Shown here: piece after piece, positions 1-64,000 of the stretch
Position numbering within the stretch: position 1 is the stretch's first letter
Layout of the letters: every line of letters begins with the position of its first letter
Program-made: the position numbers and the translations under genes
The notes under the pieces: model-generated
Told to the model about the DNA's origin: nothing
What the model saw: the letters and a program-made list of their open reading frames with translations, nothing else
Databases searched by the model: none
Assembly (NCBI GenBank): GCA_011773985.1
Contig: WVWN01000053.1
Span: 1-64,000, forward strand
Origin: Candidatus Zixiibacteriota bacterium
GTDB taxonomy: Bacteria; RBG-13-66-14; B26-G2; WVWN01
Reading direction: 5' to 3'
DNA length: 64,000 nt

Positions 1-185
1 GCCGTCGCGTCCAAACGCCCGGGTGGATACACTTCAACCCGGCGAGATGGGGAGAGCACGTCAACTTCTTCGACGAGAAAACGGTACGCGTGTTGGCGGA
101 AAAGGCCGGCCTGGAGGTTTACCTCGTGGAAACCTGCGGCGACGACTTCTGGAGCGAGGCGCGCCGCCGTACCCTAACTTTATAA
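1..185 (+). CDS. C-terminal fragment of a probable class I SAM methyltransferase, truncated by the window edge
   Basis: Open frame from nt 3 reads ...TPGWIHFNPARWGEHVNFFDEKTVRVLAEKAGLEVYLVETCGDDFWSEARRRTLTL*, stop at 183-185. Resembles methyltransferase C-termini; too short for a firm call. Confidence 0.45.
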   Translation, partial: RRVQTPGWIHFNPARWGEHVNFFDEKTVRVLAEKAGLEVYLVETCGDDFWSEARRRTLTL

Positions 186-194
186 CCCGGAAAT

Positions 195-227
195 AAAAAA
201 GCCGGCCCGAAGGCCGGCTTAATTTTT
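195..227. terminator. Bidirectional intrinsic terminator between convergent genes
   Basis: AAAAAAGCCGGCCCGAAGGCCGGCTTAATTTTT: perfect GC stem with CGAA loop flanked by A and T tracts. Confidence 0.8.
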
Positions 228-239
228 AGGCGGCGATAG

Positions 240-1817
240 TTACTTGGCGTAGTCGACGGCGCGCGTCTCGCGAATGACGACCACCTTTATCTTGCCCGGG
301 TACTCCAATTCCTTCTCGATGGTCTCGGCTATGCGGCGCGCGAGCTCCTCGGCCTCGGCGTCCGAGACGCGGTCCTGCTCGACGATGATGCGAACCTCGC
401 GGCCGGCCTGGATGGCGTACGCCTTCGAGACGCCGGAGAAGGAATCGGCTATCTCCTCGAGCTTGGTTATACGCTTGATGTATGACTCGAGCGACTCGCG
501 GCGGGCGCCCGGGCGGGCGGCGCTGATGGCGTCCGCGGCGGCGACGAGCACCGCCTCCACGCTCTTCGGTTCGGTCCGGCCGTGGTGCGCCTCGCAGGCG
601 TTCACGACTTCCGGCGACTCGCCGAACTTACGCAAGAGGTCCGCGCCTATTTGGGGATGGGTACCCTCGACCTCGTGGTCCACGGCCTTGCCGACGTCGT
701 GCAAGAGGCCCGCGCGGCGCGCGCGAACCGCGGGTAGGCCAAGCTCGTTGGCCATAATGCCAGCGAGGTAGGCCACCTCTTTGGAGTGGCGCAGGACGTT
801 CTGGCCGTACGACGTGCGGTACTTGAGCCGCCCGAGCGTACGCACCAGCTCCGCGTCCATCTCGTCGATGTTCAGCTCGATAATCGTCGCCTCGCCCACG
901 TCGGCCAACTCCTGCCCGAGCTCGCCGCGGATCTTGTCGACGATCTCCTCGACGCGGCCGGGATGTATGCGGCCGTCGACGATAAGGCGCTCGAGCGCGC
1001 GCTTGGCGACCTCGCGCCGGACGGGGTCGAACGACGAGACGATGACCGCCTCGGGCGTGTCGTCAACGATGAGGTCGACGCCCGTCGCGGCCTCGATGGC
1101 GCGGATGTTGCGGCCCTCGCGGCCTATTATCCGGCCCTTCATCTCGTCGTTGGGGAGCTCGACGACGGAGACGGTGCTCTCGGCGACGTGGTTGGAGGCG
1201 CAGCGCTGGATGGCGAGGCTAATAATATCCCGGGCCAAGCGGTCCCCTTCCGCCACGGCCCGGTCTTTTATTTCCTTGATTGTGCGGGCGGCGTCGCGCG
1301 ACGCGTCGGCGACGAGGTTCCTCATTAAAATTTCTTTGGCCTCGAGCGCCGACATTCCGGATATCCGCTCGAGCATACGGTTCTGCTCCTCGGTCTTCCG
1401 GGCAAGCGCCTCTTCCTTATTCTTAAACGCCGCCTCGCGCCTGTCGAGGTTTTTTTCGCGGCCGCCAAGTTGATTTTCTTTCCTGTCGAAGACATCCGCC
1501 CGGCGCTCCAACGACTCTTCCTTCTGCCGGAGCCGATTCTCGAGGTTCTTCAGGTCGCGGTGCCGCTGTTCGTTTTCTCTTTCCGATTCCTCCTTTAACT
1601 TAAATATCTCATCTTTGGCTCTAAGTAACGCCGACGTCTTAATATTCTCTGCTTCGCGCTCCGCTTCCTCCGTTATCTTTGCGGCAATCTTCTCCGCGGT
1701 CTTAATTTTAGATTCGGCGACACGGCGCCGGACGATATACCCCAGCCAGAAGGATATCGCCCCGGCCACTACGATCGCCCCCAACAATATCAGTAACGTT
1801 TGGACGGGTGAGAACAT
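240..1817 (-). CDS. rny: Ribonuclease Y
   Basis: N-terminal TM helix, long coiled coil, KH domain ([15 protein letters not shown]) and HD domain ([17 protein letters not shown]). Likely start is the internal Met ([13 protein letters not shown]). Confidence 0.95.
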
Positions 1818-2177
1818 GGTTACCTCCCCGCGCGACGACGGGAAGGCGGCTCGAGCCTCGGCAGCCGAAATCGGCCGGCGCGCGCGCCGCGGCGCGGCCA
1901 TAGCATCGGCGTCCGGCAGGCGCGCGCAATTCGTTTATTTTTTCGCGGTATATCATCAGCAAGGTCAACAAGTTATCGCTTAGACCTTCGTCGTACGGCT
2001 CGAGCGGCGCCAACTTGGAAGGACCGCTCCCCCTCTGACGGCCTTTCCCCGTCTCGCTCGGAATATATATTAAGGCCTGTCGACCGTATCGTTTACATTA
2101 TAAGTGATATCTGTCGCCTTATCAAGGAAATAATTCACGTTTGGGCCGAAAAAGCCTTCATTTCCAATAAATAATAA

Positions 2178-2196
2178 AGCCGACCCCGGGCCGGCT
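2178..2196 (-). terminator. Putative intrinsic terminator downstream of the PorV-like gene
   Basis: Minus strand AGCCGGCCCGGGGTCGGCTTTATTATTT: stem followed by an AT-rich tract. Confidence 0.45.
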
Positions 2197-2282
2197 CGTA
2201 AATAATTTTTATCAAATCCACCCCTATTGCGCGTCCGAGCATTTTTACCGTGCTGGTTACCTAAAATTTAAAACGACCAAAC

Positions 2283-3246
2283 TCACCACCCTATGCCCGC
2301 GGTAGCCACGTACGAATCCCCCAAATCGTCTTGCGGGCGCCAACAGAAATCGAACCGGTAATCCCCGGCGGCGACGCCTAGGCCCGCGGCCGGTACGCCC
2401 TCCGGGTAACGATACCCGGCGCGTAGCGCTAGAACCTTCGCGAGCGTACCCTCGCCCCCCACGGCGACGCCGACGTCGCCGTCCTTCCGGACGCGGCCCT
2501 CCACCGTAGCCACGAACCCGCGCGCGAAATCCACCGCCGCGGCCGCCCGTGCGGAAGCCGGGTATACGTCGCGGACCGCCTTCAGCTCGATATTCGGGGC
2601 AACGAGGTTATCGAGGGCGAGGCCTACGCGCGTGGCCGGCAGCGGCTTGAACAGAAAGCCGGCGTTCACGCCGAAACCGCCGTCCTGGTATTCGTAAATC
2701 TTCGTCGAAATGACTTTCAACGCAACGCCGAGGTTGTACGCGGGCTCCTCGCCGGCCACGACCTGGGCGCCGAGCCCTTTGCCCCAACCGAGCACGAGCG
2801 CCGTCTCGTAATCGGAGAAGGTGCGGCCCGTTAAACCCAACTCGCCGGCCTCGGGAATGCCGGACGCGCGGAAGTAATTTACGCCCGCGGCGAAGGTCCC
2901 CAAGGAAAAGCCGCGCCCCGACATATTGTAGGATATCGCGCCCGTAGCGTAAGTTATATCTTTGACGTTGGCGTACGGGTAATGGTAAGTAAACTCGACG
3001 CGGCCCCCCGGGACCTGGTCGAGGCCCGCGGGGTTGAAGAAGAGCGCGGAAGGGTCGTCGGCGACGGCGGCGAACGCGTTGGCCATGGCCGCGGCCCGGG
3101 CGCCCGCCCCCAAACCCAGCCACGCGCCGCTCGAGCCCCCCGCGGCGGCGGCGCCGGCTGCGGCCGCCGAGACGAGAGCCAGGCTAAGCGCGTAAAAAAA
3201 ACCTTTGGGTATAAAACGCAAAAACGCTTTCCTTCCAGCGTTCAAT
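2283..3246 (-). CDS. PorV/UPF0164-type outer-membrane beta-barrel protein
   Basis: Signal-like N-terminus, then GAWLGLGAGARAAAMANAFAAVADDPSALFFNPAGLDQVPGGRVEFTYH, the typical PorV/PorQ N-terminal pattern. The start is uncertain; the upstream part of the 451 aa ORF overlaps the thioesterase gene and looks spurious. Confidence 0.75.
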
Positions 3247-3679
3247 CCTTTGGAAAGCTGAGTTTCTCGGCCCACGAGGCCGGTATGCGGACGGGCCGGC
3301 CGTCGCGGCCCCGCGCCGCGTGAACGGTATAACCCTCCGCCAAGACCTCTTCGCCCCGCTTCACGACGTAATCGAAGCGAACCCTCGCCCGCCCGGCCCC
3401 GCCGATGGACGTCTCGACCGCCAGCTCGTCCTCGAAGCGCGCGGGCGCGTGGTACTTGCAGTAGGCCTCCGCGACCGGCATATATACGCCCGCGGCCTCC
3501 ATCGCCGAATACGGCAAGCCCTTCGCGCGGAGGTAGGCGACGCGGCCGTCCTCGAAGTAGGCCAGGTAGTCGCCGTAGTATACGACGCCCATGGCGTCGG
3601 TCTCGGCGTAGCGCACGCGAAGGGGCGTCACGACGCACGCGCGGCCGCCACGGTTATCCACCCTCACGTCGTGAACCAT
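3242..3679 (-). CDS. Hotdog-fold acyl-CoA thioesterase (YbgC/4HBT-like)
   Basis: VRYAETDAMGVVYYGDYLAYFEDGRVAYLR motif. Overlaps the 3' end of accA. Confidence 0.88.
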   Translation of the reverse strand: MVHDVRVDNRGGRACVVTPLRVRYAETDAMGVVYYGDYLAYFEDGRVAYLRAKGLPYSAMEAAGVYMPVAEAYCKYHAPARFEDELAVETSIGGAGRARVRFDYVVKRGEEVLAEGYTVHAARGRDGRPVRIPASWAEKLSFPKD

Positions 3680-4643
3680 CCTCGAAGAAGCCCATCGCGA
3701 GGAATTTCTTACGCCGGTCTTCCCGAAGCTCGTCGCCCGAAATCTTCTCCAATTCGGCCAGGTGGCGCTCGAGCGCGTCGCCCAGAAGCTCCGCGGCGAG
3801 GTCGTAGTCGCGGTGGGCACCGTAAGGCGGCTCCTTCACTATCTCGTCGACGACGCCGAGGTCCGTCAGGTCTTGCGCCGTGATCTTCAGCGCTGCCGCG
3901 GCCTGGGGCGCGAACGCTCGGTCGCGCCAGAGGATGGCCGCGCACCCCTCTGGAGATATTACCGAGTAGTAGGCGTACTCCTGCATCAGGACGCGGTTGC
4001 CGACGCCGATGCCGAAGGCGCCCCCGGAGCCGCCCTCGCCTACGACCGCCACCACGAACGGCACCTGGAGGTTAAACATCTCGAGGACGTTGCGCGCGAT
4101 GGCCTCGGCCTGGCCCCGTTCCTCGGCGCCGATGCCCGGGTACGCGCCGGCGGTATCCAAAAAAGATATTACGGGCAAGGCGAACTTGTCCGCGAGCCTC
4201 ATCAGGCGAAGCGCCTTGCGATATCCCTCCGGATGGGGCGAGCCGAAATTGTGTCGTATTTTATCGGCGGTCTTCCGGCCTTTCTCGTGCCCCATCCAAA
4301 CCACCTTGCGGCCGCGGAACCGCCCGACGCCGCACACGATGGCCTGGTCGTCGCGGAAGAGGCGGTCGCCGTGGAACTCGAGGGGGCCTTCGATAAGCCG
4401 GCGGACGTAATCCATAGTATAGGGGCGGTTCGGGTGGCGGGCAAGGAGGACGCGGTCCCACGCTGTCAGGTTCGCGTATATTTCGGCGCGGCGCTCGGCG
4501 AGCTCGCGCTCGCGCGCGGCGAGCTCGGCCCCCGCGGCCTCGTCGCCCTCCTTCGCCTTAGCGCGGAGGACCTCAACCTGCTCCTCCAACGTGACAAGCG
4601 GCTTCTCGAACTCGAGGGCGAATTTCTTCGTCTCTACGGCCAT
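3654..4643 (-). CDS. accA: Acetyl-CoA carboxylase carboxyltransferase subunit alpha
   Basis: Full-length AccA pattern: LARHPNRPYTMDYVRRLIEGPLEFHGDRLFRDDQAIVCGVGRFRGRKVVWMGHEKGRKT, SYYSVISPEGCAAILWRD. Confidence 0.95.
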   Translation of the reverse strand: MAVETKKFALEFEKPLVTLEEQVEVLRAKAKEGDEAAGAELAARERELAERRAEIYANLTAWDRVLLARHPNRPYTMDYVRRLIEGPLEFHGDRLFRDDQAIVCGVGRFRGRKVVWMGHEKGRKTADKIRHNFGSPHPEGYRKALRLMRLADKFALPVISFLDTAGAYPGIGAEERGQAEAIARNVLEMFNLQVPFVVAVVGEGGSGGAFGIGVGNRVLMQEYAYYSVISPEGCAAILWRDRAFAPQAAAALKITAQDLTDLGVVDEIVKEPPYGAHRDYDLAAELLGDALERHLAELEKISGDELREDRRKKFLAMGFFEDGSRREGG

Positions 4644-4659
4644 CGGTCGCTGACGGGCT

Positions 4660-5517
4660 CTAGAACGAGCCGATATACGTTAAGTAGAGCACGCGCGAAT
4701 AACCGCCCTCTTCGCCGAGCTTGGCGACCTGATTCTCGAGAAGGTTGGTCGCCCAGAACTCGAGGTTGAAGTTATCGGTCACGCGCCACCGTACGCCGGC
4801 GTCGAGGTAGCCGCGGCCCATCCCGAGCGATTTCGACTCGTCGTCGTTAAGGCCCATATCGTACGCCCCGAGCAACATCAGGTGGGGGCCGAGGCCTTTC
4901 TCCAGCGCGCCGAAAACGTCCACGCCGTCGGCGTCCACGTCCTCGACGACGTTATAGGAAACGCCGACGTGCAGGCCCAGCGGCCCAAGGAGTTCGATTT
5001 CCTGGGAGAACGCGGCGTAAAAACCTTTGGCTTTGAACTGATACCGGTCGTAGTGAACTTGTTTGCGCTCGGTGCGCTCGACGTACGGGTCGAAGTCGTA
5101 ATACCTGCCGTGGCCCTGGTCGTCGTAGCCGACGGCCACCGCGGGCATTATCGGGCCGCCGTTCGTGATGCGGAACTTGGCCTGGAAGCCGGGGCGGGGG
5201 TTCATCGTCGGCGCGGCGTTGCCGAAGACGTCTACCCCGCCGTAGGATATCCCCGCGGTTAGGTAGTTCAGGATGCCGATCTCGCCCCGCACTACGAACG
5301 GCCCGACGCCGATGCTCCCGGCATATTCGCCGCGGGGACGCGCCCACGCCGTAGGGGTTTGGATGACGTAGGTTTCGCCCTCGGGCACGAAATCCTCCTG
5401 GGCGGCGGCCGTCGCGGCCGCCACCGTCACGCCGAAGGTCAGAAACCACGCCGCGCGCCGTGCTTTAAGCATAAGTTTCCCTTCTGAAAACTTTGATGCC
5501 ATAATCGCGGCTCCCAC
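4660..5517 (-). CDS. Secreted/outer-membrane beta-barrel-like hypothetical protein
   Basis: Signal peptide (MLKARRAAWFLTFGVTVAAATAAAQ) and alternating beta-strand pattern with a C-terminal aromatic (YIGSF). The true start may be internal. Confidence 0.55.
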   Translation of the reverse strand: MGAAIMASKFSEGKLMLKARRAAWFLTFGVTVAAATAAAQEDFVPEGETYVIQTPTAWARPRGEYAGSIGVGPFVVRGEIGILNYLTAGISYGGVDVFGNAAPTMNPRPGFQAKFRITNGGPIMPAVAVGYDDQGHGRYYDFDPYVERTERKQVHYDRYQFKAKGFYAAFSQEIELLGPLGLHVGVSYNVVEDVDADGVDVFGALEKGLGPHLMLLGAYDMGLNDDESKSLGMGRGYLDAGVRWRVTDNFNLEFWATNLLENQVAKLGEEGGYSRVLYLTYIGSF

Positions 5518-5563
5518 AGAAAGGTTCGTAGACTAATAACCTACCGCCGCCGCGGAGTCAAGT

Positions 5564-6808
5564 CTAATCCTTGGCCTCGCCCTTACCTTCCGGCTTCAAC
5601 GTAAGGCGGACTTGGTTCACCTTTCGCGCGTCGGCCGCGGTCACGTAAAATTCGAGGCTCCCGAAAGTGAACCGTTCGCCGGACCCCGGCACCCTACCGG
5701 ATAACGAGGAAACAAACCCACCCACGGTCTCGAAGTCTTCTTCCGGGATGGCGATGGCGAGCTGCTCGTTCAACTCGCCGATGTCCGCGCGCCCCGCGAC
5801 CAGCCAAACGCCGTCGCCGACTTTCTCGAGGAGTTTTACCTCCGCGTCGTATTCGTCGTGTATTTCGCCGACGATCTCCTCGAGCACGTCCTCGAGCGTA
5901 ATCAAGCCGGCGGTGCCGCCGTACTCGTCAACGACGATCGCAAATTGCGCCTTTGCGGCTCGGAACTCCCGCAAAAGTTCGTTCACCTTCTTCGACTCCG
6001 GCACGTAGAAGGGCTCACGCAAAACGGACCTCAGATCTTCGCCCGTGGCCTCGAGCGTGAAAATGTCCTTGGCGTGAAGTATGCCCACCACGGTATCGGG
6101 CGACTCGTCTACTACGGGTATGCGCGAAAAACCCTTTTCGACGACGACGCGTTTAATATCCTCGATGGCGTCGCGGATGTCCGCGGTGACCATCTCGACC
6201 CGCGGTACCATAACCTCGCGCGCGAGGGTCTCGCGGATGCTGATGATGCCGTTTATCATTTCGCGCTCTTCTTCCGCGAGGCGGGTGTCGTCGGCCACGT
6301 CCGCGGCTTCCATCTCGGCCGCGGGCGACACGGCCGCCGGCTCTATGCCCGCGTGGGTTATCCTGGCAAACCCAAATGCGACGGCCTTCGCCAACCAGAT
6401 CAACGGGAACAGAACGAGGTAGACGAATTTGGCTACGGGGCCGACGAAGTAACCGAGGACCGCCGCTGCGGCGTCCGGCAAAATTGCCCGCGCCGCGGCG
6501 CGCACCAGGTAGAGGACGGCGGCGCAAGCCAACCATACCACGACCAGAGGAACGACCGGCGCTCGAGCCGCAAAAAGCGACGCGGCTAAATACGAAGCGG
6601 CTATCAAAAGTAAGACCTCGACGAAAAACAGCGCGTTGAGTACGGCCAGCGGCACCGCCAGCCTGCCCGCGCCCTCGCCCCCCGGGCCGCGGCCGCGGGA
6701 CGCGGTCACGAGGACCGCGGACCTCGAGATGACGAATAACGCGTAAGCGACGACTACCCCGATAACTGTTATTAGTGATGGAGGTTCGTCCACGTACATC
6801 GACCTCAC
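5564..6808 (-). CDS. CNNM/CorC/HlyC-family protein with CBS domains
   Basis: N-terminal TM region, then IREVMVPR-like segment (ETLAREVMVPRVEMVTAD), CBS pair, QFAIVVDEYGGTAGLITLEDVLEEIVGEIHDEYD and a CorC_HlyC domain. Confidence 0.9.
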   Translation of the reverse strand: MRSMYVDEPPSLITVIGVVVAYALFVISRSAVLVTASRGRGPGGEGAGRLAVPLAVLNALFFVEVLLLIAASYLAASLFAARAPVVPLVVVWLACAAVLYLVRAAARAILPDAAAAVLGYFVGPVAKFVYLVLFPLIWLAKAVAFGFARITHAGIEPAAVSPAAEMEAADVADDTRLAEEEREMINGIISIRETLAREVMVPRVEMVTADIRDAIEDIKRVVVEKGFSRIPVVDESPDTVVGILHAKDIFTLEATGEDLRSVLREPFYVPESKKVNELLREFRAAKAQFAIVVDEYGGTAGLITLEDVLEEIVGEIHDEYDAEVKLLEKVGDGVWLVAGRADIGELNEQLAIAIPEEDFETVGGFVSSLSGRVPGSGERFTFGSLEFYVTAADARKVNQVRLTLKPEGKGEAKD

Positions 6809-6823
6809 TTTCCTACCGTGGCT

Positions 6824-7567
6824 TTACGTGAATATCCAAAAGCAGAACGCCGTAACGCTTACGCCCAAAAAGGCGCCCGCCGCTACTTCGAGTATCGAAT
6901 GTATCCCCAAACGGATCCTCGATATCACGATCGTCAAAGCTAACAGAAGCGTTATTACGGCTACGAGCGGGTCGCGCGTAAGCCACGAAGCCGCGGCCGA
7001 TAAACCGAAGGCGGCCGCGGCGTGGCCGCTCGGAAGGCCGCCGCGCAGGAAAGTCCCCCTGCCCGTTACGGCCTTTAGGATTATGACTAAGAGAATCGTA
7101 AGGCCCAACGAGGTTAGCGCTACGTGCGAGGGCGCGCGCCGTACGTTTACGATGGTTGTAACGATAGGGCCTTTGAGGGCGTCGAAAAATATAAGGTATC
7201 CCACGAGCACGGCGTTCAAAGCGGCGAACAACACCGCGCCCGCAGCTACGTCCTTCGCAATCCGCGCTAAAGGATGGTACCGTTCGACCGCTAAATCCAA
7301 TATAACCTCGAGCGACGAGTTAACCATTTCCGTGATCAGGACCAACGCGATCGTGATCAACAATAAAATTAGCTCGACCTTGGTGATGGAAAGCCACACG
7401 CTCGCGAACAAGACGAGGGCCGTTACGGCGAAGTGGATCTTCACGTTGCGCTGGGTGCGCAGCGCGTATACGATGCCCTCCAAAGCACTGTTGAACGAGC
7501 GGGCGAGGCCGCCCTCCCTTAAAAAGGACCCTTTCTTCGGCCGCGGCTTTTTGTCGGCGGCGGTCAC
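6824..7567 (-). CDS. Fused diacylglycerol/undecaprenol kinase (DgkA) - PAP2 phosphatase membrane protein
   Basis: DgkA-type TEMVNSSLEVILDLAVERYHPLARIAKDVAAGAVL followed by PAP2 motifs GGLPSGHAAAAFG and SRIRLGIHSILEV. Confidence 0.88.
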   Translation of the reverse strand: MTAADKKPRPKKGSFLREGGLARSFNSALEGIVYALRTQRNVKIHFAVTALVLFASVWLSITKVELILLLITIALVLITEMVNSSLEVILDLAVERYHPLARIAKDVAAGAVLFAALNAVLVGYLIFFDALKGPIVTTIVNVRRAPSHVALTSLGLTILLVIILKAVTGRGTFLRGGLPSGHAAAAFGLSAAASWLTRDPLVAVITLLLALTIVISRIRLGIHSILEVAAGAFLGVSVTAFCFWIFT

Positions 7568-7574
7568 TCTCCTC

Positions 7575-8027
7575 CTACTCGGGCCCGGCTACGAGGCGCG
7601 CCGCAGCCCTTTCCATCTCCGCCCCGCCCTCGTCGGTCTCGTCGCCATACCCGGCGAGGTGGAGAAGGCCGTGAGCGACGAGGAAGGCGAGCTCTTCATC
7701 CAAGGAAACGCCCCGCCGCGCGGCCTGCTCTCGCGCGCGGTCGGCTGAAACGTAGACTTCGCCCCACAACCATATTTCTTCCGGCTCCGGCGCATCCCGT
7801 CCTATGGCAAAGGCGAGGACGTCCGTCGGCCCTTCGCGGCCGCGGTACTTCTTGTTCAATTCCGCGAGCAACGCGTCGTCCGCTATCGTAACCTCGACCA
7901 CGGCCTCCGCCGGCACGCCGCGCTCCTCGCGGTAACGCGCGACCAACGCCTCGAGCCGACGACGGCTAGTAGGACTTAGTTTCGGCAGAATGTGTAGACA
8001 AATACGGGACGACGTATTGTTCGGCAT
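7575..8027 (-). CDS. ybeY: Endoribonuclease YbeY (rRNA maturation factor)
   Basis: NKKYRGREGPTDVLAFAI and HGLLHLAGYGDE, in the conserved ybeY-pgpH-phoH gene order. Confidence 0.9.
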   Translation of the reverse strand: MPNNTSSRICLHILPKLSPTSRRRLEALVARYREERGVPAEAVVEVTIADDALLAELNKKYRGREGPTDVLAFAIGRDAPEPEEIWLWGEVYVSADRAREQAARRGVSLDEELAFLVAHGLLHLAGYGDETDEGGAEMERAAARLVAGPE

Positions 8028-10251
8028 CTTCGGGATAAGTTGGGCGAATATGGAATATACTGCTAAGGGCTTTTATCAAACTCTCCTTGACGACGTGGAT
8101 CTGGGCAAGGGTCAGGTCGCACTCGTCGAGCTGGCCGTCGGCGAGACGAGCGGCCACGATCTTTTCGACCATCGAGCGGATGTTGGTGGGCGTTGGCTCG
8201 TCGAGGGAACGGGAAGCCGATTCCACGGCATCCGCGAGCATAACTATGGCGGAAACCTTGCCGTGCGGCTTCGGCCCCGGGTAACGGAAATCGTCCTCGG
8301 CCAGCACTTTATGTTCGTCCGATTTTATGGCCTCCTGGTAAAAGAAAGATATCAGGCCCGTACCGTGGTGCTCGGATATTACGTTGATGATGGGGGGGGG
8401 CAGGCCCGCCTCCTCTGCCGTCTTCGCGCCCTGTTTGGTATGGGAGGCGACGACGAGGCTGCTCATCTGAGGCGAGAGGTGTTCGTGGCGGCGGCCCTCG
8501 GAGCCGGTATTCTCCGCGAAATAGGCCGGCGCGCGCAACTTCCCGATATCGTGATAATAGGCTGCTACGCGCGTCAGGAGCGGGTTCGCGCCCACGGCGG
8601 CCGCCGCCACTTCCGCCAGGCTCCCCACGACAACGCTGTGGTGGTAAGTTCCCGGCGCTTCCAACAGCAGCTTGCGTAACAGCGGGTGATTGAGGTCCGC
8701 GAGCTCGAGCAGCTTCAGGTCCGTTACGACATCGAACGCCATCTCGAACAAGGGCAAGAGTATGGCCAGGATAGCTACGCTTGCGGCCGAGAGCACCGCG
8801 CCCCACCAAATTTCCTCGCCAACGGCCCGCCAGGGGGTCATGTCGACGAGGCCGATGCCCACGGCTGCGGCCGCCGCCGCCAGCGCGATGCCGATAAACA
8901 CGCGGTAGAAGTCGGACCTCCGCCGAATGTGCGCGACGAGGAAAACGCTCACGGCTGCCGCGGCGAGAGCCATGAAACCGGGCCGGAAAGCCAAGCCCGC
9001 CATTACCGCCGATAAAACGGCCAACGTTATCGCGGCAACGAAACCGAAACCCACGTCCACTAAAAGCGTTATGAGCATCGCCCCGAGACATGCCGCGAAT
9101 ATATATACCGACAGCGGCGAATAATTAACTAAAACCAAAGCGAGTACGCGCGAGACGAAACACGAGGCGACCAGGATGACGCTCAACATCCACCAATAAC
9201 GTAGTTCCGCCGATAAAGAAGGTCGATAGCGGAAAAAAAATATCCCCAGTACGGTGAGAGTTATCGCCACGAGCAAGGACCGCCCCCCGAGCGAGACGGC
9301 GAGGTTCTTTAGCGTCCTTCCGGAATAAAGCGCATCTACGGCTCGAATCTGGGCGGGGGTTATTACGTTGTTACGGTCGACGATTCTCTCGTTCTCTTCG
9401 ACCCAACGCTCGACGGTATCGACGGCCTCCCGCGCCTCCCGGCGGCGTCGCTCGGTCTCGCCCTCGTCGTAAAGTAGATTGGGGCGCGCGTTTAAAGCTA
9501 CGACCCCGGATACGGCCCCGCCCTCTTCCGGGGATAAAGAGGCGTCCTCGGAAGTGAGGGCCCGCGCGCGGGCCGCGGCCGTCGCCGGATTCAAAAGTTC
9601 GTCGGCGCTTACGACGTTCTCGCCCTCGCCTTCGCGTTGGAGTAGCGTAGCCGTTTTACCCAGCCCTCGCCTTGCCATCTCCGCAGCATCCAAAATGCCG
9701 TCGGCGAACAACGCGGCCAAAAGCTCCGCAGACCGGCCGCGAACCAAATCCAGCGTCTCCGCGTCCGCCTCCAACAAATATACGAGCGTATCGGGGCTGA
9801 GGGCTATGCTCAGCTCGCCCACGAACGCGTCGCGTTCGCCGCTCGGCTTGGCGGCGTACGTATCGGCCAGTTGACGGAGGATGACGAAAAACTCGTTAAG
9901 CTCGTCTTCGGCTATGCCCGCGATGTGCGGGTTCTCGCGGAAAACGGGCAAGACCCGCGCCGCGGCCTCCGCTTGTTCGCGCCGAAGCGTCGTGCGGTCC
10001 TTGTCCACGGCGAATTTATAGGGAGCCGTGATGTCGGCCTTGGCTATCGCCCCCTCCGTCAGCTGAGGACGGCGGAAGAATTGGCTGGGCGTCACGAGGA
10101 CCGAGAGCGCTACGAACGTCCCGACGCCAATTGCGGCGCGTTTGACGCCGAGGCGACGCCAAGGCCTTTCGGCTCTTTTTCGGCCGAAGCCCCGCGGGCG
10201 CCCCGTAAAAAACCGCCGCAACCTCACGCGAAATCTCTTCCCGAACGCCAC
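7966..10251 (-). CDS. pgpH: 7TM-HD phosphohydrolase, PgpH-like (c-di-AMP phosphodiesterase family)
   Basis: Extracellular 7TMR-HDED-like region, seven TM segments, HD domain (YHDIGKLRAPAYFAENT, HHGTGLISFFYQEA). The C-terminus overlaps ybeY. Confidence 0.9.
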   Translation of the reverse strand: MAFGKRFRVRLRRFFTGRPRGFGRKRAERPWRRLGVKRAAIGVGTFVALSVLVTPSQFFRRPQLTEGAIAKADITAPYKFAVDKDRTTLRREQAEAAARVLPVFRENPHIAGIAEDELNEFFVILRQLADTYAAKPSGERDAFVGELSIALSPDTLVYLLEADAETLDLVRGRSAELLAALFADGILDAAEMARRGLGKTATLLQREGEGENVVSADELLNPATAAARARALTSEDASLSPEEGGAVSGVVALNARPNLLYDEGETERRRREAREAVDTVERWVEENERIVDRNNVITPAQIRAVDALYSGRTLKNLAVSLGGRSLLVAITLTVLGIFFFRYRPSLSAELRYWWMLSVILVASCFVSRVLALVLVNYSPLSVYIFAACLGAMLITLLVDVGFGFVAAITLAVLSAVMAGLAFRPGFMALAAAAVSVFLVAHIRRRSDFYRVFIGIALAAAAAAVGIGLVDMTPWRAVGEEIWWGAVLSAASVAILAILLPLFEMAFDVVTDLKLLELADLNHPLLRKLLLEAPGTYHHSVVVGSLAEVAAAAVGANPLLTRVAAYYHDIGKLRAPAYFAENTGSEGRRHEHLSPQMSSLVVASHTKQGAKTAEEAGLPPPIINVISEHHGTGLISFFYQEAIKSDEHKVLAEDDFRYPGPKPHGKVSAIVMLADAVESASRSLDEPTPTNIRSMVEKIVAARLADGQLDECDLTLAQIHVVKESLIKALSSIFHIRPTYPEDAEQYVVPYLSTHSAETKSY

Positions 10252-10260
10252 GCTATATCC

Positions 10261-11328
10261 TCACTCGCCCGTTTTGGCGGGCCCGCTCGGGCGCCGCTTC
10301 CCGGCTCGAGCCGCGGAGGCCCGCCGGTCGGCGCGGTGCTTGGCCTCGTAATTGTCGTACGCGTCCACCACGCGCTGTATTATGGGATGGCGCACGACGT
10401 CGCGGCGCGTCAGGTAAACGAAATCCGTCCCGTCGATGCCCTTTAAAATATCCTGGACCTCAACCAACCCGGAGCGGACGTTCTCGTCGAGGTCGATCTG
10501 CGTAATGTCGCCCGTCACCACCGCCTTCGAGCCGAAGCCGAGGCGGGTGAGGAACATCTTCATCTGCTCGTACGTCGTATTCTGCGCTTCGTCCAGGACG
10601 ACGAAGGACTCGTTGAGGGTTCGGCCCCTCATATACGCCAACGGTACCACCTCGACGATGCCGCGCTCGACGAGGCGCATCGCCCGGTCGAAATCCATCA
10701 TATCGTGGAGCGCGTCGTAGAGGGGCCGCAGGTAAGGGGCTACTTTTTCCGTGAAGTCGCCGGGGAGGTAACCGAGCTTCTCGCCGGCCTCCACCGCGGG
10801 CCGAACCAGCACGAGGCGGCGGACCTCCTCCCGCATCAACATATCTACGGCCATAGCCATCGCGATATAAGTCTTACCCGTGCCTGCGGGGCCGATGGCA
10901 AAAATTATCGTGTGGTCGCGTATGCTCCGCGCGTAGACGCGCTGGCCGGCGGTGCGGGGCCTGATGAAACGGCGGCGCGACGGGACCGGTATGGCCTCGG
11001 CCAAGAGCTCCTCCAGCTCGGCCTCAGGGTCCTCCCGCAGCGCATCCAACGCATAATTAATCTGGGAACCGGCGGCCTCGGGCGCCCCCTCGCACGACTC
11101 GAGCACCCGTTCGAAGAGGTCCGCCACGCGGTCCACGGCCTCCTCGTCGCCGCGGATTACGAGCTCGTTGCCGCGCGCGACGATTTGCACGCCGAACATC
11201 GCCTCGGCCCGCTTCAGGTTCTGGTCGCCCGAGCCGTAGAAAGCCGCCGCCTGGCTGTTGTCGGGGATATAAAGGCGAGCCGTAAAAGTACCGGACGTAC
11301 CGCCCCGTTTTTCGTTCGTAACTTTCAT
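10261..11328 (-). CDS. phoH: PhoH-family ATPase
   Basis: Walker A FAIGPAGTGKTYIAMAMAV, VRPAVEAGEKLGYLPGDFTEKV, LDEAQNTT. Confidence 0.95.
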   Translation of the reverse strand: MKVTNEKRGGTSGTFTARLYIPDNSQAAAFYGSGDQNLKRAEAMFGVQIVARGNELVIRGDEEAVDRVADLFERVLESCEGAPEAAGSQINYALDALREDPEAELEELLAEAIPVPSRRRFIRPRTAGQRVYARSIRDHTIIFAIGPAGTGKTYIAMAMAVDMLMREEVRRLVLVRPAVEAGEKLGYLPGDFTEKVAPYLRPLYDALHDMMDFDRAMRLVERGIVEVVPLAYMRGRTLNESFVVLDEAQNTTYEQMKMFLTRLGFGSKAVVTGDITQIDLDENVRSGLVEVQDILKGIDGTDFVYLTRRDVVRHPIIQRVVDAYDNYEAKHRADRRASAARAGKRRPSGPAKTGE

Positions 11329-11329
11329 A

Positions 11330-12265
11330 TCACCTCGCCGCGGCGACCGGCGCCGCCTCCACCTCCCGCGGCGTTACCGCGATAAGCTTGACGTATTCGG
11401 GTACATCCACCTGGACCAAATAACGCCCCGGGCCGCGGGGAAAGATCGCCGCCTTGACGGGCCCCGCCGCCTCTAAACGCCCGGCCTCGCCCTCCAGCGT
11501 AACCGAAACCTCGGCCGGCGTGACCTCGTAGGCCCCGCCCTCCGCGCCGCGTACCGCGACCTCAACGCCGGCGAAGGAACGCCGTTCCCCCCGTCCCACG
11601 GGAACCGTTACGCGCGCCTCGTCCGCCCCCACGAGCGTGATGCCCGCGGGGGCCCTTATCGGCACCTCGGCCGCGAACGGCGCGTCGCGTCCTTCCGCGT
11701 CCACCACGACCGACACCGCCCGCACCTTGTCCAACACCGTCACCGAGCCGTGGAGCGTGGCCTTGGACGGTTCTATCTCCGGAAGGCCCAGGTAATACCC
11801 GGCCGCGGGCGAACCCGAAAAGTCCACCTTTACGGGAACGCCCTTCGTGATGAGTCGCTCGAGCTTCACTATTACGGTCTTTCGGCTCAATATCGCCTCG
11901 ACGCTCACGTCGAGGCCGCCGGAGTAAATTACGTCCGACGGCGTAAGCTCGAAGGTGTAGGCGCCCGCATCCTTGCCGCCGACGTTTATCACGGCCCTAA
12001 AATCGGACGACCGGAGGCCGATCAAATCGCGGCCCTTTCCCGCTACGTGGACGGAGGCGGTTTCCGGTTCCGGGCCGTTGACGATTATGCCCCCGGGTAA
12101 ACCCTCGAGCTCGATCGGCACGTCGAAATCGCGGTAGGCCTCGCGGCCCATCGCGATGAAAAACCAGAACAATATCGCGAGCAGGAGGGCCAGCAACTTT
12201 AAGCCCAGGTTGCCGAAGAGACGCCGCAGACGCCCTCGCAGCTCCATTTCGACGCGGCGCGCCAT
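11330..12265 (-). CDS. YbbR-domain protein (CdaR-like regulator of diadenylate cyclase)
   Basis: One N-terminal TM followed by YbbR-type repeats, directly downstream of the DisA_N cyclase gene. Confidence 0.85.
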   Translation of the reverse strand: MARRVEMELRGRLRRLFGNLGLKLLALLLAILFWFFIAMGREAYRDFDVPIELEGLPGGIIVNGPEPETASVHVAGKGRDLIGLRSSDFRAVINVGGKDAGAYTFELTPSDVIYSGGLDVSVEAILSRKTVIVKLERLITKGVPVKVDFSGSPAAGYYLGLPEIEPSKATLHGSVTVLDKVRAVSVVVDAEGRDAPFAAEVPIRAPAGITLVGADEARVTVPVGRGERRSFAGVEVAVRGAEGGAYEVTPAEVSVTLEGEAGRLEAAGPVKAAIFPRGPGRYLVQVDVPEYVKLIAVTPREVEAAPVAAAR

Positions 12266-12272
12266 ACCTAAG

Positions 12273-13022
12273 CTATAACCTGCCTTTCAAGTAATCCAGC
12301 AACGACGCCTTCAAGTCTTCCACGCCCGTTACCGGCTTCAACATGCCGTCGGCGGCGACGGCGACTCGCCCCATCTCCTCGGATACGACGACGACGACGG
12401 CGTCCGTAACCTCCGTGATGCCGAGGGCCGCGCGGTGGCGTGCGCCCCAGCTCTTCGCCACCTCCGGGTTTTCGGTTAGCGGCAACATCACCGCGGCCGC
12501 GGCGACGCGGTCGCCCTCGATTATCGCCGCGCCGTCGTGCAGCGGCGAATGGCTGTCGAATATTGCCCCAAAGAGTTCGCGCGAAATCTCGCAATCCAGG
12601 CGGACGCCCCGCTCGGCGTAACTGCCCAACGGAACGGTCCGCTCGAATACGAGGAGCGCGCCGACGCGCCGCGCGGCGAACTCGAACGCCGTGTTTACGA
12701 CGATGTCTATCGTAGTCTCTTTGCGACCCAATACCGCGCGCACGAGCGGGTTCTTCCCCACGAGTCCCAGCGCCTTGCGGAGCTCCGGCTGGAAAACGAT
12801 TATCGCCGCCAGGAACCACAAGCCGCGCAAGTTCTCGAAAAACCAATTGATAGAGTGCAGGCCGAGAAACGACGCCGCGACCGCGACCAAGGCGACGATC
12901 ACGGCGCCCGCGGCCATGGGCGCCGCCGGCGTCCCCTTGACCAGCCGCATCAACCGGTAGATGACGAAGGCCATCACCACGATGTCGACCGCGTCCTGAA
13001 CCCTGAAAGTCAGGCCGAACAT
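12273..13022 (-). CDS. cdaA: Diadenylate cyclase (CdaA type)
   Basis: DisA_N domain with DGAAIIEGDRV and GARHRAALG motifs after N-terminal TM helices. Confidence 0.93.
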   Translation of the reverse strand: MFGLTFRVQDAVDIVVMAFVIYRLMRLVKGTPAAPMAAGAVIVALVAVAASFLGLHSINWFFENLRGLWFLAAIIVFQPELRKALGLVGKNPLVRAVLGRKETTIDIVVNTAFEFAARRVGALLVFERTVPLGSYAERGVRLDCEISRELFGAIFDSHSPLHDGAAIIEGDRVAAAAVMLPLTENPEVAKSWGARHRAALGITEVTDAVVVVVSEEMGRVAVAADGMLKPVTGVEDLKASLLDYLKGRL

Positions 13023-13023
13023 A

Positions 13024-14226
13024 TTACGCTCGCGTTACCGCCGCGTCGACGGCCAGCGCCTGCGCCGTCGCGGCGACGTCGTGCACGCGGAGGATGTGCG
13101 CGCCGCGCCGGGCCGCAACCAGCGCCGCCGCGAGCGAGCCGGCCAGCCGGCCGTCCACCTCCGCGCCCGTCAGCTTGCCGATGAAGGATTTGCGCGAGTG
13201 CCCGACCATTACGGGATAACCCAAATCGGCCAGCGCGGGAACGTTGTTGATAAGCGCCAGGTTGTGCTCGAGCGTCTTGCCGAAGCCGATGCCCGGGTCG
13301 ACTATTATTTGTTCCACGCCCCGCGCCTTCGCCCACGCCGCGCGCTCGGCCAGAAAGCCGCGCACCTCGCCGACGACGTCGTCGTAGCGCGGGTCCTGCT
13401 GCATATCTGCGGGCGTGCCCTTCATATGCATAACGACGTACGGCAGGCCGAACTCGGCGCACACCTCCGCCACCGCCGGCTCGTCGCGGCCCGCGGAGAC
13501 GTCGTTTATCATCGCGGCGCCCGCCTCGGCGCACTTCCGCGCCACCGCCGCCTTCCGCGTATCCACCGATACCGGGTGCTCGGGCGCCAACACCTCCACC
13601 ACCGGCATTACACGACTTAGCTCCTCCTCGGCCGAGACGTACGCGGCGCCGGGGCGCGTGGACTCGCCGCCGACGTCGACGACCGCGGCCCCCTGCTCGA
13701 GCAACTCCCGCGCGCGCGCTATCGCGGCTCGGGGCGCGTCGAACTCGCCGCCGTCCGAAAACGAGTCCGGCGTGACGTTCAATATCCCCACGATCAACGG
13801 CGCGTTAAGCCGGTACGTCCGGCCCTTCAGCTCGAGCGAAGGCGCAGCGTACCAAGTCGCTAAGACGCGCGATATCTCTTTACCCAGGGCGTCCAGGCCG
13901 AAGTCCTGGCCGACGAGTTTGCGAGCCACGTCCTCGAGCGCCGCGGCCGTGCCGAACAAAAGGGCGTCGCTGCGGGCGACGCGGCAGTTTATAACGTGCC
14001 TATGCACCGCGGCCTCGGCGCCCGCAGACAACGCCTCTTGTTTTAAAATATTTGCGGCAACCGCCTTGACGTTTTTAACGTAAATCGCCCGCGCGGTGAG
14101 CTTTGCCGCCATAATGTCGACGCCCCGCGGGTGCACGCCGATGGCCGCCATCAACTCCCGCGCCGGCACCGGCGAGTCGAAATTTAAACTCCGGACCGAA
14201 AGGGGGCCGTCGCTATCGTCGGTCAT
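13024..14226 (-). CDS. folP: Dihydropteroate synthase with N-terminal extension
   Basis: GILNVTPDSFSDGG, VDVGGESTRPGA, GIGFGKTLEHN. Start MTDDSDG overlaps the ftsH stop (ATGA). Confidence 0.93.
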   Translation of the reverse strand: MTDDSDGPLSVRSLNFDSPVPARELMAAIGVHPRGVDIMAAKLTARAIYVKNVKAVAANILKQEALSAGAEAAVHRHVINCRVARSDALLFGTAAALEDVARKLVGQDFGLDALGKEISRVLATWYAAPSLELKGRTYRLNAPLIVGILNVTPDSFSDGGEFDAPRAAIARARELLEQGAAVVDVGGESTRPGAAYVSAEEELSRVMPVVEVLAPEHPVSVDTRKAAVARKCAEAGAAMINDVSAGRDEPAVAEVCAEFGLPYVVMHMKGTPADMQQDPRYDDVVGEVRGFLAERAAWAKARGVEQIIVDPGIGFGKTLEHNLALINNVPALADLGYPVMVGHSRKSFIGKLTGAEVDGRLAGSLAAALVAARRGAHILRVHDVAATAQALAVDAAVTRA

Positions 14227-16163
14227 TCCGTCTCGAGGGCCGGCTCGGCGTCGCGCACCCGCCGCGTCCTCCTCGCGGCCTTTTTCGCGCGGCCCTCGTC
14301 CCGCCGCCTTTTCTTCCTCGCGGCCGGCTGCTTCGAAAACGGCGGCAACTTCTCGCCCGCGAGCAAAGTATCTATCTCCTCGCCCGTTAGCGTCTCGCGT
14401 TCCAAAAGTTCGCCCGCGATAACCTCGAGCATTTTCCGGTTCTTTTTCAACAACTTGAAAGCAGCGTCGTAGGCTTCGTCCACCAAGCGCCTTATTTCGC
14501 CGTCTATGGCTTGCGCCGTCTCCTCGGAGTAGTCGCGGTGTTGGGCTATCTCGCGGCCGAGGAAGATGGCTTCCTCCCGCTTGCCGAACGCCACCGGCCC
14601 CAGCGTCTCGCTCATCCCCCAATCGCACACCATACGGCGCGCGAGCTCGGTGGCGCGCTCGATGTCGTTGCCCGCGCCGGAGGTCTCCTCGTTGAAGACC
14701 AACATCTCCGCGGCCCGGCCTCCCAACATGTGCTTCAACAATATCTCACAGTATTCCTTGGAGTACATGTACTTCTCTTCCTCGGGCAGCGATTGCGTCA
14801 GGCCCAGCGCCATCCCGCGCGGTATGATGGTAACCTTGTGCACCGGGTCCGAGCCGGGCGTGAGCTTGGCGACGAGCGCGTGGCCCACCTCGTGGTAGGC
14901 CGCGATCTTCTTGTCCTTCTCCCCGATGACGCGGCTCTTACGCTCCGGCCCCATCATCACTTTGTCGCGGGCCTCCTCCAAGTCAGCCTGCGCTACCGCC
15001 TGGCGGTCCTTGCGCGCCGCCAAAAGCGCCGCTTCGTTGACGAGATTCGCCAGGTCCGCGCCGGAGAAGTACGGCGTCCCGCGCGCTATGGCCTCGAGGT
15101 TGACGCCGTCGGCGAGCGGGATCTCGCGGGTATGCACCTGCAGGATGCCTAAGCGGCCTTTGAGGTCCGGCCGGTCGACGACGACGGTGCGGTCAAAGCG
15201 GCCCGGGCGGAGAAGCGCCGGGTCGAGGACATCCGGCCTATTGGTTGCGGAGAGCAGTATTACGCCGTCGTTACTCTCGAAGCCGTCCATCTCGACCAGG
15301 AGTTGGTTGAGGGTCTGCTCGCGCTCGTCGTGGCCGCCGCCGAGGCCGGCGCCGCGCAGCCGCCCCACCGCGTCCAGCTCGTCTATGAAGACTATGCACG
15401 GCGCGCGCTTCTTGGCCTCGTCGAAGAGGTCGCGCACGCGGGCCGCGCCCACGCCCACGAACATCTCGACGAAGTCGGACCCGGAGATGGACAAGAACGG
15501 CACGCCGGCCTCGCCCGCGACGGCCCGCCCCATCAACGTCTTGCCGGAGCCCGGCGGCCCCACGAGCAAGACGCCCTTCGGGATCTTGCCGCCGAGCCGC
15601 TGGAACTTGCGCGGGTCCTTCAGGAACTCGATTATTTCCTGGAGCTCCTCTTTCGCCTCCTCGGCCCCGGCGACATCCTCGAACGTGACCCTTTGTTTGC
15701 TCTCGTCGAAGAGGCGCGCACGGCTCTTGCCGAACTGGAGCGCCTTGTTATTGGGGCTTTGCATCCGGCGGAAGAGCCAGATGAAAAACACGAACAACAG
15801 GATATAGGGGCCTACGGAGACGAGGACCGTAAACCAGGCCGACTTGGCCTCCTGCGTATCGACTTTGACGCCCGCGGCCTCGAGCTTTTTGACGAACTCC
15901 GAATCCACCACCGGCGCCTGCGTCTTGAACTTCGTGAAGGGTTGGGCGTCGCCCTCGGTGCGGGCCTCGCGGCTCAACTCGCCGGTTACCTTATTCTCCT
16001 GAAGCGTAACCGTCGCGACGACGCGCTTCTCGAGCAGGTCCGTAAATTTCCAATACGGTATCTTGGCGACGCGTTCGGCCTTCATCACGAAGAACTGATA
16101 GACCGAGGCGACGGCCAGTATTATTATTAACCACGGGAGCAATCCCCGTAAAGTGCGCTTCAT
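14223..16163 (-). CDS. ftsH: ATP-dependent zinc metalloprotease FtsH
   Basis: [25 protein letters not shown] region and HEVGH zinc motif ([14 protein letters not shown]). Confidence 0.97.
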
Positions 16164-16356
16164 CGAAACCTCCGAACGGCGGAAAGGAAGTCATCCGCCC
16201 GATATTTTCGTAATTTATCCCACTTAAGATTATCATAATCGCCCTTTTAAAACAAGGCATTTCGCCGCCGTTTATCCGAAAATGCGCCTCAGCAAATGCG
16301 TTAAAAAGAATGCGCGGCAACCTTTAACGCTAAGCGGGGCCATTTCAAAAGATTTA

Positions 16357-16385
16357 TTGACACGCTAAAAGGCGGATGTTATAAA
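16357..16385 (+). promoter_or_regulatory. Sigma70-type promoter for the B12/acyl-CoA operon
   Basis: TTGACA (16357-16362), 17-bp spacer, TATAAA (16380-16385), upstream of the plus-strand operon. Confidence 0.75.
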
Positions 16386-16483
16386 AAAGTCCTTCGTTAT
16401 TGGCCTATTCCGGGTCCGAGCGGCGCCAAATCGAGACCAGGCGCCGGAACGAGGGGAAGTTTTCGCCGCGACCTCCCGCTAAG

Positions 16484-17011
16484 ATGTTAGGCGCACGAGG
16501 AACGGTCCAAGTCTATACCGGCGACGGCAAGGGTAAGACCACCGCCGCCCTTGGCCTCGCGTTGCGCGCCTGGGGCCACGGCGCGCGCGTACTCGTCATC
16601 CAGTTTATGAAGGGGCGGATAAACTACGGCGAACTCGAGGCCGCGCGAAGGCTCGAAGGGTTCGACGTCGAGCAGTACGGCCGGGAGAGCTTCGTCGACC
16701 GCGACGAGCCGGCGGCGGAAGACGTCGCCCTCGCCGCGGAGGCGCTGGCCCGAGCGCGGCAAGTTGCCGGCGCGAACGAATACGACCTCGTCATACTTGA
16801 CGAGGTGAACGTCGCCGCCGACTACGGTTTAATAAAAACGGAAGACATCCTGGACCTTATTGCGAAAAAACCGCCGGAGATGGAGCTCGTCCTGACAGGT
16901 CGGAGGCCCCCTGCCGGATTCGTCGAGGCGGCGGATCTGGTGAGCGAGGTGCAAGAGACAAAACACCATTACCGCATCGGCATCCCCGCCAGGAAAGGGA
17001 TAGAGTATTGA
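16484..17011 (+). CDS. cobO: Cob(I)yrinic acid a,c-diamide adenosyltransferase (CobA/CobO/BtuR family)
   Basis: GTVQVYTGDGKGKTTAALGLALRAWGHGARVLVIQFMKG, LDEVNVAADYGL. Confidence 0.93.
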   Translation: MLGARGTVQVYTGDGKGKTTAALGLALRAWGHGARVLVIQFMKGRINYGELEAARRLEGFDVEQYGRESFVDRDEPAAEDVALAAEALARARQVAGANEYDLVILDEVNVAADYGLIKTEDILDLIAKKPPEMELVLTGRRPPAGFVEAADLVSEVQETKHHYRIGIPARKGIEY

Positions 17012-17976
17012 ACCGGGCGGGGGCCGTAACGACGACCGACTTCCTCGAGCGCTTCCTGGCGGGGGACCGGCTGGCGCTCGCGCGTGCGATATCCGCGGTC
17101 GAGGACGAGGCCGACGGCTACCGCGATTTCCTGCGCCAGATTTACGGCCGCGCGGGAAAAGCGTACCTCATAGGCATCACCGGGCCGCCGGGGGCCGGTA
17201 AGTCAACGCTGGTGTCGCACCTGGCGGAGCGCTACGCCGCGGCGGGCCAAAACGTGGGCGTCGTCGCGGTGGACCCGACGAGCCCCTTCACCGGCGGGGC
17301 GCTGCTCGGCGACCGCATCCGGATGAACGAGCTGGCCGGCAATGAGCGTATCTTTATCCGGAGCATGGCGACGCGCGGCAGCCCGGGTGGCCTGGCCAAG
17401 GCCACGGGCGAGGTCGCGTTGACGATGGACGCCTTCGGCTTCGATACGGTCCTCATCGAGACCGTAGGCGTAGGCCAGAGCGAGCTCGACGTCGCCAACT
17501 CCGCGGATACGACCGTGGTGGTCGTCGTCCCGGAATCGGGGGACGCGGTGCAGGCGATGAAGGCCGGCCTGATGGAGATAGCCGACGTGCTGGTGGTGAA
17601 CAAGGCCGACCGCGAAGGCGCCGAGCCGATGGCGCGCGAGCTCCGCGTCACGCTCGAGCTAAAGCCGGAAGACGGGTGGCGGCCGCCGATTATCATGTCG
17701 GTCGCGACGGAAGGCCGGGGCATCGACGATATCACGGACGCGGTGACGGCGCACCGCTCGCACCTCGAGGAGTCGGGCGGATTAACGTCGCGGCGCCGTT
17801 CGCGGGTACAACGCCAGCTCGAAGAGCTGCTCGCCTACGAGTTCAGGCGCGTATGCGCGGCCGCGCGGGACTACGACAACCTCCTGGAATTTTTAACGGC
17901 CGAGGTACAGGAGGGGCGCCTTACGCCCTACGAAGCTTCGGCGAGGCTCTTTAAAGAAGTCTCTCGCGAAATGTAA
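17008..17976 (+). CDS. meaB: MeaB/ArgK-family GTPase, acyl-CoA mutase chaperone
   Basis: GITGPPGAGKSTLVSHLAERY, VAVDPTSPFTGGALLGDRIRM, LIETVGVGQSE. Start overlaps the cobO stop. Confidence 0.95.
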   Translation: MNRAGAVTTTDFLERFLAGDRLALARAISAVEDEADGYRDFLRQIYGRAGKAYLIGITGPPGAGKSTLVSHLAERYAAAGQNVGVVAVDPTSPFTGGALLGDRIRMNELAGNERIFIRSMATRGSPGGLAKATGEVALTMDAFGFDTVLIETVGVGQSELDVANSADTTVVVVVPESGDAVQAMKAGLMEIADVLVVNKADREGAEPMARELRVTLELKPEDGWRPPIIMSVATEGRGIDDITDAVTAHRSHLEESGGLTSRRRSRVQRQLEELLAYEFRRVCAAARDYDNLLEFLTAEVQEGRLTPYEASARLFKEVSREM

Positions 17977-17994
17977 CGTCGAGGAGGAGTGAAG

Positions 17995-19146
17995 ATGGCC
18001 TGGAACTGGGACCCGGCGCAAGAAGATGTACGCGAAAAGGCTCGCGCCTTCGCCGAGAAATACATTGACGCTGTGAGCCAAGAGCTCGACCGGCGGCCGC
18101 CCGAGTTCCCGGAAGATATTTTCAAAGCGATGGGGAAAGCTGGCTACTTAGGCTACCCGTCGGACCCGGCGTACGGCGGCCAGGGTAAAAACAAGCTGCT
18201 CTACGCCACGCTCATCGAGGAGATATCGTACGCCGACGCGGCGTTGGGTATCGTCATGGCGGTGCAAGTGCTGGCCTCGTATCCCATCGGGAAGTTCGGC
18301 ACCGACGAGCAGAAGAAGAAGTATCTGCCGAAGATGAACGTCGGCGAGCTCCACGGCGCCTTCGCGCTCACCGAGCCCGGCGCCGGCTCCGACGCCGCGG
18401 CGCAACAGGCCACCGCGACCCTCGACGGCGACCACTACGTCCTCAACGGCGAGAAGATCTTCATCTCCTCGGGTAACGTCGCGGACGTCGTCGTCGTAAT
18501 CTGCCGGGCCAACAACGCGGAGGAACCCGATAAGTTCAAAGTCTCGGCGTTAATATTCGACAGTCCCCAAGACCCGGGTTATTCAGCCGAAATTTTAAAA
18601 TACAAGATGGGCATACGCGCCTCGACGACGGCGCGGTTGTACTTCAAAGACGTCAAGATACCGAGGGAGAACCTCCTGGGAGAATTCGGCAAGGGGTTCC
18701 GCATCGCGCTGAACACGCTCGACGGCGCGCGCGTCGGCGTCGCGGCGCAGTCCGTGGGCATCTGCCAGCGGGCCTTCGACCTCGCCTCGGCCTACGCCAA
18801 AGAGCGCGAGCAGTTCGGCGCGCCCATCGCCAAGCTGCAAGCCATCCAGTGGATGATCGCGGATATGTCGGTCCGCCTCGAGGCGGCGCGGCTGCTGACG
18901 TACAAGGCCGCGCTCAAGGAGGCCGCGGGCGAGCCGGTGGGGCTCGAGGCCGCGCAGGCCAAGCTCTTCGCCTCCGAGGCCGCGAACTTCTGCGTGAATA
19001 AGTGCATGCAAATTCACGCCGGCTACGGCTTCGTCGGCGACTTCTCGCGCGTCGAGCAGCTCTACCGCGACCAGCGCATCACCGAGATATACGAAGGAAC
19101 CTCCGAGGTCCAGCGGCTGGTGATCGCGAACCATTTGCTAAGGTAA
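17995..19146 (+). CDS. Acyl-CoA dehydrogenase
   Basis: [45 protein letters not shown]. Confidence 0.95.
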
Positions 19147-19181
19147 AAATAACTAAGGCCCGGAAGAGGGGTCAGGTAGAC

Positions 19182-20849
19182 ATGTTCGATAAAAAGGAAC
19201 TCGAAAAAGTAACCAAGGCCAAAGCGGCCTGGGACAAGAAGGCCGCGGCGTGCGAGGAACGGAACGCCCTGTTCGAGACCGTGAGCGGCCTGCCGGTCGC
19301 GCCGCTCTACACCCCCGCCGACGTCGACGGCCTCGATTACGAAGCCGACGTCGGCGTCCCGGGCGAGTACCCGTTCACGCGCGGCGTCCAGACCAATATG
19401 TACCGCGGCCGCCTTTGGACGATGCGCCAGTTCGTCGGGTTCGGCTCCGCGGAGGACACCAACGCCCGCAACAAGTACCTCTTGAGTCACGGCCAGACGG
19501 GCCTTTCCATCGCCTTCGACCTGCCGACGATTATGGGCCGCGACTCGGACCACCCGTACTCGCACGGCGAGGTGGGCAAGTGCGGCGTCGCCGTCTCGTC
19601 GCTCGCCGACATGGAAGTCCTCTTCGACGGCATCCCTCTCGACCGCGTCTCGACGTCTATGACGATTAACGCCCCCGCGGCCCTCCTCTTGGCCTACTAC
19701 GTCGCCGTGGGCGAGAAGCAGGGCGTCGACTCTAAGCTCCTGCGCGGGACCATCCAGAACGATATCCTCAAGGAGTATATCGCGCAGAAGAGTTGGATCT
19801 ACCCCCCCGAGCCGTCGATGCGCATCATCACCGACATTATGGCCTATTGCGCCGAAGAGGTTCCCAAGTGGAACACCATCTCCATATCTGGATACCACAT
19901 CCGCGAGGCCGGCTCGACCGCGGCGCAGGAACTCGCCTTCACGCTCGCGGACGGCTTCGCGTACGTCGAGGCCGGCATCGCCGCCGGGATGGACGTGGAC
20001 ACCTTCGCGCCTCGCCTCTCCCATTTCTTCAACGCCCACCTCGACTTCTTCGAGGAGATCGCGAAGTACCGCGCGGCGCGGCGCATCTGGGCCAAGCGGA
20101 TGAGGAACAAGTATAAGGCCAAGAACCCGCGCTCGTGGCTCATGCGTTTTCATACGCAGACCGCGGGATGCAGCCTCACGGCGCAGCAGCCCGAGAACAA
20201 CATCGTCCGGACCGCGCTCGAGGCGCTGGCCGGCGTCCTGGGCGGGACGCAGTCGTTGCACACAAACTCCATGGATGAAACGCACGCGCTGCCCTCCCAG
20301 AAAGCGGTCCTCATCGCGCTCCGCACGCAACAGATCATCGCCTACGAGTCCGGCGTCGCGAATACCATCGACCCCCTCGCCGGCTCGTACTACGTCGAAC
20401 ACCTGACGAACAAACTCGAGCAGGAGGCGGAAGATTACTTCGACAAGATCGAGGCGCTGGGCGGCGTCCTGAAAGCTATCGAGAAGGGATTCTTCCAGAA
20501 GGAAATAGCCGATGCCGCGTACGCGTACCAGAAGAAGATCGAAGAAGGCAACCGCATACAGGTCGGCGTGAACGAGTTCAAACTCGAAGGTGAGAAGATC
20601 GAGATCGACCTCCTTAAGGTCGACCCGGCGGTGGAAAAGCACCAGCGGAAGCGCTTGGCGAAGGTCCGCGCGGAGCGTTCGGAGGCCGAGTGGAAGAAAG
20701 CGCTAGACGGCCTGCGGCAGGCCGCGCGCGACGGCACCAACCTCATGCCCCACTTTCTGGCCTGCGGCCGGACATACGCCACGCTGGGCGAGACGCTGGA
20801 CGTTTTGCGCGAGGAGTTCGGCGAGTACAAGGAGACGCCGGTATTTTAG
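19182..20849 (+). CDS. B12-dependent acyl-CoA mutase large subunit, isobutyryl-CoA mutase-like
   Basis: MCM-family TIM-barrel ([52 protein letters not shown]). Carries Phe84 and Gln202 at the positions of MCM Tyr89/Arg207. Confidence 0.9.
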
Positions 20850-20885
20850 GCCGGCTCGAGCCGTTGCGGACGGCGGAGGTAGTAT

Positions 20886-21290
20886 ATGCCCGAGAAACGA
20901 ATCCGCGTATTGGTCGCGAAGCCGGGGCTCGACGGCCACGACCGCGGCGCCAAGGTCGTCGCGCGGGCGCTGCGCGACGCCGGCATGGAGGTCATCTACA
21001 CCGGCCTGCACCAGACGCCGGAGGCGATCGTGGAGGCGGCGCTGCAGGAGGACGTCGACGTCGTCGGCCTGTCCATTCTGTCGGGCGCCCACATGACGAT
21101 GTTCCCGCGCGTCCTCGAGCTTCTGCGACAGAAAGGCGCCGAGCACGTCGTCGTCACCGGCGGCGGCATCCTCCCCGACAACGATATCGCCGAATTGCAA
21201 AAGATCGGCGTGGGCCGGCTCTTCACCCCCGGCGCGGCGACGGACGAGATCGTCAAGTATATCCGCGAGGCCGCGGCCTCGGATAATTAA
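20886..21290 (+). CDS. Cobalamin-binding small subunit of acyl-CoA mutase
   Basis: [37 protein letters not shown], with DxHxxG and the SGAHMT and GGGI motifs. Confidence 0.95.
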
Positions 21291-21296
21291 CGCGCT

Positions 21297-22856
21297 TTGA
21301 CGAATATGGCCAACGAAGAACTCTACGAGAGGCTGGCCAAGGTGCGCGCCCGGGCGCTCGAGGGCGGCGGCCCGGAACGCGTCAAGAAACAGCACGACGC
21401 CGGCAAGCTCACCGCGCGCGAGCGCCTCGACATCCTCCTCGACGAGGGGACCTTCCGCGAGCTCGACGCGGCCGTCGTCCACCGCTGCCACGACTTCGGC
21501 ATGGAGGAGCGGCTCGTACCGGGCGACGCCGTCGTCACCGGCTACGGCAACGTCAACGGCCGCCTCACTTTCGTCTTCGCCCAGGACTTCACCTCCTTCG
21601 GCGGCACGCTCTCCAAAGCGCACGGCGAGAAAATCTGCAAGGTTTGCGACCACGCCATGCGCGTCGGCGCGCCCATCGTAGGGCTCAACGACTCGGGCGG
21701 CGCGCGCATCCAGGAGGGCGTCGACTCGCTGGCCGGCTACGCCGACATCTTCCTGCGCAACACGCTCGCCTCGGGCGTCGTGCCGCAGATCGCGGCCATC
21801 ATGGGCCCGTGCGCCGGCGGCGCCGTATACTCCCCCGCGGTCATGGACTTCACCTTCATGGTGGAGGGCACGTCGTACATGTTCCTCACCGGGCCGGACG
21901 TCATCAAGACCGTGATGAACGAGGACGTGACGTTCGAGGAGCTGGGCGGGCCCCACGTCCACGCCACCAAGTCCGGCTGCTGCCACGTCGTCGCGAAAAA
22001 CGAAGTGGAGTGCCTGCAAGAGATTCGCCGCCTCCTCTCCTTCCTGCCGCAGAATAACCTGGAGGACGTGCCGTACGTCGAGACCGGCGACGACCCGGCT
22101 CGAGCCGACCCGGAATTAGACACGTTGCTCCCCGACTCGGCGACCAAGCCGTACGACATGAAAGACGTCATCCGACGCGTCGTCGACGACGGCGACTTCT
22201 TCGAGGTCCACAAAGACTTCGCGCCCAACATGATATGCGGCTTCGCGCGCATGGCGGGCCGGACCGTCGGCATCAACGCCCATCAACCGCTGGTGCTCGC
22301 CGGCTGCCTGGATATCGACTCCGCTTGCAAGTCGGCGCGCTTCATCCGCTTTTGCGACGCTTTCAACATCCCGCTCCTCACCTTCTCGGACGTGCCGGGC
22401 TTCCTGCCGGGGACGGCGCAGGAGTACGGCGGCGTCATCAAGCACGGCGCGATGCTCTTATACGCGTACGGCGAGGCCACGGTCCCCAAGGTCCACGTCA
22501 TCGTCCGCAAGTCGTACGGCGGCGCGTACGCCGTTACGTCAACCAAGCACATGCGCGGCGACACGGTCTACGCGTGGCCCACCGCGGAAATCGCGGTAAT
22601 GGGCCCCGAGGGCGCGGTAAACATATTGCACCGGCGCGAGCTGGCGGAGGCGAAGGACCCGGCTAAGCTGCGCGAGAAGCTTGTCGCCGAGTTCCGCGAA
22701 AAATTCGCGAACCCCTACATCGCCGCGGAGCTCGGCTACGTCGACGAGGTGATAATGCCGCGGGAGACGCGGCCTCGCGTCGTCCAGGCGCTCGAGATGC
22801 TCCGGAACAAACGCGACAAGAACCCGCCCAAGAAGCACGGGAATATACCGTTGTAA
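21297..22856 (+). CDS. pccB: Acyl-CoA (propionyl-CoA) carboxylase carboxyltransferase subunit / MmdA-like
   Basis: [52 protein letters not shown]-terminal [11 protein letters not shown] at 21297 or ATG at 21306. Confidence 0.93.
22806..22855 (+). repeat. Direct repeat copy 1 (3' end of pccB)
   Basis: 28-bp perfect core CCAAGAAGCACGGGAATATACCGTTGTA (22828-22855), about 45/50 identity over the longer segment to 23208-23257. Confidence 0.9.
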
Positions 22857-22926
22857 AAAGGTAGTAGCCGGGCTCGGCGAGTTCGGGGCGTCTATACTAT
22901 TTCATTTCTTACCGTGGAGGCTTTAT

Positions 22927-23142
22927 ATGGTTAACGAGAAAAATAACGTAATTAACGATGAGGCCGTCGAAACCGCGGATTTCGAAACGGTAACCGTTGC
23001 CTTAATTAGGCAAATAAGCAACCGTGTTAACGTCATCAAAGGTTGGGTAGTATTTATCGGCATCTTGTTCCTAATATCCCTCGTTTTGGGTATATTAGGA
23101 ACGTGGATTACATTATCTGCCATAAAAGGAGTCGCGCCTTAA
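22927..23142 (+). CDS. Small single-pass membrane protein (71 aa) between pccB and the biotin carboxylase gene
   Basis: Good SD (GTGGAGG, 8-nt spacing), hydrophobic segment WVVFIGILFLISLVLGILGTWITLSAI; more AT-rich than its neighbours. Confidence 0.65.
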   Translation: MVNEKNNVINDEAVETADFETVTVALIRQISNRVNVIKGWVVFIGILFLISLVLGILGTWITLSAIKGVAP

Positions 23143-23207
23143 CGACAAACCCCTCGTCCGTTGCCACCGCGAATCGCGGCAAAAAGGCCCGCGGCGGGGC
23201 CTTAATC

Positions 23208-23257
23208 AACAAACGCTACCATACCCCGACCAAGAAGCACGGGAATATACCGTTGTA
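23208..23257 (+). repeat. Direct repeat copy 2 (orphan carboxyltransferase C-terminal tail)
   Basis: Encodes [18 protein letters not shown] in the same relative frame as pcc[19 protein letters not shown]; 28-bp core identical. Confidence 0.9.
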
Positions 23258-23272
23258 GTTTAGGGGCGTAAT

Positions 23273-24784
23273 TTGTTTAAAAAAATCCTAATAGCCAACC
23301 GCGGGGAAATAGCCGTCCGCGTGATGCGAACGTGCCGCGAGATGGGCGTCGCGAGCGTGGGCGTCTACTCCGACGCGGACCGCCCGGCGCCCCACGTCCG
23401 CTACGCCGACGAAGTCTACAACATCGGCCCGCCGCCGGCGAGCGAATCTTATTTAAATATAAGTAAAATTATCGACGTCGCCCGGCGCTCCGGCGCCGAG
23501 GCCATCCACCCGGGCTACGGCTTCCTGGCCGAGAACGCCGACTTCGCCGAAGCGTGCCGCGAGGCCGATTTCCCATTTGTCGGGCCGTCGCCGGAGACGC
23601 TGCGCGCCGCGGGCGACAAGCAGGGCGCCCGGGCGACTATGGCCGCGGCGGGCATCCCGGTGATACCCGGCTCCGACCCGGCGCTACGCGGGGACGAGGA
23701 CATCGCGAAAGCGGCGGCTGAGATCGGCTGGCCGGTGATGATAAAGGCCGCGGCCGGGGGCGGCGGCAAAGGTATGCGCATCTGCGCGCGCGCCGAAGAT
23801 TTCGGCGAACTCCTGAAGCAAGCGCGCGGCGAAGCCGAAAGCGCGTTCGGCGACGACACGGTTTACGTCGAGAAGTGCATAGTGAAGCCGCGCCACGTCG
23901 AGTTCCAGATCCTCGCGGACGCGCAGGGCAACGTCGTACATCTCTTCGAGCGCGAGTGTTCCATCCAGCGGCGTCACCAGAAGCTCATCGAGGAATCGCC
24001 GTCGCCCGTGCTCGACGGCGAGTTGCGCGCGCGGATGGCGGAGGCCGCGGTCACCGCGGCCCGCGCCTCGAATTATACCAACGCCGGGACGATAGAATTT
24101 TTGTTGGACGCGGACCGCAACTTCTACTTCCTGGAGGTAAACGCCCGCCTCCAGGTCGAGCACCCGGTGACCGAGCTCGTAACCGGCGTCGACCTCGTAA
24201 AGGAACAATTGCGCATAGCGGCGGGGGAGCCGTTAAGATTTGCCCAAAAGGATATAAAGCACCGCGGCGCCGCGATCGAGTGCCGCATCTCCGCGGAGGA
24301 CCCCGCTAACAACTTCTACCCGGCGACGGGGACGATTTCCCGGCTCCGCCTGCCGTCCGGCCCGGGCGTCCGCTTCGACGGCGGCATCGCCCAGGGCTAC
24401 GAGGTCCCCATTTACTACGACCCGCTCATCGCCAAGCTCGTCGCCTGGGCGGAGTGCCGGCCTCTCGCGATCGAGCGGATGCACCGCGCGCTGAACGAAT
24501 TCGTGTTGGACGGCGTCGCGACCACGATACCTTTCCACCGCTGGGTGATGGCATCGGACGCCTTCCGGGAAGGCGACTTCGACACCTCGTTCGTAGAGGA
24601 GTATTTTCGACCGGAAGCCGCGCGCGTCGAAGATTTGGAAAAGGCGGCCGCGGTCTTGTGCACCCTCCTCACCCATTTCCGCGAAGGGGCTGCGCCGGCC
24701 GCCGGCGCCCCGAGCCGCGACGGCGCCTTGGCCGTCGACCCCTGGCGCCTCGCGGCCCGCCGCGAGGGGGTGGGAAGCGAATGA
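23273..24784 (+). CDS. accC: Biotin carboxylase subunit of acyl-CoA carboxylase
   Basis: KKILIANRGEIAVRVMRTCREMG, HPGYGFLAENADFAEAC, AAAGGGGKGMRI, FLEVNARLQVEHPVTE. TTG start. Confidence 0.95.
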   Translation: MFKKILIANRGEIAVRVMRTCREMGVASVGVYSDADRPAPHVRYADEVYNIGPPPASESYLNISKIIDVARRSGAEAIHPGYGFLAENADFAEACREADFPFVGPSPETLRAAGDKQGARATMAAAGIPVIPGSDPALRGDEDIAKAAAEIGWPVMIKAAAGGGGKGMRICARAEDFGELLKQARGEAESAFGDDTVYVEKCIVKPRHVEFQILADAQGNVVHLFERECSIQRRHQKLIEESPSPVLDGELRARMAEAAVTAARASNYTNAGTIEFLLDADRNFYFLEVNARLQVEHPVTELVTGVDLVKEQLRIAAGEPLRFAQKDIKHRGAAIECRISAEDPANNFYPATGTISRLRLPSGPGVRFDGGIAQGYEVPIYYDPLIAKLVAWAECRPLAIERMHRALNEFVLDGVATTIPFHRWVMASDAFREGDFDTSFVEEYFRPEAARVEDLEKAAAVLCTLLTHFREGAAPAAGAPSRDGALAVDPWRLAARREGVGSE

Positions 24785-25290
24785 GGTACTGGACGACGAT
24801 CGGCGACCGCTCCTACGAGCTGACGGTGGAGGGCGAGGGGGCCTCGCTCGCGGTCGCGGTGGACGGGACGCCGCTCGAGCTGGACTACTACGAGGTCGCG
24901 CGCGGGGCGACGTACTCCCTGATACTCGACGGCCGCTCGTACGAGTTGTGGGTGCGCTCGGGCGACGGCGGCTACGTCGTCTTCGTCGCCGGCCATACGC
25001 TCGCGGTGTCGGTGGAGGACGAGCGGCAGCGGCGCATCCGCGAGCTGAAGGGCGCCGCGGGCGTCGGGGAGCAGGGCGCGGTCGAGTTGAGGGCGCCTAT
25101 GCCGGCGGTCGTCCTGGACGTAATGGTGGCGCCGGGCGACGGCGTTACGGAAGGCCAGGGGCTTTGCGTCATCGAGGCCATGAAGATGGAGAACCTGATG
25201 CGCGCGCCCCGCGACGGCGTCGTGAAAGAAGTTAAAATCGAAAAGGGTAAGGGCGTCGGCCTAAACGACGTCATGGTAATCATAGAATGA
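24781..25290 (+). CDS. Biotin carboxyl carrier protein
   Basis: C-terminal biotinyl domain with [22 protein letters not shown] overlaps the accC stop (ATGA). Confidence 0.9.
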
Positions 25291-26900
25291 CGGCAAAAGA
25301 CGAAACCGCTCCCGCGCGTGAGGTCGCGACCACCTCCGGGGTGAAGGTGAAAACGGTTTATAAACCGGAGGACGCGCCGGTCGACTACGCGCGCGAGCTG
25401 GGCGAGCCAGGCGCACCGCCTTTCACGCGCGGCATATACGCCGACATGTACCGCGGCCGCCTTTGGACGATGCGCCAGTACGCCGGTTACGCTACCGCCG
25501 CGGAGACCAACAAACGGTACCGCTACCTTCTCTCGCAAGGCCAGACGGGCCTCTCCGTCGCCTTCGACCTGCCGACGCAGTGCGGGTACGACTCGGACGC
25601 CGCGCTCGCGCGCGGCGAGGTGGGTCGGACCGGCGTCGCCATATCCACCCTCGACGACCTGGCGGCCCTCTTCGACGGCATTCCGCTGGCCGACGTCTCC
25701 ACGTCAATGACCATAAACGCTACGGCGTCGACACTATTGGCGATGTACGTCGTCCTCGCAAAGCGGCGAGGCGCGGAACCATCGAAGTTGCGCGGGACCG
25801 TCCAAAACGACATCCTCAAGGAATTCTTCGCGCGCGGTAACTACATCTACCCGCCGGCGCCTTCGCTCCGCCTCGCGACGGACCTCATCCGCTACTGCGC
25901 GGCGAACATGCCGTCCTGGAACAGCATCTCCATTTCGGGATACCACATCCGCGAGGCCGGCGCGACCGCGGCGCAGGAAGTAGCGTTCACCTTCGCGGAC
26001 GCCGTCGCGTACGTCGAGGCCGCGCTAGCCGCGGGCCTGGACGTGGACGACTTCGCGCCCCGCCTCAGCTTCTTCTTCGGCGCGCACAACGATTTGCTCG
26101 AGGAGGTGGCGAAGTTCCGCGCGGCGCGACGGGTCTGGTGTCGCCTTATGGCGGACCGCTTCGGCGCCAAGAACCCGCGCTCGATGATGCTGCGCTTCCA
26201 CACGCAGACGGCCGGCTGCACGCTCACGGCTCAGCAGCCCGCGAACAACGTCGTGCGCGTCGCGCTGCAGGCGCTGGCCGCGGTACTCGGCGGAACGCAA
26301 TCGCTACACACCAACTCGCGCGACGAGGCGCTGGCGCTTCCCTCCGAGCAGTCCGCGCTCATCGCCCTCCGCACGCAACAGATAATCGCGCACGAGAGCG
26401 GCGTCGCCGTCACAGCCGACCCCCTCGCCGGCTCGTACTACGTCGAGGCGCTGACCGGCGAGCTCGAGGCGCGCGTCGAAGAATACCTCAAAGAAATCGA
26501 CGCCTTAGGCGGTGCGCTGAAGGCGGTGGAGAGCGGCTACTTCGCGGACGAGATCGCCGCGAGCGCGTACCGGTACCAAAAAGACGTCGAGGAGAAAAAG
26601 CGCGTCGTCGTCGGCGTGAACGAATACGTAACCGAGGGCGCGCCGCCCTTCGAGACGCTGCGCGTGGACCCGGCGCTCGAGCGCTCCCGCGCGGAAGAGC
26701 TCGCCGCCTACCGCGAAAGGCGCGACAGCGTCAAACTCGAGGAGGCGCTCGCCGCTTTGCGCGAGGCCGCCGCGGCCGACGGCGCGCCGCTGATGGAATC
26801 CACGCTCGCGTGCGTCGAGGCGGGGGCGACGGTGGGCGAGATATCCGACGCGCTGCGCGAGGTGTGGGGCGAGTACGACAAAACGAAAGGACCGGCGTGA
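25287..26900 (+). CDS. B12-dependent methylmalonyl-CoA mutase large subunit
   Basis: MCM-family pattern with Tyr65 and Arg183 at the MCM Tyr89/Arg207 positions ([20 protein letters not shown]), [24 protein letters not shown]. Confidence 0.92.
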
Positions 26901-27304
26901 CGGTGAAGGGCGCGGAGCTCGAGCACGTCGGCGTCGCGGTCAAAAGCATAGCTGAGACGAGGCGACTTTACGAGGAGGCGCTCGGCCTTACGCTCGGGGG
27001 CGAGGAAGTTCTCGCGGAGCAGGGCCTCAAGCTCGTTTTCTTTGACGCCGGCGGCGTAAAAATTGAACTGCTCGAGGGCCTGGGTGAGGACCCGATATCC
27101 AGATTTATTGAAAAACGGGGCCCCGGTATTCATCACCTCTGCTTCAAGGTCGACGACGTGGAAGCGGCGGCGGCCTCGCTAAAAACGGACGGGTACGAAT
27201 TCATAACGGAAGCGCCGTACGAGGGCGGGTACGGCTCGCGCGTAATCTTCATGAAGCCGTCGAGCACGTTCGGCGTCCTTATCGAGTTAATACAAGAAGG
27301 TTAA
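26897..27304 (+). CDS. mce: Methylmalonyl-CoA epimerase
   Basis: [41 protein letters not shown] start overlapping the mutase stop. Confidence 0.93.
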
Positions 27305-27345
27305 ACAAGCCGGTCCTTTAACCCTAAGCGTAAAAGGGAGAAGAT

Positions 27346-28110
27346 ATGGCATTCATCAACGTTACGAAAGACGGCGCCGTCGCGACGCTCACTATCAGCC
27401 GGCCCGACGCGCTAAACGCGCTCAACGAAGAAGTTTTAGCCGAGCTTGAGAAAACAATCACAGAGCTCGACGCCGACAAAGGGGTCCTAGTCGTCGTCGT
27501 GACCGGCGAGGGGAAGGCGTTCGTCGCCGGCGCGGACATCGCCGCGATGGCGGACATGAACGCCGCGGAGGCCAAGGCTTTCGCCGAGAACGGCCAGCGC
27601 GTATTTCTGGCGCTCGAGCGCGCGCACTTCGTAACCGTCGCCGCGGTGAATGGCTTCGCGCTGGGCGGCGGGATGGAGCTCGCGCTGGCGTGCGACCTGC
27701 GCTTCGCCTCCACGAAGGCCAAGATGGGCCAGCCGGAGGTCAGCCTGGGCGTGACGCCCGGCTTCGGCGGGACGCAGCGGCTGCCGAAGCTCGTCGGCCC
27801 GGGCAAGGCGATGTATTTGTTAACGACGGGCGAACAGGTCGACGGCGCGCGGGCGCTCGAGCTTGGCTTAGTCAACGGCGTCTTCGAGCCGGAGGAGCTG
27901 ATGCCGAAGGTCAAGGAGCAGGCCGAGGCCATCGCCAAGAAAGGCCCCACGTCGCTCGCGATGGTGAAGAAGGCCGTGCACGAAGGTTTAACCCTCGGCG
28001 TCGAGGAGGGTTGCAAGCTGGAGGCCGAAGTCTTCGGCAGGTGCTTCGAGAGCGGCGAGGGAAACGAGGGTATGAGAGCGTTCTTAGAGAAGCGCGCGCC
28101 GAAGTGGTAA
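27346..28110 (+). CDS. Enoyl-CoA hydratase/crotonase
   Basis: KAFVAGADIAAM, AVNGFALGGGMELALACDLRFAS, PGFGGTQRLPKLVG. Confidence 0.95.
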   Translation: MAFINVTKDGAVATLTISRPDALNALNEEVLAELEKTITELDADKGVLVVVVTGEGKAFVAGADIAAMADMNAAEAKAFAENGQRVFLALERAHFVTVAAVNGFALGGGMELALACDLRFASTKAKMGQPEVSLGVTPGFGGTQRLPKLVGPGKAMYLLTTGEQVDGARALELGLVNGVFEPEELMPKVKEQAEAIAKKGPTSLAMVKKAVHEGLTLGVEEGCKLEAEVFGRCFESGEGNEGMRAFLEKRAPKW

Positions 28111-28145
28111 GCGCGCGCCCGTTCTAAATCGTGAAGGAGGTTGGA

Positions 28146-29324
28146 ATGGCTAACGATATTGTAATCGCGGGCATTTGTCGGACCGCGATCGGCAAGTTCC
28201 TCGGGACGCTCACGCCGGTCCAGGCGTGGCAGCTGGGCGGGGCCGCGATCAAGGGCGCGCTGGAGCGTTCGGGGGTGAAGCCGGACCAAGTGGACGAGGT
28301 GATAATGGGTAACGTCGTCTCCGCGGGTATGGGCCAGGCGCCGGCACGGCAGGCGGCCATCGCCGCGGGCTTGCCCGCATCCGTGAACTGCGTAACGATT
28401 AATAAGGTATGCGGCTCCGGCGCGAAGGCGATCTCGATGGCGGCGCAGGCTATCAAGGCGGGCGACGAGGAGGTGGTCGTCGCCGGCGGCTTCGAGTCGA
28501 TGTCCAACGTTCCGTTCTACTTCTTCAAGGGCCGGTCCGGCCAGAAGTTCGGCAACATGGAGCTCGTCGACGGCATGATCCACGACGGCCTGTGGTGTGC
28601 CTTCGAGGGTAAGCACATGGGCTGCCTGGGCGACTTCACCGCGCAGAACTCCGGCATCAGCCGCGAGGAGCAGGACGATTGGGCCGCGAAGAGCCAGGCC
28701 AAGGCGCTGGCCGCGATCGCGGCGGGCAAGTTCAAGGCCGAGATCGTCCCCGTCGAAATCCCGCAGCGCAAGGGCGAGCCAATAGTCTTCGACACCGACG
28801 AGGGGCCGCGCGAGACCACCGTGGAGAAGCTCGCGAGGCTCAAGCCGGCGTTCACTAAAGACGGCACCGTCACCGCGGGCAACGCGCCGGGCCTTAACGA
28901 CGGCGGCGCGGCGACGGCCGTCATGACCGCGGACAAGGCCAAGGAATTGGGCGTCACGCCCGACGCAACCATCGCCGGCTACGCGTCGGCGCACGTCGAG
29001 CCCAAGATGCTCTTCTACGCGCCGGTGGACGCCGTCAAAAGGTTGATGGCCAAGACGGGCGAGTCTATCGGCGACTACGACCTAATCGAGATCAACGAAG
29101 CCTTCAGCGCGCAGGTCTTGGCGGACGGCAAGGAGCTCGGTTGGGATTGGGACCGCGTCAACGTCAACGGCGGCGCGGTGGCGCTGGGGCATCCCATCGG
29201 CGCCTCGGGCGCGCGCATCCTGGCGACGCTAGTTTACGCGCTCAAGGACCGCGGTTTGAAGCGCGGCCTGGCCACCGCTTGCCTCGGCGGCGGCGGCGCG
29301 GTCGCGATGAGCGTAACGGTTTAA
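28146..29324 (+). CDS. Acetyl-CoA acetyltransferase (thiolase)
   Basis: [50 protein letters not shown]. Confidence 0.95.
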
Positions 29325-29351
29325 TAATAACCCATAAGCAGGGGAGGCAAC

Positions 29352-30203
29352 ATGGCGATAAAGAAAGTCGCCGTCGTAGGCGGCGGAACGATGGGCAACG
29401 GCATCGCGCACGTCTTCGCGCAGTCGGGCTTCGACGTTACGTTAATCGAGCAGTCGGACGACTTCCTAGAACGCGCGCTCGCGACCATCAAGAAGAACCT
29501 CGAGCGGATGGTCAAGAAGGAGAAGATCACGCAGGAGGACGCCGACGCGGCGCTGGGCCGCATCAAGAAGTCGACGGACCTGGACGACGCGAAGGACGCG
29601 GACCTGGTCGTGGAGGCGGTCTTCGAGGACCGCGACCTAAAGAAGAAGATCTTCAAAGAGCTGGACGAGAAGTGCAAGGCCGAGGCCATCCTGGCGTCGA
29701 ACACGAGCTCGATACCCATCACCGAGATCGCCGGCGTCACGAAACGCGCCGATAAGGTCATCGGCATGCACTTCATGAACCCGGTACCGGTGATGAAGCT
29801 GGTCGAGCTCATCCGCGGCATCGCGACCTCGGACGAGACTTACAACGTGGCGGAGGAGGCGGCCAAGGCCGTCGGCAAGACGCCGGTAGAGGTCAACGAC
29901 TTCCCGGGCTTCATCTCCAACCGCGTCCTGCTGCCGATGATAAACGAGGCGTGCTACGCGCTGTACGAGGGCGTCGCAACCAAGGAAGCTATCGACACCG
30001 TGATGAAGCTCGGCATGAACCACCCGATGGGGCCGCTCGAGCTGGCGGACCTCATCGGGCTCGACGTGTGCCTCGACATCATGGACGTCCTCTACGACGG
30101 CTTCGCGGACTCCAAGTACCGGCCCTGCCCGCTGCTACGCAAAATGGTCCTCGCCGGCTACCTGGGCCGCAAGACCAAAAAGGGGTTTTACGATTACGAA
30201 TAG
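29352..30203 (+). CDS. hbd: 3-hydroxybutyryl-CoA dehydrogenase
   Basis: [68 protein letters not shown]. Confidence 0.95.
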
Positions 30204-30215
30204 AAGGGGTACGCT

Positions 30216-30260
30216 GTAGGCGCGCACAGCCGTGCGCCCCTACCGGCCAGTCGCCCCTAC
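30216..30260. repeat. REP-like GC palindromic element (compound)
   Basis: GTAGGCGCGCACAGCCGTGCGCCCCTAC followed by CCGGCCAGTCGCCCCTAC; related to the element at 32477. Confidence 0.6.
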
Positions 30261-30269
30261 GAAAGCCAT

Positions 30270-30298
30270 AAAAAACCCAGCCTGAAGGCCGGGTTCTC
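30270..30298 (+). terminator. Intrinsic terminator at the end of the acyl-CoA operon
   Basis: AAAAACCCAGCCTGAAGGCCGGGTTCT: AACCC(A)GCC-TGAA-GGC(C)GGGTT stem-loop. Confidence 0.55.
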
Positions 30299-30395
30299 CA
30301 TTGGGCGACCCGTTACAAATCTACGAAGCGCCGTAGCGAATTGGTCGAACACGGCGCACGGAAGACACCGGCCAAACCTAGTCTACGGCGGAACT

Positions 30396-30782
30396 TTACT
30401 CCGCTAAGCCGGAGATATCCTCCAACTCGCCGATAACGCTATCGAGGCTCGTCAAATCATGCTCGAGCAGGATAGGCATTACTTTGCCGTAAATACGGAG
30501 GTGTTTATCCCGCCTTTCGGGCGCGGCGGCGATGCAATCCCGGTAGCGGTCGAGGTCGCCGCCCAGATGGTATATCTCGGCTTCCACCTGTTCGCGTTCG
30601 GAACGTCGCGCCGCGCTCCGTATCTTGCGTAACCGATCAAGACATACGAACGCCGCCGCTCCGAGTTCGCGAGCAGCCCTCCGCCAATCAAGTACGATCT
30701 TCGTGGCAAGGCCTGAATACCAGGTAACCATCGCCCCGACCGCGCCAACGACCACGCCGACAAGTACGTCTCCTACTCCCAC
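30396..30782 (-). CDS. Small membrane-anchored hypothetical protein (128 aa)
   Basis: N-terminal hydrophobic segment VGVVVGAVGAMVTWYSG followed by a charged helical region; GTG start. Confidence 0.5.
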   Translation of the reverse strand: MGVGDVLVGVVVGAVGAMVTWYSGLATKIVLDWRRAARELGAAAFVCLDRLRKIRSAARRSEREQVEAEIYHLGGDLDRYRDCIAAAPERRDKHLRIYGKVMPILLEHDLTSLDSVIGELEDISGLAE

Positions 30783-30940
30783 CTACTTATCCTCCTTTAT
30801 CTTCTCGAGCCACCGCCGCCCTTCCCACCACCCCAAGGTGCCGCGCGTGCCGAACGCGCTCCCGTACCCGAGCTCCGCACCGCCCCGGCCCAGAAAAGCT
30901 CGTATTTACGCCCGAAGGCCGGCTCGCCGTCGACCTTCAT
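30783..30940 (-). pseudogene. Decayed SRPBCC/AHSA1-like gene remnant
   Basis: KVDGEPAFGRKYELFW (30890-30937) aligns to KADVEPLVGGKYELFW of the intact gene at 31989-32441; in another frame a tail GWWEGRRWLEKIKEDK* resembles the family C-terminus. Confidence 0.5.
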
Positions 30941-30962
30941 CTTGTTTCCCTCGTTCATGCGT

Positions 30963-31901
30963 TTAAGGCGCGTAAACCTCCCGCATATGCCGCGACCGTT
31001 GAACCATACGCCGCACATGCCGCACGGTTCTCTCTCCGACCCCCAAGGCGCCAGTTATCTCCGCGTCTCCCCATCCTTCTTCCAAAGCCAACAGGATGAG
31101 GTCGAGCTCGCCGTAGGCAACCCCAATCGCCAACTCGTCGGTGACGCCGGGGATGACGTCCGGCGACGGCGCCTTATCTATGATCGCCGCGGGGATACCC
31201 AGGTATCGGGCGAGATCCCTCACCTGCGTCTTATATAAGTTTAAGAGCGGCATAACGTCCGCGGCGGCGTCGCAGCCGTGCTTCACGAAAAATCCGATCT
31301 CGTATTCGCTCTTGTTCCCGGCTCCCACGACCAACCTGTTCTCGAGCTCCGCGTGGAAGTAGAGAACCACCATCCTGAGCCTGTGCTTGCTTCGATAGTA
31401 AGCGTTGATCTTTTTTAGGTAAGAGTTAAAGGGCTTGCCCTCGGAACCCAAGAGCGCCGCCGAAAAGGGGGGCTCGCCGGCCTTCCTTTCGTAAAAATGG
31501 TGAGCCTTCTTGATTAGAAAACCTTTCACGCGCCTCGGCAAAAAGAACTCGTCCACAGGGGATAATCGGTACACGCCGAGCTTCTTAAGATAGGGGGTAA
31601 TGTCTACCACCCTCGCCTCGATCCCCAACTCGTCGGCGACTTCCAGCGCGTCCCGTACGTGCTCCTTCTTCGATTCCTTCTCGGGCATGACGAGGGCCAA
31701 CGTTTTCGCCGGACCCAGGGCCCTTTGGCATAGCGCGGCGACCACGGCCGAGTCAAGCCCCCCGCTCAGGCCCAAGATAGCCCCCTCCCTCTTCAACTCC
31801 TCCGCGTACCTCCCGATAAACTCCTCTAACGTCGCGGACAACGCCGCGGCCTCTATTTTCATTTTATCTTCCAATGTCCTTAACCTATTATCCGAATCCA
31901 T
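30963..31901 (-). CDS. nadE: NAD synthetase (NadE-like)
   Basis: ILGLSGGLDSAVVAALCQ, GNKSEYEIGFFVKHGCDAAADVMPLLNLYKTQVRDLARYLGIPAAIIDKAPSPD. C-terminus has an HTH-like extension. Confidence 0.88.
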   Translation of the reverse strand: MDSDNRLRTLEDKMKIEAAALSATLEEFIGRYAEELKREGAILGLSGGLDSAVVAALCQRALGPAKTLALVMPEKESKKEHVRDALEVADELGIEARVVDITPYLKKLGVYRLSPVDEFFLPRRVKGFLIKKAHHFYERKAGEPPFSAALLGSEGKPFNSYLKKINAYYRSKHRLRMVVLYFHAELENRLVVGAGNKSEYEIGFFVKHGCDAAADVMPLLNLYKTQVRDLARYLGIPAAIIDKAPSPDVIPGVTDELAIGVAYGELDLILLALEEGWGDAEITGALGVGERTVRHVRRMVQRSRHMREVYAP

Positions 31902-31988
31902 TTCCCCGAGCCCGGGTTAGGCCGAGGCCGTCCCGGCGAAAGAAACGAAGCCCGACGAAGGCGGCGGCCCGCGGCCGCCTCCCCCGCT

Positions 31989-32441
31989 TTATGCCAACTG
32001 CTTCTCTAGCTCCCTAAACGCGACGTCCCATTGGACCTCGAACCACCGGCGCGCCTCCTCCCATTCCGGCGCGCCCCGCCACCCGGAGTGGACCAGGTGG
32101 ACCTCCGTATACGACTCCCCCTCTTCCTCGCCCGGGACGAACGCGACGGTAACGTGCGTCAGCGGGTCGCACTCGTTCATGAAATCGGAGTACTGCTTCG
32201 GTCCCTTCCACTCGAAGGCCAACAGCTTCCCCTCCTCGAGCGCCGTGACCCGGCAGCCAATGGTGCTGTCGAACTCGGGCTCCTCCGGATTCCAGAAGAG
32301 CTCGTACTTGCCGCCCACGAGCGGCTCGACGTCCGCCTTGACCGTGAGCCACTTCTCCAGCAAATCGCTCGAGGTGAACATCTCGAACGCCCGCGCGGCG
32401 TCGCACGGCAATTTGACCGTTCGGTAAATTATCTTATCCAT
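31989..32441 (-). CDS. SRPBCC/AHSA1-domain protein
   Basis: VKLPCDAARAFEMFTSSDLLEKWLTVKADVEPLVGGKYELFW...VHSGWRGAPEWEEARRWFE. Confidence 0.85.
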   Translation of the reverse strand: MDKIIYRTVKLPCDAARAFEMFTSSDLLEKWLTVKADVEPLVGGKYELFWNPEEPEFDSTIGCRVTALEEGKLLAFEWKGPKQYSDFMNECDPLTHVTVAFVPGEEEGESYTEVHLVHSGWRGAPEWEEARRWFEVQWDVAFRELEKQLA

Positions 32442-32476
32442 CGCCCTTCCTTTCCCAGCGTCGTCGTCAATCCCCG

Positions 32477-32504
32477 GTAAGGGCGCAAGGCCTTGCGCCC
32501 CTAC
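32477..32504. repeat. REP-like palindrome
   Basis: GTAAGGGCGCAAGGCCTTGCGCCCCTAC; contains a perfect 20-bp palindrome GGGCGCAAGGCCTTGCGCCC (32481-32500). Confidence 0.65.
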
Positions 32505-33391
32505 TCCAGGCCGTAAACCTGCCGCGGCGCAAGGTACTCCGGGAATTTATCGATCAAGGCCAGGCGCGCGAGGTAGCACAAATGACACTCGTCGACGTAC
32601 TCCTCTCGAAGCTCGAGGTCGTACGCGCGGACGAGCTCGGCCGGGCCGCCGCGCAACAGCGGCCCGCAAATCGGGTGGGCGTCCGCGTCGTATTCCTTAG
32701 CCAATCGCGACAGCGGCGTCTCCCACATATTGCCCATGCTTAGCCCCTGGCATAGGTGGACGTGGCCGAAGGGGTCGACGTGTACGCGGCCGGGGTTCCG
32801 TAGCTCCTCGTGGGGGCATTCGGTGAACTCCATCCACGGCCTGGTCGGCAAACCCTCCACCAGCTTATCGACGGCGCGACCCCGCAACACCGCGCCCCCT
32901 CTTATCACCGGCTCGCCCTTCTCGACGCCGAACTCGACCGTCGGCTCGTCGATGCAGATCGAACCGGTGGGAACGTCGAGCTCGGCCGCGGCGCGGGAGG
33001 CCACCTTGGCCGGCGTCTCCTCCTCCTCGCCGTGGTGGTAGGCGTCGTCGCTGAGGGAGAGGTCGTCGGCGCCGACCTCTTTAAGCGGCTCGAGCCAGAG
33101 CGAGGCGTCCTCTCGAGCCGTGGCCCAATAGCAGTTGGTCACGACGCCAGCCTTGAAGCCGCGCGCCTGCGCCAATTTGATTCCCTCGACCATCAAGGGG
33201 TAATAGAGAAACGGCTCGCCGCCCTCGTAGTATATCCACTCTACCGACCCGAATTCGGCCGCTTCGTCGAGGACCGCCCGGATCTGCTCGAGCGTAAACG
33301 TCCCTTCCGACTTCGGGCCGCAGTAGAGGAAGCAGTGGTCGCACTCGAAGTTGCACGCGTACGTCAAAAGAAAATGTATGCCCTTCAGCAT
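32501..33391 (-). CDS. Radical SAM protein
   Basis: FLLTYACNFECDHCFLYCGP (CxxxCxxC) and Cys residues near the C-terminus (CHLCYLARL). Confidence 0.88.
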   Translation of the reverse strand: MLKGIHFLLTYACNFECDHCFLYCGPKSEGTFTLEQIRAVLDEAAEFGSVEWIYYEGGEPFLYYPLMVEGIKLAQARGFKAGVVTNCYWATAREDASLWLEPLKEVGADDLSLSDDAYHHGEEEETPAKVASRAAAELDVPTGSICIDEPTVEFGVEKGEPVIRGGAVLRGRAVDKLVEGLPTRPWMEFTECPHEELRNPGRVHVDPFGHVHLCQGLSMGNMWETPLSRLAKEYDADAHPICGPLLRGGPAELVRAYDLELREEYVDECHLCYLARLALIDKFPEYLAPRQVYGLE

Positions 33392-33418
33392 AGGTCCGCT
33401 CCTCTTACCATAGCTTTT

Positions 33419-34651
33419 TTAGCGCCGCCGACGCGGCGAATTGCGGCCCACGCCCGCAACGCGTTCGCCCAAAAGGTTTAATTTAAATTTCCTTATCGTC
33501 GCCGGCGACAATATTTCGCCCCGCGGCCCCGTAAAATATAACGCGTCGAAGGGACATTGTACGATACAGGCGCCGCATTGCACGCACCGCCGGGAACCGA
33601 CGAGCGTCGCGGTGTGTTTAGCTCGAGCCACTCGATAACAGTTCCGAGGGCACACCTGCTCGCAGAAACCGGCGCCCCTACACCTTTCCTTATCGAGAAA
33701 TACGGTGAGGAATATATCCGCGTGTAAGCCGCTTTTATAGACAGGCGTACTCCCCTTCAAGTCGATACTCAGCAGGAGAACGATGATAAATGAGACGAGG
33801 CCCCAGCGGAAAATGGACCACCGGCCTAAGCCGTCGGCAAAGAGGTAAAAAATAATAAGGCCTAAGATAAAGACGCTCCATAGAATAATTAAGACGCGGC
33901 TGAAATCAAATACAACGGTATATTTACTGAACGCCGTTCCGCCTTTCCCGGGCCGGAGCCAACTCGAATATAGGGGGAATGATAAAAATACCAATGACGA
34001 CAGGGCCCATATAAGAACCGTCAGGGGCAGGACTATCCGCAGCCAAAAGAGGGCCGTCGCTAAAGCCGCGATAACCGAGAAAGGGAAGGCCCACATACAG
34101 GCCATTTCGACGCGCTGCCCGAGCGCGAAATCCACCTGACGCGTCGCGGCCGTCTTCTCGAACCCGCTCGTGATAAAAACGGGGATATCCCTCGCATATA
34201 CCGGCCCCCAGATCACTCTCCACCCGGCTTTTTTCCGTATAACGCCAGCCTCGACGCCGGTCGCGGCGAGCTGAGGAAGGACCACGTCGCGGTGGGTTAC
34301 GAGGCTTTCCACGCCGCTGGTTTTCAGGACCGAGATGACGTCGTGGTCCGTAAAATGCCCTCCCGCGGCGCCACACCACACGTTGTACCCTCTACTGTTG
34401 GCCACGAGGAGATAACAATCGATGTCGCGCAAAGCCCGGCTAACGCGGACGACGGTCAAATGATAATTACCGGTGAGGAAAACGGGCGAACTCTTATCGG
34501 GCGCCCCTATTTTTATTACGCCCGTTCTACAAGGAAAAGGAACGACCCGCAACAACGTCTCGAAGACGTTAACCGCCGCATACGCGAGCAGGTTTATACG
34601 CCGCTCCTTCCGCTTTTCCTCGCAATTAATTCGACAAAATTCTCCATCCAA
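33419..34651 (-). CDS. HgcA/HgcB-like fusion: corrinoid-binding domain with cap-helix Cys, TM segments and C-terminal ferredoxin domain
   Basis: HgcA-like SSPVFLTGNYHLTVVRVSRALRDIDCYLLVANSRGYNVWCGAAGGHFTDHD...GVESLVTHRDVVLPQLAATGVEAGVIRKKAGWRVIWGPVYARDIPVF, then TM segments and CRGAGFCEQVCP...RRCVQCGACIVQCPFDALYF. Start uncertain. Confidence 0.8.
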   Translation of the reverse strand: MDGEFCRINCEEKRKERRINLLAYAAVNVFETLLRVVPFPCRTGVIKIGAPDKSSPVFLTGNYHLTVVRVSRALRDIDCYLLVANSRGYNVWCGAAGGHFTDHDVISVLKTSGVESLVTHRDVVLPQLAATGVEAGVIRKKAGWRVIWGPVYARDIPVFITSGFEKTAATRQVDFALGQRVEMACMWAFPFSVIAALATALFWLRIVLPLTVLIWALSSLVFLSFPLYSSWLRPGKGGTAFSKYTVVFDFSRVLIILWSVFILGLIIFYLFADGLGRWSIFRWGLVSFIIVLLLSIDLKGSTPVYKSGLHADIFLTVFLDKERCRGAGFCEQVCPRNCYRVARAKHTATLVGSRRCVQCGACIVQCPFDALYFTGPRGEILSPATIRKFKLNLLGERVAGVGRNSPRRRR

Positions 34652-35316
34652 CTCGACCTCACCCGCTCAACGATGAAACCCGCGTCCCGCAACTTGCCTG
34701 GGAGGTCCTCTACCGACCTCGTGGTCGTCTGCGTAATAACATATGTTATTACGACCAGCGGGAATCTCAGCAAGCCGTTAAGGACGCGCTTTAAAATATT
34801 TCTCGGCCTCGCTTCGTCCGCGACGAGCAACAGGCCCCCCGGCCTTAATATCCTTACCACCTCTCGCAAAGTGTAGCTCAACTCGTCCGCGCTTAACTCG
34901 GAAAGGCAGAGGCCGCTTGTAACAACGTCGTAGCTCGCGCTTCTTTCCGCCTCGAGCTCCGCGACGCCCATCTCAGCCAACTCAACGTATTCCGTCAGCC
35001 CTTCTTTCTGAAACCGCTCCCGGCCAACCTCTAACATCTGGGGGTTGACGTCGATTCCTTTCACGTGCGCCCCTCGGCGCGCGGCCATAAGGGTCAAGGC
35101 GCCGGTCCCGCAGCCGAGGTCGAGGACCAACTGCCCTCTCTTTATATAAGCGGCCAAACGTTCGTAAGCCCGGTCCAGCTTTCCGCAGGTGAGGATCCGA
35201 ATGCCACGGTCGTACCGGCGCGGCGCGGACTCGAGGACCTTCATCAAAATATATGTGCTCATACGATTCCCCGCGCCTATGTCGGCCGACCCGGAAAGCC
35301 GGTCTTTATACCCCAA
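34594..35316 (-). CDS. Class I SAM-dependent methyltransferase adjacent to the HgcAB-like gene
   Basis: VLDLGCGTGALTLMAARRGAHVKGIDVNPQML. The 3' end overlaps the annotated start of the HgcAB-like ORF. Confidence 0.9.
   Translation of the reverse strand: MGYKDRLSGSADIGAGNRMSTYILMKVLESAPRRYDRGIRILTCGKLDRAYERLAAYIKRGQLVLDLGCGTGALTLMAARRGAHVKGIDVNPQMLEVGRERFQKEGLTEYVELAEMGVAELEAERSASYDVVTSGLCLSELSADELSYTLREVVRILRPGGLLLVADEARPRNILKRVLNGLLRFPLVVITYVITQTTTRSVEDLPGKLRDAGFIVERVRSSWMENFVELIARKSGRSGV
34732..34753. repeat. 22-bp perfect palindrome inside the methyltransferase gene
   Basis: CGTAATAACAT/ATGTTATTACG. Confidence 0.9.
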
Positions 35317-35529
35317 CCGCAGTAATCGCCGTCGTACCGAGGTCGGCGTCGGCCCGCCCGAAACTTCCGGCCGATATAATCCGCCGTTTTTTCCACGGCG
35401 GCCCGTCGCGAAAGACTTTCCGCTGCAACACCGTCACGGCGTCCTCGTCACTTTCTTTGAAGGTCCGAACCTCGAACATTCTCCACCACGTAAACGGCGT
35501 TCACCTTCACGCGCTAGAATAATTCGGCC

Positions 35530-36582
35530 TCAGTAATCGACTTTGAAACGCAACAACGCGCCGACGTGGCCGCCCTGGGCCAGCGCGCCGCCCGCTTCCG
35601 GGACGAAGCTCACGTGGGCGCCGGTCGCCTCGGCCAAGCTAGCCAATTTCTCGACGACCTCGGGCGCGCCGGCCGCCACTTCGTAAAAACCTTTGCCGAC
35701 GAGCAACGTATCGACGGCGCCCATCTGCAGCGCGCGCTCCGCGGCCGCGGCGCCCGCGACCGCCAGGCCGCCCCGCCTTAGCTCGCCGGCGAACCGCTCG
35801 AGTACCTTGGCTCCCTCTTCCCGCTCCGCCTCCTCGAGCACGGGCCTTATCTTTGCGAGCAGCTCGTCGTCGCCCGCGTCCAAGTCCCAGCGGACCGTAC
35901 CTATTACCTTGTCCCGCCACGCCGCCGGCAGCTCCTCCTCCACCGCGGCCACCATCCGGTCGCGGCCGGCGAGGAGGACGCGGCTCACGTCGCCCTCCGC
36001 GAAAACGTGCTCCGCCCGCCTCGCCACCTCGCCAGCGAAATGTTTTATTTCTTTATCGCGGCGCCGCTGGTACCGCATCTGCGACCAGCCGCCCACCTTG
36101 GACAAGTGGTGGACCTTTTCGCGCAGCGAGGTCTCCTCCTCCGCGACACGGCCGGCCGCGATATAAATTTTCGCGGCCGCCGCGTCCACGGTAATCACGC
36201 CCACCGGTTGGTACTCGTCGAGTTGCAACGCCAGCGGCGCGATAACCGCCTCGTCGTCCACCGCGAGCAGCGGCGCCGGCGGCATAACCAGCTCGACGCC
36301 CCGAACGAAGTCGGCTCCCAGGTCGGCGAAGAAGGCCAGCCCCGGCCCGGCGTATCCCTCGGCCTTCTTCCCATCAACGTAATCGGATAAAAACGACAAC
36401 GAGCCTTCGAAATAATCCCGCTCCCCGGCGTCCAGGAAAGGCGCCAGCCGCGCCGCCTCCTTGGCGACGAAGGCCGCGGCAGCGTCCCACCCTTCCGTAA
36501 GCGATAAGTACGCCGACAGGACCGTCCGGTCTGTCTCGGACAGTCGCGCAAGCTCGTGGAGCAGTTCTTCGGATACCTTCAT
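35530..36582 (-). CDS. Bacterial eRF1/Vms1-like (baeRF-type) protein
   Basis: VGGWSQMRYQRRRDKEIKHFAGEVARRAE plus domain-3-like C-terminus AGGALAQGGHVGALLRFKVDY. Confidence 0.75.
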   Translation of the reverse strand: MKVSEELLHELARLSETDRTVLSAYLSLTEGWDAAAAFVAKEAARLAPFLDAGERDYFEGSLSFLSDYVDGKKAEGYAGPGLAFFADLGADFVRGVELVMPPAPLLAVDDEAVIAPLALQLDEYQPVGVITVDAAAAKIYIAAGRVAEEETSLREKVHHLSKVGGWSQMRYQRRRDKEIKHFAGEVARRAEHVFAEGDVSRVLLAGRDRMVAAVEEELPAAWRDKVIGTVRWDLDAGDDELLAKIRPVLEEAEREEGAKVLERFAGELRRGGLAVAGAAAAERALQMGAVDTLLVGKGFYEVAAGAPEVVEKLASLAEATGAHVSFVPEAGGALAQGGHVGALLRFKVDY

Positions 36583-36606
36583 AGCATCTTCGCAACTATT
36601 AAATTA

Positions 36607-37290
36607 TTATACCAACGTCAAGATCTCTTTCAGCGCCGAAACTTTCGCGCCTTCCCACTCCTCGGCGTCGCGGCGGAAGGCGTCGTCGCCTTGGTCCTCC
36701 GGCGCCCGTATCAAAACGGCCTCCATACCGACCGCGGCGGCCCCGCTCAGCTCGCGGCTGCCGCCGTCGCCGACGTAAAGGCACTTCGCGGGCGCGACGC
36801 CCAACCGCTCGCACGCGAGGTAGTAGACGCGGGGGTCCGGCTTCCTCATCCCCACCGCGGCCGACAAGACCGCTTCGTCCACGAGCGGCGCGAGCGGCGT
36901 ATCCGGCCACGCCCTGACGACCTCCTCCGAGCAATCGCTTATTACGCCTATTTTATGACCCGCGGCCTTGAGCCGGGTAAGCGTTTCGACGGCATCCGCT
37001 CGCGGCTCGAGGGCCCCCCTCACGAAGTCGACGCGCACCTCGACGGCCCGCTCGAGCTGCGCCGTCGAAACGGCCACGCCGAGCTCGCGGCAAAGGGTGC
37101 CCATCTGCTCCGCTACCGGTACGCGGCCCAGCGCGCGTTCGTCGGCCGTTTCGTCCCACAATTTTATGTAACCGGCCGGCGCAACGCCGAGAACGGCGCA
37201 CAAATCGTTTAAAAATACCCGGTACTCCTCGAGCGAGAATATGTCGACCAGCGTCCCGAAGAGGTCGAATATCACGGCGTCGTACTTCAT
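36607..37290 (-). CDS. HAD-family hydrolase
   Basis: YDAVIFDLFGTLVDIF, GVISDCSEEVV, KPDPRVYYLACERLGVAPAKCLYVGDGGSRELSGAAAVGM. Confidence 0.92.
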   Translation of the reverse strand: MKYDAVIFDLFGTLVDIFSLEEYRVFLNDLCAVLGVAPAGYIKLWDETADERALGRVPVAEQMGTLCRELGVAVSTAQLERAVEVRVDFVRGALEPRADAVETLTRLKAAGHKIGVISDCSEEVVRAWPDTPLAPLVDEAVLSAAVGMRKPDPRVYYLACERLGVAPAKCLYVGDGGSRELSGAAAVGMEAVLIRAPEDQGDDAFRRDAEEWEGAKVSALKEILTLV

Positions 37291-37306
37291 AGAATCGTTC
37301 CGTCCC

Positions 37307-38143
37307 TCAGAAGACGTCGAGGTCGCGCCCCGAGACGACCTCGCCGCCGTACGACTCCTTAACCTCGGCCACCAGCTCGTCGTACGAAACTCCCCACAAA
37401 AGCTGATGGTACAGGACCAATAATTTCGGTTCGGCGCGGGAGGCAAGCTCCGCCAGCTCCCGGGAGGAAGTATGGACCGCGGCGTGGTACTTCTGCCACG
37501 CCGGCGTCAGCGTTTCAAAACCGGCTACGGAGTAAACTTCGTGCGCGAGGATATCACACCCGCGGCTCTTCTCGACGATAATTTCCGTCGGCGCCGTGTC
37601 GCTGGAAATTACGATAGCGCGGTCGGCCGTTTGGAACTTGTAGCCGTACACGGCCCAAGAGCCGTGGTCGACGGCGAAAGCCTCCACCGCGACGTCGTCA
37701 TCCCGGTAGACGACGCCCGGGTCAACGTCGTGCGCCGCCACGCGCCAACCGGTTTCGTTGGCCGGCTCGAGCCCCGCTACGCGCTCCTTTACGTCCGCGC
37801 CGTACGCGGCGAGGAGGCGTTCCGTCATAACTTCCAAGCCGGGCGGGCCGTACACTTCCAGCGGCTCCTCGCGCTCGAGCGTCCAGGGCGTTAATATCAG
37901 GTCCGGGTAGCCGGCCGTGTGGTCCGAATGTAGATGCGTCAGAAACGCCCGCGTGAGCCGTTTAGGGTCGAGGCCCGCGGCAACGGCGCGGCGGACGACG
38001 CCCGGGCCGAAGTCGACGACGTACGGCTGCTCGCCCACGACCACTGCCGCCGACGGCCCGGCTCGCGCCGGCTCGGCGTTGGGCGTGCCGGTGCCGAGAA
38101 GTATCAACGTCGTCCGCTTCTCGCCGTTGTCGCCGTAATCCAC
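37307..38143 (-). CDS. MBL-fold metallohydrolase (RNase Z/ElaC-like)
   Basis: LLGTGTPNAEPARAGPSAAVVV, AFLTHLHSDHTAGYPDL, AVDHG. Confidence 0.9.
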   Translation of the reverse strand: MDYGDNGEKRTTLILLGTGTPNAEPARAGPSAAVVVGEQPYVVDFGPGVVRRAVAAGLDPKRLTRAFLTHLHSDHTAGYPDLILTPWTLEREEPLEVYGPPGLEVMTERLLAAYGADVKERVAGLEPANETGWRVAAHDVDPGVVYRDDDVAVEAFAVDHGSWAVYGYKFQTADRAIVISSDTAPTEIIVEKSRGCDILAHEVYSVAGFETLTPAWQKYHAAVHTSSRELAELASRAEPKLLVLYHQLLWGVSYDELVAEVKESYGGEVVSGRDLDVF

Positions 38144-38161
38144 ATTACCTCCTCGAGCTTA

Positions 38162-38956
38162 TTACGGCCCTTCACTCGCCTGGCCGAAGAACTTCTCGCG
38201 CGTCTCGCCGAGCCGCGGGTCGCCTTTGATCAAACGGGCGAAATTTCCTCGGGCGAGGACCGCTACGTCGTCCACGTCGACTTCCCTCGCGCACGCTACC
38301 GCCGCGACTACTTCCTTTATCACCGACGGCATCCCCGGCACACGGGTCAACCACTTCAGGCCGCCGGGGTTATCCGTCTCCGTTAACAACCGCTCGGGCG
38401 GAACGCGCCGAGCTATATCGCGTATATGTTCGGAGTGCAGCACCTCGACGCCCACGGCGAAGTACGCGCCCCAAGCCGCCAACTCGTCGAAGACGTCGAG
38501 CGGGCCCGAATACCAATGGACGACGGCCCGCCGGACGTCGTACCTCTTAAGCAGCGCGAGGACCTCCTCCTCGGCACCCGACGTATGGAGATTTACGATT
38601 TTCCGCTGCTCGGCCGCGGCCTGCAGGAAAAATTCGAATACCTCGCGTTGGGCCGGATAGACGGACGCGTCGTCGACGAAGTGGTGGTCCAGGCCGATCT
38701 CGCCCAGCATCGGGCTCTGTCGTATCGGCTCGCGCAACTCGCCGAGGCGGCCGGCGTACGCCGGGGCGTTCCAGGGATGCACGCCGAAAGTCGGTAAAAC
38801 CAACTCACAAGCGGCGGCGATCTCGACGTTCCGTCGGTACGAGACGAGGTCCATCGAGACGGACACGGTGAGGATGCGGTCGCGCTCGAGCTCGGCCAGC
38901 GCGTTGCCGAGGTCGTCGCCGTACCGGTCCAGATGCGCGTGGGCGTCGACGTACAT
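38162..38956 (-). CDS. TatD-family metal-dependent hydrolase
   Basis: YVDAHAHLDRYGDDL, GEIGLDHHFVD, VNLHTSGAEEEVLALL, RLLTETDNPGGLKWL. Confidence 0.9.
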   Translation of the reverse strand: MYVDAHAHLDRYGDDLGNALAELERDRILTVSVSMDLVSYRRNVEIAAACELVLPTFGVHPWNAPAYAGRLGELREPIRQSPMLGEIGLDHHFVDDASVYPAQREVFEFFLQAAAEQRKIVNLHTSGAEEEVLALLKRYDVRRAVVHWYSGPLDVFDELAAWGAYFAVGVEVLHSEHIRDIARRVPPERLLTETDNPGGLKWLTRVPGMPSVIKEVVAAVACAREVDVDDVAVLARGNFARLIKGDPRLGETREKFFGQASEGP

Positions 38957-38971
38957 TGACGGATTCTTGCG

Positions 38972-39829
38972 CTACGGCGCGCGGGAACCCGAAGTGCCCC
39001 ACGCCTCGCCGATCTCCACGCCTCGCCGGAGGACGTCGATTCCCGCGAGAAGCGCGCGCCGCGCGGCGTCGAAGTCCGTATAACCGGACAAGAAGTAATC
39101 CCAACCGGATAAATAAAATTCCGAGTACCGGGCGGCGAAGTCGCGTTCGCCGAGGTCTTCCAAAAGCGTGACTACCCTCGTCCGGTTAGCGGTCCACACC
39201 TCCCCGAACGTAGCCCCCAGAAGGTACAACACCCGCGGCGCCGTCGGCGAGACGCGCCATACCATCCCCCGCAGCGCCTCCCAAAGGTACTTCGCCGGCT
39301 TGTCGATTACCTGCATCGGGAACCGGGCCAGGTATTCCGCCTCGCCCGACAACCTTTTGGCGTCGAGCTCTTTTATGTCTTCGGGCTCGAGCGGCGCGCC
39401 CTGAGGGTAGTCCCGGCCACGCAGCACCGTTATCGCCTCGGCGGGCGTAGGCATAAAATCGGGTTCGCTAATAACCGAATTCAGGACTAATAGCTGCGGC
39501 CGCGGCACGTGGACCGGCTGCGGGACCTTCCCGAAATAAGCGGCCTCGGCCGCGGCCCCGAGCTCGAGCGCTGGTTCCAGCGTGCCGAGGTACTTAGCCT
39601 CGGCCTCGTCGTCGTCTAAAAGGACGTGCACGTCGACGTCGCTCAGCTCCGGGACGTAATCGAGAGGCGAGTCCCACCGCTTCTGTGCGGACCCTTTGAA
39701 ATAGATGCCGGCGAGCTCCGATTCCGGGACCTTCCACAACAAAGCGTCGACGTACGCGCCCACCATACACTCGACCTCGCGCCAGAGGGCCGCCGGGTCG
39801 GGGTAACGTTCGCCCCAGGTGATCTTCAT
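38972..39829 (-). CDS. Nucleotidyltransferase-like protein
   Basis: AGIYFKGSAQKRWDSPLDYVPELSDVDVHVLLDDD: GS...DxD pattern of the pol-beta nucleotidyltransferase fold. Confidence 0.6.
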   Translation of the reverse strand: MKITWGERYPDPAALWREVECMVGAYVDALLWKVPESELAGIYFKGSAQKRWDSPLDYVPELSDVDVHVLLDDDEAEAKYLGTLEPALELGAAAEAAYFGKVPQPVHVPRPQLLVLNSVISEPDFMPTPAEAITVLRGRDYPQGAPLEPEDIKELDAKRLSGEAEYLARFPMQVIDKPAKYLWEALRGMVWRVSPTAPRVLYLLGATFGEVWTANRTRVVTLLEDLGERDFAARYSEFYLSGWDYFLSGYTDFDAARRALLAGIDVLRRGVEIGEAWGTSGSRAP

Positions 39830-39833
39830 ATCA

Positions 39834-40010
39834 CTACGTACGGCGCCGGCTCGCGAACGCGGCGACGGATATAAACACGGCGAGCGGCACCTGAACGGCG
39901 AGTTGATACGCTACGCCCGAAATTTTATAAAGCGCGAAGCCGGCGAGGACCGCGGCGACGTTTATCGCCGCTAAAGCTAAGCCGTGAAGGAGGGAAGCCG
40001 TAAACGTCAT
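39834..40010 (-). CDS. 58-aa small membrane protein translationally coupled to the YbaN-like gene
   Basis: MTFTASLLHGLALAAINVAAVLAGFALYKISGVAYQLAVQVPLAVFISVAAFASRRRT*; ATGA overlap with the stop of the upstream gene. Not in the ORF track. Confidence 0.6.
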   Translation of the reverse strand: MTFTASLLHGLALAAINVAAVLAGFALYKISGVAYQLAVQVPLAVFISVAAFASRRRT

Positions 40011-40426
40011 TCCGCCTCAGCGGCGTCCCCGTCTCCTCGCTTCTTAGGTCTAATAAAAACGATGTGGACCGTAACCCCTACCGCGACGGCTATCAAAACG
40101 ACCCTGACGATTAGGTTGGAAACGGCGAACGCGGCCGATGATAATATAACCACCCACAAAAGGGCGGTCGAAAAGATTTTGACCTTGGCCGGGACCCCCC
40201 TCCCCTCGCGGTAATTCTTTACGTAAGCGCCGAACCACCGGTTGCCCAATAGCCAGCGGTAGAAGCGCTCCGAGCTGCGCGCGAAGCAGGCCGCGGCTAA
40301 AAGTAGGAACGGCGTCGTCGGCAGAAGCGGCAAGACGATCCCCGCGACGCCGAGGCCAACGAAGAGGAAGCCGGCGGCGACGAGTAGCCCTTTGACCCAT
40401 CTTCTGTGCGATCCTCCTTCTACCAC
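40007..40426 (-). CDS. YbaN/DUF454-family inner-membrane protein
   Basis: FLFVGLGVAGIVLPLLPTTPFLLLAAACFARSSERFYRWLLGNRWFGAYVKNYREGRGVP. Confidence 0.92.
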   Translation of the reverse strand: MVEGGSHRRWVKGLLVAAGFLFVGLGVAGIVLPLLPTTPFLLLAAACFARSSERFYRWLLGNRWFGAYVKNYREGRGVPAKVKIFSTALLWVVILSSAAFAVSNLIVRVVLIAVAVGVTVHIVFIRPKKRGDGDAAEAE

Positions 40427-40444
40427 GTTACGCCCCCGCCGCGT

Positions 40445-41251
40445 CTAATGGCGGTAAAAACCGCTCGCCGGTACCCCCAACTCGGCGCATAGCCTTCCAA
40501 ATTCGGCCTCTACGCCGTCCCAATAATCCGGCGAACGGGCATTCTCGCGGAACGCCGGGAACCGATCCGGGAAGGACTTCCTGAACGCCGCGGCCAGCCG
40601 CGGCCAATCCGCCGCGCTCACGTTCAACGTTTCCGCGCTTATGCCGCCGGTAAAGCCTCGTACGGCTTCGAAAACGGCGTAGAGATTCGTAAGTCCCGGC
40701 AGTATCGGCGAGACAAAGACGCGCGTCGCGACGCCGGCCTCGTGCAACTCCCGCAGCGCGGCGAGGCGCCGGGCGGGCGAGGCCGCGCCGGGTTCCAGCG
40801 CCGCCGCTACCTCCTCGTCGACGCCGGTTATGGAAAACTCCACCGTGCACCGCTCGAAGTCGGCGAGGACGTCGACGTCGCGCGTTACCAGGTCCGACTT
40901 CGTGAGGACCGTGACGTCGAAGGGCGAGGCCGCGAGTTCGCGCATGATCCCCCGGGTGAGCTCGTACTTGCGCTCGAGCGGTTGGTAAGGGTCGGTCACG
41001 CTGCCCACGAGTACGTAACCTTGCGGGTTCCGCATCGTCGTTAGCCGCTCGCGGAGCAACGCCGCGGCGTTCACCTTTACGTCGACGAACTCGCCCCACG
41101 GCTCGTCGTGGCCGGTGAAACGCTTCATGAAGCGGGCGTAGCAGTACAGGCACGCGTGCGCGCAGCCGACGTACGGGTTGATGCAGAAATCCACGCCCGG
41201 GATATTGCTCTTCGTCAGTATCGACTTCGCCCGGATTTCCCTTATAACCAT
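40445..41251 (-). CDS. SPL-like radical SAM protein
   Basis: CINPYVGCAHACLYCYARFMKRFTGHDEPWGEFVDVKVNA (CxxxCxxC). Confidence 0.9.
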   Translation of the reverse strand: MVIREIRAKSILTKSNIPGVDFCINPYVGCAHACLYCYARFMKRFTGHDEPWGEFVDVKVNAAALLRERLTTMRNPQGYVLVGSVTDPYQPLERKYELTRGIMRELAASPFDVTVLTKSDLVTRDVDVLADFERCTVEFSITGVDEEVAAALEPGAASPARRLAALRELHEAGVATRVFVSPILPGLTNLYAVFEAVRGFTGGISAETLNVSAADWPRLAAAFRKSFPDRFPAFRENARSPDYWDGVEAEFGRLCAELGVPASGFYRH

Positions 41252-41264
41252 ATAGCGCCGTCGC

Positions 41265-42269
41265 CTAAGGCTTGGTCCCCATCACCAACGTCGTCTCGAA
41301 GTCGGTGTCGACCCTTTCGATATTGCTCAGGCCCGCGGCCTCCATCCACCCGCGTATCTCGGCTTCCGTGTAGGTATCGCCGGCCTCGGTGGCAACGAGC
41401 ATGTTGAGCGCGAAGATAATGGGCCGCGGCGGCCCCGCCCGGTCCCCGTCGACGACGAAGTCCTGGACGACAAGGCAGCCTCCCGCGTTCAACGACGCCG
41501 CGCAGTTGTTAATCAGCGCCGCGTTTTCTTCGGGAGAGTTGCTATGGATAAGCTGCGACACGAGGACGAGCTCGTAGCCGCGAGGCAGCTCGTCGACGTT
41601 GGCGTCGCCCGCTACGATATCTATTTTACCGGACAGCCCCTCAACCTCGACGTACCGCCGCGTGAGGGGCGTTACTTGCGGTAAGTCGAAAACGGTAGCC
41701 GTTATGCCCTCGCGGGCACGTACGAACGCCATCGCGTAAATACCCGAGCCGCCGCCCACGTCCAGCACGCGCGAGACGCCCGCGAGGTCCAGCAGGGCGA
41801 CCAGCCTCCCGGCGCGGAAGGCGGCATTGTAATGCATGGCCGCGATGAAGGCCTCGGTGCGGCGCTCGGCCGCCTCGCCGCCCGGCCGCTCGAAGACGGA
41901 GGTCCCGGCGCGCACCGCGTCCGTCAGCGTGCTCCACGCGTCCCACAAATGTACGCCGTGCATAAGGCCGGCCATATAGTCGGGTTTACCTTTTACCAGG
42001 TAGCGTGCCGCGACCGCCGTATTCGCAAAAAGTCCTTCCCCTTTATTAAGTAAGCCGAGGACGGCGAGCGCGTTCATCAGGCGATCCGTGGCGCGGGGGT
42101 CCGCTCCCAGCGCTTCCGCTACTTCGGCGGAGGTCTTTCGTTCGTCCGCGAGCGCCGTGAAAATTCCGAGTTCGTACGCCGTTAAGATTATACGGCTACC
42201 GTGATAGGCTCGGGCGATATTTTGGAGGCCGTCGGCCGTGAGCTCGGGCCTTTCCTCTCCTCTCGACAT
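41265..42269 (-). CDS. O-methyltransferase-like SAM-dependent methyltransferase
   Basis: Winged-helix N-terminus (LTAYELGIFTALADERKTSAEVAEALGADPRATDRLMNALAVLGLL) and VLDVGGGSGIYAMAF. Confidence 0.88.
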   Translation of the reverse strand: MSRGEERPELTADGLQNIARAYHGSRIILTAYELGIFTALADERKTSAEVAEALGADPRATDRLMNALAVLGLLNKGEGLFANTAVAARYLVKGKPDYMAGLMHGVHLWDAWSTLTDAVRAGTSVFERPGGEAAERRTEAFIAAMHYNAAFRAGRLVALLDLAGVSRVLDVGGGSGIYAMAFVRAREGITATVFDLPQVTPLTRRYVEVEGLSGKIDIVAGDANVDELPRGYELVLVSQLIHSNSPEENAALINNCAASLNAGGCLVVQDFVVDGDRAGPPRPIIFALNMLVATEAGDTYTEAEIRGWMEAAGLSNIERVDTDFETTLVMGTKP

Positions 42270-42305
42270 AACGCTACTCCTTACTTGGGCCTTTCGGCGT
42301 CGACG

Positions 42306-42917
42306 TCAGCGCTCCGGAAGGTGCACGACGAACTCGCAAACGTCGTCGCCCTGCATTACGGACCGCCTTACCTCGACTTCCACCGGCTTCCCGAGGATGC
42401 CCTCCCAAAGCATCCGGTCCCACCCGGCGCCGCAATAACAGAACGCCGAGGGAACGTCGCCCTCCATCGCTTTAGCGAAGTGACAGTGGCAATACGCCTG
42501 CCGGCGCTCTTCGGCGGTAGTTGCCGCGTTAAACTTCTCCTCGTCGAAAGGCACCTTAGTCGTTACAATCGTATCCCCCCGTCTTTCCGTGGGGCCGTAA
42601 GTTGAAGGGTCCTCTTTCATCAACGCCACCACCGCGTCGACGCTTCCCGCCTCTTCGTACAGTTCGCGGAGTTGGACCACTCTCCAGCTCGGGAATTCGC
42701 AGGCGAAGCACGTCATCACGTTCGCGCGCGTCTTCTCGTCGAGCAGCTCCGTCATCCTCTCCGTCGCGGCCTTCATCCATCGGGCAACCTCGTCGAGGCC
42801 CGCGTCCGGGAAGAGGTCCTCGTAGCCCGCCATAATCTTGTCCTTAACGTCAGGGGCCACGAGGCGGCCGATATAAAACGCCCACTTCCTCAACTTGTCT
42901 TCGAACCACCAATTCAT
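42306..42917 (-). CDS. Cysteine-rich conserved hypothetical protein with V4R-like C-terminus
   Basis: CFACEFPSW, AYCHCHFAKAMEGDVPSAFCYCGAGWDRMLWEGILGKPVEVEVRRSVMQGDDVCEFVVHLP. Confidence 0.6.
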   Translation of the reverse strand: MNWWFEDKLRKWAFYIGRLVAPDVKDKIMAGYEDLFPDAGLDEVARWMKAATERMTELLDEKTRANVMTCFACEFPSWRVVQLRELYEEAGSVDAVVALMKEDPSTYGPTERRGDTIVTTKVPFDEEKFNAATTAEERRQAYCHCHFAKAMEGDVPSAFCYCGAGWDRMLWEGILGKPVEVEVRRSVMQGDDVCEFVVHLPER

Positions 42918-43050
42918 GTAAGGTGCTCCTTCAATTGTTTAAGGCCGTATACGAGGGGTTTCGGCGCCCGCGAACAACACGCTCCCGGGGCGCCGCTCAA
43001 CCAAGAACGCGACCGCCCCCGGTTAGTTACCCGCCAAGCCCCATATATAG

Positions 43051-43392
43051 TTAACTAATTCGCCTCCGCCGCGGCGACGCCTTGCCGACGGCTACGGCGG
43101 AATATAAACCAATAGGTTTCTTACGTAGCACTCCACCCTTGCCGCGCCGCGCCGGGGCGTACCGACGGCATATCTTCGCCAGGGGAGCAAAACCTTTTTC
43201 ACCACAATTACCAACCGGCGAATTCTTCTCGTCGGCCTCGCGTCGCACGTATAAATAATGTGTATTGCCGTCGTACCCAAGGTCGAACGTGCCGTACGCG
43301 AAAACATCCGTCCCTCTACCCGCCAAAGGCCGGGATAGCTTATAAGCCTCATAACACACAAACTCGACGCGCGCAACTATGAACCGAAGCAT
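43051..43392 (-). CDS. Hypothetical protein (113 aa), possibly coding
   Basis: Open frame overlapping the upstream nitroreductase stop; central segment DVFAYGTFDLGYDGNTHYLYVRREADEK looks protein-like. Confidence 0.3.
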   Translation of the reverse strand: MLRFIVARVEFVCYEAYKLSRPLAGRGTDVFAYGTFDLGYDGNTHYLYVRREADEKNSPVGNCGEKGFAPLAKICRRYAPARRGKGGVLRKKPIGLYSAVAVGKASPRRRRIS

Positions 43393-44222
43393 TCGAAGCC
43401 GGCGTTCTTGAACGAGTCGACCATATTCGCGTTTAACTCCACCATAAAGTCGGCCGGGTACCGAAGCCGGAACAGGAATTCGGCGTTGTTTTTTATCTGG
43501 AGCCTCTTCATCCCCTCTTTAATAGCCTCCAAACGTTCCTCGCGTTCCTGCCGCTCGGCCTCCACCGCTTCGACGAACGCCCGCTCGAAATACCTCTCGA
43601 CGTTCTCGTCTATCTCGCCGTATTTATCCTCGAAAGCGTCCAGGATAGCCTCGTCGCTCAACGTCTCGTACTTCTCCAGGTGGACGACGATTTCGGCCGC
43701 CAGCTTCGGGATGTTTTTGGGGACGGTTTTGGGATAGCCGAGCGATAACACCATTACCGGGAGGACGAACCGGGGTATCGCGAAGTACTCGCGGGCCTGG
43801 TCCACGGCAAATAGGATCGTGCCAATATACACCGAACCCAGGCCGTAGTTCTCGGCGAGGATTACCACCGTCTGCGCCGCACACATTACGTCGGCGTACG
43901 CGATCAGAAAATGGGAGAGCGCCTCCTCGCCTCGAAACGCTGTCCCGGACGCCTCCGCCCACCTCTTGAGGCGGAAGAAGTCGAGGCAGAATATCATAGA
44001 CAGCGGCGCGTTCTTCACCCAAGGTTGGCCGCCCACCATCTCGCCGAGCTTCGCCCTGCGTTCAACCTCGCGTACGACGACGATCGTTAGCGGCTGCAGG
44101 TTGCCGCCGGTGGGGGCGTTGTTCGCCGCCGCCACGAGCTTGGCGACGATTTCGGCCGGAATTTCCCGGGCGTCGAAATTCCTGACGGACCGTCGCTTCA
44201 TTAGTAAGTCGTACAGGTCCAT
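43377..44222 (-). CDS. Nitroreductase-family protein (copy A)
   Basis: MDLYDLLMKRRSVRNFDAREIPAEIVAKLVAAANNAPTGGNLQP, AENYGLGSVYIG. Confidence 0.92.
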   Translation of the reverse strand: MDLYDLLMKRRSVRNFDAREIPAEIVAKLVAAANNAPTGGNLQPLTIVVVREVERRAKLGEMVGGQPWVKNAPLSMIFCLDFFRLKRWAEASGTAFRGEEALSHFLIAYADVMCAAQTVVILAENYGLGSVYIGTILFAVDQAREYFAIPRFVLPVMVLSLGYPKTVPKNIPKLAAEIVVHLEKYETLSDEAILDAFEDKYGEIDENVERYFERAFVEAVEAERQEREERLEAIKEGMKRLQIKNNAEFLFRLRYPADFMVELNANMVDSFKNAGFECFGS

Positions 44223-44307
44223 ACTCGCCTCTCCTTCATAAAGAACGAACGGCGGGAGCGGTCTTCCCGCCGGCCGTTTTCCTTTGCCTGCCGCCCCCCC
44301 TATCCTC

Positions 44308-45150
44308 TCACTTAAAGCAATCGAAGCCCGCGTTTCTAAAGGTACCGATCGCCTCGGCGTTATTCTCGACCATAAGGTCGGCCCGGTACCGGACCTTAAA
44401 TACGAACTCGGCATTGCTCTTAACGGCCAGTTTCGTCATCCGCTCGCGGGACCTCTCGAGCCAACCCTCCTCCCCCTGCTCGCCAGCCTCCACCGCCTCG
44501 ACCAAAACGCGCTCGAAGTACCGTCGAGCGTTCCCGTCGAAGGAGCCGTATTTCTCGTCGAAGGCGTTTCGAACGTCGTCGTCGCTCAGCGGCCGGTACC
44601 GCCCCCTATGACGTATCACCGACGGACTGAACTTGGGGACGTTGCGGGGAACGGTTTTCGGATATCCCAGACACAACAACATCAACGGGAAGACGTACGC
44701 CGGCATCTCGAAATACGCCCGCACGTCGTCGGCGACGTACGGGACCTTGCCTACGTATACGGACCCCAGGCCCAAGCTCTCCGCCAGGATCACGACGGTC
44801 TGCGCCGCGCACATGACGTCGGCGTAGCCGAGGAGGAAATGGCTGAACGCGTCGTTGCCGCGGAACGCTACGCCCGAGAGTTCCGCCCACCTCTTGAGGC
44901 GCCAGAAGTCGAGGCAGAATATCATCGTCAGCGGCGCATTCTTGACCCAGGGTTGGCGCTTGACCATTCGGGCGAGCTTCGCCCGCCGCCCGGCCTCCTG
45001 AACCGTTACGATCGAGAGCGGCTGGACGTTGCAAGCGGTGGGAGCGTTGTTGGCGGCGTCTATCAGTTTATCTACTACGTCCTCCGGGACCGGTTTATCC
45101 TCGAAGTTCCGGACGGACCGCCGCCGCATCAGTACGTCGTATAAATCCAC
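44308..45150 (-). CDS. Nitroreductase-family protein (copy B)
   Basis: MDLYDVLMRRRSVRNFEDKPVPEDVVDKLIDAANNAPTACNVQP; collinear with copy A. Confidence 0.92.
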   Translation of the reverse strand: MDLYDVLMRRRSVRNFEDKPVPEDVVDKLIDAANNAPTACNVQPLSIVTVQEAGRRAKLARMVKRQPWVKNAPLTMIFCLDFWRLKRWAELSGVAFRGNDAFSHFLLGYADVMCAAQTVVILAESLGLGSVYVGKVPYVADDVRAYFEMPAYVFPLMLLCLGYPKTVPRNVPKFSPSVIRHRGRYRPLSDDDVRNAFDEKYGSFDGNARRYFERVLVEAVEAGEQGEEGWLERSRERMTKLAVKSNAEFVFKVRYRADLMVENNAEAIGTFRNAGFDCFK

Positions 45151-45154
45151 TTCC

Positions 45155-45892
45155 TCAAACCTCTCGCCTTGTCGCCACGCATATTAATTCGTAATCCGTA
45201 ATCTCGAGCCGCTCGACGCGACCGTATTCCTCGCTAACGAGAACGCGAAGTTCCTCGGCGTCGTAATAATATTTGTATATGTCGTAGCAGCCCTCGTCCG
45301 TATCTCGCAGCTGAACCTGTTCTTTGCCGCCCTCCTGGCCTCGCCAACGGCTGTCCGATACCACGAGCCACCCGTTTTTTTTCACCACCCGGCCCACCTC
45401 CCTTAGAAACCCGGCGTTGCGCGAAACCGGCACGTGCGCGAGAACCCAGTTTAGGGTAGCGCCGTCGAACGTTCGTTCCCGAAAAGAGAGGCGAAACCCG
45501 TCGGCCAGAACGACGTTTATCCTCGAGGCCAAGCGGCGTTCGTCCCGCCGCGCCCCGCATTTTTTTAGCGGCCCTATTGCGTAATCCAAACCCGTTACGT
45601 GAGCGCCGCCCTCGGCCATAAGCGCCGACCATACGCCAACGCCGCAACCTACGTCGACTACTTTCTCCCCCGGCTTCGCGACGTCGGCCAATACTTTCGC
45701 CACGTTGTCGTAACCGTCCTTATAACGTGCGTCGGTAAACATGTCTTCGGCCCGAGGCCAATTGTCGTAGAACGCGGCGTAACCGTCGGAAAAGGCTTCG
45801 TAGTACTCCTTCGTCGACCGAGATAGGGCGCGCAGTTCGCGGGCCTCTTTCAACCGCGTTCTCTTTATGATCGTAGGCCTTATTATAGCCAT
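45155..45892 (-). CDS. Class I SAM-dependent methyltransferase
   Basis: KVVDVGCGVGVWSALMAEGGAHVTGLDYAIGPL. Confidence 0.9.
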   Translation of the reverse strand: MAIIRPTIIKRTRLKEARELRALSRSTKEYYEAFSDGYAAFYDNWPRAEDMFTDARYKDGYDNVAKVLADVAKPGEKVVDVGCGVGVWSALMAEGGAHVTGLDYAIGPLKKCGARRDERRLASRINVVLADGFRLSFRERTFDGATLNWVLAHVPVSRNAGFLREVGRVVKKNGWLVVSDSRWRGQEGGKEQVQLRDTDEGCYDIYKYYYDAEELRVLVSEEYGRVERLEITDYELICVATRREV

Positions 45893-45984
45893 ACCGCTTC
45901 CCTCTCGTTAAACGCCGGCGCCTCCTTTCCCGTCCCCTCTTTAATTTCGATTGGTACCTCGTAGGACGCTTAGGCCTCCGGTAA

Positions 45985-47070
45985 TCATTGACCCTCCCCA
46001 ATCCTTCCTCCTTCGACGCCATTCGCGTTTACGGAGCACTCGCTTAACAACTGCTCCCATTCTTTTTCAAACTGCGACCTCATTAGCACTTTATCGTCGT
46101 CCGGCAAAAACGACGCCTCGACGCCGTTCAGGCTCAACGTCCTCAGCTCGTCGGCCGTAAAGCCGAGCTTCTGAGCCAATATTAAATATTCCCGGCTGAC
46201 GGACGTATCGAACATCGTGGGGTCGTCGGAATTGACGGTTACCATTAACCCCTGATGGAAATATTGTTTTATAGGGTGAGCTTCAAAGGATTCAACCACG
46301 CCGGTCCTGAAGTTGCTGGTGACGCACAGCTCGAGCGGGATCTGCCTTTCCTTGAGCAGCGATACCAGCTGCGGGTCCTCGTGCGCCCGCACGCCGTGGC
46401 CTATCCGCTCGACGCCGAGCTTGTCGATGCAGGCCCATATGGATTCCGGGCCCGCGGCCTCGCCGGCATGGGCCGTGAGCCTGAAGCCCCGCGCCCTCGC
46501 CTCGCGGAAGACGTCCTCGTACGGGTCGGCGGGAAAGTCGGCCTCGCTGCCGCCCAGGCCGATCCCTATTACCCCTTTGCCGAGATACGGCCCAACTTCG
46601 TCTAGACGCCTCAGGGCAACGTCGGCTCCGTCTCCCCGTATGACGTCGACGATGAGCTCGCACCGGACGCCGAAGTCGCGGCGCGCCCGTTCCTTGCCCT
46701 CGAGCAAACGCTCGGCGATCCCTTGCACCGAGAAGCCCCGCCCCACGTAATCGCCGGGGGAATAGAAGGCCTCGACGTACTTGACGTTCTGCGCGCTGAG
46801 GTCCCGTAGGACCTGGTACGCTATCTCGTCGAAGTCCCGCTCGTCCTTGATGAAGGAGTTCTTCCAAACCCACACGTCGATGAAATGGGCGAAGTCGGTA
46901 TAGGCGAGTCTTTCCCGCAGGTCGTCGGCGCTCTTGATGGAGGGCTCTGTTCCTTCCCTCTGAATAAAATTAAACAGCGTCTCGAGAGGTATGGCCCCTT
47001 CCAAATGGAGATGCAGCTCTACCTTGGGCATTTCGTCGACGAACCGTTGCAACTCGTTAGCGTGAACCAT
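45985..47070 (-). CDS. add: Adenosine deaminase-family protein
   Basis: MPKVELHLHLEGAIPLETL, RLTAHAGEAAGPESI, RIGHGVRAHEDP, VTVNSDDPTMFDT. Confidence 0.92.
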   Translation of the reverse strand: MVHANELQRFVDEMPKVELHLHLEGAIPLETLFNFIQREGTEPSIKSADDLRERLAYTDFAHFIDVWVWKNSFIKDERDFDEIAYQVLRDLSAQNVKYVEAFYSPGDYVGRGFSVQGIAERLLEGKERARRDFGVRCELIVDVIRGDGADVALRRLDEVGPYLGKGVIGIGLGGSEADFPADPYEDVFREARARGFRLTAHAGEAAGPESIWACIDKLGVERIGHGVRAHEDPQLVSLLKERQIPLELCVTSNFRTGVVESFEAHPIKQYFHQGLMVTVNSDDPTMFDTSVSREYLILAQKLGFTADELRTLSLNGVEASFLPDDDKVLMRSQFEKEWEQLLSECSVNANGVEGGRIGEGQ

Positions 47071-47147
47071 TTTAATTTAATATTGTCCTCCAGTCGCCGG
47101 CGAAGTTCCGTCGAACGGAGCGCGAAGATGACCTTAGCAGAAAACGG

Positions 47148-47669
47148 TCAGGTAACCCCAAACCTCGTGCCATATTTTTTCCGCGGGAAACTAGACCTTG
47201 CGAACTCGACCTTCCTTTCACCTTTCACGACGGCCTCGTCCGCGTACGCCTCAACCACCTCGCCCACGATCAGCGTCTTATCGCCGGCCTCTATCTCTTG
47301 TCTGACTTTGCATTCCATATGGGCGACGCACTCATCGATAATAGGGACCTTCACCGCGCGCGCCGGCTTCGGCGTCAGGCCTGTCTCCTTGAATTTATCC
47401 ACGTCGTAACCTGTATAGAAGCCGCAATAATATGTCTCTTTTCTCAACTCCGACGGCGCCACGTTTACGACGAACTCCCTCGTGCCGGTTATCAATTTAT
47501 AGGAATAGGCGCCCCTACCTATGGCGCAGGCCAGCAGCGGCGGCCTTTTGGACACCGGCATGCAGAAGCTGAGGGTTATAATGTTCGGCCTATCCGCGAT
47601 ATCGCCGCACGTTATCAGGAAATGCCGCATGGGCCACATAAACTCCAGATACTCGACGTCGACTTTCAT
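47148..47669 (-). CDS. Flavin reductase-like FMN-binding protein
   Basis: RPNIITLSFCMPVSKRPPLLACAIGRGAYSYKLITGTREFVVNVAP. Confidence 0.88.
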   Translation of the reverse strand: MKVDVEYLEFMWPMRHFLITCGDIADRPNIITLSFCMPVSKRPPLLACAIGRGAYSYKLITGTREFVVNVAPSELRKETYYCGFYTGYDVDKFKETGLTPKPARAVKVPIIDECVAHMECKVRQEIEAGDKTLIVGEVVEAYADEAVVKGERKVEFARSSFPRKKYGTRFGVT

Positions 47670-47821
47670 TTTATCTTACCTCCCGTCGTTCGTTTAATCG
47701 GACCACCTACGTATTGCGAAATCCTGTTAAGCGAAGCGGAATGGAATTCGAGCCGGAGGCGGAAGGCCGGCGCCGCGAACTCGTGTCCGGCATCGTCTAA
47801 CGCGGCCGGTCTTATCCCCGT

Positions 47822-48556
47822 CTAAGCCCCTCCGTTATCAGCGCGGCGCTTCCGGCCCTTTACTATCAAGACCTCTCCCAAGGTCGGCAGGAGTTTGCCT
47901 AGAGCGACGGACCAAGGTCTGCGCGTCGACTCTGCGGGGATGAAGCTCACGACGTTGGAAGTAACTTCTTCCACCGCGAAGCGGTTGTCGGCCAGGAGCC
48001 GCTTGAGCCACGGCAACGTAAAGAGGCGGATGTGGCCGCCGAAACGCCAGCTCAGCGCGGGCGAGTAGAACTTAGGGCTCCGGCCGAAAAGCATCCGCAG
48101 CCGGCTGGTGAGGCTCGCGACGTTCGGCGTACCCAATATTACGATGCCACCCTCTTTTAACACCCTACGGCATTCCCCGAGAAAGAACTCCGGGTCGTAC
48201 AGGTGCTCTATCAGGGCGCCGGCGTACACGGCGTCGAACGTCGCGTCGGCGAAGGGGAGGGGGTCCTTGCTTACGTCCGCCACGTGGGCCTCGATGCCCT
48301 TGTCTATCGCCTTCGCCACGAATTCCGCGACGAGGTCCACGCCGAAGACCCTATTGCCGCCCTCGGAAAACAACGTCGACGCCGTTCCGTCGCCGCAACC
48401 CACGTCCAGCACGGCCAACGGCCGGCCGAGGCGCCGCCGCTCCGCGCCCACCATCCTCACGCACGGCCTTATGCGCGCCCAACGTAGTTCGTCGAACGCG
48501 TACTCTCCGCCGTACCTCGCTCTATGGAACTCCAGACTATCCGTTGCCTTCCTCAT
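47822..48556 (-). CDS. Class I SAM-dependent methyltransferase
   Basis: VLDVGCGDGTASTLFSEGGNRVFGVDLV, FDAVYAGALIEHLYDPEFFLGECRRVLKEGGIVILGTPN. Confidence 0.9.
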   Translation of the reverse strand: MRKATDSLEFHRARYGGEYAFDELRWARIRPCVRMVGAERRRLGRPLAVLDVGCGDGTASTLFSEGGNRVFGVDLVAEFVAKAIDKGIEAHVADVSKDPLPFADATFDAVYAGALIEHLYDPEFFLGECRRVLKEGGIVILGTPNVASLTSRLRMLFGRSPKFYSPALSWRFGGHIRLFTLPWLKRLLADNRFAVEEVTSNVVSFIPAESTRRPWSVALGKLLPTLGEVLIVKGRKRRADNGGA

Positions 48557-48596
48557 CTTTTATTATAGATACTCACCGCCCATCCCCGTCAACCCC

Positions 48597-49454
48597 TCAG
48601 CCGACTTGCTCCCGGCCGACTTTCCGCGCAACGAACAACGCGACGTTGGAGTAATGGCCCAGGCCGTGCTTTTCAATTTCGGCTCCGAACTTCGACCAGA
48701 CTTCGTCGAAGGAAGCGGCCCGAACGCCGTATATCTCGGGGACGTTTTCGCAGGCGAAGTGGACCTCCGCCGCGGCCTGCGCCGCGGTGAGTTTCTTAGC
48801 CGTGTAGTAGCGTGCCTTCCTGAGGAGCTCGAATCCCTCCTTCTCAAGCATCGTTTCGTAATCACGGGCGGCGAGCCACGTGCAGTTGCATAGATAAGAG
48901 AACGTGGCTACCTCGAGCTCCTGCGCGCGGGTCTCGCTCTCCTCGGGAGGCATCGCCGTAAAGCAGAAGAAGCCGCCAGCCCGGAGGACCCTGGCCACTT
49001 CCGCGAAGGCCTTACGCACGCCGTCCCCACCCCTCGTCATGTGGATGTCTTCCAACCCCAGAAAGTTGACCGCCATATCAAAGGTCGCGTCCGGGAACGC
49101 CATTTGCGTAGCGTCCATCGTGACGGCCTCCACGCGGCCCCCAAGCCCCAGCGTTCTAACATTTCTCCTTAAAGCGTCGACGTCGCGCCGCGACACGTCT
49201 ATCCCGACGACCTCGACGGCCTTCTCGCGCTTGGCAACCTCGGCGGCGAAGTACCCGTAACCGGCGGCGACGTCGAGGATGCGCATACCCGGCCTAACCG
49301 GCAAGGCCGCGGCAACCCTCGCCCGCAGCCCCTCCAGCTTTGAAAAATAAGTCGGGTATTCGTCGTCGGATACGTATTCTTCCGTCGTCATATCCGAAAT
49401 AGCAGAAACGGGACCCTCACGTCGTAATGGGGTTCGAAAATTTTCATATCTCAA
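48597..49454 (-). CDS. Class I SAM-dependent methyltransferase
   Basis: RILDVAAGYGYFAAEVAKREKAVEVVGIDVS, GVRKAFAEVARVLRAGGFFCFTA. The start may be the internal MTTEEY. Confidence 0.9.
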   Translation of the reverse strand: MRYENFRTPLRREGPVSAISDMTTEEYVSDDEYPTYFSKLEGLRARVAAALPVRPGMRILDVAAGYGYFAAEVAKREKAVEVVGIDVSRRDVDALRRNVRTLGLGGRVEAVTMDATQMAFPDATFDMAVNFLGLEDIHMTRGGDGVRKAFAEVARVLRAGGFFCFTAMPPEESETRAQELEVATFSYLCNCTWLAARDYETMLEKEGFELLRKARYYTAKKLTAAQAAAEVHFACENVPEIYGVRAASFDEVWSKFGAEIEKHGLGHYSNVALFVARKVGREQVG

Positions 49455-49469
49455 ATCGCACGCACGCGG

Positions 49470-49778
49470 TTAACCCTCGCCCTCAAACTCGTCCAAGACG
49501 TCCGGCGGCAACAGCGCCTTCCCCGCCGGCGTCATCTTACCCGCTTGCAGCATCTTAAGCGCGCGTCGCCTGTTATGTTCGGACCACCTGCTCCCCCTCC
49601 GCCGCCGCGAGAAGCGACGCGTGAACTTTTCGCCGTCGACGGGCTTGATGACGCCGTCGATCCACCCGTAGCAGATGGCTTCCTCCACCGCGCCGTCATA
49701 CGGAAGCGACGGCCTGCCGGAGGCCTTTTTATAGAAAACCAACCAAATCTCGGTCTTGGCGCGGTGGCGTTCGGCCAA
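49470..49778 (-). CDS. YdeI/OmpD-associated-like protein, N-terminus unresolved
   Basis: WLAERHRAKTEIWLVFYKKASGRPSLPYDGAVEEAICYGWIDGVIKPVDGEKFTRRFSRRR. Similarity continues upstream (VATREEWRRW) without an ATG/GTG/TTG start. Confidence 0.6.
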   Translation of the reverse strand: MAERHRAKTEIWLVFYKKASGRPSLPYDGAVEEAICYGWIDGVIKPVDGEKFTRRFSRRRRGSRWSEHNRRRALKMLQAGKMTPAGKALLPPDVLDEFEGEG

Positions 49779-49874
49779 CCAGCGCCGCCACTCCTCGCGG
49801 GTTGCGACAACCAGCGTCTCGCCGACGTCCGTACTCGCTAATTCCTTACGCGGGTCGGATATTAAACAGCGAAG

Positions 49875-50219
49875 CTATACTGCGCCGTGCGGCACGAGGC
49901 AGAGGAACCGGAAGGGCGCCGCGCCGGTATTCTTGAAGTAATGCTTTTCTTTGGGTGGCACGAAGACCACCGTTCCCGGCTCGAGCGGAAATTCTCCCTC
50001 CTCGCCGCCGGCGACGCCCTCGCCGGCCAGCACGTAGACTTCGTGCTCCCAACCGTGGGCATGGAAGGGCGTGTGGCCTCCCGGCTCGAGCTCGAACTCG
50101 CGCATCGCGAAGCTGGGCGCGCCGTCGTCTTTTTTTATCAACCAGCGTATCTTGACGCCCGCGGCGCCTTCTTGTTCGACGTCGTCCTGGCGGACGTCGA
50201 TAGCTCTGCGAACTAGCAT
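49875..50219 (-). CDS. Cupin-domain protein
   Basis: FELEPGGHTPFHAHGWEHEVYVLAGEGVAGGEEGEFPLEPGTVVFVPPKEKHYFKNTGAAP. Confidence 0.92.
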   Translation of the reverse strand: MLVRRAIDVRQDDVEQEGAAGVKIRWLIKKDDGAPSFAMREFELEPGGHTPFHAHGWEHEVYVLAGEGVAGGEEGEFPLEPGTVVFVPPKEKHYFKNTGAAPFRFLCLVPHGAV

Positions 50220-50239
50220 CGGCCCTCCTACGTTGAGCG

Positions 50240-51202
50240 TTATAACTCGTCGTAAATTTTCGCCAACGACTCCAGGCCCGCCGCCTCGGCCTCCCGCGCC
50301 GCGCGGAGCGCCTCGGCCGCCTCGGCCCGCCGGCCCCTGTCCTCGATGTGCTCCGGCTGCCGGCCTATGAACGGGAAAAGCTCGACGACCTTCTTCAAGT
50401 TGTCGGCCACGACGTCGTAATTACTTATAGCTTCGTCAAAAAGGGCGGATACGTCGCCCAAGCGCTCCTTCGCCTCTTTCAGAAATTCGACGGCGAACCG
50501 GCGACACTCGTGCCAGACGGCGGCGTTATACGCGGCCCCGAGGCTGTGGGCGGTCCCGTCCTCGAGCGCTTTTATCCATTTGTCGAAGCCGGCCAAGCCG
50601 GCCTTGTATTTAGGGAACACCCATTTATTCGGGCTTTCGGCGAACGCAAGCGCGAAGGCCAGCGCCTCCCTCACGGCCCTGCGGTCGTCCGCGGCCTCCC
50701 CCTTTACGAGCGAATACATCTCTAGAACGCCGACGTCGGTCTCGCCCAGTTCCTGCCAAGGTTTGGGGCCGGCGCCGTCGTCGCACCGCGCGCCGGAGTA
50801 ATAGTAGCCGACGTCGTCGTAGCCGTAGACGACGTAGTACTCGGGGATATCCAACTCCCAGCCGTACGTCGGGAGGCCGTTGTCGAGCGCGAGCTTCGCG
50901 TTATCCCAAATCAGTTTACGTTTCTCGTCGAAATCGGCGTCTTTCCTGGTAGCGAACAAGCCGCGGCTCGAGTAGCCGACGTTCTTCCCCAGCGTACGTA
51001 GCATTTCGGTGTTCCAAGCCGTGGGGCCGCTGGGGCAGACGACGTCGTGGACGTTGAGGATGAACGCGTGTCCCGTCGCGCCGAAGAGCCACGCGTCGGC
51101 AACCTCGAGCCCCAGGTAATCAAGGCAACCCTTGACGCAGCCGAGGTGCGATACCCACCGCGGCGTCCACCGCAAACCGTCGAGCATTTTTCCCACCGTC
51201 AC
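50240..51202 (-). CDS. Conserved hypothetical protein with BtrH_N/C39-like N-terminus
   Basis: WVSHLGCVKGCLDYLGLEVADAWLFGATGHAFILNVHD...YYVVYGYDDVGYYYSG, then a helical C-terminal half. Confidence 0.5.
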   Translation of the reverse strand: MTVGKMLDGLRWTPRWVSHLGCVKGCLDYLGLEVADAWLFGATGHAFILNVHDVVCPSGPTAWNTEMLRTLGKNVGYSSRGLFATRKDADFDEKRKLIWDNAKLALDNGLPTYGWELDIPEYYVVYGYDDVGYYYSGARCDDGAGPKPWQELGETDVGVLEMYSLVKGEAADDRRAVREALAFALAFAESPNKWVFPKYKAGLAGFDKWIKALEDGTAHSLGAAYNAAVWHECRRFAVEFLKEAKERLGDVSALFDEAISNYDVVADNLKKVVELFPFIGRQPEHIEDRGRRAEAAEALRAAREAEAAGLESLAKIYDEL

Positions 51203-52167
51203 GCCTCCTTCGCTCTACTTTCGGCCAAATTCCTCGCGAACAGCTGCTGCGCGCGCAACAGCGACGCCAGCAAAGACGCCAGAAAAATTTTAACGTTGTC
51301 CCTTTCGCCCAGTAAGTCGTGAATTTTCCCGCCGAGGTTGGATTCCGGCGCCTCCTCCCCCGCGCCGTCGACCCAACGTCCTATCGGCTCGAGATATTCA
51401 TCGAGCAGCGCCGCCCGCTCGAAGCCGTCGGTCCCCCGCCGCGGCATAACCGCGCGCCACTTCCCGGCGCCGACGCTGGAGATGATTATGTCGTAGCGGC
51501 GGAACGCCTTGTGGTGACACGGCCCCCAGCCGCCGGCGCCCTCCACGTCGAAGACGCCGAGGTCCTTGGCCTCCGGGTCGCGCTCCCTTATCTTCGTCTC
51601 GAGCGCCGCGGCCGCCGCCTGGTAGGCTTCCCGTTGCGGCGAATCGCCCGGGAAAAAACCTCCCAGCCAGAACGCGAGGTTAAGGCAGAGACGCTCGACG
51701 TACAACTTCTTTAACTCGTCCCTCTCTCCCAATAAGCTTCGTATGTGTCCTTCGATGGCCCCGCCCGGGTCGCACGTCCGCAGTAGCGCCCGGTACCCGC
51801 TTTTGCCCTCCGACGGTAGCCAATTCCGGAGCGCTAAATAGTAGGCCCAAACCTTCTTCCAGCGCTCGTCGGCGACCGACGCTAGATGGCCTATCGCGAG
51901 TTCGGCCGGCTCGCGCGCGCCGATGGCCCCGCAGAGCGCGAGGATGCTCTCCTCGACGTTCCAGTTGCAAATCTCCAACGCGACGATCTGCTCTACGATC
52001 TTTTCGTAACTGCGGCCGAACGGGCCGGCGGCATCGCGCAGCTTGCGCAACCGCGTGAGCTCCTTCTTCGCCGCGCCGCCGTGCCGCCCCCACCGGTGGC
52101 GCGCGACGACCTCACGCTCCCAAACGTCGTCGGCGCTCGGCGCGTCGTTCTCGCTAGTTGCGGCCAT
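51199..52167 (-). CDS. Hypothetical protein, coupled to the downstream 320-aa gene
   Basis: 322-aa ORF ending in a 4-nt overlap with the next gene; internal repeat LLGERDELKKLYVERL / LLGERDNVKIFLASLL. Confidence 0.65.
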   Translation of the reverse strand: MAATSENDAPSADDVWEREVVARHRWGRHGGAAKKELTRLRKLRDAAGPFGRSYEKIVEQIVALEICNWNVEESILALCGAIGAREPAELAIGHLASVADERWKKVWAYYLALRNWLPSEGKSGYRALLRTCDPGGAIEGHIRSLLGERDELKKLYVERLCLNLAFWLGGFFPGDSPQREAYQAAAAALETKIRERDPEAKDLGVFDVEGAGGWGPCHHKAFRRYDIIISSVGAGKWRAVMPRRGTDGFERAALLDEYLEPIGRWVDGAGEEAPESNLGGKIHDLLGERDNVKIFLASLLASLLRAQQLFARNLAESRAKEA

Positions 52168-52238
52168 ATCTCACTCGCTTTCGACCCCGTCCGCCGAGAA
52201 TAAAAATAAACACACCTCCGCGCCGGCCGGACCAGGAT

Positions 52239-52673
52239 TCAGGCGCTGCCCTCTAAGGTCTTAGGAATATGGCCTATTATGTCTCGAGCGCCGGGGAGGT
52301 GTTTCCGCTCCGAAATCCAGAAGCTCAGCCCTTTATACTTACCCGACGACTTGCGGTAGGACCCCTCCCAAAACCGGAACTTCTCCACGGCGAACGTCGC
52401 CTTCGGCTCGAAGAGCGCCCCCGCCTCCGGGTGCACGTACACGCGCAGTTTTTTGCGGCCCACGTTGACCGTCAGGAAAGGCCGGCCCCGCGAGAGAAAG
52501 ATGACGCCCTCGCCGCCCATCGTCTTCACGCCGTCTAGGCGCCGCGCCCACCCGTCGACGACGTACGCGACGAGTTCCCGGAGGACCTCCGCCGCCTCCG
52601 CCGAGGGAAGCCTTTCGGCGCTCTCCCGCCAAAACGCCTCGCCCACCAGGTCTTCAACACGCCTCCTGCCCAC
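52239..52673 (-). CDS. Conserved hypothetical protein (DUF5655-like)
   Basis: VFLSRGRPFLTVNVGRKKLRVYVHPEAGALFEPKATFAVEKFRFWEGSYRKSS pattern. Confidence 0.55.
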   Translation of the reverse strand: MGRRRVEDLVGEAFWRESAERLPSAEAAEVLRELVAYVVDGWARRLDGVKTMGGEGVIFLSRGRPFLTVNVGRKKLRVYVHPEAGALFEPKATFAVEKFRFWEGSYRKSSGKYKGLSFWISERKHLPGARDIIGHIPKTLEGSA

Positions 52674-52682
52674 GGCAGCCTC

Positions 52683-53255
52683 CTACTCGACTACCTCGCC
52701 CGAGGCGAGTTCGATTCGGATATCGCGGAACTCGTCGGCGCCGTCCGGGCCCACGCGGCCCGTTACCACCTTCAAGACGACGACGCCCGCTTCCTCGTCG
52801 AGGTAATGCTCGCCGCCCCACCACCGCGAGCTGGCCGTGAACGGGACCGCGGCGATCTCCTCTCCGGTCAACAAGTCCTCCAACGCAAACTTTTTAACGA
52901 GGTCGCCCTCCGGGCCGTATATCACGACGACGTTAGGGCCGTAGCCGACCTTCCCCCATTCGTCGAACGTGACGACGTAATCGCCGGCGTCGGCGACGAG
53001 GACCCCGTGGGGCGCCGACGGGTTCGCGAGCTCGCGGGCCCATAGCTCCTGCGCGTCGCGCGCGGGGAAAGCCCGGTACAGCGTGCCGCGGGCGTGCGTC
53101 ACACCTTCGCCCGGGACGACGTGCAAAAAATATTCCTCGTTCGCGGCGTAGTAGTCCTGCTCGGTCGGCGGGAGCCAGGAGTCGGCCGAGGCGACGCCGG
53201 CTAGCGTAACCGCAAATACGGCGCTTATATTTAACGTTCTATATACGCGGTACAT
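52683..53255 (-). CDS. Secreted hypothetical protein
   Basis: Signal peptide MYRVYRTLNISAVFAVTLAGVASADSW, then beta-rich sequence. Confidence 0.65.
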   Translation of the reverse strand: MYRVYRTLNISAVFAVTLAGVASADSWLPPTEQDYYAANEEYFLHVVPGEGVTHARGTLYRAFPARDAQELWARELANPSAPHGVLVADAGDYVVTFDEWGKVGYGPNVVVIYGPEGDLVKKFALEDLLTGEEIAAVPFTASSRWWGGEHYLDEEAGVVVLKVVTGRVGPDGADEFRDIRIELASGEVVE

Positions 53256-53343
53256 CCCGAACCTCCGTGGCGTAATAGCCCCCATAATTAACAGCGCCTC
53301 GAGGCGCCGTCAAGGTTATTTTTCGTTCGCGCTAAGGGGGGAA

Positions 53344-53368
53344 ATAAAAAACCGGCCGCGAGGGCCGG
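53344..53368 (-). terminator. Intrinsic terminator downstream of the TolB-like lipoprotein
   Basis: Minus strand GCCGGCCCTCGCGGCCGGTTTTTTATTTC. Confidence 0.75.
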
Positions 53369-53404
53369 CGGGCGGAACACCCCGCGCGTTTTCTTTTTAT
53401 ACGC

Positions 53405-54252
53405 CTATTGGGAAACGTTTTTCTTATAAATACCGAAATACTCTCGTATCCCGTGAAACGCCACCCAATCGCCTTTGGGGCTCCACGTAGGGTCCAAAGC
53501 CCACCATTCTCTTTCCCCGGGAGGGGTACCCACGAACTGGGTCGCGCGGCCGGTAGCGGGGTCCATTAAATATAAATCGAAACCTTCGCCCAACTTCCTG
53601 ACGATAGCGAGCCGCTTACCAAACGGGTGCCAAGCGGCGTCCATCCCTTCGGTGACGAACTCGTTCCTTTTCTTGTCCTTGATATTTACGGCCCAAATTT
53701 CAAATCTTTCTCCGGGTAGACGTTTCGTATAAAAAACGTTTTCGCTGTCCAGGGCCCAGTCGGGGTCGGATACGTCGCCCGGCGACACTAATTCTATCGT
53801 TTCTCCTCCCGCGGCCGGCACTATACAAATAATTTCGGCGTGCGTCACGAACCTAGTATAAGCTATGTACTTTCCGTCGGGCGACCAAGCAGGGTCGCCG
53901 GCGTGTTGTCCAAAAATAACGTAGTACGGCCTCCCGGGAATTCGGCCTTATAAAGTCTTGTTTTCTCCTCCGCCCACTCGTAACCCTCGAAAATAATCGT
54001 CCCGCCGTCCGGCGACCAATCCAGGTCGTAAACCTCCATCTTCGGCTCGGGTTTAATATCCCCCTTATTTTTCCCGTCGGGGTCACAATAATATATATAA
54101 GGGCCAAACCCAACTGCTATTACGTCTTTCGAACTCCACGACGGCTCGCCGCCTACGCCCAGTAAAACGGGAATGACGCCGTCGGCCTCAGGTTCTTCGT
54201 CGCCGCAACTCGAAATCAATAAAAGACATAATATAAAAACGGTCTTCTTCAT
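53405..54252 (-). pseudogene. TolB-like beta-propeller lipoprotein interrupted by a frameshift
   Basis: MKKTVFILCLLLISSCGDEE... (lipobox) up to KAEFPGGR in one frame, continuing as PYYVIFGQHAGDPAWSPDGKYIAYTRFVTHAEIICIVPAAGGE... in another; break at about 53926-53937. Confidence 0.8.
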
Positions 54253-54272
54253 TTCCCTCCGGCCATAAAACC

Positions 54273-55571
54273 CTACAGCAACTTCCTCTCCTTCGCCGCG
54301 CGCTCCAGCTCCTCGCGGAAGGCCGGGTGGGCTATCTTGATTAACTCCTTGGCGCGCGCCTGCAGCGACTTGCCGTGCAGCGAGGCGACGCCGAACTCCG
54401 TCACGACGTAGTGCACGTCGGCGCGGTTGGTAACGACGCCGGCCCCCGGCCTCAGCTTGTCGACGATGCGCGACACCTCGCCGCCCCGGGCGGTGGAGGG
54501 CAGCGCGATGATGGGCTTGCCGCCCTTCGAATATGCGGCGCCGCGGATGAAGTCCACCTGGCCGCCGAAGCCGGAGTAGATGCGCGTCCCGATCGAGTCC
54601 GCGCACACCTGGCCCGTGATGTCGACCTCGATAGCGGAGTTGAGCGCGACCTGCCTCTCGTTCTGGGCGATGACGAACGGGTCGTTGACGTAGCTCTGGG
54701 GGTGGAACTCGAAGACCGGGTTGTTGTCGACGTATTCGTTAAGGCGATGGGTCCCCAGGATGAAGCCCGTTATGACTTTGCCGCGGTGCAGCGTCTTCTG
54801 CGCGTTGGTTACGATGCCGTTCTCGATGAGGTCGATGACGCCGTCGGAGAACATCTCGGTGTGGACGCCAAGGTCCTTGTGGTTCTCGAGCAAGGCCAGA
54901 ACCGCGTCCGGAATCTCGCCGATGCCCATCTGCATCGTCGAACCGTCCTCGATAAGCTCCGCGACGTAGCGGCCTATTTTCATCCCCGTTTCGGAGACTT
55001 CGCCCGCGCCCGGCAGCTCCTTAAGGGGCTCGTCGACCTCGACGATGTGGCTTAGCTTGCGGACGTGGATGAACGAGTCGCCCAAAGACCGCGGGACCTG
55101 GGGGTTAATCTGGGCGATGACGTAGCGGGCCTTCTCCGCGGCGGGCTTCGTGACGTCGACGCCGACGCCGAAGGAGCAGAAGCCGTGCTCGTCCGGCGGG
55201 GAGAGGTTGCACAACACGACGTCCACGAGGTAATAGCCCTCGAGGATGAGGTTTCCTATTTCGTATAAATAAATAGGAATATACTCGGCGCGGCCGTCGT
55301 TCACCGCCTCGCGGGCGTTGGGGCCGGTGAAGTAGGCCATGTGGCGGAAGTGCGGCGCCATCTCCGGAGCCATATAGGGCGCGGGCCCGAAGGTTAACAG
55401 GTGCCAGACCTTCACGTCTTTCAATTCGCCGGCGCGCGCCGTCATCGCCTCGACGAGCGAAATAGGCTCGGCGCAGCCGGGGTGGACGTGGACGTGGTCG
55501 CCCGACTCGATTACCTTGACCGCCTCCGCCGCGGTCGTGCGCTTATCTTTGTATTCCTTGATCCAGCTCAT
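54273..55571 (-). CDS. Acetyl-CoA hydrolase/CoA-transferase family (4-hydroxybutyrate/butyrate CoA-transferase-like)
   Basis: GDHVHVHPGCAEPISLVEAM, MQMGIGEIPDAVLALL, YVVTEFGVASLHGKSLQARAKELIKIAHPAFREEL. Confidence 0.92.
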   Translation of the reverse strand: MSWIKEYKDKRTTAAEAVKVIESGDHVHVHPGCAEPISLVEAMTARAGELKDVKVWHLLTFGPAPYMAPEMAPHFRHMAYFTGPNAREAVNDGRAEYIPIYLYEIGNLILEGYYLVDVVLCNLSPPDEHGFCSFGVGVDVTKPAAEKARYVIAQINPQVPRSLGDSFIHVRKLSHIVEVDEPLKELPGAGEVSETGMKIGRYVAELIEDGSTMQMGIGEIPDAVLALLENHKDLGVHTEMFSDGVIDLIENGIVTNAQKTLHRGKVITGFILGTHRLNEYVDNNPVFEFHPQSYVNDPFVIAQNERQVALNSAIEVDITGQVCADSIGTRIYSGFGGQVDFIRGAAYSKGGKPIIALPSTARGGEVSRIVDKLRPGAGVVTNRADVHYVVTEFGVASLHGKSLQARAKELIKIAHPAFREELERAAKERKLL

Positions 55572-55603
55572 CGCCCTACCTTACCCCCCAACGGGCCGGC
55601 CCG

Positions 55604-56722
55604 CTAATACCCGATGACGTCCTCCACGGGCGTGTACTCGAGGTTGAAAAGGTCGCACAAGCGGGGGTGGGTGCAAGCGCCGCCGTAGAAATAAATTCCC
55701 TTGCGCAGGCCCGCGTCCCGCGTCGCGGCCTCAACGACGCCCAGCGAGGCCACCGCCGCCAAGTACGGCTTCAGGTTGTTGTTGAACGCGTACGAGCAAG
55801 TGCGCGGTACCGCGGAGGCGATGTTGGGAACGCAATAATGGGTCACGCTATATTTCTCAAATACCGGGTCCGTGTGGGTCGTAGGCCGGCTCGTTTCGCA
55901 GCAACCGCCCTGGTCGATGGCAATGTCCATCAGGACGGCGCCCGCCTTCATCGACCGGACCATCTCCTCCGTAACGAGCATCGGCGGCCTGTCGCCGTGC
56001 ACGTACGCCGCGGTAACCAAGACGTCGGTATAGGTGCACGCGCGGGCGATGTTCGGCGGTTCGGCCATATGGGTAATTACGGCCGGCACGACGGCCTCGG
56101 CCCGCCGGAGGTTGACGACCGAACGGTCGAAGAGGTGGGTTTGGACGCCGAGCGCGGCGAACGACTTAGCCGCGGTCGTCCCGACGTTGCCGGCGCCGAC
56201 TATGGCCACCGCGGCCGGCGGGATGCCGGGGAGGTTGGCGAGCGCCACGCCGCGCCCCCCCTCGTAGTAGGACAGGTACCGGCCCGCGATGCTCGGCAAC
56301 ATGTGACCCACGAGCTCCGATATTATCTTCATCACCGGGAACTCGCCCCCCTCGTCTTCGATTATCTCGTAGCCGAACGCGACGAGCCTCTTCTCCATCA
56401 TCGCCCGGACGGCCTCGTCGACGCGCGCGCCCAACTGGACCGCGCTGAACACTGCGGTGCCCTCGCGCATCAATTCCACTTCGCCGGCCGTCGGCGGCTG
56501 CACCTTGGCAACGGCCTCGGCCCGCCCGTAAACCTCCTGCGGCGAAAAGACCACCGTCGCGCCGACTTTCTCGTAGTCCTCATCCGAAAAGCCGGCGTCC
56601 GCGCCCGCGTCCTTCTCGACGAAGACGCGATGGCCCTCTCGCGCCAACGCGTACGCGCCCATCGGCGTAACCACGACGCGCGTCTCCGCGGACGTCTGCT
56701 CTTTGGGAATGCCTATATCCAT
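55604..56722 (-). CDS. ald: Alanine dehydrogenase
   Basis: MDIGIPKEQTSAETRVVVTP, AIVGAGNVGTTAAKSFAALGVQTHLFDRS, DIAIDQGGCCETSRPTTHTDPVFEKYSVTHYCVPNIASAVPRT. Confidence 0.96.
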   Translation of the reverse strand: MDIGIPKEQTSAETRVVVTPMGAYALAREGHRVFVEKDAGADAGFSDEDYEKVGATVVFSPQEVYGRAEAVAKVQPPTAGEVELMREGTAVFSAVQLGARVDEAVRAMMEKRLVAFGYEIIEDEGGEFPVMKIISELVGHMLPSIAGRYLSYYEGGRGVALANLPGIPPAAVAIVGAGNVGTTAAKSFAALGVQTHLFDRSVVNLRRAEAVVPAVITHMAEPPNIARACTYTDVLVTAAYVHGDRPPMLVTEEMVRSMKAGAVLMDIAIDQGGCCETSRPTTHTDPVFEKYSVTHYCVPNIASAVPRTCSYAFNNNLKPYLAAVASLGVVEAATRDAGLRKGIYFYGGACTHPRLCDLFNLEYTPVEDVIGY

Positions 56723-56882
56723 AAACGTTTCTCCCGAAGGTGTCGAAGGCCGCCTTGCATATTTTTTCTTATTACTTTATAATATGTCAGCCGCGCGCGT
56801 CAACCTCAATCTCGACGGCGTCCGAGCGGGCCATAAATTTAACGCTGCCGTGTAAAAACGCGGACTCTGTGTAGGATTTCAC

Positions 56883-56911
56883 TTGACACTCGAGCGGGGG
56901 TATTTTAAAAT
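56883..56911 (+). promoter_or_regulatory. Sigma70-type promoter upstream of the structured RNA / hdr operon
   Basis: TTGACA (56883-56888), 17-bp spacer, TAAAAT (56906-56911). Confidence 0.8.
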
Positions 56912-56915
56912 ATAT

Positions 56916-57054
56916 GAGCGGTTTTTACTGAGCACCGGGAGCGCAGGCCGACGCGAGGGCATTAGTTCGCGCGCCCACCCTATAAAATAGGTTCTTGCGT
57001 GAGCGTAAAGCCGCTCGCTTAGGCCCATACCCCCGTTGGGGCGTGGGTTTTTTT
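56916..57054 (+). ncRNA. Structured RNA: candidate riboswitch-like leader or 6S-like small RNA
   Basis: Begins at the predicted TSS; closing helix GAGCGGUUUUUAC (56916-56928) with GUAAAGCCGCUC (57005-57016), hairpin CCUAU-AAA-AUAGG (56979-56991), terminator at the 3' end. Confidence 0.6.
57024..57054 (+). terminator. Intrinsic terminator about 25 nt upstream of the hdrC start codon
   Basis: CCCATACCCCCGTTGGGGCGTGGGTTTTTTT. Confidence 0.85.
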
Positions 57055-57079
57055 GTCACTTCCGTGAAAGTCGCGGCCG

Positions 57080-57544
57080 ATGACCATCTCCAAAATCGAC
57101 CCCAACTTCAAATACGAGGTCGCCGCGGAGCCGGGCGGCGAAGAGATAAAATACTGCTTCGCCTGCGGCACCTGCACCGCGGCGTGCCCCGTCCGCGCCA
57201 TCGACGAGCGCTACAACCCGCGCAAGATCATCCGGATGATACTCTTGGGCCTGCGCGAACGCGTCCTCGACGCCGACTTCATCTGGCTCTGCTCGACCTG
57301 CTACTCGTGCGAGGAGCGCTGCCCGCAGGGGGTTTCCTTCGCCGAGATAATCACCGCCGTAAAGAACATAGCCGCGCGCGAGGGCAAGCTCCACCCGGCG
57401 TACGTGACGCAGCTCGAGCTCCTAAAAAAATTCGGCCGTCTCTACGAGCTGGAGGAGTTCGACAACAAGAAGCGCGCCAAGATGGGCCTCCCCGAGCTCA
57501 AGACCACTTGCGACGAGGTGGGCAAGCTGCTGGGCGACCAGTAA
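57080..57544 (+). CDS. hdrC: HdrC-like 4Fe-4S protein
   Basis: YCFACGTCTAACPVRAIDERYNPRKIIRMILLGLRERVLDADFIWLCSTCYSCEERCPQGV. Confidence 0.92.
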   Translation: MTISKIDPNFKYEVAAEPGGEEIKYCFACGTCTAACPVRAIDERYNPRKIIRMILLGLRERVLDADFIWLCSTCYSCEERCPQGVSFAEIITAVKNIAAREGKLHPAYVTQLELLKKFGRLYELEEFDNKKRAKMGLPELKTTCDEVGKLLGDQ

Positions 57545-57553
57545 CCTAATTTT

Positions 57554-58438
57554 ATGGAAAATAAATACGCCCTCTTTCTCGGCTGCACGATACCGCTTCG
57601 CGGCCGCCACTACGAGAAATCGGCCGTCGAAGTAGCGCGCCTCTTCGGCGCCGAGCTCGAGCCCCAGCAGGATTTCGCTTGCTGCGGCTTCCCCATCAAG
57701 TCCGCCACGCGCGAGGGGACGCTGCTACTGGCCGCGCGCAACCTGGCCGTCGCCGAGGAGGCCGGCCTGGAGGTCCTCGCGTTGTGCGCGAGCTGCGCCT
57801 CGGTGCTCGCGGAGGCCGCCGAGGAACTGGCCGACGACGGGCTCCTTAAAAAAGTTAACGAGAAACTCGCGAAGGTGGGCCGCAAGGTCGAGAGGCCGCC
57901 GCGCGTCCGCCACTTCGCCCGGTGGCTCTACGACGAGGTCGGCCCCGAGGGCATCAAAGAAAAAGTGGTCGCGCCGCTGGGCGACTTCCGCTTCGCCGTC
58001 CACTACGGCTGCCACTACCTCAAACCCTCCTGGGCCTTTCACGACGTCGAGGACCCGGAGGCGCCGCATTCCATAGGCGACCTCTTGCGCGCGACGGGCG
58101 CCGAGGTCGTCGACTACGCCGAGTATAAGAAGTGTTGCGGCGGCGCGCTCCTCGGCATCGACGAGGAGCTTTCGCTCAGGATTGCCGGCGAGAAGCTGAC
58201 GCGCGTCAAGGCCGCGGCGCCCGACGCCGTCGTCCTCGTCTGCCCGTTCTGCGCCGTGATGTACGACGACAACCAGGGCAAGGTCGCGGCTCAGCTCGAG
58301 GAGGAGCTCGGCGTCCCGGTGCTGTTCTTACCGCAGGTGCTGGGCCTCGCGCTGGGGCTCTCGGTTAAAGACGTGCAACTCAAGCTCGCGAAGAACAAGT
58401 GCGAGAAGTTAATCGCGGCGTTCGCGCAGGAGAAGTAA
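57554..58438 (+). CDS. hdrB: HdrB-like protein with two CCG domains
   Basis: FACCGFPIKS and EYKKCCGGALLGIDEELSLRIAGEKL. Confidence 0.93.
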   Translation: MENKYALFLGCTIPLRGRHYEKSAVEVARLFGAELEPQQDFACCGFPIKSATREGTLLLAARNLAVAEEAGLEVLALCASCASVLAEAAEELADDGLLKKVNEKLAKVGRKVERPPRVRHFARWLYDEVGPEGIKEKVVAPLGDFRFAVHYGCHYLKPSWAFHDVEDPEAPHSIGDLLRATGAEVVDYAEYKKCCGGALLGIDEELSLRIAGEKLTRVKAAAPDAVVLVCPFCAVMYDDNQGKVAAQLEEELGVPVLFLPQVLGLALGLSVKDVQLKLAKNKCEKLIAAFAQEK

Positions 58439-58480
58439 ACCCCCCGCGTAGACGCCCTAAAGATTATCCGGTAACAATAG

Positions 58481-58939
58481 ATGGCTAAAAAAGAGAAGCG
58501 TAACTACGTCGTCGGCGCGGTGATGGTGGTGGGCGGGGGCGTGGCGGGCGTGCAGGCCGCGCTCGACCTCGCCAACGCCGGCGTCAAGGTCTACCTCGTC
58601 GAGAAAAGCCCGGCCATCGGCGGCGCCATGGCCCAGCTCGACAAGACCTTCCCCACCAACGACTGCTCGATGTGCATCCTGGCGCCGAAGCTCGTCGAGG
58701 CGGGCCGCCACGAGAACATCGAAATCTTGACGTACGCCGAAGTGGAGAAAATCGAGGGCGAGCCGGGGCGCTTCAAGGCCACGGTGCGCAAGAAGGCGCG
58801 TCGCGTCGACCTCGACGCCTGCAACTCGTGCGGCGACTGCCTGGCCGCTTGCCCGCGGCAAACCTACCCGAAGAACAGAATAATCCAAATCGGCGACGTC
58901 ACCGTTCGGACCAAGACCGTCCCGGAGGACGAGTGGTAA
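58481..58939 (+). CDS. Stand-alone HdrA FAD-binding module (152 aa)
   Basis: [79 protein letters not shown], one CxxCxxCxxxC motif, then stop. Confidence 0.9.
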
Positions 58940-58967
58940 GACGCGTCGGCGCGTAAGGAGGTCGACC

Positions 58968-59465
58968 TTGGCAACGGCCACGCAGGCCAACAAGTGGGAA
59001 CAGGCGGCGGTAATCATCGAGGATTACAAAGCTAATCCTACCTCTCCGATTATGCTCCTACAGGACCTGCAGGCGGCGTACAACTACGTTCCCGCGGAGG
59101 CGATGGAGCTCGCGACGCGCGAGTTGGGCATCCCGCTCGAGCAACTCTACGGCCTCGCGACGTTCTACAAGGCCTTCTCGCTCGAGGAACGGGGTAAACA
59201 TAACATAAAAGTATGCAAGGGGACGGCGTGCGTCGTGCGCGGCGCCGCGGACATCCTGGACGGTTTCCTGCGCGAGCTGGGCCTCCCGCGCCCCGGCACT
59301 ACCGGCGATAAAATGGTTACGCTCGAGGTCGTGAACTGCGTGGGCGCCTGCGCCATCGGCCCCATCGCCATTTTGGACGGCGAGTACCACGGCCACCTCG
59401 ACCAGAGCATAGTCAAAGACAGGGTCGAATCCCTACGCGCCGAAGACGAAGAAGCGAGGAAATAA
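58968..59465 (+). CDS. NuoE-like (24 kDa) 2Fe-2S subunit
   Basis: VCKGTACVVRGA ... VNCVGACAIGPIAILDGEYHGHL; TTG start. Confidence 0.93.
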   Translation: MATATQANKWEQAAVIIEDYKANPTSPIMLLQDLQAAYNYVPAEAMELATRELGIPLEQLYGLATFYKAFSLEERGKHNIKVCKGTACVVRGAADILDGFLRELGLPRPGTTGDKMVTLEVVNCVGACAIGPIAILDGEYHGHLDQSIVKDRVESLRAEDEEARK

Positions 59466-59488
59466 AGACAGATATCGAGGATGCGCGA

Positions 59489-61402
59489 GTGCGGATAAAA
59501 AGCCTATCTGACCTGGACGCGATCAAAGCGCGCGGTTTGACGCGAATCTACCCCGACAAGATGAAAATAACCTTCGGGTACGCCACATGCGGGATCGCGA
59601 ACGGCGCCGCTGCCGCCTTGGAAACGCTGGCCGCCGCAGCGGAGGCCGAAGGCCTGGACGCGCTCGTCGACAAAACGGGATGCATCGGCTATTGCCAGGC
59701 CGAGCCGCTGGTTGACGTCTGGAATCCCGGTCAACCGCGCCTGGTGTACAAAAAGATTACGGCCAAGAAGGCCGCCCAACTCGTGAAGGACCTCAAAGAA
59801 GGTAACATCAGGAAAGGGTGGGTCCTTTATAAAGCGCTGCGCGAGCCTTATTTGCTGACGGACGAGATGCGGGAGTACGACGTCAACGGCGGAAACGGAA
59901 CCTACGCCGACATCCCCACGAGCGGGGAGGTCCCGTTCTTCGCCAAGCAATTCAAAATCGCCATGCGCAACTGCGGCAACATCAACCCCGTCAACCTCGA
60001 GGAATACGTAGCTCGGGGCGGCTTCTACGCCCTCCATAAGGTCCTGACGACGATGTCGCCGGAGGATGTCGTTAACGAAGTCAAGGAGTCGGGCCTACGC
60101 GGCCGGGGCGGCGGCGGTTTCTCTACGGGCCGCAAATGGGCCACGGCGCGCAAAGCCGAGGGCGACGTAAAATACATCCTCTGCAACGCGGACGAGGGCG
60201 ACCCGGGCGCCTATATGGACCGGGCCATCCTCGAGGGCGACCCCTACTCGGTCTTGGAAGGTATGCTCATCGGCGCCTACGCCGTGGGGAAGAGCGACAC
60301 CGGGTATATCTACGTACGCCACGAGTATCCCCGCGCGTTGGAGATGTTGGAAACGGCCCTCGCCACAATGCGCGACTACGGCCTCCTCGGCGACGGCATT
60401 ATGGGTTCCGACCTAAAATTCGACATCGAAATCAGCCGTGGCGGCGGGGCCTTCGTCTGCGGCGAATCGACCGCGCTCATGGCCTCTATCGAGGGGAAGC
60501 GCGGCGACCCGCGGTCCAAATACGTCCACACCGTCGAAGTCGGATTATGGGGTAAACCGACGGTCCTCAACAACGTCGAGACCTGGGCCAACGTACCGGC
60601 TATCATTATGCGCGGCGGAAAATGGTTCAAATCCGTCGGGACGCCTACCAATGCCGGTACCAAGGTCTTCTCTCTCGTGGGGAACATCAACCGAACCGGC
60701 CTCGTTGAAGTCCCCATGGGCATTACGCTGCGCGAGATAATATTCGACATCGGCGGCGGCATTACCAAGGACCGCGAGTTTAAAGGCGTTCAGACGGGCG
60801 GCCCGTCCGGCGGCTGCCTCCCCGCTGAGAAGTTGGACCTTTCGGTGGACTTCGACGCGTTGACGAAGGCCGGGTCCATGATGGGCTCGGGCGGCATGAT
60901 CGTCATGGACCGCGACACCTGTATGGTGGACGTCGCGCGTTACTTTCTCAACTTCCTGGGCGAGGAATCGTGCGGCAAATGCACCCCCTGCCGCGAAGGC
61001 GTCCGCATCATGCACGACATCTTGACGCGCATCACCGAAGGAGAGGGCCGGGAGGGCGACATCGAGTTACTTGAGGAAATAGGGCTCGGCGTCCAGCGCA
61101 GCTCCCTGTGCGGCCTCGGCCAATCCGCGCCTAACCCCCTTCTCTCGACGATCAAATATTACCGCGGCGAATACGAGGCCCACATCCGCGAGAAGAAGTG
61201 CCCGGCCGGCGTGTGCAAAGCGCTCATCACTTATTCCATCGACCCCGAGAAATGCACCGGCTGTACGTTGTGCGCGGAACGTTGCCCTGAGGGGTGCATT
61301 ACCGGCGAGAAAAAACAACCGTACGTCCTGGACGCCCGGAAATGCATTAAATGCAACGCGTGTTACGAGGCGTGCAATTTCGACGCGGTCCTGCGGCAAT
61401 AG
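59489..61402 (+). CDS. NuoF-like (HndC-type) NADH-binding flavoprotein with C-terminal ferredoxin domain
   Basis: N-terminal thioredoxin-like 2Fe-2S domain, ESGLRGRGGGGFSTGRKW, CNADEGDPGAYMDR, ESCGKCTPCREG, and two 4Fe-4S motifs at the C-terminus; GTG start. Confidence 0.95.
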   Translation: MRIKSLSDLDAIKARGLTRIYPDKMKITFGYATCGIANGAAAALETLAAAAEAEGLDALVDKTGCIGYCQAEPLVDVWNPGQPRLVYKKITAKKAAQLVKDLKEGNIRKGWVLYKALREPYLLTDEMREYDVNGGNGTYADIPTSGEVPFFAKQFKIAMRNCGNINPVNLEEYVARGGFYALHKVLTTMSPEDVVNEVKESGLRGRGGGGFSTGRKWATARKAEGDVKYILCNADEGDPGAYMDRAILEGDPYSVLEGMLIGAYAVGKSDTGYIYVRHEYPRALEMLETALATMRDYGLLGDGIMGSDLKFDIEISRGGGAFVCGESTALMASIEGKRGDPRSKYVHTVEVGLWGKPTVLNNVETWANVPAIIMRGGKWFKSVGTPTNAGTKVFSLVGNINRTGLVEVPMGITLREIIFDIGGGITKDREFKGVQTGGPSGGCLPAEKLDLSVDFDALTKAGSMMGSGGMIVMDRDTCMVDVARYFLNFLGEESCGKCTPCREGVRIMHDILTRITEGEGREGDIELLEEIGLGVQRSSLCGLGQSAPNPLLSTIKYYRGEYEAHIREKKCPAGVCKALITYSIDPEKCTGCTLCAERCPEGCITGEKKQPYVLDARKCIKCNACYEACNFDAVLRQ

Positions 61403-61429
61403 CCGCCCGGGAACGAGTACGATAAGAAG

Positions 61430-64000
61430 ATGGTCAAGATAAAAATAGACGGCCGCGAGCTCGACGTGGAAGAGGGGACCACGGTCCTCCAGGCCGCCGA
61501 GGAACTAAAAATCCACATCCCCACCCTCTGCCACTGCGACTACCTCGAGCCCCACGCCTCCTGCCGCATCTGCTCCGTCAAGGCGCAAAACCCGGAGGGG
61601 ACGTGGGAGCGCTACGTCACCGCCTGCAACTACCCGGTATGGGACGGCCTCGTCGTCATAACGGACGACGACGACGTGCGGAGCGTCCGCAAGCTCAACG
61701 TCGAGCTTCTGATGTCGCGCTGCGAGCCGGGCGTCGAGGTCCTCGACGCGCTCGCCGACGAATACGGCATAGACAAAGCAAACCCGCGCTTCGGCTACGG
61801 CGAAGGCCGGTGCATTATGTGCGGCCTTTGTACGCGGATGTGCCAAGACCGCGTCAAGGCCCACGCCATCGGCTTCGCGGACCGCGCCGCCGGCCGCGTG
61901 GTCACGCCGCCATTCAAGAAAGAGGCCGAGGCCTGCATCGCCTGCGGCGCCTGCTACACCATCTGCCCTACGGGCGAGGCGAAGCTCCGCGACGTACTGG
62001 GCCGCGAAGTTCTCCACGAAGAACTTACGCTCGCGACGACGAAAGCGATCTACGTCCCCATCAAACAGGCGGTCCCCAACGCCCCCGCGGTCGACGAGGA
62101 GACCTGCATCCACTTCCACATGCTCGAGAAAGGCCTGGACGCCTGCCGCATCTGCGAGGACGTCTGCCCCAAAGACGCCGTCGACTTGGACGCGAAGGAA
62201 GAGACCGTGGAGCTGGAGGTGGGCGCCGTCGTCGTCGCGCCCGGCTTCGCGCCCTTCGACGCCCGCCTCAAAAGCGAGTACGGCTACGGCCGCCTGCCCG
62301 ACGTCTTGACGACGCTGGACTTCGAACGCATGAACCGCGCCGACGGCCTCACCGGCGGCGAAATCCTGAAGGAAGACGGCGGCCACCCCGAAACCGTCGC
62401 CTTCCTCCAATGCGTCGGCTCGCGCGACACGACGGTGGGCAAAGGGTACTGCTCCTCCGTGTGCTGCATGTACGCGACGAAAGAGGCGGTCATCGCCAAG
62501 GAACACGACCCGCGCATCAAGCCCACGATCTTCTTCATGGACATGCGGTCCTTCGGCAAGGAGTTCGACCGCTACGTCGAGCGCGCCGAGCGCGAGCACG
62601 GCATCCGCTTCGTCCGCAGCCGCGTCGACAGCGTCGAGCGGGAGAACGGTAAGTTGATATTGAAATATGAAAACGAAGCCGGCGCCTTCGCGCGCGAGGA
62701 GTTCGACATGGTCGTCCTCTCCATCGGCCTGACCGTCGACGACGACACGAAGGCATTGCTCGCGCGCCTCGAGTTGGAGGCCGACAAATACGACTTCGTC
62801 ACCTCGCCTCCCTTCCGCCCCACCGACACGTCGCGGCCGGGGGTGTTCGTCGCGGGGGCCGCGGCCGGCCCCAAGGACATCCCGGAATCGGTAACGCAGG
62901 CTTCCGCCGCCGCGGCCCGGGCGGGCGCCGCCGTTGCCCCCGGCCGCTGGACCGAGACCGCGGAGGCCGAGTTCCCGCCCGAACGCGACATCGCCGGCGA
63001 GCCGCCGCGCGTGGGCGTCTTCATTTGCCACTGCGGCATCAACATCGGCGGCGTCGTAGACGTCCCGTCGGTGGTGGAGTACGCCGCGACGCTGCCCTAC
63101 GTCGCCTATACGGAGCGCAACCTCTTCTCCTGTTCCGAGGATACGCAAAGGCTCATCTCCGAGAAAATCGCCGAGCACAACCTGACGCGCGTCGTCGTCG
63201 CCGCCTGCACCCCCCGCACCCACGAGCCGCTCTTCCGCGCGACGCTCCGCGACGCCGGCCTCAACCCCTACCTCTTCGAGATGGCCAACATCCGCGAACA
63301 CTGCTCGTGGGTCCACATGAAGCAACCCGAGGAGGCGACGGCCAAAGCGAAAGAGCTCGTGCGTATGGCGGTCGCGCGCGCCGTCGACCTCTCGCCTCTA
63401 ACGGATATCGAATTGCCCGTCACGCAGACGGCCCTCGTGATCGGCGGCGGCGCCGCAGGCATGACCGCGGCCCTCGCCCTCGCCGACCAGGGTTTCGAAA
63501 CTTATTTGGTAGAAAAGGAAAAAGATCTCGGCGGCCATCTCCACCACATTAAATATCTGCCCGGCGGCGCGGACGTGGCGCCGTTCCTCGCTGAGCTGGT
63601 CGCGAACGTCGAAGGGCACGAGAAGATTAAATTGTTCACCGGTGCCATCCTCAAGTCGGTCTCCGGCTTCGTCGGCAACTACGTCTCCGTCGTCGAGGAC
63701 GAAGAGGGCGAGCACCAGCTCGAGCACGGCGCCGTCGTCGTCGCGACGGGCGCGCGGATGGCCGAGCACGACGAGTACGGCTACGCCTCGAGCGACCGCG
63801 TCGTGTCGCAGCGCGAGCTGGAGGAGGCGCTCGCGGAGGGCAAAGTCCCGCACGGCGCCGGAAGCGTCGTCATGGTCCAGTGCGTCGGCTCCCGCGACGA
63901 CGAGCACCCCTACTGCTCGCGCATCTGCTGCACCGAGGCCGTCAAGAACGCCCTTAAATTAAAAGAGCTCAACGCCGAGGCGAACATATACATATTATAT
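61430..64000 (+). CDS. Multidomain HdrA-like protein: NuoG-type 2Fe-2S N-terminus, HdrA segment without its FAD loop, then a second HdrA module; runs off the window
   Basis: ATG at 61430, open to 64000 (857 codons). PTLCHCDYLEPHASCRICSV; C..CGLCTRMCQ and CIACGACYTICP; KAIYVPIKQAVPNAPAVDEETC...FLQCVGSRDTTVGKGYCSSVCCMYATKEA; then VGVFICHCGINIGGVVDV...ALVIGGGAAGMTAALALADQGFETYLVEKEKDLGG. Not in the ORF track because it has no stop in the window. Confidence 0.92.
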   Translation, partial: MVKIKIDGRELDVEEGTTVLQAAEELKIHIPTLCHCDYLEPHASCRICSVKAQNPEGTWERYVTACNYPVWDGLVVITDDDDVRSVRKLNVELLMSRCEPGVEVLDALADEYGIDKANPRFGYGEGRCIMCGLCTRMCQDRVKAHAIGFADRAAGRVVTPPFKKEAEACIACGACYTICPTGEAKLRDVLGREVLHEELTLATTKAIYVPIKQAVPNAPAVDEETCIHFHMLEKGLDACRICEDVCPKDAVDLDAKEETVELEVGAVVVAPGFAPFDARLKSEYGYGRLPDVLTTLDFERMNRADGLTGGEILKEDGGHPETVAFLQCVGSRDTTVGKGYCSSVCCMYATKEAVIAKEHDPRIKPTIFFMDMRSFGKEFDRYVERAEREHGIRFVRSRVDSVERENGKLILKYENEAGAFAREEFDMVVLSIGLTVDDDTKALLARLELEADKYDFVTSPPFRPTDTSRPGVFVAGAAAGPKDIPESVTQASAAAARAGAAVAPGRWTETAEAEFPPERDIAGEPPRVGVFICHCGINIGGVVDVPSVVEYAATLPYVAYTERNLFSCSEDTQRLISEKIAEHNLTRVVVAACTPRTHEPLFRATLRDAGLNPYLFEMANIREHCSWVHMKQPEEATAKAKELVRMAVARAVDLSPLTDIELPVTQTALVIGGGAAGMTAALALADQGFETYLVEKEKDLGGHLHHIKYLPGGADVAPFLAELVANVEGHEKIKLFTGAILKSVSGFVGNYVSVVEDEEGEHQLEHGAVVVATGARMAEHDEYGYASSDRVVSQRELEEALAEGKVPHGAGSVVMVQCVGSRDDEHPYCSRICCTEAVKNALKLKELNAEANIYILY

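Follow-up and report, generated by a model that had tools for sequence, protein, structure and literature searches.

The window, a stretch of 64,000 nucleotides from the beginning of a contig of a Candidatus Zixiibacteriota bacterium, contains a gene pair that clearly belongs to two named protein families, HgcAB_like (NF043039) and CpaM (NF043040), and was acquired horizontally. The pair constitutes a self-contained two-gene module, in which a membrane-embedded corrinoid protein fused to a ferredoxin is accompanied by a class I SAM methyltransferase. CpaM is likely the SAM:cob(I)alamin methyltransferase of HgcA-type partners, and we lean towards the view that both proteins work as one two-component, membrane-bound corrinoid methyl-transfer machine. 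Potentially new are the extent of the obligate linkage over more than a dozen phyla, the repeated occurrence of CpaM-HgcA fusions, also in the genome of the window itself, and the split in cysteines between the fused proteins and canonical HgcB.

The HgcAB-like fusion protein and its CpaM partner

The HgcAB-like ORF encodes 410 residues on the minus strand, with cpaM upstream. The features discussed are:

33419 to 34651, minus strand: HgcAB-like fusion protein (NF043039), with a corrinoid domain (residues ~38-160), membrane helices (~177-301) and a ferredoxin domain (316-373); start uncertain
33533 to 33706, minus strand: ferredoxin domain, with C324-x5-C330-x3-C334 (Ala327 at the position of the usual second Cys), an extra Cys338, and C356, C359, C362 and C366
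34373 to 34375, minus strand: codon of Cys93 in the NVWC cap helix; this Cys is predicted to ligate cobalt at the lower axial position
34594 to 35316, minus strand: CpaM (NF043040), a class I SAM methyltransferase associated with corrinoid proteins; the ATG at 35262 is likely its true start
35391 to 35498, minus strand: GNAT-like gene remnant of about 109 bp, 78% identical to an intact gene at the same site in the related genome G005

A corrinoid domain, membrane helices and a dicluster ferredoxin are united in a single chain, as the first-pass annotation of this DNA had read it. Pfam places CdhD (PF03599) at residues 38-158 (E 9.8e-16) and 4Fe-4S ferredoxin matches at residues 316-372, while the NCBIfam model NF043039 is matched with 443.3 bits (curated cut-off 285 bits) by residues 27-372, corresponding to profile positions 2-350 of 350. 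The AlphaFold model, a single chain based on 50 sequences (pLDDT 83, pTM 0.84), has long helices at 177-202, 204-223, 252-271 and 277-301 between the corrinoid and ferredoxin domains, and in Foldseek it matches the HgcAB model 9a0b as well as CFeSP, over 126 residues and at 1.8 A. Similarity to the CdhD/HgcA corrinoid fold, named beforehand as the point on which the annotation could fail, was thus found with PF03599, NF043039 and Foldseek alike, and the suspicion that the family already bears a database name proved right for both genes. The NVWC cap motif (residues 90-93, Cys codon 34375-34373) and the segments THRDVVLPQL and GWRVIWGPVYA are also present as described; N90, W92 and C93 are invariant across 50 aligned HgcAB-like sequences.

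The upstream ORF matches NF043040 with 288.8 bits (curated cut-off 180 bits; model type hypoth_equivalog). UbiE and arsenite methyltransferase models are among its general matches, and its single-chain AlphaFold model, a class I methyltransferase fold with a long helix at 174-196, is matched by small-molecule methyltransferase structures. Homology to the family sets in only at residue 19 and the model has low confidence for residues 1-19; the ATG at 35262 is therefore the probable start of cpaM. The sole invariant Cys of the CpaM family sits in the SAM-binding motif and no conserved set of metalloid-binding cysteines is seen in the CpaM alignment, which speaks against direct metalloid methylation by CpaM. 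Among the papers available to us, none was found to pair CpaM with HgcA.

The first-pass annotation had let the methyltransferase gene overlap the 5' end of the HgcAB-like gene. The upstream position of the former is correct, but the 58-bp overlap comes from a mechanical TTG start at 34651. In relatives, the usual start of the HgcAB-like gene is an ATG in a four-base overlap with the cpaM stop; the corresponding position in the window reads ATA (34597-34595; overlap ATAA, 34597-34594). Either the conserved start has changed from ATG to ATA or the TTG is in use, so that the true start is uncertain.

With respect to canonical HgcA (NF040863, cut-off 275 bits) and HgcB (NF040864, cut-off 99 bits), the window protein stays below both cut-offs with 151.1 and 45.3 bits, respectively. 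It possesses the N(V/I)WC cap-helix Cys of canonical HgcA and has a Gly at the fourth position after this Cys. The Lys usually quoted in the motif is indeed missing, as had been noted, but its use as a mark of true methylators is not supported and we rejected it as a diagnostic: it is also absent from 2 of 22 canonical HgcA sequences (L158 and L160), which lie above the canonical cut-off and read NVWCAAGAG. GVGC, the motif of Cys73, occurs in 21/21 canonical HgcB sequences examined, whereas the window protein has neither the Cys73-type nor the C-terminal cysteines and contains no Cys after the second cluster motif; most members of the family likewise lack both features. In a model methylator, the HgcB mutation Cys73Ala is reported to abolish methylation and loss of both C-terminal cysteines to remove 95% of it (PMC7305189). 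The fused-type strains Methanococcoides methylutens and Pyrococcus furiosus made no methylmercury in the cultures described in PMC5893877. Because both HgcB cysteine features are absent, mercury is unlikely to be the acceptor of the window protein, in agreement with the first-pass annotation.

The ferredoxin domain deviates in its first cluster motif as well. Its second Cys is replaced in 58/63 HgcAB-like members, mostly by Ala, Thr or Val, and the extra Cys338 is found in 57/63, a pattern which suggests a 7Fe-type or open-site cluster I. We did not find this further difference from HgcB noted in those parts of the literature that were available to us. Three CpaM-partnered fused HgcAB proteins (L123, L143 and L177) differ from the other members in having GVCSCPTC behind the second cluster motif, with Cys-rich tails in two of them (L123 and L177); this small group thus retains the cysteine features of canonical HgcB in a different form.

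Linkage, co-inheritance and insertion of the module

Scanning 84,980 species genomes for HgcAB-like proteins yielded 65 loci, spread over more than a dozen phyla of bacteria and archaea. Most of them are bacterial, contrary to the earlier picture of fused HgcAB-like proteins as mainly archaeal. In each of the 55 loci with upstream DNA, cpaM is located directly upstream; of the remaining loci, eight begin at a contig end and two have matches confined to short stretches of ferredoxin. The linkage holds in the opposite direction: in a CpaM-side search of genomes not found via HgcAB-like, an HgcA-type partner adjoins or is fused to CpaM whenever the contig context is intact, the exceptions being L145 (cut by a contig end) and L171 (a degenerate locus). 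In the latter (G549:C80), a ferredoxin in a different frame follows directly on the first half of CpaM, which looks like a deletion of HgcA or a misassembly. CpaM itself is sparse, with 10/297 Desulfobacterota, 6/301 Chloroflexota and 1/247 genomes of the Archaeoglobus phylum, as well as 6/247 genomes of the phylum of an Acidobacteria-titled record.

Both partners have been inherited together. Pairwise tree distances of CpaM and HgcA correlate with a Mantel r of 0.95 (n = 74; shuffled maximum 0.31), and for the core set only with r = 0.77 (n = 59; shuffled maximum 0.26). The methyltransferase had been put forward as a candidate partner, with co-occurrence as the test, and the 55/55 linkage and the agreement of tree distances bear this out. 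Just two of 50 host genomes also possess a canonical HgcA above the cut-off, and hence the module does not act as an accessory to mercury methylation. Conserved neighbours other than cpaM, considered as a clue to the acceptor, are absent from the 65 related loci except in one archaeal group; neither a transporter or metal-response gene nor a methyl-THF methyltransferase is conserved beside the pair at these loci.

In the window genome, the pair is a recent horizontal insertion beside a broken acetyltransferase gene. In G005 and G006, two genomes of the same genus, the site is empty: the baeRF-like gene on one side adjoins the radical SAM and SRPBCC genes on the other, and the pair is missing. 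Among 14 genomes of the phylum, only the window genome encodes an HgcAB-like protein above the cut-off. The GC content amounts to 54-57% at the pair versus 60-68% around it, and third-position GC to 0.64-0.71 in the pair versus 0.83-0.87 in the adjoining genes. The insertion point is marked by the GNAT-like remnant, whose short intact counterpart in G005 is read as a GNAT acetyltransferase.

The radical SAM (32501-33391) and SRPBCC (31989-32441) genes had been listed with the system, which is not upheld: the empty site in sister genomes identifies them as native neighbours, and none of the 65 related loci has a homologue of either. At the other flank, 35530-36582 encodes an eRF1/baeRF-like protein related to bacterial ribosome hibernation factor families.

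Elsewhere in the window, a CobA-type adenosyltransferase, MeaB and the C- and N-terminal subunits of methylmalonyl-CoA mutase (16400-26900) indicate that the genome uses B12. Since CobS is not detected in the four genomes of the window genus despite this B12-using block, the corrinoid may be imported. As a corrinoid marker, CobS is uninformative on function and was discarded; it was detected in only 16/50 genomes examined. In the segment 57080-64000, genes for HdrC-like and HdrB-like proteins precede those for additional iron-sulfur proteins, and the set may encode an electron-bifurcating complex.

CpaM-HgcA fusions and a possible origin of canonical HgcA

The window genome (G000) contains a second system on contig C19 (3638-5478; L002, L184), consisting of a 527-residue CpaM-HgcA chain followed by a separate HgcB-like ferredoxin. 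The CpaM part reaches 217 bits, over its cut-off, and the HgcA-type domain 213 bits, below 275; the chain is below both the HgcA and the HgcAB_like NCBIfam cut-offs. Its HgcB has retained GVGC and the C-terminal Cys. The same CpaM-HgcA chain is found in three sister species (G004, G005 and G006; L010-L012, L185, L186) and is thus not an assembly error. The separate HgcB can be read in G000, G005 and G006; in G004, the CpaM-HgcA frame (596 aa) lies next to masked bases and the DNA at the chain end is masked. We regard this C19-type CpaM-HgcA with its HgcB as a candidate mercury methylator with a built-in methyltransferase.

Another CpaM-HgcA chain occurs in two Chloroflexota genomes (L167, L169), one of them with a readable separate ferredoxin. 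In a Desulfobacterota genome (L146, G121:C110), CpaM, HgcA and HgcB share one open frame, a single example on a contig that ends inside cpaM; its order comprises only three genomes, none of them informative on this triple fusion, and no relative confirms it. On the tree, switching between the fused and separate states of CpaM and HgcA takes three changes, each of which could be a gain or a loss.

The phylogeny against true HgcA and HgcAB-like fusions, proposed in the first-pass annotation, separates canonical HgcA from fused HgcAB (99% SH-aLRT; 100/95 in a second tree) and groups the window protein with the latter, as anticipated. The CpaM-HgcA fusion of the window genus sits between canonical HgcA and the rest of the tree. 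A single distant outgroup places the root among CpaM-partnered lineages and makes the genus fusion the sister of canonical HgcA (94/92), in which case canonical HgcA would have lost CpaM. The alternative topology, in which all CpaM-partnered proteins form a single clade, is not rejected (p-AU 0.38). We therefore offer only tentatively, and with more doubt than conviction, a wider scenario: CpaM would be the first known class I (Rossmann-fold) SAM methyltransferase for protein-bound corrinoid cobalt, CpaM-dependent proteins would be the ancestral stock of mercury-methylating HgcA, which lost CpaM, and the C19 CpaM-HgcA with HgcB would represent an intermediate that has survived, namely a mercury methylator incorporating its SAM methyltransferase.

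Proposed charging of the corrinoid and comparison with known systems

The methyl source of HgcA-type corrinoids has been debated; methyl-THF was taken to be the donor before SAM was reported by a study of 2024. We know of no class I SAM methyltransferase that is proven to methylate cobalt. Nevertheless, recurrent fusion and co-inheritance (r = 0.95) point to CpaM as the likely SAM:cob(I)alamin methyltransferase of its partners; with an invariant cap Cys and a SAM methyltransferase always present, the most economical interpretation has CpaM loading the cobalt. We infer the following order of events. The ferredoxin domain would deliver low-potential electrons to reduce the corrinoid of the HgcA domain to Co(I), and CpaM would transfer the methyl group from SAM to Co(I). 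The thiolate of Cys93 would ligate the cobalt from below, which would favour passing on the methyl group, as a carbanion or a radical, to a soft electrophile located at the membrane face. In the case of the window protein, our best guess for the acceptor would be another thiol-bound soft metal or metalloid, not Hg(II), whereas the C19 CpaM-HgcA with HgcB would combine the same charging step with retained mercury-handling cysteines. Purified canonical HgcAB has been reported to take the methyl group from SAM via a Cys-ligated methylcobalamin (PMC11588087). This also weighs against our main reading, as canonical HgcAB reportedly does so without CpaM and the role of CpaM might be a different one. 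The undetected CobS in the genus counts against it too, whereas the B12-using block of the window is in its favour.

Such a different role could be that of a reactivation or maturation factor, comparable to SAM for methionine synthase. CpaM would then only rescue inactive Co(II) or modify the protein or cofactor, and the donor would be another C1 carrier (methyl-THF or methyl-H4MPT). That CFeSP, the nearest solved relative of the corrinoid domain, uses methyl-THF, and that HgcA-type proteins can work without CpaM given the canonical HgcA loci where none adjoins, is in line with this possibility. We nonetheless judge it unlikely: no methyl-THF methyltransferase accompanies the pair as a conserved neighbour, the one-to-one linkage together with repeated fusion suggests that CpaM is a catalytic partner in stoichiometric amounts, and in the only direct tests, methyl-THF did not serve canonical HgcAB as donor while SAM did (PMC11588087). 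CpaM and the HgcAB-like protein might alternatively act sequentially on one small acceptor, CpaM methylating it directly from SAM and the HgcAB-like protein adding or removing another methyl group via methylcorrinoid, to give a volatile or exportable, multiply methylated product. The UbiE, arsenite methyltransferase and small-molecule methyltransferase matches of CpaM would fit such a route, yet its direct fusion to the corrinoid domain in separate lineages, its lack of conserved metalloid-binding cysteines and the lack of a transporter or metal-response gene conserved alongside render it decidedly improbable.

That the window pair is an ordinary mercury methylation system is hardly credible. 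The cap-helix Cys and the overall HgcAB fold are retained and some canonical HgcA sequences dispense with the Lys after NVWC, but the scores are below the cut-offs (151 versus 275 bits for HgcA; 45 versus 99 for HgcB). Moreover, the missing equivalents of Cys73 and the C-terminal Cys are those whose loss is reported to abolish activity or cut it by 95% (PMC7305189), and the fused types of M. methylutens and P. furiosus were negative for methylmercury in the reported assays (PMC5893877).

Under the preferred reading, in which CpaM charges the corrinoid, the constant SAM methyltransferase partner of a sister family, fused to the corrinoid domain in separate lineages, provides independent genomic support for SAM as methyl source. 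CpaM offers a soluble handle on the charging step without the need for mercury. The cysteine differences amount to a simple sequence rule by which likely mercury methylators can be separated from relatives that surveys may include in the same count.

Among known systems, one that was compared is the CFeSP gamma subunit of the Wood-Ljungdahl pathway. The corrinoid domains superpose (126 residues, 1.8 A), while CFeSP is soluble, lacks the cap Cys and uses methyl-THF with a methyltransferase of another fold. Canonical HgcA and HgcB (NF040863, NF040864) share with the window protein the corrinoid domain with its cap-helix Cys, the membrane domain and a ferredoxin partner; in contrast, the window protein is fused, CpaM-partnered, outside the canonical clade and below both cut-offs, and its ferredoxin lacks Cys73, the C-terminal Cys and the second Cys of the first cluster motif. 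The C19 system has CpaM, the HgcA-type corrinoid domain and NVWC in common with the window pair, but joins CpaM and HgcA in a single chain and keeps a separate HgcB with GVGC and a C-terminal Cys. The window protein resembles the NF043039 members, i.e., the fused HgcAB of Pyrococcus, Methanococcoides, Kosmotoga and others, with an identical domain order, a full-length match far over the cut-off, CpaM upstream and NVWC with Gly where HgcA has Lys. The window member differs from this family in nothing essential; it is horizontally inserted and has ~65% identity at best to relatives in other phyla. Its partner shares with the NF043040 CpaM family the class I fold and the adjacency to an HgcA-type gene and likewise differs in nothing essential.
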